Shown piece after piece: positions 1-64,000 of a DNA stretch of 64,000 nucleotides. Source of the stretch: Aotearoamyces nothofagi (lineage: Eukaryota; Ascomycota; Leotiomycetes; Leotiales; Tympanidaceae); contig JADDTR010000020.1 of assembly GCA_015345905.1 (NCBI GenBank), positions 1 through 64,000 on the forward strand, given 5' to 3'. Positions within the stretch are counted from its first letter, which is position 1; every line of letters starts with the position of its first letter. The notes under the pieces are model-generated. The model was given only the letters and a program-made list of their open reading frames with translations. It searched no databases and was not told the DNA's origin. Position numbers and translations under genes: made by a program.

Positions 1-18
1 CGTGTGCTCTTCCGATCT
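1..18 (+). other. Illumina adapter remnant at contig end
   Basis: The first 18 bases, CGTGTGCTCTTCCGATCT, are identical to the 3' end of the standard TruSeq read-2 adapter. This is vector or adapter carry-over in the assembly and not genome sequence. It shows that the window begins at a contig edge and that the AT-rich sequence just after it is the last stretch the assembler could extend. Confidence 0.92.
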
Positions 19-1180
19 AAATAGTAACTATTTCTATAATTTTTTTATAATACAATCTATTTATATATATATATATATAGATAACTTACTTGTTTATACA
101 ATATATTATAAAAGAAATATCTAATAATAATAAAAATTATAAGAATAGAGAGAGAGATAGAGATAAAGAGATACAACTATTTATATCTGTTTTTAAAATC
201 CAGTAGATAAATAAACAAAAATAGCAAAAATAAGCAAAATAGTAAATCTCTTAAGAATCCAGCAGTTTCTAGAGATATTTAGTAGTCTTTTTTATATCTT
301 TTTATAATATTCTATACTATATACACCTCTTCCCCTCCCCCAACCACCAATCCCTCAACCCACCCAACCAACCTAACCCACCCAACCACCAGCCAATCAT
401 CAGCACCCCTAACCCAACCCAATCCCTGTATAACGATCGGCCTTATCAAGCCAAGTGCACCAGCCTATCGCGTCGCGTCCTTTTTCTGCTGCCACGGAGA
501 GGATATCTGCGTATCTGCGTGGCTGGGGGGGTAGTCACAGTCCCGTTTTATCTACTGTACGCCCATTCAGCGCGTTCGTGTATCGCATCCGTACATCACA
601 TCACATTCGTGTATCGCATGCGTACATCACATTCGTGTATCGTATCCGTACATCACATCCCGTGTACGTGATGTCACATCTCAGACTCCCCACGACAGCA
701 TCACTCATCACTCATCACTATCACTCATCCCAAAAAAAACCATCATGGAAAGGCAAACTATGGATTTTTCATACTATGGATTCTCTTTCTTTCTTTCCTT
801 CTCTATGCTAATCACTCGCTCAAATCCCGCTCGCTCAATGCAAAAGCCAATCCATCCACTCCATCCATCCTTTCATTCCAGTTCTTCAAACTTCGTATGT
901 CTCGTCCCCGTCATTAGGCCACTCGGATCGAAGTAGTAGTAGTAGCATTATGTAGACTCTTTTTTTTTTTAAAGTAGGTACGGGAAAGAAAAAATAGAGG
1001 AACGCACGAACCAACAACACCGTGCTGCACAAAAAAAGACACGTCTCGAGGGCGCCTGTGATGTAATTAAGAGTGGGATTTGTTCCACTGATCGAGAGTA
1101 TTTGTCTGCAAGACGGACTGGCTCGAGGCAAATGTCCGTGACAGTCTGACTCGATGGGCAAGCCGTCGGACAGGAGCCGC
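19..1180. other. gene-free contig-end spacer, AT-rich then C/A-rich
   Basis: Bases 19-310 are strongly AT-rich with TA and AGAG microsatellites. They pass abruptly into a C/A-rich tract in which the plus strand has no G from about 286 to 391. A 26-30 base tandem repeat follows at 575-660. From 700 to 1180 there is no convincing coding signal; short open frames lack codon bias and recognisable domains. The part next to 1181 is presumably the 3' UTR of the minus-strand gene. Confidence 0.6.
575..660. repeat. short tandem repeat, three copies of 26-30 bases
   Basis: Three successive units built on TTCGTGTATCGCATCCGTAC followed by ATCACA occur at about 575, 605 and 631. They differ by single substitutions and a small length change. 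Confidence 0.75.
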
Positions 1181-1894
1181 TTACAGCAGGAAGCCGAAGA
1201 CCGTGACAAGGCCAAGCGCGAAGACGCCCATTTCCTTTCCAGCCTCGACGATCACAGCGGCACCGGTGCTTGACGCAGCTGCGGCGGCAGAAGTCGCGGA
1301 AGCGCTTGAAGCAGCCGTTGTCGTGGCAGCGGCAGTGGTTGCAGCCGCGCTGCTGCTGGTGCTGCTGCTGCTGGAACTTGTCGTCGCAGCAACGTAGTCA
1401 CTGAGGTCTAGGGTGCCGCAGGTGTCCTGGATATCGGTGGTGCAGTTTGACTGGGCCGAAGCATCGTCGGGGTTGGCAGCGACGCACTGAGAGTAGGCCT
1501 CTTCGCAGATGTAGTATGGCAGGGTGTTCATGTAGGCGGCTAGGTCGGGCGAGGAGCCATTCGTGCACAGGCAGGAGTAGGTCAGCGTGCTCTGTTCACA
1601 GTCAGTCAGTCCAGCGTCCCCTGATGCGGTGGCTCTGTCGAGGCTCAACTCACGGCCGAGCAGAGATTCGTCGGGGCGTCCTTGTCGCAGAGGGTGTTGC
1701 AGGCCGAGATCTGACCACTGCACCAGGCAGCTACGCGACAGTCAGTAAGCTGGGCCAGGGGACGCCATCTCCGGCTACAACTGACCTTCGGTGGTGCTGT
1801 CGACGCTGGAGGGGTCCACGTAGGTGGCATTGTACGTCGTGGCCGCGGCAGCTCCAGCCAGCGCGAGGAGGGCGAAGAGCGAGTTGGCCCGCAT
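1181..1894 (-). CDS. DUF7707-type secreted GPI-anchored protein
   Basis: A 198-residue protein in three exons (1786-1894, 1654-1730, 1181-1591). Introns 1731-1785 and 1592-1653 have GT-AG ends and restore one frame. The ATG at 1894 gives an N-terminal signal peptide (MRANSLFALLALAG, then AAAA). A cysteine-patterned domain follows (about residues 30-125: CSGQISACNTLC, NLC, TYSCLCTNG, YYICEEAYSQC, NCTTDIQDTCG), as in the fungal DUF7707 family. A Ser/Thr/Ala-rich linker and a hydrophobic C-terminus (VFALGLVTVFGFLL) fit a GPI-attachment signal. The likely location is the cell wall or plasma-membrane surface; the role is unknown. A TATA-like TATATTC lies about 210 bases upstream near 2103-2109 on the minus strand. 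The family call rests on recalled domain pattern. Confidence 0.8.
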
Positions 1895-2243
1895 CTTGAC
1901 TGGTCGCAAGGTTGGATGGATGGATGGGAGAGGATTGCAGGAGCTGAGCCTCGAGGGATTGATGCTTCTGGGAAGCGAGGAGAGAATGGGGATGGGGATT
2001 GGAGATGGAGAAGTGAGAAGTGGTGACTGCGAGAGGGGGAAGTACGGGTGTGCGCGGTGGTGTTACTTGGAGAGCAGAGTCTGCCGGCGACGGCTGGGGA
2101 GAATATATGAGGCAGTGGCCTGCCGCACGTAGGAACCTGCTGGCTCGCTCGACGGCAGGGCACTAAGCCAGGTACAGGACACGCAGGACGCCATGCTACG
2201 CTAGACTAGACGACACTACCGCACTGCACTACCGTGCCCTAGG

Positions 2244-2341
2244 TACAGTACGTACAGTATATATACAGTATATACAGTGCATACAGTGCATACAATATAT
2301 ACAGTATATACAGTATATACAGTATATACAGTACATACAGG
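2244..2341. repeat. 10-base minisatellite (TATACAGTAn)
   Basis: About ten tandem units of a 10-base motif close to TACAGTATAT, with some units reading TACAGTGCAT, run through this interval. Confidence 0.85.
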
Positions 2342-2702
2342 ACAGTAGCTGCTGAGGTGCAGTGCGCATCTGCTACTGTGGCCTTCTGCCTTCTGCCCAC
2401 TGTCACCGTCACTGTCCCTGCCCACCGTCCGGCCCTGCCTGCTTTCCGTCCGGCCTGTCTGCGGGCTCCGGTGGCACACGGCTGCAGCAACCCAAGCCAG
2501 CCCGGAGCCTGCGTGGCTAGACGGCCGCCGGAGACCAGGCTACGGCCAGCCGCCAATCACGGGCGGCGCATCCAGGCACGGCTAGGCCCGGCTCGGCCGT
2601 AGCGTGTGGGCGATGGGAAGGGCGGCAGCAGCATCTCGCGCGGCGACGAGAGAGCCTGCCACTCTCCCAGCCTACCACCCTCCCAGCCTACCACTCTACC
2701 AC

Positions 2703-2818
2703 CCTACAGTACACTACACTACAGTCCACTACACTACAGTACAGTACACTACAGTACACTCTACTACCCTAACTCCTTAAGGTACACTACACTACAGTAC
2801 ACTACACTACACTACACT
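2703..2818. repeat. CTACACTACAGTA-type low-complexity repeat
   Basis: Interlocking ACTAC and AGTAC words (for example CACTACACTACAGTACACTA) repeat irregularly over about 115 bases, with a break near 2770. Confidence 0.7.
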
Positions 2819-3249
2819 GTCCCTAACCAGCAGCCGTCGACGAGCACCAAGCCCAAGCCTGGCAATCAATTATAGCAGCACCAGCCGGGGTGCCGACCGG
2901 AAAGGCCTCCCTGCCGCAGCAGACGGCTTCGTCAGCCCGTCGCTGGCTGTAGTATGTGCATCGCTAAGCTGAAGACGCGCCCGCGTGACCGCCCGCCCAG
3001 TTCTCGCGATGCTTCACAATTACTCCGTCCGGCGTCTCAGCCGCCCTGGCCGTGTTTCGTGGGCCATATCAGCGACAGGCCCCCGCCCTGGCATGTTTTT
3101 TTTTTTAATGAGGAGTAAGATTGCCAGGCCGGGGGACGGCCTTCGTCGCGCTCGCTCGCTCGCCCTCTCCGAGATAAGGTGCGCCAGGTAGCGCCGCTGC
3201 GCTGCACGACGCCTGCCGAGGGAGGGAGGTACTGAGCACCCAAGGTTCG

Positions 3250-3288
3250 CATCCAGCATCCAGCATCCAGCATCCAGCATCCAGCATC
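3250..3288. repeat. heptamer (CCAGCAT)n array
   Basis: Five uninterrupted CATCCAG heptamers occur here. The same heptamer recurs at about 23160-23185 in this window, so it is a dispersed simple repeat in this genome. Confidence 0.85.
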
Positions 3289-3659
3289 GCCAAATCATGG
3301 CACAAGGAGGCAATGCTGTGCACAGTACACAGTACACAGTACACACGCCTTGGGCCGAGGGGCGCCAGCGACATCGTCCCACTGGGCCACCGCCGGCACC
3401 TCGCCGTCGCCAAGCTCGCCCCCAGTTGCCACGGCAGCTTCGTTGCCACCGCGTTGCCAGTGGCCCCGGTGCCCGGAGTCCCGCCCTGTAGTCGGCAGCA
3501 ACCATGCAGAGTAAGCTTTCTGCATTCCTAAGGCATTTCTTTTGCCTCTAGGCTATCGCTATCGCTATCCCTGGCTGGCCAAGGCATGTGTTGTACTGTA
3601 CGGTACGGTACTGTACCGAACGGACTCGAGGTGGCTTTGTTTTGCCGTGCTACGGTGCT

Positions 3660-3707
3660 CTCTGTCTACTCTGTCTACTCTGTCTATTCTGTCTATTCTG
3701 TCTACTC
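3660..3707. repeat. 9-base minisatellite (TCTGTCTAC)n
   Basis: Five units of a 9-base motif TCTGTCTAC/T occur in tandem. Confidence 0.8.
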
Positions 3708-3894
3708 AGGACAGCCCGCCCGAGGGTTCGGTGCTGATTCATTCGGGACTGGGACTTACGTACCTGCGGTCGACGGTGACGGTCCAGCAGTGTCGCTGCC
3801 AACAGTGGGCACGTCTGTGTTGCAAATCTTCCGCGTCTTACGAGCCATCTGCCGCAAGGGAAACGGGAAGCGGGCGTGCGCGCCAGGAGTAGTG

Positions 3895-3946
3895 AGGGTC
3901 ATCAGGGTAATCAGGGTAACGAGGGTAACGAGAGCAACGAGAGCAG
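3895..3946. repeat. 9-base minisatellite (AGGGTAAYC-like)
   Basis: Units such as CATCAGGGTAATCAGGGTAA followed by CGAGGGTAACGAGAGCAACG form a degenerate 9-base tandem array. Confidence 0.7.
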
Positions 3947-4529
3947 TACAGTACAGTAAGACCCCGTCGAAGAATGCAAGAATGCACCAGAAGGTCATCT
4001 GATCCGTGCCTCAGGCCCGCCGTCGTACCTTAATCAGCCCCTGCATGGGATGGTCTGTGCATCGTGAGAGCTCACTTCTTCAGCCTGGGATCTCAGGTAA
4101 CAGCATTGTGGCCCCAGGCACCACATTATGAGGCGTCCACTTCTCAGGCGCTTATTATCCAGTCATGTGACCAGAGCCTCGGCACCACTAGCCTCCTCAC
4201 CCGGCCGGCTCTCGCTTCGTCTCGTTCCGCCGGAGAACTTTGGTAAGTCCGTCGCTTATCTTCCGAATAAACTTTAATCCCCGAATCCCCATCGTCTCTG
4301 CCATGTATGCCATCCGGATCAACCCTGCCGTGCCTCTCCCGACGTATCCCGTCGGTCCTGGATAACAAAAGTCCTCTTGTAGCCCTCTAGTTCGTCCTGT
4401 AGATCCCATAAGCTCACAGAGTCATGTCGTCTCCGATCACTAATTTCTCTCCCATCTTCCCAATCCCCTCGGCCACGTCCACATCTTCCCTATGTCTCTG
4501 CACTGCGACACGCGGTTCTCCGTCCCGCG

Positions 4530-6348
4530 ATGACGGGGAACAGAGCAGACCTTGGTGTTGGAGTTCGGGCCCCGCATCCCTCTGCACGGGACAAGGGAGA
4601 CAAGGCGGGATTCAACACGGACGAGTCGAGGTCGACGAGCTCGATCAAAAGGGGCAGGTTTTGGAGGATACGGGACAGTGTATTCGTACGGCAGTGCTGG
4701 GATGTGGTCTCTTGGACGCCGCCGAGGTGTAGGTGGGATCCTGAGAACCCGCCCAAGTTTTCTATGGCCTTGAACTTACTATTTGGCTTTGTAAGTGGCT
4801 CTCAGGTCTCCAGAGTAATGTCAGCGTTTGCGGAAGTTGAAGGGCTCTGCTATTCTATGCCCCTCTCCCGACGCTCATCTCTATATCTTGCAGTCTTATA
4901 CCATCTATTCTCCGGGTCTTATACACTCGAGACGTTATATACTCGAGACATAATATACTCAGCACAACAACTAACATCTCTCTCAGGCTGCCACCTTTAC
5001 AGTTGCAGATCTGTACTATAATCACCCTATTCTTAATATCCTAGCAGAAGAGTTCGGCGTCTCAAACGAAAGAGCCTCGATTATCCCAACAGTGATGCAG
5101 GCAGGCTACGCAGCCGGCCTTCTCTTCCTCTGCCCACTCGGCGATATCTTCCGACGGCGAGTCTTTGTTCTGGTACTCGTCTGGTTCACTGCCACCCTGG
5201 TATGTCTGTAACGCACGTGTAGCCTCTACAGTCACTAACTCGCCCAGTGGCTAGGTCTATGCCTCACGTCCTCCTTTCCAGCATTCATAGCCATGTCCTT
5301 CTTCTGCGGCCTCACAACCGTAACTCCGCAGCTCATGCTCCCTCTCGTCGGCGACCTCGCACCACCCAACCGCCGTGCCACCGCCCTCTCGATTGTCGTC
5401 TCGGGCCTGCTTCTCGGCATGCTAATTGCACGGCTCCTCTCCGGCATCCTCACGTCTTACACGTCGTGGCGCACCATCTACTGGCTCGGGTTCGGCATGC
5501 AATACGCGATCCTCGTCCTCCTGTGGTTCTTCATGCCCGATTACCCCTCTACCAACCCGTCCGGCATGAACTACTTCCGCATCCTCACCTCCATCTTCGG
5601 CATAGTCATCAAGCATCCTCTTCTCGTGCAAGCCTGCCTCGTCGGCTTCTGTACCTCGTCCATCTTCACGTCCTTCTGGACAACCCTGACCTTTCTTCTC
5701 TCTTCCCCACCCTACTCCTTCTCTCCCTTAATCATCGGCCTCTTCTCCTTCATCGGCATCGGCGCCATGGTGCTCGGTCCTCTCTACAGCCGCCTGATCA
5801 TCGACCGCTTCGTGCCCCTCTTCAGCGTCATCATCGGCCTCCTCGTCTCCCTGACCGGCGCCATCATCGGCACCTACACGGGCAAGATCACCGTGGCCGG
5901 CCCCATCATCCAGGCCTTCTCCATCGACATGGGGATCCAGATGTCGCAGATCGCAAACCGCAGCGCCATTTACTCCATCGCCCCGAAAGCGCGGAACAGG
6001 GTCAACACGGCCTACATGGTGTCGGTGTTCTGCGGCCAGCTCATGGGCACCGCGGTCGGGAACCGGCTCTACGCGCAGGCCGGCTGGACCCGATCGGGCA
6101 GCGCCAGCGTGGGGTTCATCGGGGCGGCGCTGTGCATCGCGCTCGCGAGGGGCCCGCGCGAGGCCGGCTGGGCCGGCTGGAGCGGCGGCTGGAGCATCCG
6201 CAGGCGGGACCTGGAGGACGAGACCGCCGCAGACATGGTCCTGGACGAGATGTCTGCCGACGGGACGGGTAGGGATACGGGGGCCGGGGCTGCGAGCAGG
6301 CCGAGGTCGGAGAAGGGCACGCGCCCGCGTCATGTACAGAATGATTAG
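4530..6348 (+). CDS. MFS transporter
   Basis: A 524-residue major facilitator superfamily transporter in three exons (4530-4790, 4987-5199, 5248-6348); introns 4791-4986 and 5200-5247 are GT-AG. Splicing joins WDPENPPKFSMALNLLFGF to AATFTVADLYYNHPILNIL and then VMQAGYAAGLLFLCPLGD, a continuous N-terminal half of a fungal MFS protein. The loop 2-3 signature appears as PLGDIFRRR. About 12 hydrophobic segments follow, with a charged C-terminal tail after WSIRRRDLEDE. The closest recalled relatives are fungal general-substrate or drug-efflux MFS proteins; the substrate cannot be read. The plasma membrane is the likely site. The 196-base first intron is long for this window. The ATG at 4530 is the first in-frame start; the first 45 residues are not conserved, so the start is less certain than the rest. 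Confidence 0.88.
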
Positions 6349-6415
6349 GAGGATGCAACTGCACTCTTCCCTGTATTCAAACACGAACGACTCGCTCTGT
6401 TCGAATCTCACTCTC

Positions 6416-6533
6416 GTCGCTGTCTGGTGACGGTCGTCGCTGAGAAGAGATCCTGATGTATACATATGTCTCCAGTCGCTGCCTGGCGACGCTGGTCGCT
6501 GAGAAGAGATCCTGATATATATATATAATATAT
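6416..6533. repeat. 59-base tandem duplication
   Basis: Two head-to-tail copies start GTCGCTG at 6416 and 6475, sharing GTCGCTGAGAAGAGATCCTG. The copies differ mainly at C/T and G/A positions and in the length of the TA tail. Confidence 0.75.
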
Positions 6534-7815
6534 CTCGGTATCAGGAAATCTTGCGGGGTTGGGGTTGGCGTGTGTGTTCTTTTTGAACAGTTGGGTTGGG
6601 TTGGGTTGGAGTAGATTTATTCAAGTTTAGAGATAAATTACATTATATATTGCAATTCCAATCATACACCAAGTAGTCGACGGCAGTACAGCATCTCTCT
6701 TATAGCAGATAACTCGATTATACATATTACCTTTACCGGCTGGTGGAAATGATAATACTGCGACTATAATGACTATTATTATAACTCGAGATAGCTGAGC
6801 TTCGGCTACTGTTTGTTTGTTGTGTTTGTTTGTTGTGTTTGTCGAAGGCGGCGTTGAGTGGATGACTTGTTGCGCTGGTAGTGGTGGTGGTGGTGCTGGT
6901 AGTAGTTGGTGAGAAGAGGAGAGAAGAGAAGAGAAGAGATCTTGTTATATATATATATACATATATATATATGTCTCAGTATCAGGAAAGCTTGCAGGGT
7001 TGTTGTCGTTGTCGTTATTATTATAGTCGGACATAATTAAGTATAGAGATATAACCCAACCCAAAAGGTATACCCTTTGTAATAATATCATCTCTTCCTG
7101 TATCTGGAAAGCTCTTAAACAGTCTGACTGCTGCACTGCACTGCACTCTGCTCGATAGAATAGAGCAGAGTGCTGGGGAATAGAGCAGAGTGCTGGTGAA
7201 TAGAGCAGAGTTTTTCCATTCCACTTGCTTGTATAATACAGAGCTGCGATTTTTTTTCTTCTTATATAGATAGGCTGGGCTGCTTGATTGGAACTTTGGT
7301 TGGATATATGTGTATATCATTTACTTGATATGTAGAATATTGTGATAGTGTTATAGTTATATATTTTTTAGTATATAAATAGTATAAAGGACAGTGAGTA
7401 GCTATGAATAGTATAATAACTATACTACTATAAAAGATTCCTCTACTGTCATGTTGTATATTCTAGATCAAAGCTACTCTAGAGTACTTACTTGAAATCT
7501 TTCCTCTAATCCTATTCTCTTACAACCAACTTTCAGATACAGATACAGAAAATTGCTTGCTTGCTTTTTTTCCGTTTCTTTGGAAGGGATGTGTGCTGGT
7601 CGGGAGAGGTGGTTAAGGGCTGTTTAGGGGCTAGACTGTCATGTAGTGTATTTTGGATCACAGCACCTGCAGTGCCTGGAGTGGAGTGGAGTGCAGGCGT
7701 GGAGAGCGTACTGCAGAGGGAGGATAGGTATATATTAGCAGAGGGAGAATAGATATAGAGTAGAGGAAGGATAGGTATATAGCAAAGAAGAACTCATAAA
7801 CAACAATCTCCGAAC

Positions 7816-8076
7816 CAGCGATTATCGCTCACGTCTATATCGACTGACAAGCGCTAGAATCGGCCATCTACCAATGATAATATATATCTCGCCTGCATGG
7901 TCAGAGACAGCGAGTTAGCATTCACAGACACTGCGTGGAGGATGATACATTCAGCGATTATCATCACGTCCATCTCGACTGACAAGTGCTAGAATCGGCC
8001 ATCTACCAATGATGATATATATCTCGCCTGCATGGTCAGATACAGCGAGAGTTGGCATCACAGACACTGCATAGAG
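7816..8076. repeat. 136-base tandem duplication
   Basis: Copies start CAGCGATTATC at 7816 and 7952. They share long identical blocks, including GCTAGAATCGGCCATCTACC and CTCGCCTGCATGGTCAGA. Most differences are transitions with a few single-base indels. Confidence 0.88.
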
Positions 8077-8172
8077 AACTATTAATTCATTCCACTCAAC
8101 TCCACTCAACTCCGCTCTACTCACGAGCTCCGTCGCCGCTGGCTGATGCTCTGCTTGTTATATACGTAGTGC

Positions 8173-8324
8173 AGTGCAGCTCTCATTCGAGTGCCCATTG
8201 AAAAAAAAACCGTGCCTGCTGAGAGAAATAGCAATAATGCTCTGCATATACACAGTGCAGCTCTCATTCGAGTGCCCATTGAAAAAAAAAACGTGCCTGC
8301 TGAGAGAAACAGCAATAATGCTCT
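8173..8324. repeat. 81-base tandem duplication
   Basis: Copies start GTGCAGCTCTCATTCGAG at 8174 and 8255. Each contains an A9-A10 run and ends CAGCAATAATGCTCT or the near-identical form. The offset is 81 bases and divergence is very low. Confidence 0.9.
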
Positions 8325-8457
8325 ACTTTATCACGTACCGTGATCGCGGGGGGCAGGTAAGGCTGTTGAGTAGGGGGGTGGGGAAGATGTTTTATAAAAG
8401 GCGGAATAAGATACCTGCTGGGAGGGTCAGGGGGCTGTACGGAATCTCCAGTCCTCA

Positions 8458-8552
8458 GCTCTGCCATAGTCTCTGCCACCGTCTCTGCCATCCTCTCTGC
8501 CATCGTCTCTGCCACCGTCTCTGCCATCGTCTCTGCCATCCTCTCTGCCACC
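8458..8552. repeat. 12-base minisatellite just 3' of amidoligase 1
   Basis: About eight units of CTCTGCCATCGT/CTCTGCCACCGT/CTCTGCCATCCT occur in tandem, ending 40 bases beyond the stop codon of the minus-strand amidoligase gene. Because the unit is a multiple of three, it stays open in several frames and creates a spurious long antisense frame. Confidence 0.88.
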
Positions 8553-8592
8553 GCACCGTCCGTCTGTCGATTCAGCACCCCATAGCCCGCCG

Positions 8593-9421
8593 TCAGCAGG
8601 CGTCCGCGGGCAGGGCGGCCTCGTAGAACTCGGCCTCGCGCAGCAGCCCGACGTCCCTCAGCAGGCGCGTGGCGGGGTAGGCCGCGGGCCCCTCGTCGGC
8701 GTGGCGGAGCAGCAGCGCCAGCAGCGCGCTGGGCCGCACGGCGCCCGCGTACTGCACCAGGCCCACGGCGGTGCGGATCCAGCAGGCGGCGCGCCGCGCA
8801 TCCACCGTGCCGGCGTGCTGGCGGAACTCGATCGTGGCCCGGGCCGCCGGCGCCGCCAGGTTGGCGAAGTTGTACGCCAGCCGGCCGCCGGCCGCGGGGA
8901 GGACGTGGCCGAGCAGGCCGAGCAGGCCGTCGCGCGGCGCGTCCGGGGCGGCCAGCTGGGCGCACTGGGCCAGGACCGAGGGCAGCGCCAGCGTCGCGCT
9001 GGAGGCCCGGCTGGCCTGGCGGTACGCGCTGCTCTGCGCGGCGGCCAGGCGCGACGACGAGCGCAGCGCGGGGCAGTAGGGGCCGTCGCGGCGGGCGGGC
9101 GGGTGCAGCGTGTCGAGCTGCGGCTCGAAGGCCCAGAGCAGGGCGGCGAGGTTCCTGAGCCAGGGCACGGGGAAGGCGCGCGTGCCGTTGCCGACGTGCA
9201 CGTGGAGCCCCGTGGAGCCGTTGGTGCTGATCCTGAAGGAGCGCGCGAGCACGTGGCAGGCCAGCGCCACGTCGGCGAGGCTCTCCTTGCAGAAGTAGTA
9301 CGCCGGCGACGTGATCTCGACCCCCTTGTGCGTGTAGGCGGCCGGGCTGTCGTCTGGCGGCCGGATGGAGATGTCGTCCTTGACCGTCCAGATCGACTCG
9401 TCGGGGACTGCTGCGGAAGAG

Positions 9422-9453
<32 letters not shown>

Positions 9454-9675
9454 TTGGGCAAAGCCGTGCTCGTCGGCAGCGAGGAGAGCCGGGTCGCACG
9501 GCAAGCCGACGGAGTCCAGAGCGCGGGCGACGAGCCCGTGGATCCTGCTGTCGCTGGGCCAGTTGCCGAAATGGGCCGGCCGGCGGTCGTCGGGATGGGG
9601 GTCGGTGTAGGTGTCGGATTCGAGGAGGGCGATGTTGAATTCGAACTCTACGCCGAACGTTAGCGGGGTCGTCAT
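8593..9675 (-). CDS. amidoligase family protein (copy 1)
   Basis: A single-exon, 360-residue protein of the putative amidoligase family (Pfam Amidoligase_2), COOH-NH2 ligases related to the glutamine-synthetase/GCS fold. The diagnostic blocks are present: FGVEFEFN (residues 7-14), which in the family carries acidic metal/ATP-site residues; HVHVG (158-162); and TIEFRQHAGT (281-290). A ten-Asp run (75-84) is coded by a (TCG)n tract. The start was chosen at 9675 because MTTPLTFGVEFEF aligns with MSTPLTFGVELEF of the second copy 6 kb away. The coding sequence is very GC-rich between AT-rich flanks. The family is known to form amide bonds to peptides or small molecules; the substrate here is unknown. 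It shares only family-level similarity with copy 2, so this is not a recent duplication. Confidence 0.85.
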
Positions 9676-10115
9676 TTCCTGCCTGCTGAATGATATATCA
9701 CTTGCTACTTGCCAGCCTTCTCGCTCGTCAACCGTCTTGCTGACTATGATCGAGAGATCTATTCCGCTACTTTGTGCCAGTATGATAAAAACCAAGCCGA
9801 GTTTTTGACGCTCCGTGCCAGTACAATAAAGCCAAGCCGGGTTAATATACCTTAACCTAGACTACCTTACCCCTATGTCCATTCCTCTTCCTAAGAAGAA
9901 AGAACAAAGCCCATTGATTCCTTCCTTCACCCATCACATTATAAAACATCCCCTCGCCATACCTGTCCATTTCCAAACGAACCGTTCTGTTCAGGTACCG
10001 AGGGCCGATGAGTGAACAAAGAGGTAAGGGATTTTATTTGTCTCCTTTGATCCGATCCAGGTGCCGCACTGACGGCCTGTGGGTTGCGAATCCTTTGTTA
10101 TTCTTTGTCCAAAGA

Positions 10116-10245
10116 ATCAAGACGAAACTTCCATATCCAAAAAATCACAGACCCGATAATTCCCAATCCGAAGAACCACAGCGACGGAAAATTCCCAATC
10201 CAAAGAATCACAGCGTCCATATCCAAAGAACCACAGCGACGAGAG
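10116..10245. repeat. degenerate repeat on ATCCAAAGAAYCACAGCG
   Basis: Four or five degenerate units of ATCCAAAGAACCACAGCGAC or close variants occur with spacing of roughly 27-34 bases. Confidence 0.7.
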
Positions 10246-10346
10246 ACACATAGCAAGGGAGGAAGAAAAAGAAGAAGAAATAAGCAGTGGGGATCGGGTT
10301 GGATTGGAGAGGGCGCCGAGATGATCGGATCTGTCTCCTCGAGAGA

Positions 10347-10500
10347 GATATTGTGATTGCAGTCTTTTGAGAGAGAAATAAAGAGAGAGAGAGATATTGT
10401 AAGTGCAGTCTTCTGAGAGAGAAATAAAGAGAGAGAGATATTGTAATTACAGTCTTGAGAGAGAAAGGAAGAGAAAAAAAGATATTGTAATTACAGTCCT
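10347..10500. repeat. 44-46 base tandem repeat, four copies
   Basis: Units beginning GATATTGTRATTRCAGTCTT and continuing into a GAGAGA-rich tail start at 10347, 10393, 10437 and 10481. Confidence 0.85.
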
Positions 10501-10796
10501 CTAAAAAAACCCGAAAAAAAACGAGCTCTCGCGCTCCATTAATTTTATCCGATCCATCCCCCTTTTCGATCCTCCCCAGCCCCTTTTCCCGCACCGGCCA
10601 GACACCGACGCACGTGACAGCACCCCTGCACCACCCCCTGCGTCTCGCAGCGCGCGCACAGACGTCTATCAGCGACCTTGATGCCATCCACGACGCCCGC
10701 CCTCCTCCTCCTCACCCAATCCTCCCCATCCAGCGCGATCCCAGCTCCATCTTCCGCAACCCGCTCCGCAATCCGTCCGGATCCCAACCCAGCGCC

Positions 10797-11807
10797 ATGC
10801 CGCCAGGCCCAGTGCTCAGCCGCGCCGGCTGCCGCATCCCATATACCGAATCGTCGGGGCGCAGGGCCGCCTTGGACATCGCGGCGCTGCGTCCCGGCGC
10901 CCTGCTCGACCCGGCCGCGAGCTGGGACGCCATATTGGACCCGAAGCCGTCCTCGGCGCGCACGAGCACGATCGGGTGGGTTTTGTGGATGGGCGATGCG
11001 GCGCTGGGTGGCACGACGGGAGCGCGCTTCGAGGGGCCTTGGTATGTGTATCTTTTTTTCTGGAATCCAAACTCGGGCTGCGAGGCGGAGTGGGCTGCTG
11101 CTGGGTCGAGAAGCTGGATCTATAGCTGGTATTGTGCCTGGCTTGGGCAATTGTTGTGCTGACTTTTGCTGCTTCGATCTAGGCAAGACCGAGATGTTCC
11201 CGTGACCTTCACGCTTGATTTGATGCGCGTAAACTCGTCGTATTTGGATCCAGATCCCTATAGTGTCATGGGTACAGTCTCCGATCCCGGCATCCCGCCA
11301 TCGCCCCTATCTCTCTCTCTTATAGCTACACAAGCCCTAACCAATGCAACAGCGCCATTCAGGCTTGACAAGCCCTGGTGGGAGACTTCTCTATCCCCCA
11401 GCGCCTTCGACGGCAAGCATAAACTCAACGTCCACTCCTTCACCAATGTCTCCTGTCCCATCTCCCAGCTCGGTATCTTAACCTACTACTGGACGCCTCC
11501 TCCGGCTACTGATTTCGGCGAACAGGTCGTCCGGCTCCGCTTGACGGCCAATGACACGGAGACACCCTTTTACAGCAACAGCTTTAAAGTTAACGACGGC
11601 ATGATCATCGGCTTGGATGCACCATCTCATGCTGCCGCCGTTGTATGGGGTAGTGTTTTGGCGTTTTTCTTCTTACTAGGAATCTTTGCGTTGGTGTTGA
11701 GGTGGAGGAGGAGGAGGAGTAAGTACGAGCTTGTGTCGGAATTTGACAGCGCCTGGGAGTCGGATGATGACGAGGAACTGAATCTGGGTCCGTCTATCAG
11801 ATTGTAG
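10797..11807 (+). CDS. predicted single-pass membrane glycoprotein, unknown
   Basis: A predicted 289-residue protein in two exons (10797-11041 and 11183-11807) joined through a GT-AG intron (11042-11182). The junction makes FEGPW|QDRDVPVTFTLDL, keeping one frame. The extracytoplasmic part carries four N-glycosylation sequons (NSSY, NATA, NVSC, NDTE). One strong transmembrane segment follows (AVVWGSVLAFFFLLGIFALV), then a basic stop-transfer stretch (RWRRRRSKYE) and an acidic tail (ESDDDEEL). This reads as a type I/III surface protein. No signal peptide is visible at the chosen ATG, so the 5' end may be incomplete. I do not recognise a family. It lies between the two amidoligases. Confidence 0.6.
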
Positions 11808-12126
11808 AATGTTAGCGAGCAATACCCTTTTGTTTAGTGCCGGCTTCTGAATCGCTGGAGTTCTAGGGAGTTGTGAGTACCAGCGCCGTGGAGAGAGGAC
11901 GTGAGCTAAAACCTGATCTAACGCCCGATATTCTTGGTCTGTTTTGTCTAGCTAGAGTTGTCATTGTATAAACCGTCCATCCTTGATATTCTGATGGGAG
12001 TTTGTTTATAAATTCTATCCTCATGTGTTATCGATAACATGCCGCAAATATTTCTGGTACAAAATAAACGTAGCGTTCGTTGTTGCAACAAGTACGATAT
12101 TCCAAGACAGCTATCCTCAAGCGGTT
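11808..12126. other. convergent 3' intergenic
   Basis: About 320 bases between the stop codon at 11807 and the minus-strand remnant. Nothing beyond likely 3' UTR sequence is seen. Confidence 0.5.
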
Positions 12127-12660
12127 TTAAGAACCGTTATACTCATTATCCTTCATTGTCTCTCGGGGACCAGGGAGTTCTTCGAGTAGCTTTCGGTTCC
12201 GGAAGAGAGCGTTGCCGAGGATTTTGATGCTGGCATCGTTCCTCTTTTCGGGTCCTTTCTCATGATGCTGGTGAATGTGGTTCCACACACACTGTAGATC
12301 GCTATAGAATTGATAGCTCTTGAACGGTTTGCAGTCTTGCTTTGCTATATCAGCAATCTCACTATTAGATATATCCTCCTTGTAGAAAATAGCAAAGCGT
12401 TCTATAGCAGGTATCATTTCTTCCAAGGCAGTCTTAGACTTTACGTCTTCGGGAAATGCATTCGGTGTTGTTTTGACGATTGCACGAACATGTTGGAGCC
12501 ATTTGGCGACTGCATAATCTTGAAAGGAGAGGATTCCTTGCAATGCCAATTCCTGCAGACTTTTGGTGCTGATCTCTTCAGCAAAGCAATCAAAGGTAAG
12601 ATAATTCAGACACAATGGTGCTAATTTACATTCCACTGACGATAATAGGAACCGCGATCT
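12127..12660 (-). pseudogene. fragment resembling a fungal STAND/NLR-type protein
   Basis: An open frame of about 178 codons has no ATG at its 5' end. Its N-terminal part (LCLNYLTFDCFAEE, then LALQGILSFQDYAVAKWLQH) resembles the linker after NACHT/NB-ARC-type domains in large fungal STAND proteins, where a Leu-rich segment is followed by 'G.L.F.DYA..HWL.H'. A plausible 3' splice site (polypyrimidine tract then CAG) lies just upstream at about 12645, but no matching upstream exon is seen over the next 300 bases on this strand. Either this is the last exon of a gene whose rest has decayed, or a relic. The family assignment is tentative; no nucleotide-binding motif is present. Confidence 0.4.
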
Positions 12661-14130
12661 CAACAGGAGCGGGAATTGAGAACTGCTAGCATCGGGAAAT
12701 GCGCTGTCGTCAGCAGGAACGAGAACGGAACTATCTGGCTAATGAAAATCTGAAGCCCGTCGCGGCTGTTAACTTTAAGAGCGGCAGGGAGAAGTTCGAG
12801 AACGGCAAGGAGAACAACGAGATCTAGTATAGCTTGCAATGATGTGCAATGCCTAGATAAGCTATAGCATCTACGCGTCGTATAACGACACTCTTCATAA
12901 TCTCCTTGGCTGACTTCTTCACGTGACACTTCAGCATCGGTCTGCCTGTAGTGCCAGACTGGTATATCCACGTGACTTGGGCGTGACTAGCGGGAGCTCC
13001 ACGTCCACTCCATACCCCTCGTGACTTTGCGTACCCAGACTAGAGATAAGTAGCACAGCCGTCTGTCCCATGGCCCGCCGCGAACAGTACTATCCCCGTG
13101 ATACGGCGACGAGGACAGAACCCGCGCCGCAGCCCCGAGGGTATCACGACCGCAGGCACGCCCGCACCTGCGCACGCCTGGCTCGGCTCGGGCCTGGACT
13201 GGCCGCTCTGCATGGGGGGTTGGGGGCGGGGGGAGGCGGGATGTGGGATTGGACGGGATCATGTTATTTATTCTTTCGCGGGTTAGGGGGGATTCTGTGG
13301 TAGTGGTTTTATGTGGATTCGGGGTTGTAGTTTTATATACTTTGAGAGTTCTATAGTTGTACTAATTTTATATAGATCCCAGTATTTGCTAGAGCTCTAC
13401 TTATCTAAGTAGTACTTGAATAGTACTCTGAGTAGAGTAGATATTGCAATTATATACCAAGTTATAGACTGTAGTATTTTATAGTTGATAGTTGCTTGCT
13501 TGCTTGCTTGCTTATATACTTACTTAATACTTGAATTTATAGATTAGTAGAGATAGCTTCTATAGACTATTTACTACTACTGTTGTCTAAGATATTGACT
13601 GGATAATTAGTACAATTTCAACAGGAGTATATAAAACTGTTTATAGCTTATTCTCGAGTACTGGGATTTTTGGTTTGTATAGTTGTAGTTTATATATAGG
13701 TTTATAATTGTGTGATTACAATTTACATAATCTATACAGATCTACGGACTACACGACAGCGCACGGCCCCCAACGGCCCGAAGCGCTCCGCCGGCCCCCA
13801 AGCCGCAGCCCGCATGACCGGCCCCACACGGTGCTCCTCTCGCAGATCGCGATGCCCCTTTTCGGAAAACAGGGGGTTGCGGCTGGACGGCCACGGGGCA
13901 CCGTAAGCGCTAGGGCACCTGCTCTAGCCGCCCGGTGGAGCAGGACGGGCCCGTGGTCTTGGGGGCCGGGAAGGGGGCGACGACGTCTATATCTACGCGG
14001 GGACCCCGGGGCCGCTGGACGCGAGCTGCTCGCTCTCGATATATATACAGGAGTCGCATGTGGGTTTTTCTTCCGCCTCTTGCCTGTCTTGCCTCCTCTT
14101 GTGATCTGCTGCGTATAGACTGATCCGCCC
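12661..14130. other. 1.5 kb gene-free spacer, AT-rich in the middle
   Basis: No gene is supported. Bases 13310-13740 are AT-rich with a (GCTT)n run at 13493-13513. Flanking parts are GC-rich. The right end, with a short polypyrimidine CTCTTGCCTGTCTTGCCTCC tract at about 14078-14097, is the likely promoter of the next gene. Confidence 0.55.
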
Positions 14131-15243
14131 ATGGCGAAGCCGCTGCTCTGCGCCGCGTGCTGGCTCCTCCTCCTCCTCTTCTCCGGCGGCGGCGCGCTCG
14201 CCAAGCAGCCCATCAAGTTCGCCGAGTGGTTCCCGCTCGAGAGCTACAAGATCGTCGAGCCCGTGTCGGCGGGGCCGGCGTGCAGCGCGACGCTCGCGCG
14301 GTACCGCCAGGCGTACCGCGCGGGCCCCGGCGACGCGGCGGCCGAGTGCTCGTTCCAGCAGAGCTGCATCATCCTGAACTTCAGGGGCGACATCCAGTCC
14401 GTCTTCAGCAGCTCCGCCGTGCTGCTCGGCCTGACGCCCAGCCTGCTCGCCAGCCTCGGGCCCACCGTCACCGAGATGGCCGTGCTGGCCACCGAGCGCC
14501 CCCTCCTGGCGGCGCTGCTGTCGCTGGGCTGCCCGGCCTTCCTGCCCTCGCGCGTGCTGAAGTACGACGGCACCGCCGCCATCCTCGAGGCGCGGACGCG
14601 GACGCTGCGGGTGCGCCGCCTCGGGCCCGCCGCCGCGGCCGCGCTGAGCGCCCTGCAGTACCTCGTGGCCCTGGCCGCCTGCGGCAACGTCGTCTACACG
14701 TCGTGGCAGGTCGGCGTGCGCTCGCTGCTGAGCTTCCGCTGCAAGGACTCGCTGTGGCCCGTCGTCTGGACGTCGCTGCCCCTGGCCGTGCACATCCCGA
14801 GCGCGCTGGCGTACACCGTCTTCGCGCGCGGCCGGCGCGGCGCCTACAAGCCGGCCGGCGTCCTCGCGCGGCTGCGGTGGCTCGTGGCGTCCGAGGCGCG
14901 GCTGTGCTGCGTGCGCGAGTGCGGCGACGGCGGCGCGCTCGACGACGCGCAGGTGTCGCTGGTGCAGATCTGCCTCAGCTACCTCGCCGCCGTGCTGAGC
15001 TTCCTGCACGTGCTGTTCGGCACGCTGACCTTCTCGTCGCTGCTGTTCATCGCCGTCGTCGACGTCGTCGTCATCATCCTGCGCTACATGGCCTCGGCCC
15101 TCGCCTGCCGCGCCATCCTGATGTTCGAGCTGTCGAGCCTGCGGGCTTCCCACTCGCAGCGGTCCGCGCGCGGAGGGGGGAGCAGTGTCCAGCTGGACGA
15201 GCTGCTGCCGGGGGAGCGCCCGCATGTTACGAGACACCCGTGA
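14131..15243 (+). CDS. multispan membrane protein, unknown
   Basis: A single-exon, 370-residue protein in extremely GC-rich sequence (third codon positions nearly all G or C). It starts with a signal peptide (LLCAACWLLLLLFSGGGALA, residues 5-24). A luminal segment with several cysteines follows (PACSATLARYRQAY, CSFQQSCIILNF). About five hydrophobic segments come next, clearest at LQYLVALAACGNVVY, VVWTSLPLAVHIPSALAY and the final pair from LVQICLSYLAAVLSF to FIAVVDVVVIIL. I recognise it only as a fungal uncharacterised integral membrane protein; no transport motif is visible. It lies between two amidoligases and reads towards copy 2, with 439 bases between the stops. The start at 14131 is supported by the signal peptide directly after it. 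Confidence 0.72.
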   Translation: MAKPLLCAACWLLLLLFSGGGALAKQPIKFAEWFPLESYKIVEPVSAGPACSATLARYRQAYRAGPGDAAAECSFQQSCIILNFRGDIQSVFSSSAVLLGLTPSLLASLGPTVTEMAVLATERPLLAALLSLGCPAFLPSRVLKYDGTAAILEARTRTLRVRRLGPAAAAALSALQYLVALAACGNVVYTSWQVGVRSLLSFRCKDSLWPVVWTSLPLAVHIPSALAYTVFARGRRGAYKPAGVLARLRWLVASEARLCCVRECGDGGALDDAQVSLVQICLSYLAAVLSFLHVLFGTLTFSSLLFIAVVDVVVIILRYMASALACRAILMFELSSLRASHSQRSARGGGSSVQLDELLPGERPHVTRHP

Positions 15244-15682
15244 GAGCTACACCGGCGCACGGGTCGAGAAGCTGTACCAACCGCGAGGGTCGAGGGCATG
15301 TTCTGGCTCGAGATCTGCTTCTTTATAAGGTGGGGAGTTATTGGCAACATGAGGCATATAGGTTCAATAGGAGTTTCTTTCATTATCTGCTAGCTTGGGC
15401 TTCTTCTCCTGTTCTAGGTGCCGGGATTGTGGGGACTACTAGCAATCAATCAACTATACCAATCTTCTAGAGGGAGTTCTGCGCCGGCAAGCGCAAGCCG
15501 TGATCCCTAAGACGAGCCGCTATCGGAAGTCAGGTCATTCATCCTGTGTAGGTCCAGTATCGTCAGCACTGATCCGAGCGCCTATCAAAGCAAAACTAAG
15601 TACTATCAATAACTCCCATTCCCATAACCATTCCCACGCCCATAGCCATAACGATCCCCGTCCCCCGCCACTTGCCCACCCC
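15244..15682. other. convergent intergenic
   Basis: 440 bases between two convergent stop codons. It contains a CCCATTCCCATAACCATTCC-type degenerate repeat at about 15617-15657. No gene is seen. Confidence 0.5.
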
Positions 15683-17410
15683 CTACCGCCGTCCCCGCGG
15701 CGACACCGGCGGCGACTCGCCCTCCGCGCCCTCCACGTCCCACCTCACCTCCCTCCAGGCGACGTCCTGCGGCACAATCGGCAGGCCCGTCTGATCCGGG
15801 TTCATGATGGGGAAGTAGCGCGGGATGCCCAGCTCGCGCCGGCGCCGCATGATGGCGCGGAGGGCGATGTCGAAGGGCGTGTCGCCCGCGCGCGACGACG
15901 CGATCGAGGACTCGGGGGACGGGGAGCGGCTGCGCGGCGCAGGGGGGGCCTGGCTCGTGTCGACTGCGGTGCCGGCCCAGCGTGGCAGGGGGCGGCTGCT
16001 GGGGAAGGCGCTGGGGGCGGCTGCTGGCGTCTGTGGCCGCTGCTGCGAGCTTGGTCCCGATGCTCCAGCTGCCTCGCCGACTTCGCCGGTGAACAGGTAG
16101 TCTGCGCTTTCCGGGAAGTCAAAGTCGAAGTCCGCGAGGGGCTGCAGCGTGGCCGTGAACCCGGTAGCAGGCATGTCCTGCGTCGGTTGTTCGGATCCAG
16201 CGCTCAGGTCTATCAGGACATCCTCCCGGCCCCCGTCAGGCCCGGTCCGAGCAGCAGGAGCTCGAGCTGCGTTGTCGGCTTCCTCTCGCTCGGCTCTGGC
16301 TCGGAGGTATTGCTCGTAGAACCTGGCCGGCTTGTGCAGGCCCAGCGCGAGCAGGAGCCCGACGAGGCTGAGCTGGCCGTCCGCCTCGGCATCTTCGAGG
16401 GCGGCGTGCTCGATCAGGAAGTCGGCGATGACGTTGGCGGGGGTCTGGTGGGCGAACTCGACGAAGCCGACGACGGTCTCGATCCAGGCGGCGACGCGGT
16501 CGGCGTCGAGCGTCCCGGCGTGCTGGCGGTACTCGACCGTGCGCTTGGTGGCCCAGCCCCCCCGGCCCTCCCGGAGGTTCGAGAGGTTGTACGCCATGTA
16601 CCCGCTGTAGCCCCTCCCGGTGAGGACCTGGAGGTCGCCGATGCTCCTTGCCGCGTAGATGTGGGACAGGGCTTCCGAGGTGGGCACCGGCCGCGTGCGT
16701 GCCGGGAACCGCTCGGCTCGCGCCTGTGAGCGCGCGAGGCTGTCGTCCGGGTCGTGGGGCTCTGCCGTGCTTCCTCCCGGGTCGCCGAGGTCCAGCTCTG
16801 CGATCTGCGAGGCTACCCGCATGTTGCGGTAGTAGTTCCCATCCAGGCGGTGCTTCTCGTGGACCGTTTGGATCTGCGGGTGGAAGGTCCATAAGAACGC
16901 CATCAGGCTCTTCATCGTTCCGAGGTCGAACCCGTGCTCGCGGTTGCCCACGTGCACATGGAGCCCGCACGAATCCGTGATTGAAATCCTAAAATTCCGT
17001 GTCAGTGTCTGGCATGCGAGTCTTACGTCGGCGAGTGCGTCGAGGGTAAAGTAGTAAGCAGGACTTCTCACCTCGATCCCATACCACGTATAGTCTTCAT
17101 CTGGTGCCCCAATCGTAACGTCCTCCCCAACTAGCCAAGTGCTCCTTCTTTCTTCCTCCGTCAGAGAGTTGCCGGTGGCTAGCTCGGGTATGGCTGGGAG
17201 CCCAACTTCGGCAAGCGACATAGCAATGGCATCTTTAAAGAGCTCCAGCCGTTCGGTTCGTTGGGAAATCGCATAGGCTCCGTAAGACGGTGTCTTGGCT
17301 CCGATTCTCTTAACCGGCCTGCCATCTTCGGGATGGGGATCTTCGACATCCTCGTATAATGTTGCGAGATTAAACTCGAGCTCGACTCCGAATGTGAGTG
17401 GTGTAGACAT
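15683..17410 (-). CDS. amidoligase family protein (copy 2)
   Basis: A single-exon, 575-residue second member of the amidoligase family. Family blocks: FGVELEFN (residues 7-14), GIEVRSPAYYF (111-121), HVHVG (151-155), TVEYRQHAGT (291-300), followed by a helical segment to about residue 380. The last 190 residues are a Pro/Ser/Ala-rich, probably disordered extension absent from copy 1. The start at 17410 was chosen because MSTPLTFGVELEF matches copy 1; 15 further in-frame codons lie upstream. Composition changes inside the gene: the first 143 codons resemble the rest of the window, while the remainder is markedly GC-rich. A TATATAAG motif lies about 91 bases upstream. Biochemically an ATP-dependent amide-bond-forming enzyme is expected; the substrate is unknown. 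Confidence 0.87.
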   Translation of the reverse strand: MSTPLTFGVELEFNLATLYEDVEDPHPEDGRPVKRIGAKTPSYGAYAISQRTERLELFKDAIAMSLAEVGLPAIPELATGNSLTEEERRSTWLVGEDVTIGAPDEDYTWYGIEVRSPAYYFTLDALADVRLACQTLTRNFRISITDSCGLHVHVGNREHGFDLGTMKSLMAFLWTFHPQIQTVHEKHRLDGNYYRNMRVASQIAELDLGDPGGSTAEPHDPDDSLARSQARAERFPARTRPVPTSEALSHIYAARSIGDLQVLTGRGYSGYMAYNLSNLREGRGGWATKRTVEYRQHAGTLDADRVAAWIETVVGFVEFAHQTPANVIADFLIEHAALEDAEADGQLSLVGLLLALGLHKPARFYEQYLRARAEREEADNAARAPAARTGPDGGREDVLIDLSAGSEQPTQDMPATGFTATLQPLADFDFDFPESADYLFTGEVGEAAGASGPSSQQRPQTPAAAPSAFPSSRPLPRWAGTAVDTSQAPPAPRSRSPSPESSIASSRAGDTPFDIALRAIMRRRRELGIPRYFPIMNPDQTGLPIVPQDVAWREVRWDVEGAEGESPPVSPRGRR

Positions 17411-17500
17411 CTCGAGAACTTGTGTATGAGGACGTGATTCGACTTGGAATGGCAACCACTATGTGAAATTCAAAACAAATGGAAGAAAGACAGGGACAGG

Positions 17501-17508
17501 TATATAAG
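17501..17508 (-). promoter_or_regulatory. TATA-like element upstream of amidoligase copy 2
   Basis: TATATAAG (plus-strand reading; TATATA is symmetrical) lies 91 bases upstream of the ATG at 17410, a suitable distance for a fungal core promoter. Confidence 0.4.
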
Positions 17509-17998
17509 TAGCCCCAATTCCCTTTGTCATTAGCATTGCAATCCCTCCTTTGTAGTCTGAACAGTGGGATTGTTCATCAAGGAAATGCTTAGATGGTATA
17601 AAGAAACCTTATTTTAGGATTCAATCAAAGAAGACTGTTCAATGTGGTTGTTGTAAGACATTACGATAGAGGTAGAAAGCCTATAGAATTGGTCTGGTGT
17701 TAGATGATAAGAACATCTCGTCAGTTGATGACGGAGTATTCTCCCTCAGGCGTGCTATGGAGATGGCAAATACTAGCCAAATTTCACCAGAGCTATCCAC
17801 GATATCTTTTATTCAATTAGAGTATGGCCTTGATTGTCCCATCACTTCCTACCTAACTTCTGTAAGCAATAAATAGTGAGAAGAGATACTTTAAAATTCT
17901 GTATTTAATAACAAAGCACGCCATTGAGTGGAGTATTTCTGGTGCTCTACTAACAGAGGACCCGATAATAATAAGGCATACATCAATGTCAAAGACTG
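17509..17998. other. intergenic
   Basis: About 490 bases between two minus-strand genes. Moderately AT-rich, with no open frame or repeat worth naming. Confidence 0.5.
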
Positions 17999-19900
17999 CT
18001 ATCCTTCAATGTCCTGAAAGTGTTTGAAGCTCATGATAAATTTATCCGCAGCTGTTCTTCGTTAACATAGGTAGACCCCAGGTACGATTGTGGTTTGAAT
18101 TACCTTCCGCATTAACAAAGTTCAATTCAAATTCTCCCGTATCTGATCGCTGTCTCTTGTGGCGATAGTCGTCACAGAAGACATGGAGATGCACATGTCG
18201 TAGCCAAACCTTCCTTAGATCTTTCCGCCGAATCCATCTCAACGAGTTACACTCATCAGTCACTATCTAACATGTCAGCAGGCGGTAATCGGGCTCTTAT
18301 GGATCACTAACCAAAAGCTGTCCACACAGGAGTCCGTTTCAGCTTTGGCGACCCGCTCCGTACAGTCGCTAGAAGTCGAAGCCCAAAGCAGCTCTTATCT
18401 TCATATGCGGTCAACACGTGATCGAATCCGTCATCAAGAATACGTCTATAATTATGTGAGTTACGCATTCCTGATAGCTAATGAGATTACCTCTTACTCC
18501 TGGAAGAACTTCTTCTCGTGTCCAAGCAGTACTTCATCCGGGTCACAAGCCACTGTAAGATGAGATCTAGCTTTGAGCGCAATGAAGGTATCATGAAATA
18601 GTACCATTTCTAGGTATGGTAAGCGAGGAGCATATTGCAACAACTAGCAGGATACCAACTTTCCCAGGTCTTGAAGAACAGGGCCACCCAGAGCTTTGGT
18701 TTCATTGCTGAAGCTGACCAGCGATGAAACTGGAGTGAGGATCCTCGCCTCCTAATACGTAGTTCGTGGACGCCTCTAGTGGCATATGCTGGAACGCCTT
18801 CACGGTCGACCCAACGACAAAGCAACCTAGCAAAATTCGGGCCTTTCGGATGTAGATACATAGCTGTGGATAGAAGATTCATGTCAAAGTGTCTGTTCTA
18901 GGTCAGATCCGTCAATTGAAATAGAGAACAAACACTTACAATTTGAACAACACTCTCGATCCCGATGGGATATCCAAAGCCGCATTGAGCATTGGAGTAT
19001 CAAAGCAGCGCGAACTAGGTATAGTGAGTCGTAGCGTTGAAATTAGATTTCATGATCAGGCTGAGAAGTTGATATTTGAACGTCTTGTTTCGCTGAGAAA
19101 TACCACTTACATCCGTTGATGCATCAATCGGGTGGCCGGATCTTTACTATCAAAGACCCTTTCAGCCCAATGGTCATACTAGAAGCGTTAGAATCTGTTC
19201 GTCAAATCCATTAGGATGCACCCATACGTCTGGCTGTATTGAGATGAGATCCAGAGACGTAGGCGGCGGTGGTAACGGTCCAATCCCTAGTGTAGGTCCG
19301 AATGAGTGTCCATTCTAAAACTTCCAACTTTGATAAACGCCGAAACGTTTTATCCATAGACACTTACCTGTGATCCCACGGATGACTCTCAAGCGCACAA
19401 TCCTTCTAAGAAGAGATTCGAGAGCAGCGTTATCATACATGGATGGTCTACTGGCATTGTTAGAATTGGCCAATCATGACGGTGGCGCATTCTTCCCTGC
19501 TCAATAGCCGAACAAGTTGTACGAGATAGTTGCTGTATATTAGAAACCGAGTTCTCAGTGATATGCCAACTTCTGCAGTCATCTGAGTCTGTAGTTTTAC
19601 CCATATTTCTGGAAACGTAGAATCCGGGTCGCCTATGTGATATTTCATATCAAGCAGGGTCCGCCGAAAGCATGGCAGAACGATCGTGATATGATCAACC
19701 ACGACAGGAATGCGTTCTCTGTAAATCTGGAACAGATCATATAGATCGCGAAGCAGCCGACTTGAATTGACAATTTCTTTGATAAGTTCAGTGATATCGA
19801 TAGAGGACATGGCATCCACATCGATCCGAATTCGAGTGAGAGCGGCTGCAATGTCGTCCGCTCTCTGAGCTTCCCGCCAGCACCAAAGCTGTTCCTCCAT
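17999..19900 (-). CDS. uncharacterised fungal protein, 11 exons
   Basis: A fungal-specific family with no named function, rebuilt from short exons. Exons on the minus strand: 19900 to about 19460 (end unresolved), 19368-19447/19450, 19228-19286, 19111-19178, 18940-19014, 18660-18892, 18498-18609, 18312-18445, 18104-18262 and 17999-18051, with one more junction possible near the first exon. Splicing gives RGITGGIGPLPPPPTSLD, then YDHWAERVFDS, CFDTPMLN, FARLLCRWVDREGVPAYATRG, KMVLFHDTFIALKAR, DDGFDHVLTAYEDKSC and finally TGEFELNFVNAEAADKF, the order recalled for this family. Introns are 47-96 bases. The first intron could not be closed with a standard GT donor in frame after LVQLVRLLSR, so either a non-canonical donor or a lesion is present there. 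The start MEEQLWCWREA at 19900 fits family N-termini (MEDQLW). Confidence 0.68.
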
Positions 19901-21591
19901 TGATCAAAGACATGAGCTCAGTGCACCATACAACTAAGATGTGCATTGGAGCTCCCAGAACGAAAGGGTCGCTGTAACGTGGAATCGTCCCGGCTATGTA
20001 GTGTCGAGTCCATATGTCCAGATAGTCACAAGTAGGAGATACATATCAACTCTGACGTGTCAAGACGGCCATATTCAAGGGATTCTGCATCTGCGCATTG
20101 CTACCAATGCGAGCTTCGTCTGATATGCGACTACCGAGGACTTGCATGATAACGGCGAGCGGGATGGCGTAAATAGCGTTGAGAAATCATCTGACAGCGT
20201 AGACGATGCCAAGTGGATAAGAGAATGCGCACATCAAACTCACGGTGACAGGTGTCATGAAGCTGTACAACACTTGCTGCTTAACATGTGTTGTCTGTGT
20301 GAGAAGGAAAAATGCTTGGTCGACGCACCAAAGGTAGCACCCGTGGTGGGACGATGTTTGAAGGAAAATGTCAAAATATCGACACTGACAGTAGGACTGT
20401 AGAAATTCCACACTTACCAAGGATACTTTCGGATGGTTGCAGGTCTCGAGGCCTCAAGCCTCGACGAGTCCAGGCCTACAAAGCAAGACATGCTTGTGGT
20501 GAGCATGCAACCTCATGAGATCACTGACGCCGAACAAACGCTGTCGACACGGTTGTAGACCCACCGGTACCATTCTCTCCATGTCTTCAAGGGGGATGGG
20601 TATCAACCTCTTAACAGTGTGATGTGCTTGGGCAGCAGATGAGCAAGAGTATCGATACGACGGTGTTGGGGGCCATAAACAGGCACAGGTTCCGTGGTGG
20701 TAGGAACTGCCTGTCTAGATATTATGCTTCAAGACGATGCAGATTGAAAAGACGTCAAGAAAGAGACAGAAGCCTTTCTTATAGCCCTACAGAGCAACCT
20801 ATTATTGGACTGTGGGGTGAGGCGGGCTGTGCTTTGCCTCGCCTTTGTTGACTGGTAGCGAGACGCGACGCGTTCATTGTCAGGTGACTTGCACTCGAGG
20901 CCAGGCCTTGCAATGGGGCACTCATCTGGTATACCTCCTGCTGCAGCTTCACTTTGACCTGGTTCATAGGACCCGGTCGGTTTGTATTAGCAGAGCAGAA
21001 ATGAGTCGAGAGCTTCCATTGGTTACTAATGATAAGTCTGGTTCGGTTACCGCCTCGGGCGCTGTTCAGGTCTGAAGAGGATGCGAAAGCTTTCGAGGCT
21101 CCTCGGTGACAGGTTTAACTTGATTCACAACACATCATTATAGCATCATTGCTGGCATCAGTGCAAGCATCAGATCTTCGGCAGAGTTTTTCATCATTTC
21201 AAGGAAAGCTAGAGTACAGTAGAGTACAAGTGATGACGTCGTTACACAAATGCTGGATAATAAGTCTCAACAGGTTGTTAAAGTCACTGTCATCGGGCCC
21301 CATAAAGTGTGATCAGCAATGATTTTGTTTTATATCACCCAGGTGATGGCGAAAACCCATCCATAACATCCATCGTAGCAACCCTTCATGCGAATCTCCA
21401 TGTGAATATGAAAAGCATCAAGTGAAACCCCATAGCCATCGCAAGCAACACCCCTAAGCCAAGCCCAAAGAAACAGAGAGATTCCACACAAGGCAACTGC
21501 ATCGTATAGTCTCAGTCTACGCGAGTATCGCGTAGACCGAGAGGTGTCGAAGAGACATAGTCGCATGTGTGGTTAGCCAGGACCAAGTCTT
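19901..21591. other. 1.7 kb intergenic without a supported gene
   Basis: The minus strand at 20160-20460 has an open stretch with a GTAAGTG donor at about 20418, but no start, partner exon or domain could be assembled. The rest shows no coding bias. A poorly conserved or decayed gene is possible. Confidence 0.45.
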
Positions 21592-22074
21592 CTAAGCAGA
21601 TTCCTCCTCGGCTTCAGCCTGTGCGACGTTCTTAGTACGTTTACGAACGCCCACAGGCTTTTCGGCACTTACGTTGTATGTGGCCTTCTCATCCTCATAT
21701 CGCTTCTTGTCCTGGGCAGCCTTGGCTTCGTACGGGGTGCGCTGCTTGTCGTTCAGAGCCTTCCATCTCTCTCCCAGAACCTTGCCGACCTGACCTGTGA
21801 TTGGGACCAAAGTCAGCACGAGCGCAGAGGATTGTCAAGGTCAGCAGCTGGTCAACTCATACCGAAGGTGATTCCGGGATTCTCCTCGCGGACGTTGTCA
21901 CGCTGCTCGTTGGCAAAGAACATGTATGCGGAAAGACCACGCTTGGGCGCGTTAGGATCTACGTCAAAATTAGCACCGACGCGACGACGAGATCGACGAT
22001 CGACGAGACATACCCTTCTTCTTCTTCTCGACTCTGGGCTTGCTGGCGCGCTTGGTCTTGGTTTCCTTAGGCAT
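21592..22074 (-). CDS. NHP6: NHP6-type HMG-box chromatin protein
   Basis: A 119-residue protein in three exons (22014-22074, 21863-21958, 21592-21794; introns 55 and 68 bases). The basic N-terminus is [21 protein letters not shown] single HMG box runs from [20 protein letters not shown] through [20 protein letters not shown] to YEDEKATYN, followed by a short basic then acidic tail ([10 protein letters not shown]). Nhp6 proteins bend DNA, act with the FACT complex and assist transcription initiation in the nucleus. Yeast Nhp6A is about 93 residues; this one is longer mainly at the C-terminus, as in other filamentous fungi. The start is secure because the N-terminal basic segment is conserved. 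Confidence 0.95.
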
Positions 22075-24212
22075 GATGGCGGTAAGGAGGGTTTGCGGGC
22101 TAGAAGCGTTTCAATTGAAAGTCAGCAACTGGCAGGCAGCTTCGACGAGATGCGCGATCACGATGTGAGTATTGCGCCTCGAAAAGAAAATGTTGTGGTT
22201 GGTGGTGGTGGTGGTGGCAGGCTGCAGAGGGAGAGGGTGAGGCTAGTACTGGGTATGAGAAATTGGTGGTGGGTGTTGGTTGCGTTGCGTCTTGAGGTCG
22301 CGAGAACTTCTCGAGCTCAGAGTCGCCGGTCGCAATATGACGAACTCGCCATTCCGGAATCTGCAACGGGGCATTTCAATTGATGAGAAGAACTTACCAC
22401 AGTAAACCGGCAGCGGGTATGATAGTGGAAGCAGGCGCGGAGTCTGCAACGTCAACAAGAGCGCGTCAGCGGATGATGAGACCAAAAGAAAGCGAACGCA
22501 GAGCATCGCGACGGCGGCAGCAAGAGGGCATCAGGGCATCAGAGAGGGATGCGGTGGGGAGTGCAAGGTGGTTTGTTGCAGCGAGCCCGACGTGAGGTTC
22601 GTCGCGATACGCGATCAGAGGGGAGGTCGATAAGCGGACTCACCTTTTGGCAGTGTGTTGGTTTTGGGTGTAGATTCGCTGTGTGAGGCAGAAGTATGGG
22701 AGAGGGAGCAGAGCGAGCAGAGCAGTGTTTTGGGTGAGGCGGGCATAGCAACTTTGTAGGTACGGGCGGAATCCGCTAGCGCCGTGCGAAATCACTCCAA
22801 GCAAGGTCGACAATCATGCTACGCATACGCGACGGCGGGCCCAGCCAACCACTACGCACCGCTATGGGTACCCCTCTCCTCAGAGCGTGCCTGCCCCAAA
22901 GCTTACTGCGTGCGTAAACATTCCTGCCGCCATCTCACGGCAGCGCAGCAGTGCGAGGTGCAGCAGCGGGCAGCAGAGGCAGCAGAGGGCAGCAGAGGGC
23001 GGCATTCGGACGGGCAGCAGGGCGGCAGGGCAGCAGGGCAGCAGGGCAGACAGCATGTAGCCGGCCACCGCCCGCCTGGCCTGGCCTGGCAGCTGGCAGC
23101 GGGCAGCTGGCAGCGGGCAGCGCAGTCAATCACACCGTGGCCTTCCTTCCACGGCCACCCAGCACCCAGCATCCAGCATCCAGCACTCGCCAGGCGAGCT
23201 CATTTCCCTAGCAATGGCAGACGCAGCCGGTGCTGCTCGCCCGGCATGCTTGGTCAGCAGCGCCCGTCTCGTCTCGTCGCCGGCTGTGCTGGCTGCTGGC
23301 TGCTGCTGCGCGCGCGCGAGCGCCGGTGGGTGGTGGGCGGAGGGTGAGATGGGCGTCGCATCCACACTTGTCCGTTAGGTACAGGCAGTAGTTCTGCGCT
23401 GCGCTGCACTCTGCGCTGCGCGTCGGCAACACTCCTCTTTCTGCCGTAGCCCACCACCCGGGAGGCCCAGTCCGCCAGGAACAATGGACAAGAATGGCTG
23501 CGTGTCCAGGCACAGCACGCTGGACGTGCCAGGTCGTGAGGCGTCGCACACGTCGCGGAGGCTGTCTTTGTTGGCTATGCACCCATTGTTGACACAACAA
23601 CTTGATATCACGTGATGTGGGAGGTGCATAACCGAGCACGGCTAGCTCCGGATGCGGTAAGTGCTGATTTGCCGTTTGGTGGACAGGGTGGAATCATGTG
23701 TCCAGAGACTGAGGCTGTCATGACGACAAGTCTGGGTTTTGGTGGAGGGCCACATTAAGCTACAGTGCTTGGCCATGATGGCCCAGCTATCAGGGCCTCA
23801 ATCGGGCGAGGGGCCTTCTGATTACTGGGCTGCAGCGTTCCCAGCGTGCTCTTCTGGGGGAGCTCCGTAATGGCTTGCGGTGCGGCATTGTGCTTGAAGC
23901 GGGAGGCTCCTTGGCCGGAGAACTGTGGATATGCATGAATATGGTTTCTGGGGCCCCGTGTTTGTAGCGATACATATATCTATTCTATCATTACCCGCCC
24001 GGCCAATCAAACCCGACCCAGATAGACCCAAAAGGAGCTTCAGAGACGGGCCAACGGTGACGGATTTGGAAAGAGCCTCATCATGATGCCTAGGTGTCAG
24101 TTGTAGTATAGTATAGCACTCGTTGCGAATAGGCATGGATTAGAAAAGGCAGTAGCTGCGTCTTCGCTTCCGTTACCACTCGAGCTTGCAATGAGTTAGA
24201 TCGATCGATCAA
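22075..24212. other. 2.1 kb intergenic, GC-rich with simple repeats
   Basis: The first 600 bases are the NHP6 promoter and 5' UTR, with a (GGT)n stretch near 22200. From 22950 to 23200 there are GGCAGCAGA-type repeats and a second copy of the CCAGCAT heptamer array (about 23160-23185) also seen at 3250. No coding gene is supported; short open frames are repeat-derived. Confidence 0.5.
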
Positions 24213-25071
24213 TTAATTTATCCCGTCATCACTCTCGGTATCTAATATAAGCTCTCGTAGAGCCTCATCCCTAGCCCAGTCAATGCCACTGCCAGCTACC
24301 ACTGCACTAGCAGTTCCCTTCATGATTCTCCACCGCTGCCGACTGACCTTCACAGACCTTTCCAGCTCATCCAGCTGTTCCCGCAGGACAGCATCTTTGA
24401 TATCATCCTTTTTCTGGGTATTTGATTCCTCTGCCAAAGCTAGCATCGCCGTTGCCAAGCCAGCGTTCTTCCTGGCTGCGACGACGTGCTCGGTTTCAAC
24501 CGTAGTCAGCTGTTCAAGCTTCGACAGCACTTTTGAAGACGTTTCGGTCAAGGAGACAGAAAGAGCGTCACGTTCTTGGATCAATGGTAATAGATCACTG
24601 TAATAATCATAAGCATCGTTCACAGCCAGGGAACTCTAGTTCTTACCGTTCAATTGGCGTAGAATTCGACCCAGCATGAACCGCCTTCAATGTCGGATTT
24701 GCCATAAGGACGCCTTCTACAATATTGTTTCGTAGGCTATATTGTGCTTTAGCCTCTAGCAGCCCGTCCTGTGCATCTTCAATATCCTTCTCAGAGACTA
24801 CTACACTGGAAGAACCTACTGATATTCAGATCACGTGAAATTACTAAGAGACAGCAGGAAAGAGCTTACTGTCCGAAATGTTGTCCTGGGCTTTTAGGAG
24901 ACTGAGTTCCAGCTGTATCGCTTCTAGGTGATCATAGAGCTGCAGTATTTGGCGTTCAACCTCCGATAGCTGAAGGGTAGTGGCTGCCTCGTGTGCAACA
25001 GATGTCAGCTCTCCTGCATCCCCTGGCTCCATGCCGCCCATAATAATATCACGAGTCTCAATACCGGCCAT
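24213..25071 (-). CDS. CENP-H-like inner kinetochore protein
   Basis: A 252-residue protein in three exons (24870-25071, 24647-24818, 24213-24597; introns 51 and 49 bases). The spliced centre reads STPIERDLLPLIQERDALSV, the conserved entry to the CENP-H domain. A long coiled coil follows and then the family signature near the C-terminus (RWRIMKGTASAVVAGSGIDW, then ARDEALRELILD). CENP-H (Fta3 in fission yeast, Mcm16 in budding yeast) belongs to the CCAN complex with CENP-I and CENP-K and links centromeric chromatin to the outer kinetochore. The ATG at 25071 is the first in-frame start; it is 262 bases from the start of divergent ATG11, so both genes share a promoter region. The family call is by recalled signature; exon structure is firm. 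Confidence 0.78.
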
Positions 25072-25333
25072 CTTGTCTCTGTCGATGGTTTCGTCGCGTC
25101 TCGTCTTGTGATCAGCGAATGGACGCGCTCGGGGCTTAGCGAGTATCGACACGCTGTGGCTGAATCACGCCGTCGCGAGGTAGTTGGGTTTAGAACGAGG
25201 CTCGGTTTCGGCCTTAGAGCCTTGCCTAGTCACTGACCCGGTCACATCCAGGCTCGTATATACTTTTGCCATCTCTCTGAATTTCTGTTCGAGTTCATGA
25301 AGCCTGCACCGGCTGCAGAGCGACGAGGCGGGG
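25072..25333. promoter_or_regulatory. bidirectional promoter, CENP-H / ATG11
   Basis: 262 bases separate the two divergent start codons. Both core promoters and 5' UTRs must fit here. No clear TATA box is seen on either side. Confidence 0.6.
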
Positions 25334-28300
25334 ATGGCACTCCAAGTGTTTATCGCACATACAGGGCGACAACTGCAGGCGGAGCCCGGCTCATTTGCTT
25401 CGTGAGTACCTAAAGCTACTTCAAGTCTTCTTTACTGACGGCTGCTGTAGCTTAGATGCATTTAAGGCATGGGTTGCCCAGAACGGCTCTGTCGCTGTAC
25501 AGAATCAGATATGTCTTACGGGACTGGGCAAAGCAGTACGGGCGCAGACCCTTCTCACAGCGGCATGCAGCATCCCTTCAAGCAAGCCAGGTCCCAAGCT
25601 AACATCATATAGCAAGAGATATTTGTCTACAATCGCCAAATAATACAAGTCTCTTCCTCTAATTCTGCAATGTCCCATATCTCCCAAATACCAATACCGG
25701 ATCAATACGAAGTCGTGCGACCTCCTGACACCATTTCCGATCAGAACGATTTAGGTGCATGGCGAGATCTATTCATGGCCCGACGAAGTTGGGCATTGAA
25801 GTTGGTTGATGACTGCGCAACCATGTCTAGTACTATACAGGAGCGATATAGAGAAATCGACGTCATTGCCCGATCAGTCAACGCAGCTGTTAACAATATA
25901 GACACGCACGTTATCAGTCTTGACCGCCGATTTGCCGCAGCTCAAACTTGGGCATCAGAGTTTATGACAAGCAACCAAGCCTTGGTCGGACATAAAGAAG
26001 AATCTCTGGCGTTGTCCCGGTCGATCTCAGCGACTCCAGCCATGATTCGATTCATTGTTGGCCGTGATCCGCAAAAAGGCCGACCACCTTGCCTTGAAGA
26101 CTTAGTAGACGTTGATAAAGTTCAAAAAGCCAGTACTCAGTCTCAAGCAGCGTTAAAGAAACTAGACGCAGTTTTCTCTGAGCTCGGTCATGACGTCGAT
26201 ACTCTGGGGGCTGGGATGGATAGGGTTGCGGAGAGGGTAGAGAAAGGTGTCGCAGCATCTGCATCGCGGCGAAGTGCTGAATCCATACATCTTTTGGAAG
26301 ATATCGAGGCTATTGCAAAGAAGGTCAACAGCGACTATGAGAGTGTGCTAGGCTATTCTAACACCCCCAAATCTGTTTCACAAGCCTCCAAGTCTGCACT
26401 TCTTCATACAAGGAATTTCTTGCCGAACCTCAAAGCGAGAAGTCTTGAGATGGACACTCTTTTGCATTACGCGACAGAGATGCGTAATTCTGCCGCAGCT
26501 GAGACAGTTGAGATTATGCAAGGCATCGGGACACTGAACACCATGTGCACAGGGGTTATAAGCAAACTGGATTCTTTAGATATTGCAGAAGTAGATCGGC
26601 AGGCCTTTGAACTCATGTTGCTTCTGGACAGGCTCCCTGCTACGTATGCATCCTTTGTTTCGGAGGCGATCAGGCGCCGAGAATGGAACGAGAAGGTCAA
26701 GACAGATTCATCCACGCTAGCAAATGAGATGGCTAGCTTTCAGGACGAAGAGGACAGACGACGGAAGAAGTGGCAAAGAAATACTGGATCCTCTTTTTGG
26801 GTCGACAAATCCGAGGGCAAGGCCATGGGCCTTGAGGTCAATTTACTAGGCGAGGAAGAACTGTGGCCTCAAGCGTCAAGACAGGATTTGGAGAACTTGT
26901 TACGAGTTTTACAGGATCTAAATGCTAAGCCGGGTCTCATAGCAGAAGTCTCGCAGATAATTTCAGATCTCAACGCCCCAACAAAACAGCAGAGCAAGCG
27001 CGCAAAGGCCTTCAAGGCAGGTAGCTATCATGAGGCAGCTCTAGGTCGTAGCACACTTCTTGTACGTGGTGACGATACTATTGTTCGCGGCTTACAGGAC
27101 GAGAAGTCAAAGATGGAAAGTAAGCTTAGAGGGTCTGAAAGCCGCATTCGCAAACTCGAAGGACTACTTCATCAACAAGGCCACGTATCGAGGACCAGCT
27201 CAGCGAATGTCTTTCACTTACCGTTGAGTGTAAGCCCCGAGCAAAATGATTCAACCAATGCCCTCGCATCACCTCGCCTGAACGACGATCCGTCTAGACG
27301 CTCCTCAGTCTCATCGCGGCGTTTCTCTTCCAATCAAGGGACAGATGAAAAGGCATTTACGCAGAAGATCATTGCCTTAGAGGCTGAACTAATTGCTGAA
27401 CGTGAACGAGCTGCTGGACTGGAGAAAGAAGTCTCTGCTCGAACAACGGCTGCGAATGATTTCAAAGACCAAATCGAGGATGCTAATTCGACTAAAAAGG
27501 ATCTGATGGGCAACCTTGAAGCGCAGCAGCGTGAATTTGGTATGGAGCGAACAGCAATGGATTCCGAGATTAAGCGACTCAAGACTAAGATTGAGGAGTA
27601 TGAAGATGACTTTGACCGGGTCATTGGCTCGCGCGAGAATGTAGATGAGCGAGTCCGCATATTGCAAGCTGAGATCGAGAAGCTGAAGATAGATACTACT
27701 GCCGATATACAGAAAGCGCATGGACAGGTTGACTACCTACGCAGTGATGTCAAATTGCAAAGAGAGACCAACCAAGGCTTAGAAAAGGAGCTCCAGAGCT
27801 TCAAAGAAGAGAGCAAGGCGCTCATGACTACCGTCCAGCGATCTGAAGCGGCCGAAGCCCATCATCTGAAAACTCTGCATAGCTTACATCGTCTATTGGT
27901 TCCGTCGACTGAGGTTCCAAGGGAGGTGGACGACTTGGTTGAAGATCTCTTTGGCAAATCTAGAGATATGATTTCTGAGTTGGAAGTCCATAAACGCAAT
28001 CTGGCCATCGCTCACTCTGACAAAGATGCTGCTCAGATGCTCGTAGACGAGCTCAGGAATCAACTTACAGCAGAGAGGGAGAAACTAAGCTCAGAAGAAA
28101 TGGAATCGTTCCGTCTCCGTGAGAACTTGGCTGGTGAACGGGCCAAATTCGGTGCCATGGAAGCTGAACTAACAGACCAGGGAGAACAATTGGCAATGCT
28201 TCGGCACAAGTTCGCTGATGGGGAGACTGGCTCTGAGGCTTTGCAAGGTCGCGTTGAAGATCAGGAAAGAAAACTAGCATGCCTCTCAGAAGAGCTAGCT

Positions 28301-29605
28301 ACCAGAAGATCCCAAGTCGGTAGCCTCGAGGAGGAGTTAAGGTCTAACCAAGACCGTCTTCAGGCCTCCCAAGCAAAATTTGAGAAACTCAGCAGTCGCT
28401 TCGAAGGGCGCACCTTACGGGCAAAAGATCTTACACAGCGCGTGTATGCTCAAAATGATCGGCTATGTCGGTTGCTAGACCGACTAAGCTATTCCATTTC
28501 TCGTGAAGGAGGCTCTATGGTCATCACAAGGATTCCAAGACAGGAACGCCCAAGTGCAAATGATTCTTCTGACCCAGGATCATCGATGAGACGCAGTGTT
28601 TCAGGTGTGGTGCCTAGGAAAGCTTTAGCGGATAGCGGTGATCTAGACCTCCTCTACTGGATGCAGAATGAGGATTCTGCAACTGAGTCTGAGAAGTACG
28701 AGGCTTTCCTCAACGCTATTGGTAGCTTTGACGTGGAATCTTTCTGCGAGACCATGGTCAGACGAGTTAAGGACCTCGAGCACACTGCACGTAAGTATAC
28801 AAAGGACGCGCGCATGTATCGTGAGAAGTCTCATGCTGCTCAAAAAGAAGCTCATGAAAAAATTGCTTTCAAACACTTCAAAGAGGGTGACTTAGCTCTT
28901 TTCTTACCCACGAGGAACCAGGCAACTGGTGCCTGGGCCGCCTTCAACGTAGGTGCTCCTCATTACTTCTTGCGCGAGCAGGATTCTCATAAGCTACGGA
29001 CGCGGGACTGGCTGCTAGCACGCATTCAAAAAATTGAGGACCGCGTCGTGGACCTATCCAAATCGATGGCCGGTCATTCTAATGCTGGAGACCGTGGTTC
29101 TATAGGGGAGGCCAGCAATGGTGGTGATTCGTTTGAGGATGACAATCCATTCGACCTGTCTGATGGCCTCCGATGGTATTTGATAGATGCTGCGGAGGAG
29201 AAACCAGGCGCGCCATCAACTCCCGGATTAGGAAAGAGTACAGTTGCTACGGCGAGCATTGATGCCACTGGCAGCATTCGAAGAACAAAAAGGTCGTCCA
29301 TCGACGAGGTTAAAGGAGTGAATAAAACACTCACCAGAAGTCTCGATAGTCGTCGCAGTAGTACAAACTCGAAGAAGGCCGTGGTATTAGCACCGTCTTC
29401 TACTACTACTGCCAAAGCTCCATCCTCACTCTCTGATACCCCAAAGCCTACCACAACGGGCGAGGGATCATCGGAGACAACCCCAATTGCAACTAGCAGC
29501 AAACCAGCTGTTGGCCTCGGTGTCAGTACTACGCCACAGCTACCAAGCACGGGTTCCAATCTAGAGGTGCGCAGTTCCTCCATAGATGGCCTGATAGGAC
29601 CGTGA
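25334..29605 (+). CDS. ATG11: Atg11 selective-autophagy scaffold
   Basis: A 1390-residue protein in three exons (25334-25401, 25451-25562, 25613-29605). The start MALQVFIAHTGRQLQAEPGS is the conserved Atg11 N-terminus. Intron 1 (25402-25450) is GT-AG. Intron 2 (25563-25612) appears to be GC-AG: only this junction keeps the conserved AQTLLTA|QEIFVYNR, with a CTAAC branch point before the acceptor. Long coiled coils occupy about residues 550-950. The C-terminal Atg11 domain includes HFKEGDLALFLPTRNQ, HYFLREQDSHKL and NPFDLSDGLRWYLIDA, then a Ser/Thr-rich tail. Atg11 gathers cargo receptors and Atg1/Atg9 at the phagophore assembly site in mitophagy, pexophagy and the Cvt pathway. Length is typical for filamentous ascomycetes. 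Confidence 0.95.
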
Positions 29606-30677
29606 CGCTGACCAATGCGCACAGAATAATGACAATGCATCAACCGGGACATTACCAACAAAAAGATCGATGATATGGGATTCCCTGTGGACCCTTGATG
29701 TCAGTGTTGAAAGTGGAAAGACGAAGTAGGCTGGATGGTACTTTTAATTTATCGAGTGAGAGAGAATTTAAAAGCTGTTTAACTTGTGTGGAGAGAATAT
29801 TTCGGGGTATGCGGCATTTCAAGGAGTTCTAGGTTTACTACTGGGCACAGCGACAATACCATGTTGTTTGTTGACGGCGCATGACTTTAGCTAGAAAACA
29901 AAGATGAACAATTGCTCCAACCATGCTCTATTCTGTCTGCTATACAGTTCCGTATCCTTTATTTTCCAGCCGAGCAACTGCCAGCACCAGACACTTATAC
30001 CGCGTCCCCTACCCGGAGGCATCATCGCTCGACGTCGTCGCGATCGCTGCTCTGCAGGTCCGCTTCCAGATACAAAGTATTCGAAAAAGAGGCCGCTGTA
30101 GTATGCGGACGTCCCTTGTCTACTACTACACCAGTCACAAACTGTATTCTTTTCTTATTCTTCAGTCCTTTCCGAAACGTGTTCGGAAATTTTGCTGCTG
30201 TGCCCTCTGTTTGTCGCCATTTGAGACCCTGTCGCTGTTTCGGTTTTTCTTATCGTTGTAATACGAGACTGCTACGCCTCGACAGCACGGTTGTGTGCTC
30301 TACGGCAGTCCGTCTCTCTCTTTGTGATGGACTACCTGGCCCACACTCCAGATGTAGAATGCCATATTAGCAATTTTAGAACTCGAAACGATGGGTGGTG
30401 ATATGTGATTTTATAATTCGACGTTTCAGTCGCAATATAGAGAATCAATTAATCAGGTCAATATTTCAAGATTTAATAAATTCAAAACAAGAAAACTTAA
30501 AACTTAGAGCTATGTTTTATTATATTTATAGATTTTATAGCAGGATAAATATATAACAGTTTTATCCTGTGCTTTCTAGGGAGATTAGGTATCGTACTAT
30601 TTACAAGTCTAAAAATACAGCTTTACAAGTCGCTAAGCTAAGGGGTATCAACACAACAGGCTCAAAGCCAGAACTAC
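29606..30677. other. 1.1 kb convergent intergenic
   Basis: 3' flanks of ATG11 and of the minus-strand membrane-protein gene. Bases 30370-30620 are AT-rich. No gene or repeat of note. Confidence 0.5.
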
Positions 30678-31377
30678 TCACTCATCATCAAGAAATCTAC
30701 TAGCTAGAGGGCCGAAGAAAGGTACTTCACATCTGTCGAGAGTATCCGCTGGCAGAGGAGTCAGTATTACGTCATCCAACATGCAAAGGAAAGGAATATC
30801 CATACCATCGTTATAAGCCTTCATAGTCAGATATGCTATCAACACAAGATCCCCAATGAATAATATCCACGAAATCGCGCTTGACCAGGAGAATATGAGG
30901 TGAATGATAATAATAGTAGTAAATAGCAATGATGACTGCCAGGCATGAAATCTGCAGAACGCCTCTTATCAGCGGTTGATCTTGCGAACGAGGCACGGGC
31001 AGGGTCTCTTACCGCACGTAGTCGCTCTTATGTTCCACAATCAGCAGCAGCACTCCGCCAGCAGGCGGCAGCAGGAGATATGCCAGACACGCCTCGTAGT
31101 CCAGCCTGATGGGCAGCGTGGTCTGGAAGTCCTGCAGGCCCCTCCCACGCTCCGCGTCTGCGTTGCCGGATCCGCGAGGGGGGCTCGGCCTCCTCGTCGC
31201 GGGGTCTCCTGCTGGCGCCCATGCGCTCGAACTGTTTTTTGGGGATTGGAGGGCGGGCGATCCGGGTCCGGGTGAGCGGCTGGGGGAGAAGGAGGAGGAG
31301 CGCCGGGTCCCCTCAATGGGTGGAGAGAGCGTCCGCTGGATTTCGGGCGCGGTATCTTGATAGGGCGCAAAATCCAT
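30678..31377 (-). CDS. DUF4870/UPF0132 small membrane protein
   Basis: A 193-residue protein in three exons (31013-31377, 30806-30951, 30678-30748; introns 61 and 57 bases). A Ser/Pro-rich N-terminus of about 95 residues leads into the family core: LPIRLDYEACLAYLLLPPAG, LIVEHKSDYVRFHAWQSSLL, three hydrophobic segments, then DADTLDRCEVPFFGPLASRF. The second intron (30749-30805) is 57 bases with no in-frame stop, so unspliced transcripts could encode an insertion of 19 residues; relatives lack it, which supports splicing. The family is widespread and uncharacterised, probably in an internal membrane. The ATG at 31377 was chosen as the first in-frame start. Confidence 0.83.
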
Positions 31378-31934
31378 GGCTAACACGTGTTAAGTAGTTT
31401 TTCCTATGACATGGAGAGATGCTGGAGAGATATTGGAGACAGGTGGCGAGGTGGTGAGGTGGTGAGGTGCGCGCGTCGTGTCGACGGGTAGTAGGAGCTC
31501 GTGGATGTTAGACAAGCCAAGCAAAATGACGATTGCCTGAGGCTCAAGCGGGTGAATACTGTAGCATGAAGTAAGTGAGAATTGTGGAGAAGATGTTGAC
31601 ATGCGGGTCTAGCACGAAGAACGAAAGATCAGATTCACAATTTACTATGCCATGATTACGGGGTCAGAAAACTATATGGTTCTTATCACCATCAAGATCC
31701 ATTAAGCCTATTTTTGTTGCCCCAGCCGAGCTTGTCAACGAGTATTCTCCGCAATAAGCCGCTTCCCCTCAAATATATATGCATTGAGACTATATGGAAA
31801 GCCTCCAATGCATCTTGAAAAAACCTTTACTATATGTCCTGCTCCTTGCTCTTATAGAGAATATGCAACGCTTGACCCGTGAGGCTTGTCCAGACCAGAA
31901 ACCTGTACTCCCTTCGTATCAACATTCATCTTGT
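31378..31934. other. intergenic
   Basis: 557 bases between two minus-strand genes: 5' side of the DUF4870 gene and 3' side of GID4. Includes a GGTGGCGAGGTGGTGAGGTG short repeat near 31441-31470. No gene is seen. Confidence 0.5.
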
Positions 31935-33069
31935 TCACCGAAACTCCATTGCGCCAAAGCATCCACGGTCTTCCACATGCTTTAATTCCAACTGTTGAAA
32001 CCTTGAAGTACAAAATTAGCTGTGCTTTGTGGAGTTGAATGCCTTGGGATCATGTACTTCTCACTCTTCGCGTGGAAGTAAATTCCACTGACAGTGCCTT
32101 GACACTGATTGAAGCAGATATAATAGAAACCTTCAAAGCTAGCGCCGCTTATAGTACGGACTCGATGATCAGGAACAAGAAAGTGTTCTTTCCATCTCAT
32201 AAAGATGTTCTCTCTTTGCCCTAGATTTGGTATGTGTAGATTGCCCTTTCTTGCTTGCTTTTGAAAGGGACGAAAGGCCGAGAATTTAGCCCAATGCTGG
32301 AGATCAACCTTGTCAGTCGACCCCCAGTCTTCGTGTTGTGTAAGGAAAGAGTATTTAGAGCCAATAATTTCGCCTTCGAAGTATGTGGTTAGGGTCGGGT
32401 GGTCTTCTGTCAAGCCTGAGGTATAGGCGTTAGCTAAGAAATAGGCAATTTCAGTCGCCCTTTGGAGTCGCGCTCGCCTTGTATGCGCAAATAGCCACAT
32501 AGGAAAGATTCCCTCATATCCACATGCTTTATTTCAACCTGTACTTCGTATCTCTGGCGTTCGGATTGTTGTGTTCCATGGAACTTACTGCCAGATCGTA
32601 AAAATGAGGAGGGTGAGGATTGTGTTAACTAAACAATATATTTGTTAGTTATTGTGATTGATGCATTGGATCTTAGATATCTTACTCGAACATTGGAGAA
32701 GTCGTAGCTCGTTGACGGCGAGCCACCGATATAGCTGTTCGTCAAAGCAGGCTGTTGCCTCTCCTCTTGCTTGTCGTCCACGCTCACAGGGGTCATAATG
32801 TAATTTACCGGTATTTCTTCATCGATATCCATCTTCTTGTTGTGCTGATCGTCGCTATGATGAGCTTCCGTTGAGCCGACCTCTCCTTGAGACTCTGATA
32901 AAGGAGGCGATGCTTGCTGGTTGACTATCACCGTAACTGCAGAATCGTCACCATGCATGCCATCCATCTCCGATGCCCTCCAAGCACTAGATCTGTCATC
33001 TTCGGGTGGACATGAGGTATGCGAGGCCCTCGACGCATCGATGATCTCGTCACTTGAAGGAGTTGGCAT
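31935..33069 (-). CDS. GID4: Gid4/Vid24 substrate receptor of the GID ubiquitin ligase
   Basis: A 319-residue protein in four exons (32686-33069, 32478-32628, 32058-32415, 31935-32001). The conserved core is complete: FLRSGSKFHGTQQSERQRYE, VQVEIKHVDMRESFLCGYLR, GLTEDHPTLTTYFEGEIIG, FMRWKEHFLVPDHRV, GASFEGFYYICFN, FHAKSEKFQQLELKHVEDRG and CFGAMEFR at the end. Gid4 recognises N-terminal proline degrons on gluconeogenic enzymes such as Fbp1 and delivers them to the GID/CTLH E3 complex when glucose returns. Intron 2 (32416-32477) is GC-AG: its donor is AAG|GCGAGC, with a GCTAAC branch point. The other introns (57 and 56 bases) are GT-AG. The N-terminal 120 residues are acidic, Ser-rich and probably disordered. 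Confidence 0.95.
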
Positions 33070-33525
33070 TGGGTCGCGCGCCGGCGCCGGCCTGGCAAGA
33101 AAGGTAGGAAGGCAAGGCTAATGATTCAGGAGAACAATAATGGAAATGAAGTGAATATCGAGCGATTAGTTCGGCGTTGCCGTCACCGTGCAATGCATAG
33201 TTTGATGGACGATGATAGATTCAGAAACATCGTCCCTAATCGGCGCCAGTCGCTTGCCATCAGCCAATGGGGCGATCTTAAACCCCGCGGGCTCGCGTGC
33301 TTTCGCAGCATCAGCACCCGCAATTTTGATAATGAAAAACTGAGTCTATTTAGACAATCGAATAGATCAATCGGTGCCACAATGTTTTTGGACAGTTCAT
33401 TATGATTTGTTTTGTTCGACCACATGCTAGGTCTTATGCCTTCTGATGACCTTAGTGGTATCAAAAATGCATGCTATAGTGTAACGCCGCGACCCTGAAC
33501 CATACAGAAACGCCATTTTCCAAAC
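33070..33525. other. intergenic
   Basis: 456 bases: promoter side of GID4 and 3' flank of MAGO. No other feature is seen. Confidence 0.5.
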
Positions 33526-34266
33526 TTATATCGGCTTGATCTTGAAGTGCAGAGCTATCAGTGAAAATACCAATGCTTTCAAATCCTGCACAAGATAGTA
33601 GAAGACACGTAATCCTTCCGGATCGGCTGACTCAGTGACATCGACGAGGGATCCAATCTTGGCTGTCTGTAACAATCGGAATCAGCATCTCATTCCTGTA
33701 ATAATTGAAGCTGGAACGTACCTCGAAGGAGATGTGATCATTACCCAACCGGATCTCAAGCTCCTGTCTCCCGTCTTTATTCTTTTGCGGCCACTTGCTG
33801 TCATCTTCCCTGTATCGGCATCAGTCTTGTCTAACCTGTAATTACCACCTCTGGAAAGCTCATACTTCATAATCTCGCTGCTCTTGATGATGCGCTTAAT
33901 CTCATTGATCAGGACGGAGCTGACACACACTTTATTTCGAGTATTGTCAGTCTATTGCTCATATCTTGGGGTAGTAAATGTCACTGCGTACTCTCTTTGC
34001 GAATGAGGGAATCATTTCGGTAATTCGAATTGTTCGCATATCGGGCAGAGGCACTTCGTCCATCGCCCAAGGCTCGGAAGTCGAACTCTACCGACGGTTA
34101 GCAAGACTCTTGAGAATGGCTGCCGTGGGAGAAAAAGGTACCTAAGAATTCATGACCATGTCGACCTTGATGCCCCGAGCTTGAAATAAGAGGTCAGCAT
34201 TAGTCTGAATAAGAGAACGACCACGTACTAGTAGCGGATGTAGAATGGTTCACCAGTGGTAGCCAT
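33526..34266 (-). CDS. MAGO: Mago nashi, exon-junction complex subunit
   Basis: A 154-residue protein in six short exons (34229-34266, 34142-34179, 33992-34087, 33866-33929, 33722-33809, 33526-33666) separated by five introns of 49-62 bases. The spliced product reads [80 protein letters not shown] and ends HFKIKPI, matching Mago proteins over the whole length. Mago pairs with Y14 (RBM8A) and locks eIF4A3 on spliced mRNA; in many fungi it is a nuclear protein retained together with Y14. Intron density is high compared with neighbours. Confidence 0.97.
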
Positions 34267-34689
34267 GATGATAGGAGAGCCACTTGTCAATGTGACAAAG
34301 TATGTAGAGGGGGGTGAGGTGAGCTTCAGCCTTCTAGCCTTCTGGTGTCGCGTCCCTCGAAACTTTTGGCGGGGCAGATAGTCCGCACGTGATCTGAGAT
34401 TTCGCTTATGTCGTGGCTTCACCAAAGCCAACGTGGTTCAAAAGGAGCGTGACGGATATCTGGTACCTTTTGAACAGTTCAATTCCCCTGATGCACACTA
34501 CTGTCAAGGATACGAGTGCTATCAACTACACGCGACTGAGTATTCTACAGGCTTTCACACCTTATTATCTGTCCTGTAGCTCAGAATTACAATAGCAATA
34601 TTCCGCCTACCGCGAGCTGTTTAGCCAGGGACACGAAATTCGAACACCTCCCAGATCTTCCTCCCAGGTCCTGGGAATAGCATTTCACC
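34267..34689. promoter_or_regulatory. bidirectional promoter region, MAGO / SEC26
   Basis: 423 bases between divergent start codons. It should contain both core promoters. No TATA box is obvious. Confidence 0.5.
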
Positions 34690-37600
34690 ATGGCATCCTT
34701 CCTCGAGAGCTCATATAGCTTAGTACATCAAGACAATACCGCAGATGTACCAAGCCTGTCCGATTTGCGCACTCAATTGGAAAAAGGGACAGACGATTCT
34801 AAGGTCGATACTATGAAGCGCATTCTCACAGTTATGCTCAATGGAGACCCAATGCCCCAACTTCTCATGCACATCATCCGTTTTGTGATGCCATCGAAGA
34901 GCAAGACGTTGAAAAAGCTATTATACTTTTACTACGAAATCTGCCCTAAGCTTGATGCCAGCGGGAAGCTTAAGCAGGAGATGATTCTTGTCTGGTGCGT
35001 TGGCTGATATGTCTTATTGTCCAGAACTAATACATCAGCAGTAACGGAATTCGAAACGATCTTCAGCATCCAAACGAATATATTCGAGGAAATACCTTAA
35101 GATTCCTATGCAAACTTCGGGAGGCCGAGCTCATAGAACCGCTGCTATCTTCGGCACGATCTTGTTTAGATCACCGACACGCATATGTCCGAAAGAATGC
35201 TGTCTTTGCCGTAGCATCCATATTCCAACACTCTGAAAGTCTCATCCCTGATGCCCCTGAACTGATCGCGACATTCCTTGAGACGGAAACAGACCACACC
35301 TGCAAGCGCAATGCGTTTGCTGCACTCGTTAGCATTAGCCACGACAAGGCACTTACATACTTGAGTAGTGTTTTCGACGGAATCCCTAATGCGGATGAAC
35401 TAATACAGCTGGTGGAATTGGAGTTCATTAGGAAGGACGCAGTTCAGAATTCACAAAATAAGGTATATCCGGTCTTTGGTCTTCACTTTCCAATAGCTGC
35501 TAATACACGGTAGGCTCGATATTTGAGACTCATCTTTGATCTACTAGAGGCAGGCGCTACCACAGTTGTCTACGAAGCTGCATCTTCTTTAACGGCATTG
35601 ACCAGCAATCCTGTCGCTGTGAAGGCAGCAGCGGCAAAGTTCATCGAACTGAGCATTAAGGAGGCGGATAATAATGTGAAACTCATCGTTCTGGATCGTG
35701 TTGATCAACTGAGGAGGAAAAACCCAGGTATTCTGGATGATCTGACTATGGAGATTCTACGCGTGCTATCTAGTCCTGATATTGACGTTCGTCGGAAAGC
35801 ACTCAACATAGCGCTGGATATGGTATCAAGTAAGAACGTTGAAGACGTTGTACTACTTCTCAAGAAGGAACTTTCCAAAACTGTGGACCAGGAATACGAA
35901 AAGAACAATGAGTATCGACAACTTCTCATTCACTCGATCCATCAATGCGCAATCAAGTTTTCCGAAGTTGCTGCTAGTGTCGTTGACCTCCTGATGGACT
36001 TCATTGCCGACTTTAACAATACCTCCGCTGTCGACGTGATCTCATTCGTGAAAGAGGTCGTGGAGAAATTTCCTAAGCTTAGACCATCCATTGTGGAGCG
36101 GTTGGTATCTACATTGAGCGAGGTCCGAGCCGGCAAGGTCTATAGAGGTGCATTGTGGATAGTTGGCGAATATTCTCTGGAAGCAAATGATATCCGGGAT
36201 GCATGGAAACGGATACGAGCTAGCTTGGGAGAGATTCCTATCCTTGCCTCTGAACAACGTCTCCTTGACGAAGCAGCAGAGGGGCAGGAGGTGCCAAGAG
36301 AGCCCGAGCATATTAATGGTAACGGGAAGCCGGCCGCGCCAACTGGATCTCGAAGGGTCTTGGCCGATGGAACATATGCAACGGAGAGCGCTCTCACGAG
36401 TCAATCTGCTGTTGCAGCTAGATTAGAAGCCGTCAAGGCAGCTCAAAAGCCACCCCTTCGACAGCTCATCTTGGACGGCGACTATTATTTGGCTTCGGTC
36501 CTTTCTTCAACTCTTACTAAACTTGTCATGCGACACTCAGAAATTTCGCCTGATGTCGCACGTACGAACGCTTTGCGAGCTGAAGCCATGTTGATCATGA
36601 TCTCTATCATTCGAGTAGGCCAATCACAATTTGTCAAAGCACCCATTGACGAGGATTCTGTAGATAGAATTATGTCTTGCGTGAGGTCCCTAGCCGAATT
36701 CGCACAGAGGAAGGAACTTGAGACTGTATTCTTGGATGATACGCGAAAAGCGTTCAGAGCGATGGTACAAGTCGAGGAGAAGAAAAGAGCTGCGAAAGAG
36801 GCCGTGGAGAAAGCCAAAACCGCGGTTCAAGTTGACGACGTCGTAGCGATACGCCAGCTCGCTAAGAAGAACGCAGGCGACGGCACAGATGAGATAGAAC
36901 TTGATCTTGAAAAAGCTACTGGCGGGGACTCAGCTGTCGAAGATCTGTCGTCGAAGCTGAGTCGTGTCGTCCAATTGACAGGCTTTTCGGATCCTGTGTA
37001 CGCTGAAGCCTATGTCAAGGTCCATCAATTTGATATCGTTCTTGATGTACTCCTTGTCAATCAGACCACAGAGACACTCCAGAATCTTTCTGTCGAGTTT
37101 GCAACTCTCGGTGATCTCAAAGTGGTCGAGAGACCCACCACACAGAACCTTGGACCTCACGACTTTCAGAATGTCCAATGTACCATCAAGGTTTCATCAA
37201 CAGACACCGGTGTCATATTTGGCAACGTTGTATATGATGGTGCTAGTTCAACAGAGAATAACGTTGTGATTCTCAACGACGTTCATGTTGATATCATGGA
37301 TTATATCCAGCCAGCCACTTGCACGGAAACCCAATTCCGAACTATGTGGACCGAATTTGAGTGGGAGAATAAGGTCAACATCAACTCGAAGGCCAAATCC
37401 TTACGGGACTTCCTAACACAGTTGATGGCATGTACAAACATGAACTGCTTGACGCCAGAGGCTTCATTGAAGGGTGACTGCCAATTCTTAAGCGCGAATT
37501 TGTATGCTCGCAGTGTCTTCGGTACGTAACGATTATATTTCCCAGATATATATAGATCTATATACTAATGATCTATAGGAGAGGATGCGCTCGCCAATCT

Positions 37601-37727
37601 GAGCATCGAGAAAGAGGGCGAAGATGGACCAGTGACTGGTTTCGTGCGCATTAGGAGTAGATCACAGGGTCTGGCGCTAAGCCTTGGCTCACTCAAAGGC
37701 TTGAACAAGGTTGGAGAAATGGCTTGA
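34690..37727 (+). CDS. SEC26: beta-COP, coatomer subunit
   Basis: A 961-residue protein in four exons (34690-34994, 35039-35462, 35514-37521, 37579-37727; introns 44, 51 and 57 bases). The N-terminal adaptin-like HEAT domain includes [20 protein letters not shown] and, across the first junction, [20 protein letters not shown]. The C-terminal appendage region includes [20 protein letters not shown] and [20 protein letters not shown]. The last exon ends [12 protein letters not shown]. beta-COP is part of the COPI F-subcomplex that coats Golgi-to-ER and intra-Golgi vesicles. The length matches yeast Sec26 and human COPB1 (about 955-975). The 44-base first intron is among the shortest in the window. 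Confidence 0.97.
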
Positions 37728-38273
37728 GCTGAGAAGTTGGTAGTAATATTAGGACTACGACCAATTGCTCTCGGTAAAAAGCGTCCTTGGTGAACGATGG
37801 TCACGATAATGACTACGGGCACACTAGATTCCGTCGATGCCGAGCTGAATATATGCGGGATTTGGCAGATGGCATTTGAAAAGTGGCATTAGGGGGTGCA
37901 TGTCTGAATGTTAAAAGCCTCGCTATGAACGGCGCAGAAAACCATTAGGGGTTATGTAGAGCCATGAGGCCGTGCAAATACAGCGAAATAATAGATTGAT
38001 GCTTTTTACATTGTATTACCTAGTGACTATTGTCCGAGCTCACGCCTAAATACTGGGACTTACCTTAGTTTGCGTATCTTTAGTTTCTTTATCTTTAATT
38101 AAAGCTTGTCTTCAGGTACGGATGCCGGCACGGCCGGGTATTTACGGCGTTTGTTCGGGGGTATGCCTTCTCCAATAATAGACCGGACTACCATGAAATG
38201 AAATGTCAGCCGCGAGTGGCTATCAACCTCTGTTGTCTATTAACTTCAAGTATGCTTCAGTCACCAAAGTGCA
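37728..38273. other. intergenic
   Basis: 546 bases between tandem plus-strand genes: 3' UTR of SEC26 then promoter of the sphingosine kinase gene. No repeat or gene is seen. Confidence 0.5.
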
Positions 38274-39958
38274 ATGTCAACATTATCCCCAGCAGTTAAT
38301 AATCCGTTTGTGGATCCGCGAACGGATTCAGAGGATCATGGCACCGACCGAGCATTTGCCGTCGACTCTACTTTGGCTGTCGGGAAGGATGCGTCCTTGA
38401 CCTTGGGCACTGACTCTCTGATCGTATTGGGTGAGTAAACGGCTTATCTGACCCGGTACCTGCAGAATTCTGATATTGTGCAATAGATGAGACTTTCGGA
38501 AAAGCCGACCAAAACAACTGCTGCGGTTTATGGTCTTCAGGTACTTTCCGAACAGATCCCGACCGATATGACTACTCTAGTAACTCCAAAACTGCAGGCT
38601 CAGCGAACACACGCGCGATCCCATTCTATAACGTCCTATGGGCAGAGCTCTCCGAATCCGACATTATAATCAACTATGCTCTTTCAATTTCGAAAATGGT
38701 TGTCCGTGCAACCGTCATGACCTACCCTTTAGAAGCCCAACTCCGAGGCCAGGCTGCTATATGGATTAATAAGCTACTGGATCGATCATATGGCGAAGCG
38801 CAAAAGCAAAAGAGGGCAAAGGTGCTCGTGAACCCACATAGTGGTAAAGGGAGTGCTGAGAAATGGTATTATCGAGATATCGAACCAATTCTTGCCGCTG
38901 CTAAGTGTAGCATTGATATGGTAAAAACGACCCATAGCGGCCAAGCTGTAGAAATAGCAGAGAAGCTGGACATCGAGGCCTTCGATGTAATTATGGCATG
39001 CTCTGGTGACGGCTTACCACACGAAGTATTGAATGGACTTGGAAAGCGTCCGGACGCGAAGAGGGCCCTAGGCAAGATTGCTGTGGTCCAGATGCCATGC
39101 GGCTCTGGGAATGCCATGAGTGCAAACTTAACCGGGACAGACAGTGCCAGCATGGCTGCATTAGTATCTATCAAAGGAGTTCCAACGCCTCTGGATCTGG
39201 TCTCCATCACTCAGGGTACTACGCGAACACTGTCATTCTTGTCCCAATCTGTCGGCATCGTTGCAGAGTCTGATCTCGCAACTGAGCACTTGCGATGGAT
39301 GGGGCAGGCTCGGTTCACCTACGGCTTCTTAGTGAGACTCTTCCGAAAGACAGTCTATCCTTGTGATATATCTGTTAAGGTGGCAATTGGTGATAAAGCC
39401 TCAATCAAGGAACATTATCGTAAAGAAGTAGCAAGCCATGTGCCTACAGCCGAACGCCGGGGTAACAGAAAGACGGATGATGACGATGATGCTTCCGCCA
39501 GCAGTGGGGGAAGCGGGAGTGAACAAGGTCTTCCGCCTCTAAGATATGGTACGATCAACGATAAGGTTCCAGGAGGGTGGGAAACAATACCTGGCGACAC
39601 GATGGGGAATTTCTATTGCGGAAACATGGCCTATATGGCGACTGGCGCCAACTTCTTCGCATCTTCACTCCCAAACGATGGGTGTATGGATCTTATATGC
39701 ATCGATGGCAACATTAGTCGAATAAAGGCTGTTCAGCTCATGCTCTCTATCGACACCGGAACCTTCTTCGACATGCCTCTTGTTAGTTATCGGAAAGTCA
39801 CAGCATATCGAATAACTCCGAAAAGTAAAGGCGACGGTTACATTAGTATTGATGGCGAGCGTGTGCCTTTTGAGCCGTTCCAAGCAGAAATCCACCGAGG
39901 ACTGGGCACAACTCTTTCAAAAAATGGGCACACGTACGAAGCGCCGGGTCCTGTATGA
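38274..39958 (+). CDS. LCB4: sphingosine/long-chain base kinase
   Basis: A 542-residue protein in two exons (38274-38430, 38487-39958; intron 56 bases). The diacylglycerol-kinase-type catalytic domain has the phosphate loop VLVNPHSGKGSAEKW (from about residue 166), CSGDGLPHEVLNGL (from about 224), PCGSGNAM, then FLSQSVGIVAESDLATEHLR and SIDGERVPFEP. It phosphorylates long-chain sphingoid bases to their 1-phosphates in sphingolipid signalling, at cytosol-facing membranes. An acidic/Ser loop (DDDDDASASSGGSGS) interrupts the domain, as in fungal Lcb4/5. Bases 38541-38597 (57 bases, GTACTT...CTGCAG) have intron-like ends but are also open in frame, so a 523-residue spliced form is possible. The symbol follows yeast; Lcb4 and Lcb5 cannot be told apart here. 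Confidence 0.93.
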
Positions 39959-40169
39959 GCTTTGATTTCACCTGGAGTTTCAAAAGGTCTTTTCTTTTAA
40001 GTCCTAGCATCATGATACCCAGATTTCTGAGAAGTACTGCTGTCCATGAAGTATGGAAGATTTCTTTTCTTGTCTCTCTCTCTTTGTTTTGTATAATAGA
40101 ACAGTAAATTGTCCTCCAGCCTGAACGCCATGCCGTATGAAGCACTTGTGAACTCATAACTCGTGACAT

Positions 40170-40955
40170 TCAATCTTCAATACCTCCCCACCCCTCATCC
40201 TCCTCAGAGGGCTTGTCCTCAGCCTTCTTCTCATTGCCTGGTAACCGTTCATCCTCCAACGCCTCCTTAGACTTTATCCTTACAGCTTTAGTGGGACTCT
40301 GCTTCCATAAAGTGCGCAGGGGGTCTAGCAATTTATCTAGTGGTACACCCTGGCCTTCCAGAGCTCCGGACTTTTCCAGCTCATCAATATAGATATCAAT
40401 AACATGATATCTCATTCCGTTGGGCAATTTCATGTCATCGACATTTAAAGGCACCTCTTGCAAAAGCGCCAAATGCTCATCCACATTCGCCTCTTCCCAT
40501 GCATTAGCCTGCATCAGCGCAAACGTGGCGCCCAGATATCTTCTCGTCAGGAGCAAGAATTTCTCCATCCTTAGCACATCGATGTTTGTCCATTCCCTTG
40601 CCATTGTCTGCCAAAACGCGCGGAGGAATGGAATTGTGTTCGCCTTTGGAATTATCGATGCAAGAGACGCCAGCGACGAGGCCAAAGCTTGCTGCGTCAG
40701 CGGCCGGTCGGACATCCACATGCAGTAGAAGAGCCCCTTCCACAGCTTCATCAGATCCAGATGTGTGAGCGTGCGGCGCCCAGAGAGATACGTGCGCAGC
40801 GACGCAAGAGCAGCATCGCGGGTCGGTCGGTCTATGGAAAAGTCAGTCAGCGAACAGACGAAATAATCAGACTGTTTACGGCGCTAGAGAGGCCGCGACA
40901 TACCATTCGCAGCAAGCTGCTTCACGAAGGGCGTTTGTTGGATGTCGGACGCCAT
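40170..40955 (-). CDS. RRP1: Rrp1/Nop52-type ribosome biogenesis protein
   Basis: A 237-residue protein in two exons (40904-40955, 40170-40831; intron 72 bases). The spliced N-terminus TPFVKQLAANDRPTRDAALA and then LDLMKLWKGLFYCMWMSDRP are the hallmark of the Rrp1/Nop52 family. A helical repeat domain follows (VLRMEKFLLLTRRYLGATFA; LPNGMRYHVIDIYIDELEK) and an acidic tail ends DEGWGGIED. Rrp1 acts in the nucleolus in 27S pre-rRNA processing for the 60S subunit. It is convergent with the sphingosine kinase gene, with 211 bases between stops. Confidence 0.94.
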
Positions 40956-41641
40956 GTTGTGGATTGTATGGGAGGATATCGAGGCCGCAGGAAATTCTAT
41001 CTCAGATTGCAAGAGCCAGGCTAAATTTCTCAGCCTGGCAGAGAAAAATATAAGGTTGCGCTATGGGCGGGAGGGGTGCATTAGCGGCGGGAAGAATATC
41101 GCCAGGTTGGCTCCTGCTCTTCTTCCCCCCTCGAAGCTTTCTTTGGACATGTCTACAGAATGGATGGAATCGTCTAGTTTGCAGACGCTGGAAGTCGTGC
41201 TTAAACTGTTTGAGATAGATGTGAGTTTATTATCTGCCGGGTCCTATTTGAATTAACACAGAGACCGGCGAGCTGGCTTCGCTGAGAGCATCACTTTTAC
41301 GCTCATACTCCTTTCTGTATGGAGTGGCCAACCTTCATGTGTACGTTGGCAGACAAGAACTAGATCTTTGAAGGGCCTCATTACAAATAGTCCGCTATGT
41401 CATAATGCTTCACACTGGTCCCATTGCTGATATATAATGTCATTGTTCCCGTCGACCCTTCGTGGACAAGACTTACTCAGACGGTAGCGGGAAGCGGATA
41501 GATTGAAGCTCAAAGGGCACGCGGTCAAAGATCGCCACAGTGTATATAAGACTCTTGAAATACCCAGTCTATAGCCCAGTTTAAGTTTTAATACCATTTA
41601 AATCCAAAATCTAACTTGGACTTGAGGAATACTTGAGGAAT
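40956..41641. promoter_or_regulatory. bidirectional promoter region, RRP1 / H3K9 methyltransferase
   Basis: 686 bases between divergent start codons. A short frame from 40942 overlaps the RRP1 start on the other strand and has no domain; I treat it as noise. Confidence 0.45.
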
Positions 41642-43010
41642 ATGGCAAGGACGGAGAGAACAGCGCCAGGGCCGACACTAGTGATATTAGCGCCATGTCG
41701 CGTAAACACGAATACCCCAAATTGCCCGAATTACTTGCATCGCGTCGAACTGTCTTTACCTCATCAGCCTTGCGATGCTAGAAGTATGGAGAGCATGGAG
41801 GATCGTCACCGTCGATACCACGGTACCGTGCTTGTAAGTTGGCGTGCTCAATACCAAGCGACACGGCCAGTACTGATTTTGTTTTAGCCGTGGACTTTCC
41901 CGAATCTATCCACGGGGATGCCTCGTCGCAAGACGCTGAGCAGATCAAGTTCTACCTCTGGTGCCTTCCTCGAGCCTCTTTATTGCGACCCGCATAAGAA
42001 AACCCTCACCAAAGAACAGATTGAAAAGGAGAAGGGGCCATGCCAGTACTGCCAATTGGAGCGATTCCCGACTCACAGAAGATATCCTATCACCATTACG
42101 AACAATGTGGACTCGGCAACCCTCCCAACAAACTTCAGGTTTATAAATGAATCGATCCTATGCGATGGTGTTGAGGCTGCAGACGACGACTTTAAGACTG
42201 GTTGCAGCTGTCGTAATGATGAAGAGTGCCTGTACAGCGGATGCAACTGTCTTGAGGACATAGACGTGGTAGAAGTCAAGAGGGGTCGGAGGAAAAAGAT
42301 AAACGCATATACTTCCAGCGGACCTCAGACACAATGCTTGCGCAAAGAAATGCTTGAATCCAGAGACCCGATATATGAGTGCCATGAAAAGTGCAAGTGC
42401 ACGAGAGCGTGTGTGAACCGTGTGGTCGAGAGAGGTCGTCGGGTACCGTTGGAAATCTTCCGGACTTCGAATGGAAGAGGCTGGGGTATGTCAATTGCCA
42501 CTCGATCCCCGCTGTTCTAGACTAAGTGTACTAGGTGTTCGGTCGAGCGTTGATATCCAGGAAGGACAGTTCGTCGATAGATATGTTGGCGAAATCATTA
42601 CCGCAACTGAGGCCCAAAGCCGTCGGGAGGACTCCGATATAGCTCAACGCAAGGACGTCTATCTGTTCGCCCTTGACAAATTCTCTGATCCAGAAAGCAT
42701 GGATCCACGACTCGCTGGGCCGCCACTTGAATGTGACGGAGAATTCAAGGCAGGACCAACACGATTTATAAACCATTCCTGTGCACCCAATCTTCGCATT
42801 TTCGCTCGGGTTGGTGATCTTGCCGACAAGCACGTCCACGACCTAGCTTTCTTCGCAATCCGTCGGATTCCAGCTGGCGAGGAGCTCACGTTTGACTACG
42901 TTGATGGTGTGGACAGCGATTTCGTGGCGGAGACTAAGGATATGAATAAGCGCCAGGAGATGACCCGTTGCCTTTGCGGCTCCAAGCGGTGCCGTGGATA
43001 TCTCTGGTAG
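41642..43010 (+). CDS. DIM-5/Clr4-type histone H3K9 methyltransferase
   Basis: A 421-residue SET-domain protein in three exons (41642-41833, 41888-42485, 42535-43010; introns 54 and 49 bases). The pre-SET domain has the triangular zinc-cluster cysteines (GPCQYCQLERF; CDGVEAADDDFKTGCSCRND; YSGCNCLED; ECHEKCKCTRACVNRVV). The SET core has GVRSSVDIQEGQFVDRYVGE, RFINHSCAPNLRIF (NHSC..N motif) and GEELTFDYVDG. The post-SET has RCLCGSKRCRG. No chromodomain is seen, as in Neurospora DIM-5 and unlike Clr4. It should deposit H3K9 trimethylation, the mark that seeds heterochromatin and DNA methylation over AT-rich repeats in filamentous ascomycetes. The N-terminal start is uncertain: ATGs at 41786 and 41918 are also in the spliced frame. 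Confidence 0.93.
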
Positions 43011-44034
43011 GGACAGGATGGCTCAGGGTATAGCATAGCAAGGAGTTTGTGGGCATTTAGACTACTAGCATAAGGGAGGAGTTAGATACCCCATGGCGGC
43101 ATTATGATTGCATCTTGCGGAATTACAAGGAACGCAGACGAGAGAGCACACACATCTTCACGAGGGACGGCGAGGCGGCCCGTTCGTTGAATGCAGAGTT
43201 GCTTTCCTCCTCGTGACCGTAAATACAGACTACTTGTGACCACGGCTAGATTAATGCCAATTGTGACCCTGGGCTCCAAATTTCGAGGCCGTGCTGGTGG
43301 GAGAAAAGATAAGAGAGATACGGCATCAAGCGGCGGTCAGCGGATGGCCAACATGAGGGGCCACGCATGGTGCCAGCGATGGCGACGACCTCCAAAGGGA
43401 TGCTGCCAAGGGGGATTTCTGAGACAGAACAGAACTGCTGACTCGCCGCAGGCTCAAAGGTGACGATAGGGGCGGGGAGAGAGAAGAGATAAGCTGCCCC
43501 AGAATCGAGATAACAGACGCCGCTTGGCGAGCCGGGGAGCCGGGGGGCCGCGGAGCCGGTCACATGTGACAGTCTGACAGAGGGAAAGGCCGAAGCCCTA
43601 TCGCATCGCCATCGGAATGGAAAGCAATCGGCGCCGGCATTCTCAGCACAGACCAAGGCACTTCGACTTTGCTGCTCTGCGAACCCGACCCCCAACACCA
43701 ATCGTCTGTGATCCTTGCATTGCGTCTCGAGCGAGCAGGAACGGAACATTTTGCCCCCATCCCCGTCCTCGTCCTCGTTCTTTCTTTTCTTCTCCTTCGT
43801 CTCATTGACAACCACCAGCATCTTTGCCCTATTCACTATCGCTGAGCATGTATATCTCCTACTAGCACTCTGTCCGTATTCTTCTTCATTCCGTGGGTGC
43901 AAGACCACATACCAGAGCATCTTGTTGCCGCTGCCCGCAGCGTGCACAGACATTCGTTGAGAAGGGTCATTACGAAGCATCCTGCCGTACGATATACCAT
44001 TTCACAGCTCCGCGCACCACATGCGTGGTGAGCC
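43011..44034. other. 1.0 kb intergenic
   Basis: 3' flank of the methyltransferase and promoter/5' UTR of the UBTD-type gene. A short GGGGAGCCGGGGGGCCGCGG run lies at about 43532-43551. No gene is supported. Confidence 0.5.
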
Positions 44035-45080
44035 ATGGTAAGTGCACTCAACCCAGCCCCCGCATTGGTATTTACGACTGTCCGTGGTGTCACACTGACA
44101 ATGTCTGCTTTCTAAGGGCTGCTGTGCCTCCATCCCCTCCTCCCTCTCCCCCTACCCCGCCGCCCAAGATCCCTCATCCTCACGCGCGATTAATGGCTCC
44201 CAACCAGCCTCAAATACTGCGCTGCCCCGCCCATCAACAAACCATACCACTGGCTCCTCTATTCACCACTCATCTACTCACCGGAGGCGGCCACTTGCAG
44301 AGCATTTTAACAGGCCTCTAAGACCGCACGTGTGGACCTCTAACCCACGGATATGGTCCAGAACAGAGCTTGATACTGAGCGACAGGCATTCTTTGATAC
44401 AAGAGTTGCTGGACAGCCTGAGATATGGATGACATTGCACGCAGTGCTGGAAGTGTTATGGTCTGGAAATGAAGGCCAAGATGGAGGAATTGCCACAGCG
44501 CAGACAATGCTAGATGCTGCCGGGGTGACTTTGCCGACGGGCGACCTGGTCAATGGTGCATACGACTCCTTCGGAGCTTTCTATCCTCTACCGGAATGGA
44601 TCGTGGCGGACCCACAGGATATACGGGAAGATGATGAGGCTGACAAGCCAACCGAAGCCGACGAAGATACGCAAGGGGAAGAGGACGAAGATGAGCTATT
44701 AAGAAGGAGGGAGGAGAAAGGGAAGGCAGTGTTATCCGAAGCCGATACCATTACCGTCAAGGTAAGGCTGAGTGACAGAGGTGGACCAGATGTTTTAGTT
44801 ACTGTTGGAAAGAAAGACACTGTGCGACTAATAATCCGGAGAGTTTCAGAGGAATCCGAGGTTAGATCTATCCTGTTCCAGCCCCTTTTGTGCTCATCGC
44901 GAGTTGAATGTTCAGAATCTATACAAATCAACCCACTAACTATTTCACCCATAGCTCTCGTCCACAAAACGGGTCAAGATCGTCTACTTGGGCAAAATTC
45001 TCAAGGAGAACGGATCACTCCTTTCACAGGGCTGGAAGGAGGATCATGTCGTCAACGCATTGGTTTTTGATAAAGTATAA
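44035..45080 (+). CDS. UBTD-type ubiquitin-like domain protein
   Basis: A 290-residue protein. The initiator ATG is the last three bases of its exon: ATG (44035-44037), a 79-base intron, then exon 44117-44860 and exon 44955-45080. Splicing gives MGCCAS, the classic N-myristoylation/palmitoylation start of this family, confirming the odd structure. A basic linker ends RPLRPHVWTSNPRIWSRTEL, the conserved start of the DC-UbP/UBTD N-terminal domain, followed by RQAFFDTRVAGQPEIWMTLH and YDSFGAFYPLPEWIV. After an acidic spacer comes a ubiquitin-like fold (TITVKVRLSDRGGPDVLV...KRVKIVYLGKILKENGSLLS). UBTD proteins associate with E2/E3 ubiquitin enzymes at membranes. An ORF search alone would miss the true N-terminus. 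Confidence 0.88.
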
Positions 45081-46073
45081 TATACGATACCCGGCATTTG
45101 CCTCATCTTCTTCGTCCTGCTCTTCATCATCTCCAGCAACCGAAGGTTGCATAATTCAATACTCAACGTTAATAGTTGCGCAGCATCAGCATTCTGGTAG
45201 ACTGAAGCGTCAGGCACTAGGAACCATTAATTGGCATTGACAATTGGCAATTCGCAGTTTGGCCTCAGTCCGGGCGTTCATGGTAGTCTGATGCACCTGC
45301 ATTTTTGTATTTACTCTCGATGATCAGGATATGGTCTTGATCAGATCATGCATTTTAGCGTTTAGTATCTAGGTCCTCGTCGATATAGCGCCGAGAGACA
45401 CAGCCCAGCGTATTTAGCAATATAACTTCAACTCAGAGCAGCATCTATTCTACTACAGCAAGAGCTTTCTCACGCCGAATTTAGAATAAATGTATTACCA
45501 TGAAACAGAAAGATGAGAACCGAATAGGAGGGTGAACCTGTAAGGGCGGCTACAACCAGATCAAGTGGAGATCACGTAGAACAATGCAAGAGTGCGGAGT
45601 ACATAAGACCATTTCTCCGAGAGTGTAGTGAGGGGGAACCGAAGCCGCCTCGTATATGTTGTAGGTGGAGAAGGAAATGGGAATGTATAGCTATAATACC
45701 ACTACTGTGACGGGGAAATTGGAATTGAGTGTGGCTAGGAATATTGAACGTGTAGTTACAACTTGCAAGGGTATGTTGTGTAATAGATTTACGGGGCTGA
45801 TAATTTGAAAGCTTGCCGTGAGGGCGATCAACCTTGCTGTGATCAAGGGGCAGGTAGTTTCTGTTGCTCAGATGTAGTGCATTCTTCAAATGCCTTTTAA
45901 GTAGATGTATTTTGCGAGATGCTGTTCAAGACCTGCCTTTAGAAGCTGGGATTTAGGGATAAGTCAAAGTTGCCTATAAATATATTCGAGCCGGCATACA
46001 GAGAGACGGTTTCATGGTGCAATGATTTCAAGACTTTGGAAATATCATATTAATTCATTACTATGTAATGTAT
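45081..46073. other. intergenic, ORF-poor
   Basis: About 1 kb with no coding signal on either strand; 3' flank of the UBTD gene and probably 3' part or flank of the non-coding host transcript to the right. Confidence 0.45.
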
Positions 46074-46166
46074 CTAGGTGGCTAATCATAGAAGCCTGAT
46101 CAGCTATTCACGTTAGTGAGGGCTCCATCTTATATCAGCAATAAAACGAGAGTAATGTAGATACAT

Positions 46167-46252
46167 GATATCAGTTCTCCAAGGTGATTGGATGTTTCGT
46201 CAAAGATGGACTCGGAAAGAACACAGCGAAATTATATTTGATCATCAGATAA
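46167..46252 (-). ncRNA. candidate C/D box snoRNA, target unknown
   Basis: A box C-like CTGATGA (46248-46242, first base not a purine) and box D CTGA (46174-46171) lie 78 bases apart in the 219-base intron 46074-46292. No target was recognised for the bases before box D (CACCTTGGAGAA). Confidence 0.4.
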
Positions 46253-46479
46253 GGTAGGGTGGTGGAATATAAAAGAGCACTATCAAGCTTACCTATTGAA
46301 AGTGAGACCAGGTGTTCAAGCGCTGATATTGATACCTAGAACACAAGATCGTGTCAGCATTATGCTAGACTCATGGCACAATGTGCTTTCAAGTATACAA
46401 GTCAAGGCATCTTTTCAGGCTGAAACTAGTTAGCTATTTGATCGTTCACCAACCCTGGAATGGAATTATCTTACCTCAT

Positions 46480-46550
46480 TAAATCAGATTTCTTTGTAAA
46501 TGCGTTCAGCGCCGAAGCTCAAACAGTGTGAATAAGTATCATCATTTGAT
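46480..46550 (-). ncRNA. possible C/D box snoRNA with 18S A100-region complementarity
   Basis: Box C ATGATGA (46545-46539) is followed by CTGA at 46509-46506 and 46487-46484. Flanks GCATCAA and TTTAATG could form a partial terminal stem. The segment 46487-46475 is complementary over 13 bases to 18S CUCAUUAAAUCAG, next to A100, the target of yeast snR51 (snR41's cluster partner), but no canonical D box follows it. A 13-base match could be chance, so this is weak. Confidence 0.3.
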
Positions 46551-46893
46551 GCATAGTTGAGGAAACGAGAAGCAAAAATCTGTAATATACCTTCGCAAAG
46601 TTAGCATGCGTATTAAAATACGGACGTTGTCCTGCCACAATGAATTTGTGTGTTCGTATCAGCTGACGAGTTCTCAACATGCACATCCTACTATCTACCC
46701 ATACAAGGTTTGTACGCCTTGCGTGTTTCAAGGATAGAAGTAGAAGCGCTGTCTGTCCGCCCGTTCGTTCAAAGTTCGTCATGTAGAGGGTACGTGTTCA
46801 TGGGTAGGGACAATAGATGTAATACCTATATATTGCAAGACATGTCAGCTATGGTCTCGCAAAGAAGTCATAAATATGCAGCAAATAAATAGA

Positions 46894-46984
46894 TAGGTCA
46901 GACAAGGCTGAAACTGAAGACAGAATCTACATAATATATTCGGAATGAGGAATTCCTATTGTTGTCACTTGATCATCACACCAA
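46894..46984 (-). ncRNA. snR41: C/D box snoRNA, snR41 homologue
   Basis: Box C GTGATGA (46979-46973) and box D CTGA (46901-46898) bracket about 80 bases, with a weak terminal stem. Directly upstream of box D, 46915-46903 is complementary over 13 bases to the universal 18S rRNA segment CAAGGCUGAAACU. The fifth base before box D (46906) pairs with the G that counts to yeast position G1126, the known snR41 target. A second guide (46949-46940) pairs with 18S UUGGAAUGAG, the A541 region, snR41's other known target. Both the geometry and the pair of targets match. It sits inside intron 46826-47019 of the host transcript. The rRNA sequence and positions are from memory. Confidence 0.85.
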
Positions 46985-47137
46985 AAAAGTAAAGCACAAA
47001 ATAAACATAGTCCACCAACCTTTTGTTTAGTTTGCAGAGCCGATGATGACAGTCTGCAATAGAGGCTATTCCCTAGTGAGCGAGTTAGCAAGACATCTTT
47101 GAAGTATATGCGTCGTTACTATGAATATTTATGCTGA

Positions 47138-47224
47138 AATCTCAGGAGTATTTCTTGAGTAATTGGGGTCCCCATTATTGTGTAAGAGTTGGATTGTTCA
47201 GTGTTTGTACTCTCATCATAGAAG
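47138..47224 (-). ncRNA. candidate C/D box snoRNA, target unknown
   Basis: Box C ATGATGA (47219-47213), an internal CTGA at 47201-47198 and box D CTGA (47145-47142) lie in intron 47073-47260. The spacing of 78 bases is right. No rRNA target for the segment before box D (ACTCAAGAAATACTC) could be named, and the terminal stem is poor. Confidence 0.5.
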
Positions 47225-47549
47225 AAACCGCCATGAAGAAGGATATAAGATGAGGCTTACCATTGAGTAACTGTCATACACCACATTTGGTGGTGATGAA
47301 TGATGAAGTTGAAGGATGGAAAACAGAAGAGCAGAAGAAAAGGACGCTCGAGAAAATCGTGAGCTTGTGCGCTTCCCTAGCGTGTTCTGCTAGCGGGTCG
47401 TTTATTACATGGCAAGCTCCGCATCATGTGATAAGTGTGGCTGAGACCTGTCGCCACCAGCCTCATAGCTTATCAACAATCGGGGGGGGCTCTTCCATCT
47501 CTCATCCGTCATACGTCGCAGAAGCAGTGGGCTTCACGAATCTGCGATT

Positions 47550-48916
47550 ATGGCACCGTCCAGTGTGATCCGGGCGCCTATAGCCTTGAATCTACTGAAG
47601 TAAGCACATCTTGGTTCTTACTACGAGGTTACTCAATCGTTTTGTAACCTGAGCTAATATTCAACAGGAACGCCTTGAAGAGGACATCGGAGATTGTTCA
47701 GAAGCGTCTGGCAGAGATCGCACGTCGCTCTGGGGTCATCGGAGAGTTACAACCTATCCTTGCACGTAACAATCCAAGGCAGCCTATAAGCAAGGCAGCA
47801 TGGCTTCGTCAGAGCAAGGGTAGATGGTACACAACTCATAGTACCGTCAATGCTACCGTTCGTCGATTTATCAACACCGGCGCTTCAAATGTAGCTAAAT
47901 TTGATCGCTCACCCTTCCCAAAGTCCTCCACAGGTGCAGCAGTATCACGTCTCACAATTCGAGCTCCCTTCGCTTCGACTCTACGACCCAATCTTACCGG
48001 TGGCGCTCTCCCTAGGACTGCTGGAGGTTATAGTTTAGGTGGAGGACGCGCTGGCGGGGCACGGTACTTCTCTCACACACCTGCTGCACCAGCACAAGTT
48101 GTCAATAATGTTTCCGCTGCCGTTCGAGCCTTCTGGCTATCTGGTCATAAAGCTCAGTTCGATGGCCTGACCGCCAGAGGAGAGAAGAAATACCGTGCTA
48201 TCAGCAACCTTCAAGGAAATGCCAGTCAAAAAATGAACTCTCTCCCTAAGTTTGCACCTGGATCATTCATTGACTTCCATATCAGCCCTACGGTTACGGC
48301 GCTTAGCCCACTTAGCGCTGCTTTCCCGCACTCATCTGCTATGATGCAAGAGGTACCAACCTTAAATACCGAAGGGTTCTTGGATGTGCTCTCTATTGAT
48401 TTTTCTCGAGCTTTGAAAGATTTAGTTGCCGTGATGAATGATCTTAAGCGTTTATCGGCATTTGGCGATTTACCCATTACACTCGAAGGAAAATCAACTC
48501 TACGAGTACGTTTTCCAGGTTGTGACTCGGAAACAGTTGAGCGCCTATGTGATGAAATTGGTGTGCAGCGAGGCATCATAAATCAGGATCTTGATTTTGA
48601 TGCTAGCGTTGGCGGACATATGGCGCTCATGTTTCCCTTTGCGAACACATCAGATCATACCTTATCTTCTCCAGGAGGGTCTCTCCGATCCCAGACTGGC
48701 TATGAATGCGAAGATCTAGACTATGAAGAAGCCGATGAATTCACGAAGAACCCGTGGCTATCATCACCGGAAGGTTATGACAGCATGGGGGATCTTAGTG
48801 AAACCGAATCCATGATCTTCGCCCGACCAAGCGATCATCAAGGATCCTCGGACTATGAAGGGCTTGAAGGCATATACCGTTTCATAGAACAATGCGATAC
48901 TTCTAGGAGGATCTGA
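47550..48916 (+). CDS. fungal protein annotated as casein kinase II beta 2 subunit family
   Basis: A 432-residue protein in two exons (47550-47599, 47668-48916; intron 68 bases). The start MAPSSVIRAPIALNLL followed by basic and Ser-rich sequence (GRWYTTHSTVNATVRRFINT; RAPFASTLRPNLTGGALPRT; GGARYFSHTPAAPAQVVNNV) resembles a mitochondrial presequence region. The conserved body contains AVRAFWLSGHKAQFDGLTAR, GSFIDFHISPTVTALSPLSA and VRFPGCDSETVERLCDEIGV, ending in an acidic tail. Pezizomycotina relatives are commonly labelled casein kinase II beta 2, but no CK2-beta zinc finger is visible, so that name is doubtful and real function is unknown. The divergent non-coding host transcript starts about 250 bases upstream. 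Confidence 0.75.
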
Positions 48917-49525
48917 GGGATAACTCTAACTGCGATTTCATTTGTCACATGACTTGAACGTGAATATGGATTTAGGATCTGGTATTACAGATATTTTGTA
49001 CTTTTGCACTGTCATTCCCTTGAACTGGCCTTGGATTATTCATAGTGTTAGGCCAATTAGGTAATAGAATTCACATTCAAACATATGTGTATCACCTGTA
49101 ATAGCATGTATTCTGTGAAATGTACACAAGCTACCATTATGAAAGGGTCATCAGACTGAGAACAAGTTGATTCTATAATATATTAGGGGACCTGACGATG
49201 TTATTATAATAATTCTAAACGATTTCCCTTATAGTATAAGAATCTCAATTACAAAATATATTCTATCATAGATTTTCGCTTTAAAATACAGTATCCTTCT
49301 CGACTCCATGTAATTGCTATGGAGGATTAAGGTAGGGTACTAGAGGAATTGGCCGAGGAGACCTGACGTCACCATATTAAAATGCACCAAGAGCCCTCGG
49401 GTCCCAACTTACCCCGTTTCACCAGAGCCCTAAATGACAACAACTTAACCTACATATACCCCTAGCCTCTATACCCCCTTCATAAGCTCTATTAGTCAAT
49501 AAGTGGACAATTCAAAGTCACTACC
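48917..49525. other. intergenic
   Basis: 609 bases, moderately AT-rich around 49170-49290. 3' flank of one plus-strand gene and promoter of the next. Nothing else is seen. Confidence 0.5.
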
Positions 49526-50270
49526 ATGTCTATCCTCCGCCCCTCCGTAATTTCTCGCCTGGTTAGGCAACCAGGCTCAGCACTCCAATACCACCAGTTT
49601 GGTCGTGCAGTCTCAAACAACCCCAGAAGCCTTGCTCAAGGATATGGCGCCGGTAAAGGTGACCTAAGAGGTGAAAATCCTGCATAACAAGGCAGTTTGA
49701 ACGAAACTAAAGAGCATCCTGAGTACCTAGGTACCGCCTCTCTAGCTGAAGGACGAAGCATAGGCGGAGCAGCCAAGCCCAGCAAACCTAGCAAAAGACT
49801 GCTCGCGGAAGCCAGCGCTTCATTCGGTGGGCTACGTAGCAAAGAATCAAAGGAAACAGGGTGCAGTCTTACCGGAGGAAATTTACTAAGTGATGGTATT
49901 AGGAGCTATAGCACGGATACTAGCACCGGCAAAATAGATAAGCCGGACAACCACGAATCGAAAGGAGGAGCCAAACCAAAGATCTGGGATAAGACATTAC
50001 CAGGAGACGAAGGAGGGGTACAGTCAGCAGAAAAAAAGGCAGAGGTCGAAAAACATAATAAGGAGTTTGAGCAAGGCCATGATAGGGCACAGAAGGTAGG
50101 GGAGGATAAGGTTGATAGGAAGTTTTTGGAGGGTATGTCTTCATCTCAATTCATTGAATTCATTGAATTCATCTAATTACATCCTATTCTGGGCGTCAAG
50201 TCAAATTTGGGAGTTACGGCTAATTTTGGGCCATTTTTTAGGACAGGGAGGAAAGGAGAAGCAGCAATAG
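49526..50270 (+). CDS. small mitochondrial-type protein with an in-frame stop
   Basis: The first exon begins MSILRPSVISRLVRQPGSAL, a typical amphipathic mitochondrial presequence, then NNPRSLAQGYGAGKGDLRGENPA, conserved in a small fungal mitochondrial family. The next codon is TAA (49685-49687), but the frame continues with QGSLNETKEHPE and on to EVEKHNKEFEQGHDRAQKVG, joins by a 109-base intron (50133-50241) and ends GQGGKEKQQ. Family likeness therefore exists on both sides of the stop. Two readings are possible: a CAA-to-TAA-type nonsense change in a decaying gene, or removal of a 39-base segment (49652-49690, GTAAAG...CAAG) as an unusually short intron, which would keep the frame. Read-through or a base-call error also fit. 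The family is recalled, not searched. Confidence 0.6.
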
Positions 50271-52152
50271 TCCTCAAGTCAAACTATCTACGAAGTCATT
50301 TTTTCATGAGCTGTTGAATGTCTACAGAAGGTTCCCCCTCAATAACTCTATACATCCACGCTTAAAACTAAACACAGTGACTGTTGAGTTATCTCAGGTC
50401 TGATGAAATATAGAAAGCGAAATTTTCTACTAAGCGATGAAGCAACGACTTCATTCACTTATAGTGACTTGGGACTGTGACGCAGGATCTATATAAGTCT
50501 AGAAATCGAGATTCGAGACTGAAAGTCTCAGGTCCCGCTTTGAGCAAGGAAGTTCGGTCAAAGCAACGGGACATTTCGTGCAGTCGGCTGACGTTGATGG
50601 AAATTCAAGCATCGGTTGCACCTGGCTTCCCCGGACCGTACTCCCCTCTCCTTCCGCCTCATTGGCGTATGTCAAGTAAAAACAAGGCCGCCTACTTAGA
50701 CTCTAATAAAATTAAATTGACATTTTGTGATATGATTCTCTTCTGTTCTGTATAAAGTGGTTACTTGTATCACATTTTAAATTTGTGAGTACAAAGCTCG
50801 TAGTAAGCTACAGTCTTTCCCGCAGGACATGTATAAGCCAATTTTCGGTCCAAGCTCTAAGTCCCTAGGAACCCAACCAGGATCTGGCCCGATCTGATAA
50901 GGGTTCTCTACCTCTAGCATGGGTTTATACCAAAGTCGTGTCCTTTTATACTTTAAACTTTATAAAATCCCTAGAGACTTGAGTACATCTCCCAAATACT
51001 TATTTGTCTCCGCTTGCAGACTATCCGAACCATGACCGTCTAGACAATGGCCGCAAGGGGAAAACCCCAGCAGGCAAGTCAGCCTCGCGAGGCAACTTAC
51101 AGATCTCGTAACCTGCAGACATACTGCAAGCTTCACTCACCAAATAGATCTGATCGAATTTACTTGCTGATTCCCGAATTAGTCAACTCAACAGTGGATT
51201 GGCAGAGGACTCGCCCAATCGGGCAATTCTGGACGTCGCCAACCTACAGCAACTTAGAAATATAAGTCTGTAAGACTCTTACTGCTACGGTCCACCGAGG
51301 TATGTTCACTAGGGCACCAGGCACTGGAGTATCACTGGAGGAATGTAGGTAAGGAATTACAAAGACTGATTTTTGAAGTGCCTCCAAAGGGAGGGCACTT
51401 CACTATTTACATCATTATACGGTGTTGTAGTGTTTCACTTGGGCTGTCGTGATGCTGGGTAGGAAACGGGGTGTTGGTGGAATTAGGCACGTGCGCATAG
51501 TCACATGCATATACTTCCACGTTCCCAACCATTTCATTTGCCGACCCTCCGGCGAACGCCTAGAGGGTCACCTACGCTGTCCTTTCGGGACCTTAAGTAG
51601 GAGGAGTTCCTCGTGTGGGATTCCTCAAGAATTAGGTCTTCGTATTATCTTTACCTGCTGCCAGACAGACTATTACCTGTGCTCTACTAGTGGCTACCTA
51701 GTGCCACAGTGAACCTACCTCAGTGATATATAGCAGTAGGATCCTCACAGGGGCCCTAGATATTAAACGTCCAGATGTATAAATGTCAAATTTCTAAAAA
51801 AAAACAAAGATATCTGATTCTAATTGGATCATTGGAAATCTAGCAAAGCAGCATTTCTAATCCGCAGATTCTAGAATGTCAATCCCAATATTTTTATAGA
51901 AGCTATTAAAGTTTTGAGTAGCAGACCAACCAAAACTGTATATTTCTAATTCTTCCAAACCTGGTTTGTACCAAACCTTAAGGTGGCCAAATCGCCTTAG
52001 CGAGAGTACCTGTAGGCCATGGTGACCACGGAAATTGCGACATGTTCAGGCCGAGGCTAGGAATTGGTTACCTTGAGAGCTACCTGAGGTACTGACGACA
52101 GTGACGAGTAGAAACAGGCTTTCTGCTCTCTCCCGGGGCTTCTCCGCCTTTC

Positions 52153-52286
52153 AGCCAAAGTATATAGCCAAGTATATAGCAAAAGTATACAGCCAAAGTA
52201 AACAGCCAAAGTAAACAGCCAAAGTTTACAGCAAAAGTATATAGCCAAAGTATACAGCCAAAATCTACAGCCAAGTTTACAGCCTA
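52153..52286. repeat. 12-base minisatellite (AGCCAAAGTAAAC)
   Basis: About ten units related to CAGCCAAAGTATA/CAGCCAAAGTAAA occur in tandem, with occasional 2-3 base length changes. Confidence 0.85.
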
Positions 52287-52532
52287 CATACGGACACGGT
52301 AATAGTCCATTGGCTGCATGTTATTGACATCTGCACTTCCTGGTTCTGTAGTGAGGCAGGTCACGCCGTATGTGGCTTGCACATGCCTGAACGCTGTAGC
52401 TGGACAGAAGATAACTGGCGGACCTCTGCAGGAGTTTCTAGCCCGCATCTTCCTGTGCTAAGGCTGCCCGTCAGCAAGTGCCCGCCAGCATATTGCAGCA
52501 TTGCGGCATTACGACATCCTCAGCGCCATCTC

Positions 52533-52581
52533 GGTGCCGGTGCCAGTGCAGTGCCTGTGCCAGTGCCAGTGCCAGTGCCAG
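52533..52581. repeat. GTGCCA hexamer repeat
   Basis: About eight copies of GTGCCA/GTGCCG/GTGCAG occur in tandem. Confidence 0.8.
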
Positions 52582-52805
52582 CTCCCGTGCAATGTCTCGT
52601 TTACATCCATAACACACATCCTCCTACGTCACTGTTTGGAGCTCCTTAGCGAAGCTCGCCCATTCACTCTTCAGCCACATCTACCATTGCCCTCTCTGCC
52701 CTGCCTTCTCTTCTTTTCACATCAGAGATTTCTGTCAACCTCATCAGTGGCAGGATATTCCATCATCAACTCTAGGAACCCACACAACCAGGAGTTTCGT
52801 TCAAT

Positions 52806-54943
52806 ATGAAGCTCTTCACTCAGCTTCTGGTGCTCGGCCTCGCTGCTGAGGTTACGATTGCTAGCAGCTGGTTCTCCAAGGCTGGTAAGCTCCTCCTCAT
52901 TTCCACTGCCGTTGGAACATCTATTGCACCACTTCCAAAGCTTCTATGACATTTCTGGAGCTTATGTATCTTTCTCTATCTATTGTGTGCACTGCCAGTC
53001 CCGTCTCACCGTTCAGCATCCTGCTATTCCGTCGCCGTTCTATCAAGCTCATTGTAGCACCACTTTGAAACTACATTGTTCTTTCACTTTAACTGACAGT
53101 TCTCATCGCAGCTTACAACAAGTGGCATGAAACTGAGCTTGAGAGATGGCTCTCAGATCATGACATCCCATACCCAACTCCTGCTGATCGCAAGGATCTT
53201 GAGGTTATCATCAAGGAGAACTGGCAGGCTAAGGTCAACACGCCATATAACGACTGGGACAATGAGAAGGTAGCTGCCTTCTTGAAGCAAAAGGGTGTTG
53301 AGGCTCAAGAAGCTGCCAATGCCAACAAGGAAGGCTTATTAGCTAATATTAAGCACTACTGGTATGAAACTGAAGACAAGGCTGAAGAGGCATGGTCAAG
53401 TGTCAAAGACTGGATTTTCGATAGGTATGGTTGGCAATCCAGATCCATGTAATAATAATATTGATTTTCCATTCAGCTGGTCCGACTCTCAATTGAAGCT
53501 ATTCGCCGACAAGAATAACATCCCAGTCCCGGAGCCACGCACACGCGACACTCTTCTCCACAAGATCCGCTCTAACTATGAGGCCATTGCAAAAAAGGCT
53601 GGTGAGACCGCTTCCTACCCAGGCAACTGGCTCTACGCGACCTGGTCCGAATCCGAGCTTAAGGAATTCCTCGACATACACGGCATTCCTGTACCTCAGC
53701 CTACCACTCGTGATAAGCTAATTGCATCAGTTCGTCGTAACGCTCGTCTCGCCAGTTTGAAGCAGGCAGATCTCCAGGCTTCCGCTTCATCCTCAGCCAA
53801 GGCCGCTCAAGAGACCCTCAGTGAGAAGCTTCTTGAAGCATGGTCTGATAGCCAGATCAAGGCATGGGCAGACAAGAATGGCATCAAGGTTCCCCAAGGG
53901 TCAAAGCGAAATGAGCTGATTGCCATCGCTCGTAAGCACCGCGCCAACCTCACCGGTGACAAGACATATCAATCTCTGTCTAGCTCCGCGTACAAAGCTG
54001 GTATTAAGGCCAGTGCTTCAGCCTCAAGTGCTGCTTCTAAGGCAAGTGTTTCGGCCGCTAGTGCTGCTTCTAAGGCCAGCGCTTCAGGTGCGTCTGCGTA
54101 TGGTGCTGCAACATCAATGGCCGGAAACGAATTTGCCAAGGCTACCGACGATGCGCAGCTCAAGGCTCAAGACGCATTCAACTTGGCTATTAACAGCTGG
54201 AGCGAGAGCCGCCTTAAGGCTTACCTTGATGCTCGTGGTGTCCCCGTTCCACAGAGTGGCAAGAAGGATGAACTTATTGCTGCCGCTCGTCTTCACGGAC
54301 ATAAGGCTGCCAGTGGATGGACTGCATGGACTTATGATACCTGGACCTATGATAATCTCAAGTAAGATCTTTGACTTATCGACTGTTGGCCCTATCACTA
54401 ACTATTCTTAGGAACTATCTTAAGGAATCGGGAGATTCTGCTGCTAAGAAGGTTGCCGATAACGCAGATGCTACTCGCGAAGATCTCGTCAGTGCCGCTC
54501 AATCATACTATGCATCAGCATCTTCTACAGGTGGCACGGTATATGCTTCTGTCACTTCATACCTTGCAAAGGTCACCGACTCTGCCAAGGAGACAGCTTT
54601 CGACACCTGGTCGGACTCTGAATTGAAGTCTTACCTTGATTCTTACGGCGTTCCAGTTCCTCAAGGCAGCAAGACTAATGAGCTCAAGGCTTATGCTCGC
54701 AACCAAGCCAACTGGTTCCGCTATGGTACCACAACACCTCAAGGTACTCTCTGGGCCAAGCTGTCTGAGAGTGCTCAGTGGATATGGGGTCAGCTGAAGA
54801 CCGGTGCCGCTCTTGGACAAAAGGAAGCCGGCTACCAAGCTGGGAAGGCTGCCGATGCTGTCAGGGAGGCTGGAACTAAAGCTACCAACCGTGCTGAGGA
54901 GGCTGCTCAGAGAGCTTCTCATAAGATTAAGGAAGAGCTGTAA
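52806..54943 (+). CDS. ISH1: Ish1/Msc1 stress-response protein with HeH/LEM-like repeats
   Basis: A 602-residue protein in four exons (52806-52884, 53112-53424, 53477-54361, 54412-54943; introns 227, 52 and 50 bases). A signal peptide (MKLFTQLLVLGLAAEVTIAS) is followed by eight repeats of the pattern W-S-x-S-x-L-K-x-[FY/W]-x-D-x-x-[GN]-[IV]-x-[VY]-P, for example WSDSQLKLFADKNNIPVPEP, WSESELKEFLDIHGIPVPQP and WSDSELKSYLDSYGVPVPQG. An Ala/Ser-rich stretch sits in the middle. Fission yeast Ish1 is a stress-induced nuclear-envelope protein; budding yeast Msc1 localises to ER, nuclear envelope and mitochondria. The first two repeats are the most diverged. The start is secure from the signal peptide. 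Confidence 0.92.
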
Positions 54944-56056
54944 ACGAGCCTTTGCAATCGAGAAATAACCAAATGGCAAAGAATACTTCAAGGAATAATT
55001 CCTGAAGAGCAAGCATTACATTATTGATAGGAATTGATAGCTAACAGTTACTGATATGATAGTTATTATGGGGTCTGCAAGCGTAAAATGATGATGGGAT
55101 CCATGAGAATTGCAAACCTCAAACTTTCTGCAGGGCTATATTAGCGAAAAGTAGTTAAATAACATGGGCAATTCAATACGACTATCAAGATCTGATGTCC
55201 TTTAATTATTATGACGATGTGATGGCTACTAAACTCCAAAGTGTGGCGACGTGACAAGTCTCCAAAGAACCCCTCTACACAGGCCCATGCGTTGCATCTC
55301 CCTTGTCCTGCATAGCACCTGAAGACGGCGCTACAATTAACGGCGTCGAAGTTCTCGGCGATGTCGGTCTCTGTGCTTCTCCTCTTCCCCTCACAGCTAG
55401 CCCCTATCGCATCCTAACAGGCTCCATACCATCGTTGGCATGTCTGCAGCCTTCGAGTCATGCCTGTGAGGAAATTACCAATGCGCTGCATTTGGTAGCC
55501 TGGCTTCAGCAGTGACCTTTACATAAATAGCTGATATTATTAACAATTCATTTCACATCACAAAAGCATCAAGACAATTTTGAGGTGGCCGAATCTCTCA
55601 TTAAAAGCCCTGATGAGGGCAAAGTCTGGCAGTTCACTAGGAACCACCCGTCCATGTCATCAAGACAAGACAACTTTAGCTACAGTAGAACCATACATCC
55701 CAACAAAAAGGGAAATAGTTGACGACGAGGTCGCCCAGCCTAGTGGTGGTCGTCCCAGTCTCTGCCACGCAATCTACCCTCAAGGCAGTTTTATGGCTAA
55801 GATCTAAAGACAAAAAGTAAACGCATTTCTTCCGTCCGACACCATAGTATAACAACAAAGCAAGGGTGATTAAAGACGAGCGGAGGATGATTGTTATTCG
55901 GTATCATCACGATATAAGGCGGCCAACCTCGATACGAAGTGGAGTTTGTGTTGCGCAAATTCCAAAAATGGTCCTACAATCTGATGGAGATAGCAAACGT
56001 CCCCAAAACAATTTCAACTCCGAGCTGAGTACCTATCGTCGTATCTTTATGTAACC
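54944..56056. other. 1.1 kb convergent intergenic
   Basis: 3' flanks of ISH1 and the BTB gene. No repeat or coding signal. Confidence 0.5.
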
Positions 56057-57035
56057 TTAGATAGTCTTGGGAGATCGAGAGTTCCTATAGTACAGTTAGT
56101 GCCTGTGGGCTTATCAGCATTTCATTACAAAGAAACGACATACCCGATATCCACAATGTCATCAACATGGTTACATAGAGCGACAAATAGGTCAAAGAAA
56201 AGTTTGCCACCACTTTCCATTTCTGCCTGCATGGTTCCGCTCCTCTTAAATGTCTTGCGACATCTGATAATCAAAGCTAAGTAATGAGCGCGGAGTCTCG
56301 AGTCCGTGTCCGGCGTGTTGTCATAGGCATACCGTGCACTACGGAGGATCGTGCCGACCTCTATTCCACTCTGTAGGCCTTGCTTTTTTAGAGCAAGGCG
56401 CTTGAGCTCTTCGAGACCAAACTTCTCCGCAGCACAGTATATGACAGTATCTTTTAAAAGATGTCCTCCCACGCCGGATATATAGATTGTAGCCTCAGCA
56501 GATCCGCGATCACCTCCATTTTCCGGGTTTGGTGATTTCACAGCATCCTCGAGTTCCCAAGTGCTTCGGCGTTTGTCGTGCAACAAACGAGGATAATAGT
56601 CTCCCTTCTATATAGGAAGGATTAGTACAGGCACATGGCTGCCTAGTAATGCCTAACTTACGTAGAGGTATTCGAGAACACAGGAAAAGATCTCAGGTTC
56701 TTCGTCCAGAAGATCGATCCTCTTACTCTGCGCCTCGAGGAATTTTCCCCTGCAGGCCGCCGCAAAGAACGGCGACAGGCAGAGTACGTCTTCGTGCGCG
56801 GCGAAAAGTCTTCCCTCGCGGCCGACCGTAAGGGTAATGATCGGGGAGGTGAGAGTCCTTCGCCGGATTGTCAGCCTTGCGCCCCCACATGCGCACCTGA
56901 AACCTACCTTTCAACAGGAGAACTCTCCTCGAATGACTTTTGCAATTTCGACAGCTTCGATGGATCCTTAAAGCTCTTCTTCAGCCGCGTAACCTTCTCG
57001 ACGCGATCGGTCGATCTGAACGAACACTTGAACAT
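56057..57035 (-). CDS. BTB/POZ domain protein
   Basis: A 271-residue protein in four exons (56908-57035, 56662-56857, 56144-56607, 56057-56084; introns 50, 53 and 58 bases). A basic N-terminus (LKKSFKDPSKLSKLQKSFEE) precedes a BTB fold: ITLTVGREGRLFAAHEDVLC, LSPFFAAACRGKFLEAQSKR, DEEPEIFSCVLEYLYKGDYY. After an insert (TWELEDAVKSPNPENGG) the fold resumes with YCAAEKFGLEELKRLALKKQ and continues to LFVALCNHVDDIVDI. Such fungal BTB proteins are common, often serve as adaptors including for Cul3 ligases, and are mostly uncharacterised. The terminal exon is short (28 bases) and its exact end is inferred only from splice-frame consistency. Confidence 0.85.
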
Positions 57036-58256
57036 GGCTGCGGAGGACTGGATTAAGGCTTATCGGGACGGGGTATTTCTTGAACGAATGACGAAATGAG
57101 TGAGGTTGGAAGGTCGACGCACAAATGATTGACTGGGCCCTGGAAGAGATCTCAAGAAATTCAAAGAAAGTCTAGAGATTCTTGTAGTATTTTGCGACCC
57201 GAATGTTGTGGTGAAGAGAGAAGAGAAGGTGGAGGATGCACGAAGTATTTATGCTGGCATGGTGCAGGGGGCAGCATTGGCACGTCTGCACGTGATATAG
57301 AAACTGCCTAATGGAGTGCGGCAGGCATGGGTGTAGATGAGAGGCTTGATGCCTCATGATATTTGATACTCGCCATTCGTCAATATGTATGCGATGATGC
57401 GTCTAAGCAGAAGTGGCTGTACGGGTAAGATAATTCAGCATGTACGCGTCTAAACATTATTGTTTGGCTTTCTCTATGTACAAGTACTTGATTGTTCGCA
57501 GCTTATGTTAATACGTCTCAAAATAGGAGTGAAATGAGGCCGTTAACAGAGTTTAGGTACCCTTGATCATTGATGACAATGCCTTGTTTCACGGGCCGAA
57601 CCGTGGTTCACTACTTATGTGGATTGTGGGGGGATCTCCAGATCTTAAAAGAGATGAAAATTCGAGAAGAAATCCAGTGTGATAATTTATTAGCCAGGAT
57701 ATTGTTAGGACTGAAAACTTCAAAACTAGATATCAACAAAAATTTGAAGAATTAAAGCATAGTTGAAGTCATAAGGTATTTGCTACGTAACTGCGAGTCT
57801 TCTGAGGCTGCGACCTCTGTGAGTACTGAGTCCAGATATAGAATATGCGGTCAAATATTAGTTGGTAGTGTGACTAGATTATTGCTAGTGGTTGGTTGAG
57901 GGAATTCTAGGAACAGTAATAAAAACTCATTGAAAGTATGCTGTGGGCCATTGACCTGTCTGCGAGCTATGTGATATCAATCTAAATTCACATGAGGAAG
58001 TGTGCATGAATCGGCAAGTAGATCACAGTAACGGGAATGGTCCTCTAGGAAGCCTCGTTACTCGCATTTTGACTGATGATACTGCGTAGGAAACAAAACA
58101 TAAACAATACTGGTTCTTAGTCACCACATTCCATCATCTACTCAACAACACCGTCGACTAATAAAATGTAAAGGTACTACAATAATCTCTAGAAACGCTA
58201 TGACGAGGAGTAGGAATGATCTTCTACCGACAGACTCAATCGGATAAGATGGCAAT
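57036..58256. other. 1.2 kb intergenic
   Basis: Promoter side of the BTB gene and 3' flank of the next minus-strand gene. AT-leaning sequence with no repeat or gene. Confidence 0.5.
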
Positions 58257-59337
58257 CTATTGCGGAAGGGGAGTGTAGCTAGAGCTCTTATCTTCCTTCT
58301 TCTGGGTTAGAATCTCACGGAAGCCTGTAATACCATATACAAAAGCAAAGACTAGATTTATCAGCTTTGCCAGTAAGATTCTAGAGACAGTACTTACATA
58401 TGTTTGCAAGACCTATAAACGCGACAATGGAAACGAGTACGTTTTCCCATCCGATTATGTTGTGGTCGAGAAAGTAATAGACATACTTTCCAGTAAGAAG
58501 CCTACCGATGAATGTCCAGCAGATATAGACAAGCGAGACTACCGAGAGACTGACGACGTGGGCCCAGACAGGCTAAGTGATCATTAAAACCTGGATCAAA
58601 GAGACGGTAATATATGAGAGGCATGGTGACTACTTACAGTCTGACGCCTGATGCTGGATAGAAAGAAAACCTCAATGAAAGCAATTAGTGAGTTGACTGC
58701 AAATTGATTGATGATGCAGTAACGTGTGAACCAGCCCTGGCCGAAGAGAAGATCAACTGTTTCAAATGTAAGTATATATGTCTTCCATTGTCCTAAGTAT
58801 GATATACCATCAATATGTTTCTTTGGAACCAAAATCAGCCAGTAAGTTAATGTCACAACGTGAGGATATGAAACGGCAGTGGTATAATAGATGCTGTAGA
58901 GCGCTTGATTCTGGGTAGTCTGGCGCTGACTTGGAGGCGACAAGAGCTTTTGAAAGCGAGTGGCATCGGAGGGTAGAGCAATGCCACGATGTTGGTATTT
59001 AGAGTGCATATAAGTCCAGGCCTATGCCAATTAGCAATAGCTCGTATAGAGAGAATTGGACCGATTTGCTCACAAACGCATTCAATCCATATATTGTCTG
59101 TATAAAATAGCTGATCTTTGAGAGTTGGAAAGGAGTTGTCCAGCCATCGACCTCCCGCCTTATTTCGTACGCAAGAACCAAGAAAAAGGTTACCGTCATA
59201 TAGAGGGCTAGAAAGCCACGAATCGCTACTAGGCCAGGCTGGCGGATGACAACCCATGGTGCATGACAAACACGAAGGAAGATGGGATGATTATCTTGCT
59301 TACTAGCTTTTGGAAGAAGAGTTGTAGAGGAAGACAT
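58257..59337 (-). CDS. fungal multispan membrane protein, unknown
   Basis: A 288-residue protein in five exons (59074-59337, 58808-59021, 58638-58756, 58398-58572, 58257-58351; introns 46-65 bases). Splicing links FLRVCHAPWVVIRQPGLVAI, SKISYFIQTIYGLNAFAWTY, LLSPPSQRQTTQNQALYSIY, VVTLTYWLILVPKKHIDVDL, YCIINQFAVNSLIAFIEVFF, PVWAHVVSLSVVSLVYICWT, GKYVYYFLDHNIIGW and FAFVYGITGFREILTQKKED. About six transmembrane helices are present, in the order recalled for an uncharacterised Pezizomycotina family. No enzymatic motif is evident; the role is unknown. Confidence 0.8.
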
Positions 59338-60190
59338 GTTGAAGGAGACAGATCAAAGGCTACTGTGTGACTATTGAGAGCAGCTTTTGAGGAAACCTCG
59401 ATTGGTGTAGAGCATGCAAAGCGTGAAGAATTTAGTGCGATGAAGGTAAACAATTATTGAGAGAGCGTTGAATGTATAAAAGATGAAAATGAAGAGAAAT
59501 ATTTAAAAGGAAATAAAATAAGGGGATGCTAAGCTAGCAAACCAGAAGTAGCAGCTGTTCAACGGCTGCTTCCCTTACCGGACATAGAAAGTATGGGCAG
59601 TTAGTCGTGCTGCAACAACGGAACCAAAACACCAAAACACCAAAACAAGAAACCACTATCTAAAAACCTAACATATCAAAGTGCAGCTGTACATGGAGGG
59701 CCACATGGACTTTTGGGTCATGCTATTTATGGTGGTCATCAGCATTGCAGCAATACCTCTTCGTTCCGATATGGAAAATCGAGCCGATCACTTACTCTAC
59801 ATCCGTGACTAGTGCCTAGAAATGAGAGATCAGAGTCTTCGCCTAAGACCTTCTCAATGGGGATTACTAGCATATGCGATAATTCTATTAGACATATAAT
59901 AGAGTACATGATTTTCGAGATTCATCTACCTGAAATAGGAGAATCGTCGGCCCGTAGAAGCCCGGTGGAATTGGCGACACGCATCAACTATATTCCGTAA
60001 GTTCTGTCCACAACTCTGTACGGTAGCTTTCTGCCACAGTGTCAGTTATTCCATATAGCTGATGCAAAATACATGGCCAGTGGCTGATATTTCACGACGT
60101 TCATAGCTAGTCCTAGAAAATAGCTCACTGTCAGGAGCTTCCACCTCCTAATCATTCTTTTTCACGCTGATTTCGACACGCGTTTTCAAG
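59338..60190. promoter_or_regulatory. divergent intergenic between membrane protein and SEC11
   Basis: 853 bases holding both promoters. An 8-base (CACCAAAA)3 repeat lies at 59623-59647. No gene is supported. Confidence 0.45.
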
Positions 60191-60763
60191 ATGTTCTCCG
60201 CGCTTCAGAACCCCCGACAAGCACTCGCGCAACTTATCAACTTTGGCTTAATTCTTTCCACAGCATTCATGATGTGGAAGGGACTCTCCGTCATTGCAGA
60301 CTCGCCGTCCCCAATTGTAGTTGTTCTATCGGGATCCATGGAACCTGCATTTCAGCGCGGCGACCTGCTCTTCCTTTGGAATCGGAACTTCTTCGAACAG
60401 ACAAAGGTTGGAGAGATTGTCGTTTATAATGTTCGCGGAAAGGATATACCCATTGTTCATCGAGTTGTTAGGAAGTTTGGAGGGGGGTGAGTCAATTTTC
60501 TCCCCGCTATAAATGATCTGTCTAATAAGATGCCTTATAGTCCAGACGCAAAGTTTCTGACAAAAGGAGATAATAATGTTGCCGACGATACAGAACTTTT
60601 TGCGCGTGGCCAAGATTACCTGGATAGGAAGGATATGATTGGCAGTGTGGTCGGATACATCCCATTCGTTGGCTATGTCACCATTCTGCTCAGTGAACAT
60701 CCTTGGTTGAAAACAGCAATGCTCGGCATAATGGGATTGGTAGTGGTCTTGCAGCGAGAATAA
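60191..60763 (+). CDS. SEC11: signal peptidase complex catalytic subunit Sec11
   Basis: A 172-residue protein in two exons (60191-60486, 60541-60763; intron 54 bases). An N-terminal transmembrane anchor ([16 protein letters not shown]) precedes the signal peptidase I fold: [16 protein letters not shown] with the catalytic Ser49, PIVHRVV with His90 and [11 protein letters not shown] with Asp109/Asp115, the Ser-His-Asp arrangement of the ER enzyme. It cleaves signal peptides in the ER lumen. The end of exon 1 lies in a GGGGGG run directly before the donor GTGAGT, a spot prone to mis-splicing predictions. Confidence 0.97.
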
Positions 60764-61369
60764 TCCAATGTCTGATCAACTTCATGATGACCTTTACTTT
60801 GCTCGGCGCTTCCAAAAATGCATTTCAACGGAGTTACTACGGATGGATATACCCAAGTAGTGTACCTTAATATCAGGTGTGTGTGGTGCTCATACACAAA
60901 TGTTCATAAACCCCAGCAGGATAATAGCGATACCAAGCTTTGTCTGGATGATTGGATCTTCAGGCAGATTATAGTTCTTGTAGCGAATGCCGATCATCCA
61001 AATCATGGTTTGGCATGCCCGTTAAAAAAGCTTCTTGCCATTAGATACAGGTATGAAGGCGAGAATCCTAGTTGAGTTTATTCTCATTGTTGACAGCTTG
61101 ATACATTTCCCCATCTGTAACAAACCGGTGAATCTTTATCTTAGCGTGCGGCAGGAAATGCAGGGGTCTTGCCTAGCAGCCTTCCTGATCCATCTACCTT
61201 ACATGAATCTTCTCAACTTTCAACCACCTACTCGACAAAGGGTGTGCGCAACAGTTTATATAGCCCTCCTCATCTTGAACGGAGAGAATATCAAATTTTG
61301 CCTTTCATACCGTGGAGACGAACTTTAGAAGCCTTACGCCCAGTTTTACAACAGTCTACACGAACAAAC
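60764..61369. other. intergenic
   Basis: 606 bases between two plus-strand genes. No feature recognised. Confidence 0.5.
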
Positions 61370-61948
61370 ATGAACTCTCAGAAGCGGATTAGTAAGGTAT
61401 GAGTGCCCATATTCTTACGAGCAAAATCTTGCATACATCTAGAGATGGCTGACAACATCTATAGGAGCTCTCAGAAGTCACGACCCAACCACCTGCCGGG
61501 GTGCATGTTAAGCTTGTCGATGAGTCAAATATCCACAGCTGGGACATCATCCTAGACGGCCCTTCCGACTCTCCATACGCTGTTAGTATCCATGCTGGTC
61601 TTTTGAAATTTACGAAAGCTAACGAGCATATAGGGCGGCAAATTCAAACTCCTCCTGGTCCTCCCTAACGATTATCCTTTCAAGCCTCCGAAGCTCAACT
61701 TCAGGACCAAAATCTATCACCCAAACGTAACCAATGACGAGCATGGCTCAATGTGCTTGGGTATGCTCAAAGGAGACGTGTGGAAGCCGTCAAGCAAGAT
61801 TGTGTCTGTCCTGACAGCTGCCCAGCAGCTTTTGGTTGAGCCCGTACCAGATGATGCAGTTGAGACCGGGGCTGCTGAGCTCTTCAAGAATGATCGGAAG
61901 GAGTTTGACAAACAAGCAAGAGCATGGACTAAGCAATATGCAAAGTAA
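61370..61948 (+). CDS. ubiquitin-conjugating enzyme E2
   Basis: A 152-residue UBC-fold protein in three exons (61370-61396, 61465-61581, 61634-61948; introns 68 and 52 bases). The N-terminal helix MNSQKRISKELSEVTTQPPA is followed by GGKFKLLLVLPNDYPFKPPK, the HPN motif (residues 77-79), the active-site cysteine in DEHGSMCLGML (Cys89) and a C-terminal helix KNDRKEFDKQARAWTKQYAK. The asparagine of HPN and the cysteine are both in place, so the enzyme should accept ubiquitin or a ubiquitin-like protein from E1. The nearest recalled relatives are fungal 16-kDa class I E2s; which yeast Ubc it equals cannot be said without a search. Confidence 0.93.
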
Positions 61949-62890
61949 GCAAAGTAAGGGCTAGATGGGAGTTCTGGGATTGGTCGGCATAGTTATATGA
62001 GGTTGACGTCAGTGAATTGGACGTGAACGACTGATACAAAGAACCATTATTTGGAGTTATGGTAGCATGGTATTATAGACAGCGTTTTGCAAGCGGCCTT
62101 CGTTTTTTGCAAATATGGAATGTAACAGCTCTCGTGAAATGTAGGGACGACGTATGAAGTGTCGGGCTCTTTATAATTGGTCGCATTGCTCGGGTAGAAT
62201 GGAGAATGGAATCAATAGATCTATCTAAGATTCGACGTTACATCACCATTACGTGCAACTTCATATTGCCGGGATGCGAATCTTAATTGTACCACAGCTG
62301 TAGATCGACGCTCAATTAGTGCCATTATATTTGTATTTCCAAGTGATCTTTGGGTCCGAGCAACATGGAGTTCAGCTCAGCCCGTCTCCGAAATTACAGC
62401 AAACGCGAAGCGCGTCGAGATTTAACGGGTAGACTGGGGGCTGCAGCTCCACTACCTTGACTACATGCACCTCCTGCTGGCGCCGCCCACCCGGAAGAAA
62501 ACTGGATAACTCCAGTTTATAGAAGAGGCAAGCAATTACCATCACACCTGTGCTATATCTAATATAGCTACTAATATGCTCAGTAGTGATATGCCTGGTG
62601 TCTTCTAGCTGCGTGTCCCGAAGCTTCTTTTCGCAATTACTCAACTGTAACAACGTCATTTGCGAACATTTCGACAGTCGACAGGCCATTATCTGCCCGA
62701 TTACAGCCACGATGCCAAGTGCAGCTTGCCGGGCCATTCGATTTGTGTCAGATCGCCCATCGGCCACCCGTGGTTCAAGGTTGTCGACGTCTCTTACTGC
62801 TCGGATATCCTCTTGAACAAGATATTCTTGCATTGGCCACTTCTAGAACAGTAGCTCGGGCTTTCTATCAGACACAACAACTAGCGGAAG
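61949..62890. other. intergenic
   Basis: 942 bases: 3' flank of the E2 gene and 5' region of the last gene. Overlapping short frames around 62370-62830 on both strands have no domain. Confidence 0.5.
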
Positions 62891-64000
62891 ATGGATATCG
62901 GAAACGGACATGGCAATATGCAGAGTACATCTGGCCGGGATCTTGAAGAAGCCCGTATAACGAAGCAACAGAGTATGAAGTTAAATCTTTATCCAGGGAG
63001 GCCTCATCCGTCCAACTCCAGACCTAGTTCCCCTATCGGACCCGATACGCCTCGAGGTCCGCCAGTATCCTATTCAGCTGAAGCGGAAAACTATACAAGC
63101 ACAAGGACTATGGGACAAAGGCATGGTACCCCACAACGCTCTACCTCTGACGACTCCTATCGTTTTGGCACAGGCTCAGTACCTCATGCTCACCATCTTC
63201 GACATCGACAATCAGAAGCTTCTAGGCTCCGTATCCTAAGCAATGGCAATGGCTCTCCAATGGCCGGTGGACGCCATCTACATGCGGCACCAGCTTTAGA
63301 TAATTTCTCTCGACCTCGAAATACGGGTGTGAAAGCTAACGAAGAATTATCGAAATCACCGTTCTATGGCTCTTCTACGTTTCCACTTCAGCCACAAGCT
63401 GAGAGTATCCTTCGAAATCCCCGTTCTGGAGACAGAGGTCTCTCTAGATCTTCAACATCAGTCAACAGTCTCTCGTCCATACCACAGCGACCTTCTACAT
63501 CTACTGCTGACTATTCATCTGGAGATGCATTTATATCTCGGCAACGAAACTTTAACATATCGAGCTCTAAACCAGGTATAGGTAATACTGAATGTAATAC
63601 GTGGGGCAACCGTCGGGAACCTGCCGTCCGACCAAACGATATTGACGGAGATGAGATGCGAGCAAGTTACCGTTCCGCTTTAACAACGAGCTCGAGTTTT
63701 CTTGGTACGAGCGGGACGGAAGCAAGTAGTGTAATGACTAGGAGTAGCTCGGCTACTTCAATGTTTGGAAGAGATGAGGGAATGAGCGTCGATGATGCTA
63801 TTGGGATGTATGAGGATGGATTTGCTGATTCTGGCCCTGAAGATGAATGCCCTTCAAGGCCGACATCAAGCCAATCTCAGAGAATTGAGCAAGTGAGGCT
63901 TCCCGAGGCCAAGAAAGAACTTCCCACAATGCCAACTAGGTCAAACACTATCATCCGAGATTCTTCTGCAATATTTCAGGAGCCTGGGCGATCTGATTAC
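62891..64000 (+). CDS. 5' part of a long Ser-rich fungal protein (runs off the window)
   Basis: From the ATG at 62891 the frame is open for all 370 codons to the window edge and has no intron. The sequence is Ser/Pro/Arg-rich and probably disordered (PHPSNSRPSSPIGPDTPRG; SRSSTSVNSLSSIPQRPSTS), with a conserved-looking FYGSSTFPLQPQ and an acidic motif MSVDDAIGMYEDGFADSG. The last motif recalls fungal proteins annotated as cell-cycle inhibitor Nif1, but this is tentative. Function, length and 3' exons are outside the window. Confidence 0.65.
   Translation, partial: MDIGNGHGNMQSTSGRDLEEARITKQQSMKLNLYPGRPHPSNSRPSSPIGPDTPRGPPVSYSAEAENYTSTRTMGQRHGTPQRSTSDDSYRFGTGSVPHAHHLRHRQSEASRLRILSNGNGSPMAGGRHLHAAPALDNFSRPRNTGVKANEELSKSPFYGSSTFPLQPQAESILRNPRSGDRGLSRSSTSVNSLSSIPQRPSTSTADYSSGDAFISRQRNFNISSSKPGIGNTECNTWGNRREPAVRPNDIDGDEMRASYRSALTTSSSFLGTSGTEASSVMTRSSSATSMFGRDEGMSVDDAIGMYEDGFADSGPEDECPSRPTSSQSQRIEQVRLPEAKKELPTMPTRSNTIIRDSSAIFQEPGRSDY

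Follow-up and report, generated by a model that had tools for sequence, protein, structure and literature searches.

The window, by which we mean the whole stretch of 64,000 nucleotides of Aotearoamyces nothofagi DNA that was analysed, carries on its minus strand an RNA gene that matches the Rfam family Afu_455 (RF01860) with 69.3 bits (cut-off 48, E 3.4e-9), and the alignment covers positions 1-92 of the 92 positions of the model. On the strength of this family match, the gene is a real one and of a known kind. Box C and box D lie near the two ends of the RNA, just where a sequence-only reading of this locus had placed them, and between them stand two degenerate candidates for the internal boxes, CCGA and ATGTAGA, in the same placement as in the Afu_455 consensus, whose D' box reads CUUA where the window RNA has CCGA. 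The terminal stem is weak (flanks TTTTTGGT and CCTATCTA). The same reading had proposed a search with the covariance model of yeast snR41 (RF01218); this model reached 27.9 bits on the RNA, under its cut-off of 50, and the RNA belongs to Afu_455 instead. Neighbours at 25670-54365 include ATG11, coatomer beta, a sphingosine kinase (38696-39958), a Pre-SET protein, a ubiquitin-binding-domain protein and an Ish1 protein. For the sphingosine kinase, the best hits that carry an organism name include Mollisiaceae, Acephala, Coleophoma and Amorphotheca at 70-71% identity, below five top hits at 74%; the source is probably a fungus belonging to the Leotiomycetes or close to them.

Table 1. Features of the snoRNA, of its predicted host gene and of candidate guides elsewhere in the genome. 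Positions are those of the window unless a locus is named.
Feature	Position	Strand	Basis
Box C/D snoRNA, Rfam Afu_455 (snR41 type)	46896..46983	-	Whole-model Rfam match
Box C GTGATGA	46973..46979	-	Sequence
D' guide TAGGAATTCCTC	46947..46958	-	12 Watson-Crick pairs to 18S 1572-1583, T variant
D' box CCGA, degenerate	46940..46943	-	Aligns with CUUA of the Afu_455 consensus
C'-like box ATGTAGA	46926..46932	-	Sequence; AUGUGGA in the Afu_455 consensus
D guide to 18S G1126	46902..46915	-	13 Watson-Crick pairs and 1 G-U
Box D CTGA	46898..46901	-	Sequence
Intron A (proposed)	47066..47260	-	GTAAGC..GCTAAC..TAG, splice signals
Intron I (proposed), holds the snoRNA	46826..47019	-	GTTGGT..GCTGAC..TATAG, splice signals only
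Intron II (proposed)	46580..46825	-	GTATTA..GCTAAC..TTACAG, splice signals only
snR70 equivalent, tentative	46659..46782	-	ATGACGA, guide ACGGGCGG, D'-like CAGA, later CTGA
snR51 equivalent, split by intron B	46415..46549	-	Rfam snR51, 39.5 bits, cut-off 44
Intron B (proposed), 55 nt	46420..46474	-	GTAAGA..CTAAC..CAG, parts snR51 guide from box D
Intron C (proposed)	46104..46292	-	GTAAGC..ACTAAC..TAG, splice signals only
Box C/D snoRNA, Rfam Afu_294	46168..46249	-	77.8 bits, cut-off 43, E 2.9e-13
A541-type box C/D guide	L002:1436-1516 (contig C1)		Box C 1436-1442, box D 1513-1516
Candidate G1572 guide (snR57-like)	L004:1598-1501 (contig C7)	-	Box C, CTGA, 11 pairs

The host gene and its snoRNA cluster

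The snoRNA falls within proposed intron I, which has good branch-point and 3' splice signals and a weak 5' splice site (GTTGGT) and which directly adjoins proposed intron II, for which an alternative end exists at an AAG at 46591. The tentative snR70 equivalent forms 8 pairs with +5 on C1639 and gave no Rfam match. Downstream lies the snR51 equivalent, split by proposed intron B: its guide adjoins box D only after removal of this intron, and in the spliced form 14 pairs with 18S put the +5 position at the A100 site. The Afu_294 snoRNA, which may resemble U55, sits within proposed intron C at one end. Proposed intron A contains a box C-like ATGATGA (47219) and a CTGA (47145) and perhaps holds a further snoRNA, without a match to any snoRNA family; a U45-type pairing for this candidate, judged by eye against rRNA, was not convincing. 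On the minus strand at 45700-47650 we found a single ATG reading frame of at least 40 aa, and since this frame of 87 aa runs over the proposed introns, the host gene looks non-coding. Splice signals and the lack of a long reading frame thus support the earlier placement of the snoRNA in an intron of a non-coding gene, the splicing itself being predicted.

An arrangement of this kind has been published as cluster III, snR41-snR70-snR51, which in filamentous ascomycetes is located in introns that abut, carries intron B inside snR51 in Euascomycetes and has U45 and U55 introns at its ends (PMC3596301). As there, an snR41-type RNA is followed in the window by an snR51-type RNA on one strand, with abutting introns, an intron B and extra snoRNA introns at the ends, although snR70 and the end introns are tentative here. 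Yeast snR51 makes Am100 and Um2729 (PMC5199042), and the N. crassa equivalent of snR51 is exon-encoded (PMC2780460). Judged by this arrangement, the host gene is the published cluster III of fungi, including the intron inside snR51.

The D guide and 18S G1126

Directly 5' of box D, the D guide forms 13 Watson-Crick pairs and 1 G-U with the 18S segment GCAAGGCUGAAACU; the 13 Watson-Crick bases pair with CAAGGCUGAAACU, and 14 bases pair when the G-U is counted. Its +5 position falls on a G, and the U of GACUCAAC follows 65 nt later; this U is presumably yeast 1191, which makes the G 1126. The guide together with box D occurs at one place genome-wide at up to one mismatch, with 0 for the reversed-pattern control. 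Thirteen bases before box D that pair with 18S and select G1126 had been proposed from the letters alone, and the proposal holds in register: by function, the RNA carries the snR41 guide for this site, with methylation of the G1126 equivalent as the predicted outcome. The A. fumigatus 18S fragment, as printed, contains TCGCAAGGCTGAAACT (PMC9600342).

The same guide is common to the window RNA and S. cerevisiae snR41, which is the first RNA of the same cluster and makes Am541 and Gm1126, as the earlier reading had stated (PMC5199042). N. crassa CD9 (snR41-II), located in cluster III, likewise has a D guide for the G1126 equivalent, entered in the accessible part of the table as 18S Gm1122, D guide, 14/0 (PMC2780460). 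Afu_455 of A. fumigatus shares both the boxes and the D guide.

The D' guide and the predicted site at A1573

In C. albicans, 18S 1572-1583 reads GAGGAAUUCCUA (PMC4422620), and the second guide stretch, TAGGAATTCCTC, forms 12 Watson-Crick pairs with this segment. CCGA comes three bases after the guide stretch, and the C'-like ATGTAGA then follows. With CCGA as the D' box, the guide pairs at 14 of its first 15 positions; the exception is an A-C mismatch at guide position 3, where the Afu_455 consensus is mismatched too, and the +5 position is A1573. When the 56 bases that separate box C from the D guide were dinucleotide-shuffled 300 times, only 1 shuffle reached a 12-base complement. The 1572 site was searched for only once the A541 claim discussed below had failed. 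Genome-wide, the D' guide with this spacing and C-GA has 1 match, against 0 for the control.

The spacing from A1573 to C1639 is 66 nt in all five sourced 18S sequences. Because the same 66 nt (1645-1579) separate A1579 from Cm1645 in Arabidopsis (PMC11542601), A1573 equals Arabidopsis Am1579. In the plain text of that source, the row for Am1579 is filled for Arabidopsis and two more plant columns, and the human and yeast cells look empty. SnoR8 is the listed Arabidopsis guide for 18S A1579 (PMC8053127); it is listed for the equivalent site but is likely an unrelated RNA. Near A1573, yeast has Gm1572, made by snR57, and m7G1575 (PMC5199042). A1573 itself is absent from the accessible yeast and N. 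crassa methylation lists (PMC5199042, PMC2780460), and the open-access literature searched, in its accessible portions, yielded no prediction of an A1573 guide.

The Afu_455 consensus has a D' guide like that of the window RNA save at one base, which stands opposite a variant position of the 18S: facing 18S 1579, the guide has A in the window RNA and C in the consensus. In this comparison of one family consensus with one window, the consensus has AAGGcAUUCCUC where the window has UAGGAAUUCCUC; AAGGcAUUCCUC pairs better with GAGGAAUGCC (-23.9 vs -17.2 kcal/mol), and UAGGAAUUCCUC pairs better with GAGGAAUUCC (-19.9 vs -15.4 kcal/mol). The A. fumigatus side of this match between guide and rRNA fits, because the A. 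fumigatus 18S fragment has G at the variant position (PMC9600342). For the 18S of the present species, the genome searched (25.5 Mb in 55 contigs) has no match to either of the conserved patterns CGAGGAATNCCTAGTA and TTTGTACACACCGCCCGTCG, and its rDNA is probably absent from the assembly. The pairings therefore rest on the 18S of other species, and the window half of the match is a prediction. A search for relatives by DNA pattern gave 0 matches in viral contigs and 0 in genome contigs.

Taken as a whole, the sequence evidence probably places the second target better at 18S 1572-1583, with A1573 as the predicted site. The D' stretch could also be no working guide at all, which would leave a single-guide RNA for G1126 and make the 12-base match a chance event or an aid to binding. 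Chance does reach 12 pairs, if only in the one shuffle; the D' box is degenerate and the duplex mismatched at position 3; CD9 has one listed target in the accessible table (PMC2780460); and accessory pairings are common (PMC5389607). Those described, however, adjoin the main target, whereas 1572 is far from 1126 (PMC5389607). Moreover, the D'-like and C'-like boxes stand at their expected places, and the stretch is kept in the Afu_455 consensus with its one differing base matching the A. fumigatus 18S, so that we regard a single-guide RNA as unlikely, though it deserves serious consideration.

A shift of the site by one nucleotide appears more doubtful still. The D' stretch would then methylate G1572, the yeast snR57 site, in place of a lost snR57. 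The duplex includes G1572, a one-nucleotide displacement of the methylated site can result from deviant C'/D' motifs (PMC5389607), the snR57 intron is reported lost from cluster II in all Euascomycetes (PMC3596301), and the accessible N. crassa table has no guide for G1572 (PMC2780460). Counting +5 from CCGA nevertheless leads to A1573, the nucleotide that this degenerate box would be expected to choose. In addition, a pattern for a guide in G1572 register was found at 8 places at up to one mismatch, 1 of them exact, with 2 for the reversed control. The exact one (L004) has a box C and lies downstream of a coding region, with +5 on G1572, though under the Rfam cut-offs; among the 8 places, L004 and L007 were scanned and gave no Rfam match at cut-off. 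The exact guide at L004 implies that an snR57-like guide may persist, and a takeover from snR57, considered as the main reading, was lowered after this search. Also at L004, positions 1222-1369 hold an inverted stretch of GAGTT-like repeats; plant microRNA models reached at best 33.9 bits there (cut-off 80), and these are probably simple repeats.

A541 and a separate A541-type guide

The sequence-only reading had described the RNA as an snR41 homologue with both yeast targets, the second guide pairing at A541. Its snR41-type C/D identity and the G1126 guide stand; the A541 part does not. The stretch in question, CTCATTCCGA, pairs with UUGGAAUGAG through 9 Watson-Crick pairs and 1 G-U, and no D' box follows it. 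With U578 as the reference point in two 18S sequences from PMC8125830, UUGGAAUGAG corresponds to yeast 18S 507-516, while A541 lies 37 nt before U578, within GAGGA(A/U)CAAUUGG. Against an algal 18S, 106 of the 300 shuffles attained 10 pairs of which no more than one was G-U. We therefore rejected A541 as the second target on the position of the segment, on the chance-level pairing and on the separate guide described next; this RNA carries no guide for A541.

The pattern of an A541 guide followed by box D occurs at two places genome-wide, L002 and L003. At L002, the guide and the algal 18S segment form 12 pairs with one internal difference, at a position where fungi have an A, and +5 is A541. 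This guide is flanked by exons of a gene that, in its downstream part, matches SF3B3 (5hy7, E 1.7e-206). There, no Rfam family scored above cut-off, and the snR41 model gave 23.9 bits (E 1.3). L003 was discarded as an A541 guide, as no TGATGA stands in the 120 bases upstream. By its sequence features, a separate A541-type guide is present as a candidate RNA in an intron of the SF3B3 gene of the same genome.

That the window RNA is a full snR41 equivalent for both sites, as its G1126 guide, its place in the same cluster as yeast snR41 (PMC3938493) and the two products of the yeast RNA (PMC5199042) might suggest, is hardly credible in view of the segment at 507-516, its match by more than a third of the shuffles, the missing D' box and the guide at L002.

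A proposed division of guide functions

Based on these findings, we favour, with some reserve, an intronic C/D snoRNA whose D guide serves G1126 and whose D' guide most likely serves A1573, with A541 guided elsewhere. In this model, a box C/D snoRNA would be expressed from a non-coding snoRNA host gene and released from its intron by splicing and processing. The D guide would direct 2'-O-methylation at the 18S G1126 equivalent, and the D' guide would pair with 18S 1572-1583 and lead to methylation of the A1573 equivalent (plant Am1579) rather than of A541. Methylation of A541 would fall to the separate candidate at L002. The snoRNA, its G1126 guide and the cluster are of kinds already known; what is new is the A1573 guide, as a prediction.

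The division resembles in part that of N. crassa, where CD13 (snR41-I) carries the guide for the A541 equivalent (A538) on a separate RNA elsewhere, like L002 here (PMC2780460). Unlike the window RNA, CD9 is listed with its D target only and with no second target in the accessible table (PMC2780460). S. cerevisiae snR41 differs in having the A541 guide that the window RNA is without. Whether the scheme extends to filamentous ascomycetes at large, with an snR41-type RNA combining the G1126 guide and a D' guide that co-changes with 18S 1572-1583 for 2'-O-methylation of A1573, and the A541 guide on a separate intronic RNA, is in our estimate an evenly balanced question. As guide and rRNA appear to co-change between lineages, most testing of the predicted A1573 guide requires 18S sequences only.

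Our analysis corrects the ribosomal sites that this fungal RNA can address. It describes a cluster member in which the G1126 guide is retained while the second guide departs from that of yeast, and it predicts that in filamentous fungi A1573 may be ribose-methylated, two bases from m7G1575.
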